Assembly (NCBI GenBank): GCA_014885115.2
Contig: WKLE02000291.1
Span: forward strand, 36,031 to 48,731
From: Asterionellopsis glacialis
Lineage: Eukaryota; Bacillariophyta; Plagiogrammaphyceae; Rhaphoneidales; Asterionellopsidaceae
Direction: 5' to 3'
DNA length: 12,701 nt
Shown: positions 1 to 12,701 of the stretch, in pieces
How positions within the stretch are numbered: the first letter of the stretch is position 1
Layout: each line of letters starts with the position of its first letter
Notes under the pieces: model-generated
The model's database searches: none
What the model was told of the DNA's origin: nothing
Seen by the model: the letters and a program-made list of their open reading frames with translations, nothing else
Made by a program: the position numbers and the translations under genes

Positions 1-155
1 AGAGTGTCCCTAACTGTGAATTCTATTCTCTACGGTTTGTTTCTTCAATGTATCGCACACGCTTCTGAGTTCAAATTTTGTATTTTGGGAAACACATAGT
101 AATTCAACAACATTCAACTTTAAATTACATTACTTATGACTTTATCTAACGACCC
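1..155. other. 3' flank of the DUF6824-type gene
   Basis: A short A+T-rich stretch beyond the stop codon of the minus-strand gene, presumably its 3' untranslated region. I see no second gene, no repeat and no clear AATAAA-type signal on the minus strand. The window edge cuts off anything further. Confidence 0.4.
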
Positions 156-836
156 CTACAACCATTTTAGCTCTTTGGTCTCTCGGAGGGCCTGGCTAGT
201 TTTTTTGCGCGCTTCAATGTCGCTCATTATATAGTATCGTCCTGTCTCGTTATCCAGTTTCAGGAAACGGCCACCGTACTCGAGTACATCAGCAACAATC
301 TGCCTACTTATGCGAGTCTTCTCCGTCTTAGATTGAATATTTCGGTAATTTGTTTTCATTTCAAGAATTGTCTGTCGGTATTTTTTGTTACCAAAATGGT
401 GGTTGCTCTTTCCACCGCGACCACTCAACACATCCGTTTCTCGAATCTTTTCAACAAATGTTTCGGGTTTGGTCTTTATGGGTTTTGAAGATTGGGGAGT
501 TTTCTGTGAGATCGTGGTTTTAGGAGAACTATAATCAGTCCTGGATGACTGCTTGGTGGGATCTATGCCCATTGCTTTCATGGCTTCTTCATACGGACCG
601 TTGCCCATTGTGGAGCTACCGAGAACTCGTTCCAACATGGCAATACTGGACAAGTTATTCGATGTATGTCCCAGAGAACCCGACATTAGAAGATCTAAAG
701 ATGGTGTACTTGAAACGCCGTGTTCGAAAACGTTTGCAATTTGTAGATTTGGATCAATGTTCGATAGGCTTGATATAGAGAAGCTTCCCATCCCTTGATC
801 CAAACTTGTGCTTGACGGTGTGAAGGAACACGACAT
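156..836 (-). CDS. DUF6824-type domain protein, diatom-typical
   Basis: A 226-residue intronless reading frame. The first ~130 residues are low-complexity and rich in Ser, Thr and Pro, with no signal peptide or membrane segment. Residues ~133-221 form a compact basic domain opening with DVLSGRGGKSNHHFGNKKYR, then a TEKTRISRQIV helix-like stretch, then GGRFLKLDNETGRYY and ARKKTSQALRE. From memory this matches the domain catalogued as DUF6824, which diatoms carry in many copies. Its function is not established; its basic character and soluble Ser-rich leader would fit a nuclear regulator, but that is inference. The ATG at 834-836 has A at -3 on the minus strand. The domain sits at the extreme C-terminus, five residues before the stop, so the protein looks complete. 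It is transcribed divergently from the secreted-protein gene, with about 1.1 kb between the start codons. Confidence 0.85.
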   Translation of the reverse strand: MSCSFTPSSTSLDQGMGSFSISSLSNIDPNLQIANVFEHGVSSTPSLDLLMSGSLGHTSNNLSSIAMLERVLGSSTMGNGPYEEAMKAMGIDPTKQSSRTDYSSPKTTISQKTPQSSKPIKTKPETFVEKIRETDVLSGRGGKSNHHFGNKKYRQTILEMKTNYRNIQSKTEKTRISRQIVADVLEYGGRFLKLDNETGRYYIMSDIEARKKTSQALRETKELKWL

Positions 837-1150
837 GTTTCCTTTTGTTGTAATGAGTGTGTATGCCTTTCCTTTGTATTCTTTGTATTCAGCGATTTTC
901 GATTTGCGAAATTGTAGTAAGAGAGAGTAAGAGGATAGATGATGCTTCGAGTGCTCAGTCGTGCTTGTTCAGGTTTCTGCTGTAGAAACTGTATAGCAAT
1001 GGACGTGACAAGAAATTATTTTCGGAGAGAAGCAAAAAAAAAGGTCCTGTTTTATTGCGGAAGTTGGATTCGTACAAATTCAATACCGTAGGGCTACTGG
1101 TGGGACACTGTAGAGAGGACCCTTCTACCCTCGCATAGACTGCCTGTGCA

Positions 1151-1205
1151 TACTCTTAGCCACCTGGGTAACTGGTTATATAGTACCAGGTAACTTGTAA
1201 GAGTA
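1151..1205. repeat. 55-bp imperfect palindrome centred on TATATA
   Basis: The outer arms TACTCTTA (1151-1158) and TAAGAGTA (1198-1205) are exact complements. The inner arms ACCTGG (1162-1167) and CCAGGT (1186-1191) are also exact complements, and TATATA lies at 1177-1182 near the middle. The spacing between arms differs by a few bases on the two sides, so the dyad is imperfect. It could be a cruciform or hairpin former, or paired protein-binding sites. Confidence 0.45.
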
Positions 1206-1574
1206 CCAACTTTTCAGTTGAATCTTCAGTGATGGTTCTTCTACACAAAATGGAAAGACAGGGCATGCGGAGTTCCGTGAAATCGTCCGTACCTGTACTA
1301 CCAGGTAGTATGATCTGGGATTCCAGACAACTTGAGATCCGTTATTTTCTACGCATAATCATATAATAAATAATATATTTTGATACTTTTCTTCTGACTG
1401 TCTCAACAATATACATTCAAATTTTACTGCTGTAGTAATTAACTTTCTGTAAGATTCTATTTCTACTTAAACTATCAATGGTACCTGGTACTCCATACAT
1501 CCACTAAGTAAGTAATATGGTACAGTGCTTGGTATGAATTATTTTTACCTGGTACGGGATTGAGATACCAGGTA
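1184..1574. promoter_or_regulatory. Cluster of five TACC(A/T)GGTA motifs
   Basis: Exact copies lie at 1184-1192, 1299-1307, 1482-1490, 1546-1554 and 1566-1574. The motif is its own reverse complement apart from the centre base. Related TACCTGT-type sites lie at 1290, 1676, 1706 and 1719, and CACCTGGGTA at 1161. The last two full copies are spaced 20 bases apart, about two helical turns. With even base use, about 0.01 copies would be expected in 1.1 kb. A sequence-specific factor site or a repeat inside a mobile element would both explain it. Confidence 0.45.
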
Positions 1575-1954
1575 CATACCAAAACTTCGAGTCTACCAGT
1601 TAAGAGTATTCCCTAGATTTTTTGAAATTTTGTCGTTGTCTCTTCGTTTTCAAAAATAACGTTCCTCCACACCTGTACCTGTCGGATAAACGAACCCAAG
1701 AGGCGTACCTGTACTATTTACCTGTATCTGTGGTACCGTCTGTCCCTGGTATTATGTAGTCCTACCTAAACAACGTAAATGTCCTTCCGTTTTATCGGAT
1801 GCAAACTGCCAAACATGCCGCAGGATACCTTTTTGTTACCTGCAAAATTTCCAACTGTCCATAATTTATCTTTCTATTGCAACTGCCAAAGCTTTGGTAT
1901 CGTCTATCACATTGCCGGCAAATCAAGAATTAGGACTACAAACAAAGAAGCACA

Positions 1955-3587
1955 ATGAAGCTCATATCGCCTATTATCCTCCTGCTCTTATCCTCTCTTG
2001 CAAATGCAGACAGGCGTGTGAGAGGAAGGAGGAAACGCTTGAATAGAGTTTTGGAGACGGTATGTACACCGAATGTTTGTTTTTGTTGAAGCTTGCTCTA
2101 GTCTATGCCTCTAAAATTAAAATCCCATTTCTGGTTTTGCAGTACTCATATTCACAGAGCGTAGTTGTCCATGGAATTCAGAATGTAAATGCCATTGATC
2201 AAGCTGCATTAAAAGCTAAGTTTAATGACGCCGCCATCAGCCCAGATAATCAAGTTGATCATGATGTTATTGAAGACGAAGGAAATCAAGAGAAAGAGGA
2301 TGTAAGTACGAAGTCAAACAATTAGTATATTTTCTTTTGGAAATGTTTGCAATATGTTCACCTCGATGCTCACACTGTTACTCGTTATTATACCTGTTAA
2401 GATTATGGAGGACTTTCTAGAAATGCCTGACAACAGTAACCTTAACTATGACAGCTTCAGCTTCAATATCCAGCCAACAACACGTATGGGGAAGAAAGGA
2501 GGAAAGAAAGAAGGAAAGAAAGAGTCAAAATCTTTAAAAAGCGAGGGAAGTGGCAAAAAAGGGTCAAAATCTTTAAAAGGTGAGGGAAGTGGCAAGAAAG
2601 GGTCAAAATCTTTAAAAGATGAGGGAAGTCAAAAGGAAAAGTCAAAAGATACAAAGGGTGAGGGAAGTGGCAAGAAAAAGGCAACATACAAATCGACTGT
2701 GGTCCGGTCTGACAAAAAAGGCAAAAAGGGTGGTGATAAAGGAGGAAAGAAGCATGACTCGAACAAGTCGAAGGAGATTGAGAGTAGACCTGCTCAAACT
2801 CATCCACCCACCCAAGCTCCACATACACCATCTCCAACCCAAGAACCAACCGCCGCTCCAATTTCAAGTCAAACTGATTTCAGTTTTGTCGACTTCGGTA
2901 GCTATGAAATGCTTGAAATGAACAAAGACTGTGGAAGCTTTTTTTACTTCAGTGCAGACCCAGCCTTTAACGAGATTGAAAGCCTTTCCAATGGAACAGA
3001 AAATTTCACTTTTGTTGATTTTTCGTCATCTAACGAATCAGTTTGGTATGGATACGGTATTGAGAGTTTTATTGTGGGAAGGAACCCCGTTGTTTATATC
3101 GGTGGTGAAAGCCTTGATGAGATTGATATAGTCGGAATTGTTGCTGCTGCTTTTCCATCAAATGAAGAGGAGGCGTCATTTAACCCTGGAGCGAGTGAAG
3201 AGGCCAAAGTGTATTACTTTGAGGCTGATGATCATCGTATTGTTTCTTGGGAAAACCTGCCTATTGAGAGCTTAAATGTTGTTGTCAACGCACAAATACT
3301 ATTCTATTATAATGGTAAGAAGGCCTCTGCGGGTGCTCATTGTTATTCTTTGTTGGACATATAGTAGAACACTAATCAAATGCGTTTCTTCTCAATTCGT
3401 TTTAGGTGACATTGAAGTGCGATGGGGTGAGGCGTTTGGAACTGAGAATGATACACTCTCCGCCTTTTTTGTTAGTAGTTCATTCTACCAGAGTGAAGTG
3501 TTGGCTTATCAGGAATTCGGAGGATCGACGATGAATGATTGGCCGACAAATCAGTGTAGCCGCTTCATCCTTGTCAAGCCTGAATAA
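1955..3587 (+). CDS. Secreted Lys/Ser KxxK-repeat protein, silaffin/cingulin-like (four exons)
   Basis: My splice model is 1955-2059, 2143-2301, 2402-3314 and 3406-3587, with phases 0, 0 and 1, giving 452 residues. The first exon encodes a signal peptide with the hydrophobic core IILLLLSSLANA, likely cut after Ala18. A basic RRVRGRRKRL stretch follows, with an RVL tripeptide (31-33) that fits the RXL processing motif described for diatom silica proteins. Exon 2 ends in an acidic patch. Residues ~117-205 are Lys/Gly/Ser-rich and include four 13-residue repeats (130-181) of the type SKSLKGEGSGKKG, so KxxK tetrapeptides recur. A Pro/Thr-rich linker (~217-246) leads to a C-terminal domain of about 205 residues that I do not recognise. 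That domain carries Cys265 and Cys443 near its two ends, plus NGT, NFT, NES and NDT sequons. There is no C-terminal membrane segment. Signal peptide, KxxK repeats and charge pattern suggest a biosilica or cell-wall protein; the specific role is inferred. The ATG has A at -3. Confidence 0.75.
2060..2142 (+). other. Intron 1 of the KxxK-repeat gene
   Basis: An 83-base intron with donor GTATGT and a pyrimidine-rich acceptor ending TTTTGCAG. It falls between codons (phase 0). Removing it joins the signal-peptide exon in frame to the next exon; without removal the first frame meets a stop inside the intron. Confidence 0.8.
2302..2401 (+). other. Intron 2 of the KxxK-repeat gene
   Basis: A 100-base intron with a strong GTAAGT donor. 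The acceptor is the AG at 2400-2401, the one that restores the downstream frame at phase 0. The next AG, at 2419-2420, would break the frame. The acceptor context GTTAAG is weaker than in the other introns, so this is the least certain junction of the gene. Confidence 0.65.
2488..2680 (+). repeat. Coding tandem repeat, 4 x 39 bases, preceded by a homopurine run
   Basis: Units begin at 2525, 2564, 2603 and 2642, each exactly 39 bases (13 codons). Units 1-3 share the identical run TCAAAATCTTTAAAA, while unit 4 has diverged. Positions 2488-2524 are purines only (37 bases). The period is a multiple of three, so gain or loss of units would not shift the frame. Near-identity at the DNA level suggests recent expansion. 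Confidence 0.85.
3315..3405 (+). other. Intron 3 of the KxxK-repeat gene
   Basis: A 91-base phase 1 intron. The donor is G|GTAAGA, a branch-like ACTAATC lies at 3371-3377, and the acceptor is CGTTTTAG. Splicing makes a Gly codon and continues into GDIEVRWGEAFG. Read-through would instead add about 15 residues and stop at 3364. Confidence 0.85.
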
Positions 3588-4301
3588 ATTTGGCGTCTGA
3601 CCACATACTGTACATAGTCTTACGATTGTATTCTCGCGTGAGATTACGTACTACTCCAAGTTATTTGGCTAATAGTTTTTTCATCTTTATACCAGAAAAT
3701 TAGTGTATTGAATTTAAATAGTTCTGTAATACAGTATTTCAGTCAAGAATCTTTTCGCTTTGCATCTGTGCCAGGTGTGTTCTCCACGACGTAGTCTCTA
3801 AAAATCCTGCAGATCAAGGAAAAACTATTCTTAATATTTTCTGGTTCGTCTGAAAACTTATTGCGAATAATTTATACGTCCAAAATTGAAATATAGTTAA
3901 GGGACAGATGAGAAAGGTTGAACAATGCGAGGATCGTTGGGGAGAGATGTTGATGATCTTGTGATCATAAGAAAGTGACGGATCTTGTTTTTAAGTCTCT
4001 TAGGGGGGTGAAACGTAATTATGACGTGGATTTGCGTCATGTGATTATTGTCTTGCAGATGCTGCTACGACGCAAATGCTCTTTTATCGTTCTGAGCATC
4101 GTAGTCGCGCGAAGCATCACGCTAAAAACACGAAGGATATACCCGCCAACCGGGACTCAATAGGGGCATCAAAGAAGAATGGACGCTCCCCCAAACTTTT
4201 GTCACGAAGACACGCCTTCTCTGTAAAAATCTTCTCGTTCAAGGACGATAGCAACAAGAAGTATCAAAAAACGAATATTTGCTTCAAATGAAAACTCAAG
4301 A
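3588..4301. other. Intergenic region between the KxxK-repeat gene and chlH
   Basis: About 0.7 kb holding the 3' end of the upstream gene and the presumed promoter and leader of chlH. An AATAAA at 3583-3588 overlaps the upstream stop codon; whether it is used cannot be told. TGACG-type motifs are at 3976-3980 and in an inverted pair at 4021-4040. Two short overlapping frames (3975-4163 and 4076-4291) have no recognisable content and are probably chance. CpG occurs normally here. Confidence 0.55.
4021..4040. promoter_or_regulatory. Inverted TGACG (CRE/bZIP-like) pair upstream of chlH
   Basis: ATGACG (4021-4026) and CGTCAT (4035-4040) are exact complements separated by 8 bases. The left half reads TGACGTGG, a typical bZIP core. 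TGACGT-type elements are known from light/CO2/cAMP-responsive diatom promoters. The pair lies about 260-280 bases before the chlH start, and a further TGACG is at 3976. Function is inferred from position and motif only. Confidence 0.4.
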
Positions 4302-7300
4302 ATGGGAATGAGAAAGATTAGAATATTCCGGAATACAGATAAATCTCGTCGAAATCCATCAACTGTAATGCACTATCCAATTTTACTACTTGCGCTTGCT
4401 GTTGCATGTGCTAATGTTCAGAAAACATTTGGCTTTTCCATGCGTTCGAGAGAAATGTTCCATGGGCCGCCTCGAACGATTGTTGAAAGAAACGGGATTG
4501 ATTGCTTTGGCGTGCGCGGCCGTCCCTTGTTTGCAGTTGATTTAGCGTCTGAGAAATCATCGGAAAAGGATATATCCAACGAATCTTCTAAAGATAATTA
4601 TCCGAATGTAGTCTTAGTTGCTGGATTTGAATCATTTAATCGACAACTTTACAATGAAGCTGCTCAAAAATTACCCATTCATCTTCAGGTATTTGCAGAT
4701 TCTGATATCCGTACTGGTGGTGCTGTGGAAGGAGAAAATTTGGGAACTAATCCAGAGTTTGCGGAAGCAGTCAAGAATGCAGATGCTTTTATCGGAAGTC
4801 TCATTTTTGACTATGATGATGCTTTGGCCGTACAGAAACTTCTACCCCTCGTCAATGGGCCACGCCTCATATTTGAAAGTGCCACGGAACTCATGACGTT
4901 CAATAAGGTAGGATCTTTTTCGATGGAACAAACTGGAGATGGACCATCGGGACCACCACCCGCCGTGAAGGCTGTGTTGTCCAAGTTTTCCTCTGGCAAA
5001 GAAGAAGACAAAATCAGCGGATATCTCAAACTATTAAAGGTTGGTCCGAGCCTTCTCAAGTACATTCCAGGAGAAAAGGCAGGTGATCTTAGGACATGGC
5101 TTGAAGCCTATCGCTATTGGAACCAAGGTGGAGCGAGAAATGTAGGTGCCATGCTTCAACTTGTTGCTCACAAGTGTAAGGGAAAAGATATGGCAGAAAA
5201 ATTACAACTCCCAGAACTGCAGGTTACTCCGGACATCGGTTTACTTCATCCCTTGTACTCCGATGTCGATGATTACTTTATATCTCCAGCTTCCTATCTG
5301 TCGTGGAGATTGTCTGCAACCACGGCTGAGAAAGCCAAAAAATCGCGGTTCGTTCTTGCACCCTCTACAGCTCCAAGGGTTGCGATCCTACTGTTCAGGA
5401 AACATGTAATAACTGAGCAGAGATATATTATGGATTTAATCGTACAAATGGAGCAATTGGGAATTATCCCTGTGCCAATTTTCATTAATGGGGTGGAAGC
5501 TCACACTATTGTTCGTGATTGGCTAACTTCGGAGAACGAGGAAGCTGGAGTTGCACGGGGGACGATTCAACGTGACTCTACGTATCAGCCTTCAAAAGCA
5601 ATTAAAGTGGATGCAATTGTCAACACAATTGGTTTTCCTTTGGTTGGTGGACCGGCTGGATCGATGGAAGCTGGTCGAAACGTAGCTGTTGCGGAAACTT
5701 TACTTCGAAATAGTAAGTTCAGTGAGGGTGTTGTACTTTGATTGTGTCGAACTGTAGTGAGGTCCTAACCCGAATTATTTGCCGCTTCTATACATATATG
5801 CACAATAGTGAATATACCTTATTTTATTGGAAGTCCTCTTTTGTTACAGTCAATCCCCCAGTGGAAGACGAACGGTGTTCTTGGTCTTCAATCGGTAGTT
5901 CTGTACTCCTTGCCAGAGTTAGACGGAGCCAGTAAGTTTCTGTTGCGACAATATTTTGTTTCGTGTCTCTGTCAATTTTGCTGCAGCGCATTCTCACACG
6001 TATTATCATGGTTCCCCTGTGACTTTTCTTTGCGGTTCAGTTGACACTGTCGTGTTGGGTGGGCTGGTAGGAGATAAGATAGCACTGGTGCCGGAGCGAG
6101 TTCGCAAGTTAGCAAGCCGCATCCATGGGTGGGTCAAAATGAATCGAACCCCGCCAAAAGATCGGAAAATTGCAGTTTCTCTTTATGGTTTCCCTCCAAA
6201 TGTCGGTGCAGTCGGTACAGCAGCCCTCCTTGATGTACCAGGATCGCTAGACGCTTTACTAAAACGCTTGCACGAAGAAGGATATGATGTTGGCTCATTT
6301 GCGACAGACCCAGATGCTTCGGGAGAAAGTATTGTAGCAGCGTTGGCAATCTTATCTGAGGACTCTGTAATTTCTGCGGGTGCTGATCGCATGCAAGACG
6401 CAGTAGAAGCAAAAATGGAGAGGGCGAGAAACAATGATCAAACTGTCGCTTCTACATTAGCAGCGCCCGGTGGTGGACTTGGAGGAGGCGAGGTCCGTGC
6501 TATAGATGTTTCGATGGATGAACTAGAAGATGCCTTAGGAAAGTATATGACAAAAAAGGTACGACGATCTTGGTCGGAAAAGGATCGGGGTCCTGGAGTT
6601 TCGTCTAGAGGTGATCTTGTAGTCTCTGGGATACAATTAGGGAATGTTTTTGTTACGGTTCAGCCTCTCCTTGGCGTGGAAGGTGATCCAATGAGATTAT
6701 TGTTTCAACGTGATCTTACTCCTCATCCACAGTATTGTGCAGCATACGAATGGTTGAGACGCCCAGAATCAGAAGGCGGAATTGGTGCTAATGCGATTAT
6801 TCATCTTGGCATGCATGGTACGGTCGAATGGCTTCCGGGTCAACCTCTTGGAAACGATAGGCAGTCGTGGAGTGACGAACTATTGGGCGGCTTACCAAAT
6901 ATATATGTCTACGCCGCGAACAATCCCTCAGAGAGTATCCTTGCAAAACGACGAGGATATGGAACGCTTGTTAGCTATAATGTACCACCCTACGGTCGTG
7001 CTGGCTTATATCTCGATTTAGCTAATTTGAAGGATCTCGTGAGCGAATATAGAACTAGTGAGAGTTCTAGTGACGAAGATGGAGCTACACCACGTTCGGA
7101 TCTACGGGATGCCATTTGGGGATCGGTTCATCGCTGTGGTTTAATGAGCGATGTGCCTCTCCTCTCTGACCCCAGTGATGAAAATAGCGCTATTACAGAC
7201 ACAGATCTACCTACTACAATTTCGAACGATAAATTTGATACATGGGTGGGCGACCTTGCAGAATACTTAATCGAATTACAAGACAGGCTGTTTTCAAGCG

Positions 7301-8973
7301 GTCTTCACGTTCTTGGCAGTCGCCCAACTGATGATGAGCTTATGACTTACCTGCAGGCTTATTACAGTGATGAATTGTCTGAAGAAGACTGTAGAAGAGC
7401 CATTGATACGTTTCATGATTCCGAGGCTGCTGCAGAAAAAGAATCGAAGAATTTTTTGACTGATTTCTTCGCTTGGGTCGAAAAGACATTCAATGGTGTT
7501 CATGATGAGGCAGATCAGAAGCAAAGCGAAAGCATCGGTACCGACCGGGACTCTGAAGATGTCGCTCATAAGTTACACTTGATAACTGATGCATCTCATA
7601 TTGCAAACTTGCTGGATCGCACCACAGAAGAATTGGACAGCATAGTGAATGCTCTCTCCGGTGGTTATGTGCCTGCCAAACCGGGAGGGGATCTTCTTCG
7701 CGATGGGACATCCGTTCTGCCTACAGGCAGAAACATTCATGCTTTAGATCCGTATCGAATGCCATCTGCGGGCGCTTGGGCAAGGGGTCAGAAGGCAGCC
7801 GAAGAAATCATTAAGCAGCATCAACAAATGCACAGTGGAGAATATCCAGAAACTGTTGCTGTTACTCTCTGGGGCCTTGATGCTATCAAAACGCGAGGAG
7901 AGTCGGTCGCCATTGTTCTTGCTTTGGTCGGGGCTACTCCTGTCAAAGAAGGAACTGGCCGAGTCGTCCGTTTTGATCTAATTCCACTGGAGGAATTAGG
8001 AAGGCCTAGAGTTGATATTCTAGCTTCTCTGAGCGGAATTTTTCGCGATTCGTTTGCAAATATCGTTGATTTGTTGGATGATATGTTTGAACGTGCAGCA
8101 GTTACTGATGAACCTGAAGATATGAACTTTATCAAAAAGCATGCATCAGAATTGTCAAAGGATGGTGTGGAACGTCCTGCTGCTAGGCTATTTTCAAACC
8201 CTCCTGGTGACTACGGTAGTATGGTGAACGAGGTAGTTGGCTCTGGAGACTGGGACGAAGCGGAATCACTTGGAGAGACCTGGAAAAATAGGAATGTCTT
8301 CTCCTATGGAAGGAATGAGGGCGACGGAGGTGCGAATTCTGGCACTGCACGGCCTCAGGTACTTGACAAGCTCTTAGCAAGTACGGAACGAGTCGTCCAA
8401 GAAATCGACAGTGTTGAATATGGACTTACCGACATCCAAGAATACTACGCAAACACCGGGGCACTGAAAAAAGCAGCTGAGAACAGAAAGCCTGTCGACT
8501 CTAACACTGGGAAGAGGAAAAAAGTTGCTGTATCTGTAATTGAAGCATTCGGCGGGCCTCAAGGTGATTCTTCCGTGCCAGTTCGTGATGTAGAGGATGT
8601 GTTGCGACTTGAGTATAGAAGCAAGCTTCTAAATCCTAAGTGGCGGGATGCGATGCTTGAACAAGGTTCCGGTGGCGCGTACGAAGTATCTCAGCGTATG
8701 ACTGCGATGGTAGGGTGGGCAGCGACCGCTGAAGTTGACAACTTCGTTTTTGATCAAGCTGCAGAGAGATACGCACTGGACGAAGAAGTCGCCAAAAAAC
8801 TGCAAAAAGCAAACCCTGAGGCGTTTAAAAATGTTGTTAGGCGATTGTTGGAGGCAAATGGTAGAGGAATGTGGGATGCTGATGACGACGTTCTTGATAG
8901 GCTGAAAGAATTGTATAGCGACGCGGATGACATGATTGAACAGGCTTCAGCAACAATCCAGCGCACTCGTTGA
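4302..8973 (+). CDS. chlH: Magnesium chelatase subunit H (three exons, plastid-targeted)
   Basis: The large porphyrin-binding subunit of Mg-chelatase, which with ChlI and ChlD inserts Mg2+ into protoporphyrin IX, the first committed step of chlorophyll synthesis, in the plastid. Exons are 4302-5712, 5809-5931 and 6041-8973, giving 1488 residues; cyanobacterial and plant proteins are roughly 1330-1380. The extra length is mostly the leader. Residues 23-42 look like a signal peptide and FGF (43-45) like the Phe of the diatom ASAFAP-type cleavage motif. The N-terminal DUF3479 region starts near 101; the CobN/Mg-chelatase region fills the rest. Landmarks: HLGMHGTVEWLPG at 766, AANNPSESILAKRRGYG at 803, ALDPYRMPSAGAW at 1079, LWGLDAIKTRGES at 1121, SVEYGLTDIQEYYANTGAL at 1302, KLLNPKW at 1373 and LEANGRGMW at 1448. 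All are intact. The ATG at 4368 (Met23) gives a cleaner signal peptide and may be the true start (1466 residues). Near 870-1000 there are acidic, poorly conserved stretches. Confidence 0.95.
5713..5808 (+). other. Intron 1 of chlH
   Basis: A 96-base phase 1 intron: donor A|GTAAGTT, a branch-like CCTAAC at 5765-5770, and acceptor ACAATAG. Splicing creates a Met codon and reads ETLLRN-MNIPYFIGSPLLL, the conserved ChlH path across this point. Retention would add nine codons and stop at 5741. Confidence 0.92.
5932..6040 (+). other. Intron 2 of chlH
   Basis: A 109-base phase 1 intron with donor A|GTAAGTT, nearly identical to the first, and acceptor GCGGTTCAG. Splicing gives LPELDGA-IDTVVLGGLVG, an expected ChlH sequence. 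Retention reads to a stop at 6044. Confidence 0.92.
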
Positions 8974-9187
8974 ATTCTTTAGATTGGATGGCTTAGATCT
9001 AATGGTGCATACATTAAATTGCTGAAGACTCTAAACATAGAATCCATTTCTTTAAAAGATATTTTTACAATCCAATCAAAGGCGACTTGGGCACTACATG
9101 TGCATTTGTCCTTGATGCTTTCACATTGTAACAAACAACTATTTCTATTCTCACTGCTTATACTTTTTACAACTGAATTAAATGCCG
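8974..9187. other. 3' flank of chlH
   Basis: Probable 3' untranslated region and terminator zone. GATTGGAT at 8982-8989 is complementary to ATCCAATC at 9070-9077 and could form a loose stem. Only two CpGs are seen (9083 and 9186), so the CpG loss that marks the rest of the window starts about here. No gene is apparent. Confidence 0.4.
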
Positions 9188-9840
9188 CACCACCTAGGTA
9201 TTTTTTCACTTACTCTTTTTCACAGAATATGGTGATTAATACATCCAAAAGAAACAAAGTGCAACTTGGATGTGTTTTCACTGGTAATAACATATCTATA
9301 GACCCTCAAATATATTTTCTTGTACTGATCATGTGATATTCAGTAGCAACCATACATTCCTTAAAAGTACCAACACACAAGGCCATTTGTAGTGCATCTG
9401 GCAAAAATTTATAACCTACAAATAACTAATATCATGGTAACTTTTTTACATTTTTCTAATTTTATTTTATCTAACAATCTAGACTACCAGCTAGACTCCT
9501 AGTTTTCACATACAGTGTGTACTATTGTGTGTAGCTTATGTAGTATTGGGCTACAGTGCAACCACTTTCTTAATTAAAGTCATTATCAGGGTGCTAAGAT
9601 ATTCTTTAAATTGATTACATTACCCCACCTATCCCAAATAATTCAATTTGATTGTTATATACTAGCCTGATGATGTACAGGAGACTTAGCATGTAGTTGA
9701 GACATGGAATGATAGCAAATTTTCATAATAGGATAATAATTTAGTGGATCTTAGGAAAATATACATACCATATTATAATGTTCATGAATGATATATTGTG
9801 ACTATATTTATATGGAAGAGAAAATAAAGGAGAAAATTTA

Positions 9841-9985
9841 TGCTCCTCCTATCTCTTGTTTGTAAGAAGGAGTACTAAGTGTGATTGAATTAAAAAACAG
9901 GGAGAAAAGAGCTTAGAACTAGAGTATATTGTCCTCTTAACAACTCTGTTTTTCTTAACTTATCTCTAACAAACAAGATGGAGCA
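9841..9985. repeat. Imperfect inverted repeat with nested arms
   Basis: TGCTCC (9841-9846) pairs with GGAGCA (9980-9985), CTTGTTTGT (9855-9863) with ACAAACAAG (9969-9977), and AAAAACAG (9893-9900) with CTGTTTTT (9946-9953). The three pairs are nested in order with mismatched spacers, leaving a 45-base loop. This could be a decayed foldback element. Confidence 0.4.
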
Positions 9986-10871
9986 CTATAATTCAAGATT
10001 GAGCTTTATAACCTTAAAAAAGCTTTTTTGATTCAGGAAACTTTGTAATATGGAAATATTTTTTCATGTAGGAGCTCAGTGGCATTCTTTTATTGTTTTA
10101 TTGACCTCTTCACTAATTTTTATTTATCTCAAACATCTAAACAAGGCACTTCTGTTTTTCTTAAGTTTTTTGAGTATTTATTTTTACAGTGAGTGTAGTT
10201 CTTACTTCTTATCAAACCTATAGATTCCATATTTATTGCTTCAGATGAATCAGTTGCACATAAAAAACAATATTGTCATACTTCAGAATTCAGATTAACA
10301 TTGCTTTGGAACATTGCTATATTTTTTTGACCTACTTCAAGGTTATTACTGTGACATGTATAATCTTTCTCACTATGATATTTACTACCCTGTTCAACAG
10401 CAGTAGTGCCCACAAATCAACAACAACAATCATTTCTTTATACAGTAGTTCACACAAATACAAAAAAATTTGTTGATTATCTGTGAAATTTTATTACTAT
10501 GGATTGCAACATAAGGCATAACCACCATGGGGGCAGTCCTGCTGTCAAAGGAAGAACAGTTTAAAATTGATGACAATGATCTGTCACTTCAATGTAGATT
10601 CAGTTTTTGCACCTTACAACTACTTGTTCTTACAATTTGCAAGCTTTTCTTGCATGCAACAAAAACATGATTTCATATACCCTTTTATTTTTTCTTTTAC
10701 TCTCCATACTAATGTAGAAATGTAAAACCCAGCTCCTTACTATGAAAACCAAAAGTAGCTGTAATTTTGGACTTTGGGGTGTGTCCATTTATATGACTAT
10801 TTTTACCCTGAAACATATGTCTTTGTTATATTTATTTAATCCAAACATCCATAAAGCTATACTACAACAGT

Positions 10872-10894
10872 TTACAAAAGTAACACTTTTGTAA
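10872..10894. repeat. Perfect 10-bp hairpin with 3-base loop
   Basis: TTACAAAAGT (10872-10881) and ACTTTTGTAA (10885-10894) are exact complements around AAC. It is not followed by a T run on either side and sits in non-coding DNA. A chance origin in A+T-rich sequence is possible. Confidence 0.5.
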
Positions 10895-12701
10895 TAGACC
10901 AGAAAAATGATGGTAAGTGTATAAATTGAAAGCTTTACATATCCACTGTGAAAAGAATTGAAAAATTCTCTTATATATTTTAAAGCATGGTGGTTGCAAT
11001 GTTCTGATAGACAGCTCAATTATAAATCACCAAACTGGTACTGTAATTTTTTTGGTACAACACATGTGTGAAATATTATTTATATTTTCAATTTTCAATT
11101 GAATTACTTCTTGCTCCTCCATCTTTCTTAAATAATAGAAGTCTTACCATGACAGACAGTACACCATAACATGATAAGGGATGGGGATTGGGGATCTAGC
11201 AGGTTGATATTGTTTATATTGATCATTCTCTTTTATCTATAAGAATCACTTTTTTTGATTGGTGTGCCTATGCAGTTGTATCAATTAGCTTTAAAAATGG
11301 GGATCCACAATAACCAACACTTTATTAGGAATAATGGTTTCATGCAAATACATCATATCTAGTTTAAGAACTGATGCTAGAGAGCTCTTGTTCTTGCTGT
11401 TACCCCATCAGCTGATGCATACAGAAGTTTAAAAATGAAATATAACAGACTCAAAGGAAATAAAACAAACATTGTAGAAAATTGTTCTTCACAATTCTCT
11501 GCCTTGTAATTTCTTGCCTTTGTACACATGTACATTGTGTCACAATCTACTTCTGGCTAATTTAAAAACTTCAATCTTGTTGTATAAAATGTCACAGTTC
11601 ATTAATAAGAAAATCAAAAGAAAGACACCATCAAATAATTGGTGCAACTGCTATTAGTATACTATCTCCACCTTCATTTTTTTTAAAAGAAGGATTTTTG
11701 TCCAGAAATATTTTTTATGTGCCACACCTGCACTGGTACTACTATGCTCTTTTAACCTAGAATTCCTTCCAACTGTTCTACAAATCCCAACAGTCATTCT
11801 ATACAATGACAGGATTAATTACTTTGTGAATAATTTAGCCAAAAAGAATGGGCAACAATCCACAATCAACATATATCTCCATGGTTCCAGACATGACCAT
11901 GAGTTGAGGGTAATAGTTTGCCCTGCACAGCACACTGCAACAGTGGGTAACAAACGAACTTTAGTTTTTTACCATCAGCATATAAAGAGCCTAAGAGACA
12001 AGTCACAACATTAATGAATGAAATTGGATAGCAACCAAATAATCACATTGTTATGTGGACTTGGTTATTTAATTCCTCTGAGATTCTTGCAGCACAAACT
12101 AAGAATCCAACATGAATCATGAAGTTGAGACTCTTTATGAACTCTGACCATGGAGAGCTTGCCAAAGATGATTGCAAATGTATTATGAAGACTGCTATTC
12201 TCACTTTCACAGCTCATCACCTGAAAACCTAAAATTAGATGTAAAAACCAAACAAATTGGTCTTATTCATCATCAGGAACTTGTTACAACTATATAATTT
12301 ATCCTTCTATCCCATCTCTTCCAAAATACTTTCCTAGCCTATGTTGTCAGCAGGACTCAAGAAAAATGTTAGTATTGTTACAAGTTACCATTCAAAAGTT
12401 TTGTTCTAGTTTAGTGTAGTAGCTATTTGGTTGACCCAGGCTTAGATCTGGAAGTGATAGTGGTACAAAAATTAGATATTCTAATTTCTTACTGCTGCTG
12501 ATGTATTGTCTATCATCACTGCAGAGTTACAGTAATAATATGAAAGGATTATAGTACAGCAGCTACTACTACTATTATATTTATTATTTGATGTAATACA
12601 CAATCATACTTTGTCTTGGAATTGTTGTGCTCTTTATGATCTTCTCCTAGTTGATTGTATTATTTTTGAATTAGGTATTTTCTTTAATGTGATATGTTTC
12701 T

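Follow-up and report, generated by a model that had tools for sequence, protein, structure and literature searches.

How can one stretch of a diatom genome lose virtually all of its CpG dinucleotides when the DNA beside it keeps them? The question is raised by the region downstream of chlH, the gene for Mg-chelatase subunit H, in the 12,701-nucleotide stretch of Asterionellopsis glacialis DNA analysed here (the window). An earlier note on this DNA had reported a near-total absence of CpG at 9188-12701, where it expected 80 to 100, and our recount bears it out on both points: this tract, which we call the CpG desert, contains a single CpG (11955-11956) in 3514 bases, against 87.6 expected from base composition. 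The observation is real; its cause is the subject of what follows.

Extent and surroundings of the CpG desert

By a Poisson estimate, log10 of the probability of finding at most one CpG in the desert is about -36, and 2000 mononucleotide shuffles of the tract gave a mean of 87.6 CpGs and a minimum of 60. The CpG-free run from 9186 to 11955 measures 2769 bases, with the runner-up in the whole window at 203 bases. Since the sequence is still of the CpG-free type at the window end, the desert is at least 3.5 kb long; over this length its G+C content is 31.7%, falling to 27-28% in some 200-base bins, and it holds no detectable gene. Neither the desert nor its sole CpG is assigned to a strand.

The neighbouring gene, chlH (4302-8973, plus strand), was identified by Pfam matches to PF11965 and PF02514 on the open reading frames (ORFs) at 4302-5741 and 5956-8973, and has two apparent introns at about 5713-5849 and 5932-6040, with borders judged by eye. 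When ChlH encoded by 6052-8970 was used as a query, the best among the 120 matches listed was that of A. glacialis (taxid 33640), 89% identical over the full query. On the 5′ side of chlH lie a minus-strand DUF6824 gene (156-836; an ORF of 226 aa, Pfam DUF6824, E 3e-28) and then a gene at about 1955-3587, of which the 336-aa frame tested (2354-3364) had no Pfam match. Carrying a diatom chlH and these preceding genes, the window is therefore read as eukaryotic nuclear DNA, in which CG methylation is a real possibility. A 39-base tandem repeat with 4.3 copies occupies 2516-2684, in the lysine/serine-rich part of the gene at about 1955-3587, and the near-palindrome TACC(A/T)GGTA occurs five times in 1184-1574, in the intergenic DNA that separates the divergent DUF6824 gene from its neighbour. 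For this motif, which was picked after being seen, 0.07 copies are expected, and none of 200 shuffles reached five; judging by sequence, the copies are possibly a regulator binding site or a small repeat.

The CpG deficit is not merely an effect of non-coding sequence, as the earlier note had also argued: within the window, the two other intergenic stretches carry 32 CpGs against 42.7 expected (837-1954; ratio 0.75) and 34 against 26.9 (3588-4301; 1.26). The gene region at 1955-3587 has 44 against 66.4 (0.66), chlH has 223 against 242.1 (0.92), and five introns, pooled with approximate borders, have 15 against 17.9. A mild deficit thus occurs elsewhere in the window, but nothing near the 0.01 of the desert. 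G+C, too, is lower in the desert than in the two other intergenic stretches (31.7% versus 39%), a difference for which CpG loss by itself accounts only in part.

The 5′ edge of the desert is sharp. Between the chlH stop codon, which ends at 8973, and the desert lies a transition stretch (8974-9187, no strand assigned) with 32.7% G+C and two CpGs (9083 and 9186) versus 5.6 expected, probably the chlH 3′UTR. A likelihood search within 6052-12701 placed the CpG change point at 8968 (support interval 8968-9187) and the G+C change point at 8969 (8951-9014); when the tail was considered alone, an extra CpG step at 9186 was weakly supported (3.9 log units). The desert therefore starts either at the end of chlH or about 200 bases beyond it, and a start at the gene end is what a chromatin boundary there would give.

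Direction and tempo of the loss

The dinucleotide ratios of the desert (observed/expected) reveal where the CpGs went. CG stands at 0.01, TG and CA both at 1.35, and CC and GC both at 1.00; the remaining values are CT 1.08, AG 1.07, GG 1.16 and TA 0.84. The loss is thus specific to CpG, in agreement with the earlier note, and since TpG and CpA are equally raised while GpC and CpC stay at 1.00, the CpGs were removed by C-to-T changes affecting both strands. General avoidance of CpG is ruled out by the same figures, as the deficit reappears as TpG plus CpA with CC and GC unchanged. CHG trinucleotides show no depletion beyond that of their dinucleotides, with CAG and CTG at 1.01. The pairing of a CpG deficit with a matching TpG/CpA excess is found in the desert overall, but in 500-base bins the excess is patchy: it rises up to 1.64 in bins beyond 9751-10250 and is missing in 9751-10250 itself, where there are no CpGs versus 9.9 expected, yet TG is 1.01 and CA 1.00.

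We compared these values with two simple models of CpG loss. In the one-time-loss model, every CpG in random DNA of 35% G+C was turned into TpG or CpA (60 replicates), which brought TG and CA to 1.34, the G+C fraction to 0.32 and CT to 1.08, near the desert values, and misfitted CC (1.10 versus 1.00 observed) and TA (0.92 versus 0.84). In the equilibrium model, a crude one with 40 runs of 3514 bases for each setting of the CpG hypermutability k, no run retained one CpG or fewer at k = 10, 20 or 40, as compared with 8/40 at k = 100 and 26/40 at k = 200. TG/CA spanned 1.19-1.26 over the settings; at k = 100 and 200 the mean was 1.25-1.26, and one run in 40 at each reached 1.35. Slow decay to the level of the desert would, in this simple model, need roughly 100-fold CpG hypermutability, which is strained; a more strongly AT-biased mutation would be expected to reduce the required k.

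Searches for genes, viruses and transposons

The possibility that the desert derives from coding or viral sequence was considered and rejected. ORFs of at least 40 aa were listed, and those contained entirely in 9188-12701 do not exceed 76 aa; one of 105 aa (9019-9336) enters from outside. None of the six frames of 9001-12701, translated with X at stops, matched Pfam at E≤1; no Rfam family reached its gathering score and no tRNA gene was found in the window. The desert had no match in 50,697 phage records (blastn, E≤1e-5), and viral contigs, searched with chlH peptide patterns and with an exact 30-base segment taken from the desert, yielded no relative, in a collection that may omit records close to the window's own genome.

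Would the loss of CpG have hidden a coding past? As a control we took the chlH frame, introduced 0-40% random substitutions, removed every CpG and searched the product with a profile of 15 homologues; it was recovered in 15/15 cases (worst E 4e-30). This control, which stands in for a transposon but does not include insertions or deletions, points to a coding past remaining visible after loss of CpG alone, and to a desert that was either never coding or is very old.

Transposon sequence, expected of a CG-methylated transposable element (TE) island in a diatom, was not found by six-frame Pfam or repeat searches, to which a very ancient remnant, or one lacking coding sequence, would be invisible. 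There are no terminal-repeat pairs and no tandem arrays inside the desert. A recognisable transposon with terminal repeats was discarded as a candidate, the longest pairs in 8900-12701 being short and imperfect (direct, 26 nt at 73%; inverted, 25 nt at 76%). The only sequence found to be common to the desert and the CpG-bearing DNA 5′ of it is an inverted pair whose 36-nt arms are 78% complementary, at 1189-1224 in CpG-bearing intergenic DNA and 12354-12389 in the desert, which may be chance or the trace of a shared repeat.

Long-kept CG methylation and its rivals

Our favoured reading, which we hold with modest confidence as the probable one, is that the desert is non-coding nuclear DNA kept CG-methylated until deamination of 5-methylcytosine (5mC) exhausted its CpGs. 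Immediately 3′ of chlH there would be an island of silent chromatin, methylated at CG, that contains the desert; maintenance methylation, for which DNMT5 would be the main candidate enzyme in diatoms, would have been recopied at every division over a very long time; and 5mCpG would have deaminated to TpG, or to CpA on the opposite strand, with no selection retaining CpG. The analysis itself establishes that CpG was lost, that the loss is confined to this dinucleotide and even on the two strands, and that it sets in at the end of chlH or no more than about 200 bases past it. CpG persists in the two remaining intergenic stretches, as expected if methylation were local.

Such islands have a precedent in diatoms. 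The available text of PMC9998398 describes diatom 5mC as mostly CG and confined to isolated TE islands, DNMT5-dependent in Phaeodactylum tricornutum; Asterionellopsis is not one of the four diatoms for which that text gives reported 5mC, and the genus goes unmentioned in the main text. The islands of P. tricornutum resemble the desert in being local and CG-specific in a genome otherwise bearing CpG, and differ in that they are defined by measured 5mC over transposons, whereas the desert is known from sequence alone, carries no recognisable transposon and has almost no CpG left (PMC9998398, as available). Methylated vertebrate DNA likewise loses CpG through 5mCpG deamination to TpG/CpA. Its degree is different: human CpG is about five-fold below expectation, so that about one fifth is retained (PMC13297926, in its accessible part), whereas the desert, a single measured stretch, retains about one hundredth. 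The earlier note had offered long-term CG methylation and deamination as the cause; the equal gains of TpG and CpA and the methylated islands of other diatoms speak for that proposal, and the extreme degree strains it. Its description of the desert as a permanently silenced domain is plausible, with the methylation putative. Several observations count against long-kept methylation: the degree, with its roughly 100-fold hypermutability in the model; the missing product signature in bin 9751-10250; the lack of a transposon remnant marking the usual target of methylation; the part of the low G+C that CpG loss leaves unexplained; and the departure of CC and TA from the one-time-loss values.

A faster route would be a burst akin to repeat-induced point mutation (RIP), in which a repeated element is hit by active CpG-directed mutation, perhaps via a DNMT4 related to fungal DIM2/RID, and quickly loses all of its CpGs. 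The TG/CA of the one-time-loss model (1.34) fits the observed 1.35 better than the equilibrium values do, and such a burst has no need of hypermutability on the order of 100-fold; however, the better fit carries little weight because TG in the ordinary DNA of this window is already 1.04-1.18. A freshly mutated autonomous transposon should moreover retain recognisable domains, given that the mutated chlH frame was recovered in all cases, and six-frame searches of the desert against Pfam found none. RIP works on duplicated sequences; the desert resembles its fungal targets in local C-to-T loss on both strands, yet no duplication of it was found within the window and neither terminal-repeat pair nor tandem array lies inside it, although a partner could sit past the window end. 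To our knowledge, RIP has not been demonstrated in diatoms. Transcripts related to DNMT4 are present in 8 pennate and 23 centric species out of 60 diatoms, and the diatom DNMT4 enzymes may group with RID, at moderate support, according to the available text of PMC9998398. All told, we regard a RIP-like burst as unlikely, but as a rival to be taken seriously.

Rather unlikely, too, is that the last 3.5 kb come from a different organism or molecule, one subject to its own mutational regime, and were joined to chlH in assembly, a kind of origin that the earlier note had also allowed for. Composition does shift within about 200 bases, and the desert shares with the 5′ part just the one 36-nt inverted pair, possibly by chance. 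Yet the G+C change point falls on the chlH stop codon, where a shift from coding to intergenic composition is expected anyway, and this coincidence with the gene end argues mildly against a random join; two CpGs still follow chlH, at 9083 and 9186. The desert matched no phage record at blastn sensitivity, and 3.5 kb of AT-rich DNA without ORFs above 76 aa is untypical of prokaryotes. Human-type DNA, which retains roughly a fifth of the CpGs expected (PMC13297926, same part), would not be expected to show one in 3514 bases.

The desert might instead be an AT-rich centromere in which CG methylation of the chromatin is maintained, a reading that we consider very improbable. It has no detectable gene or strong repeat, and its low G+C (31.7% across a minimum of 3.5 kb, down to 27-28% in 200-base bins) is of the kind sought in centromeres; any old AT-rich intergenic DNA would, however, appear alike, and nothing here indicates one such tract per chromosome. 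The low-G+C criterion for centromeres reportedly originates with Diner et al. 2017. Low G+C in 100-base windows was used for placing P. tricornutum centromeres (PMC9266582, available text), and in Cryptococcus deuterogattii the identity of centromeres is tied to 5mC that depends on DNMT5 (PMC13297926, accessible part). A related thought, unlikely in our view, is that the desert is unique non-transposon chromatin, possibly centromeric, in which faithful CG methylation erased its own substrate and silence is now held by something else.

Judging by titles and abstract openings, we found no description of intergenic diatom DNA stripped of nearly all its CpG, which does not prove that none is in print. 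Should long-kept CG methylation be the true cause, CpG loss can go well past the human level, and a sharp chromatin boundary would be suspected right after a gene of chlorophyll synthesis, where the desert begins. Finally, were such a desert what diatom CG methylation ultimately leads to, CpG-free stretches in diatom assemblies that come without methylation data could be used as a fossil record of where heterochromatin is permanent.
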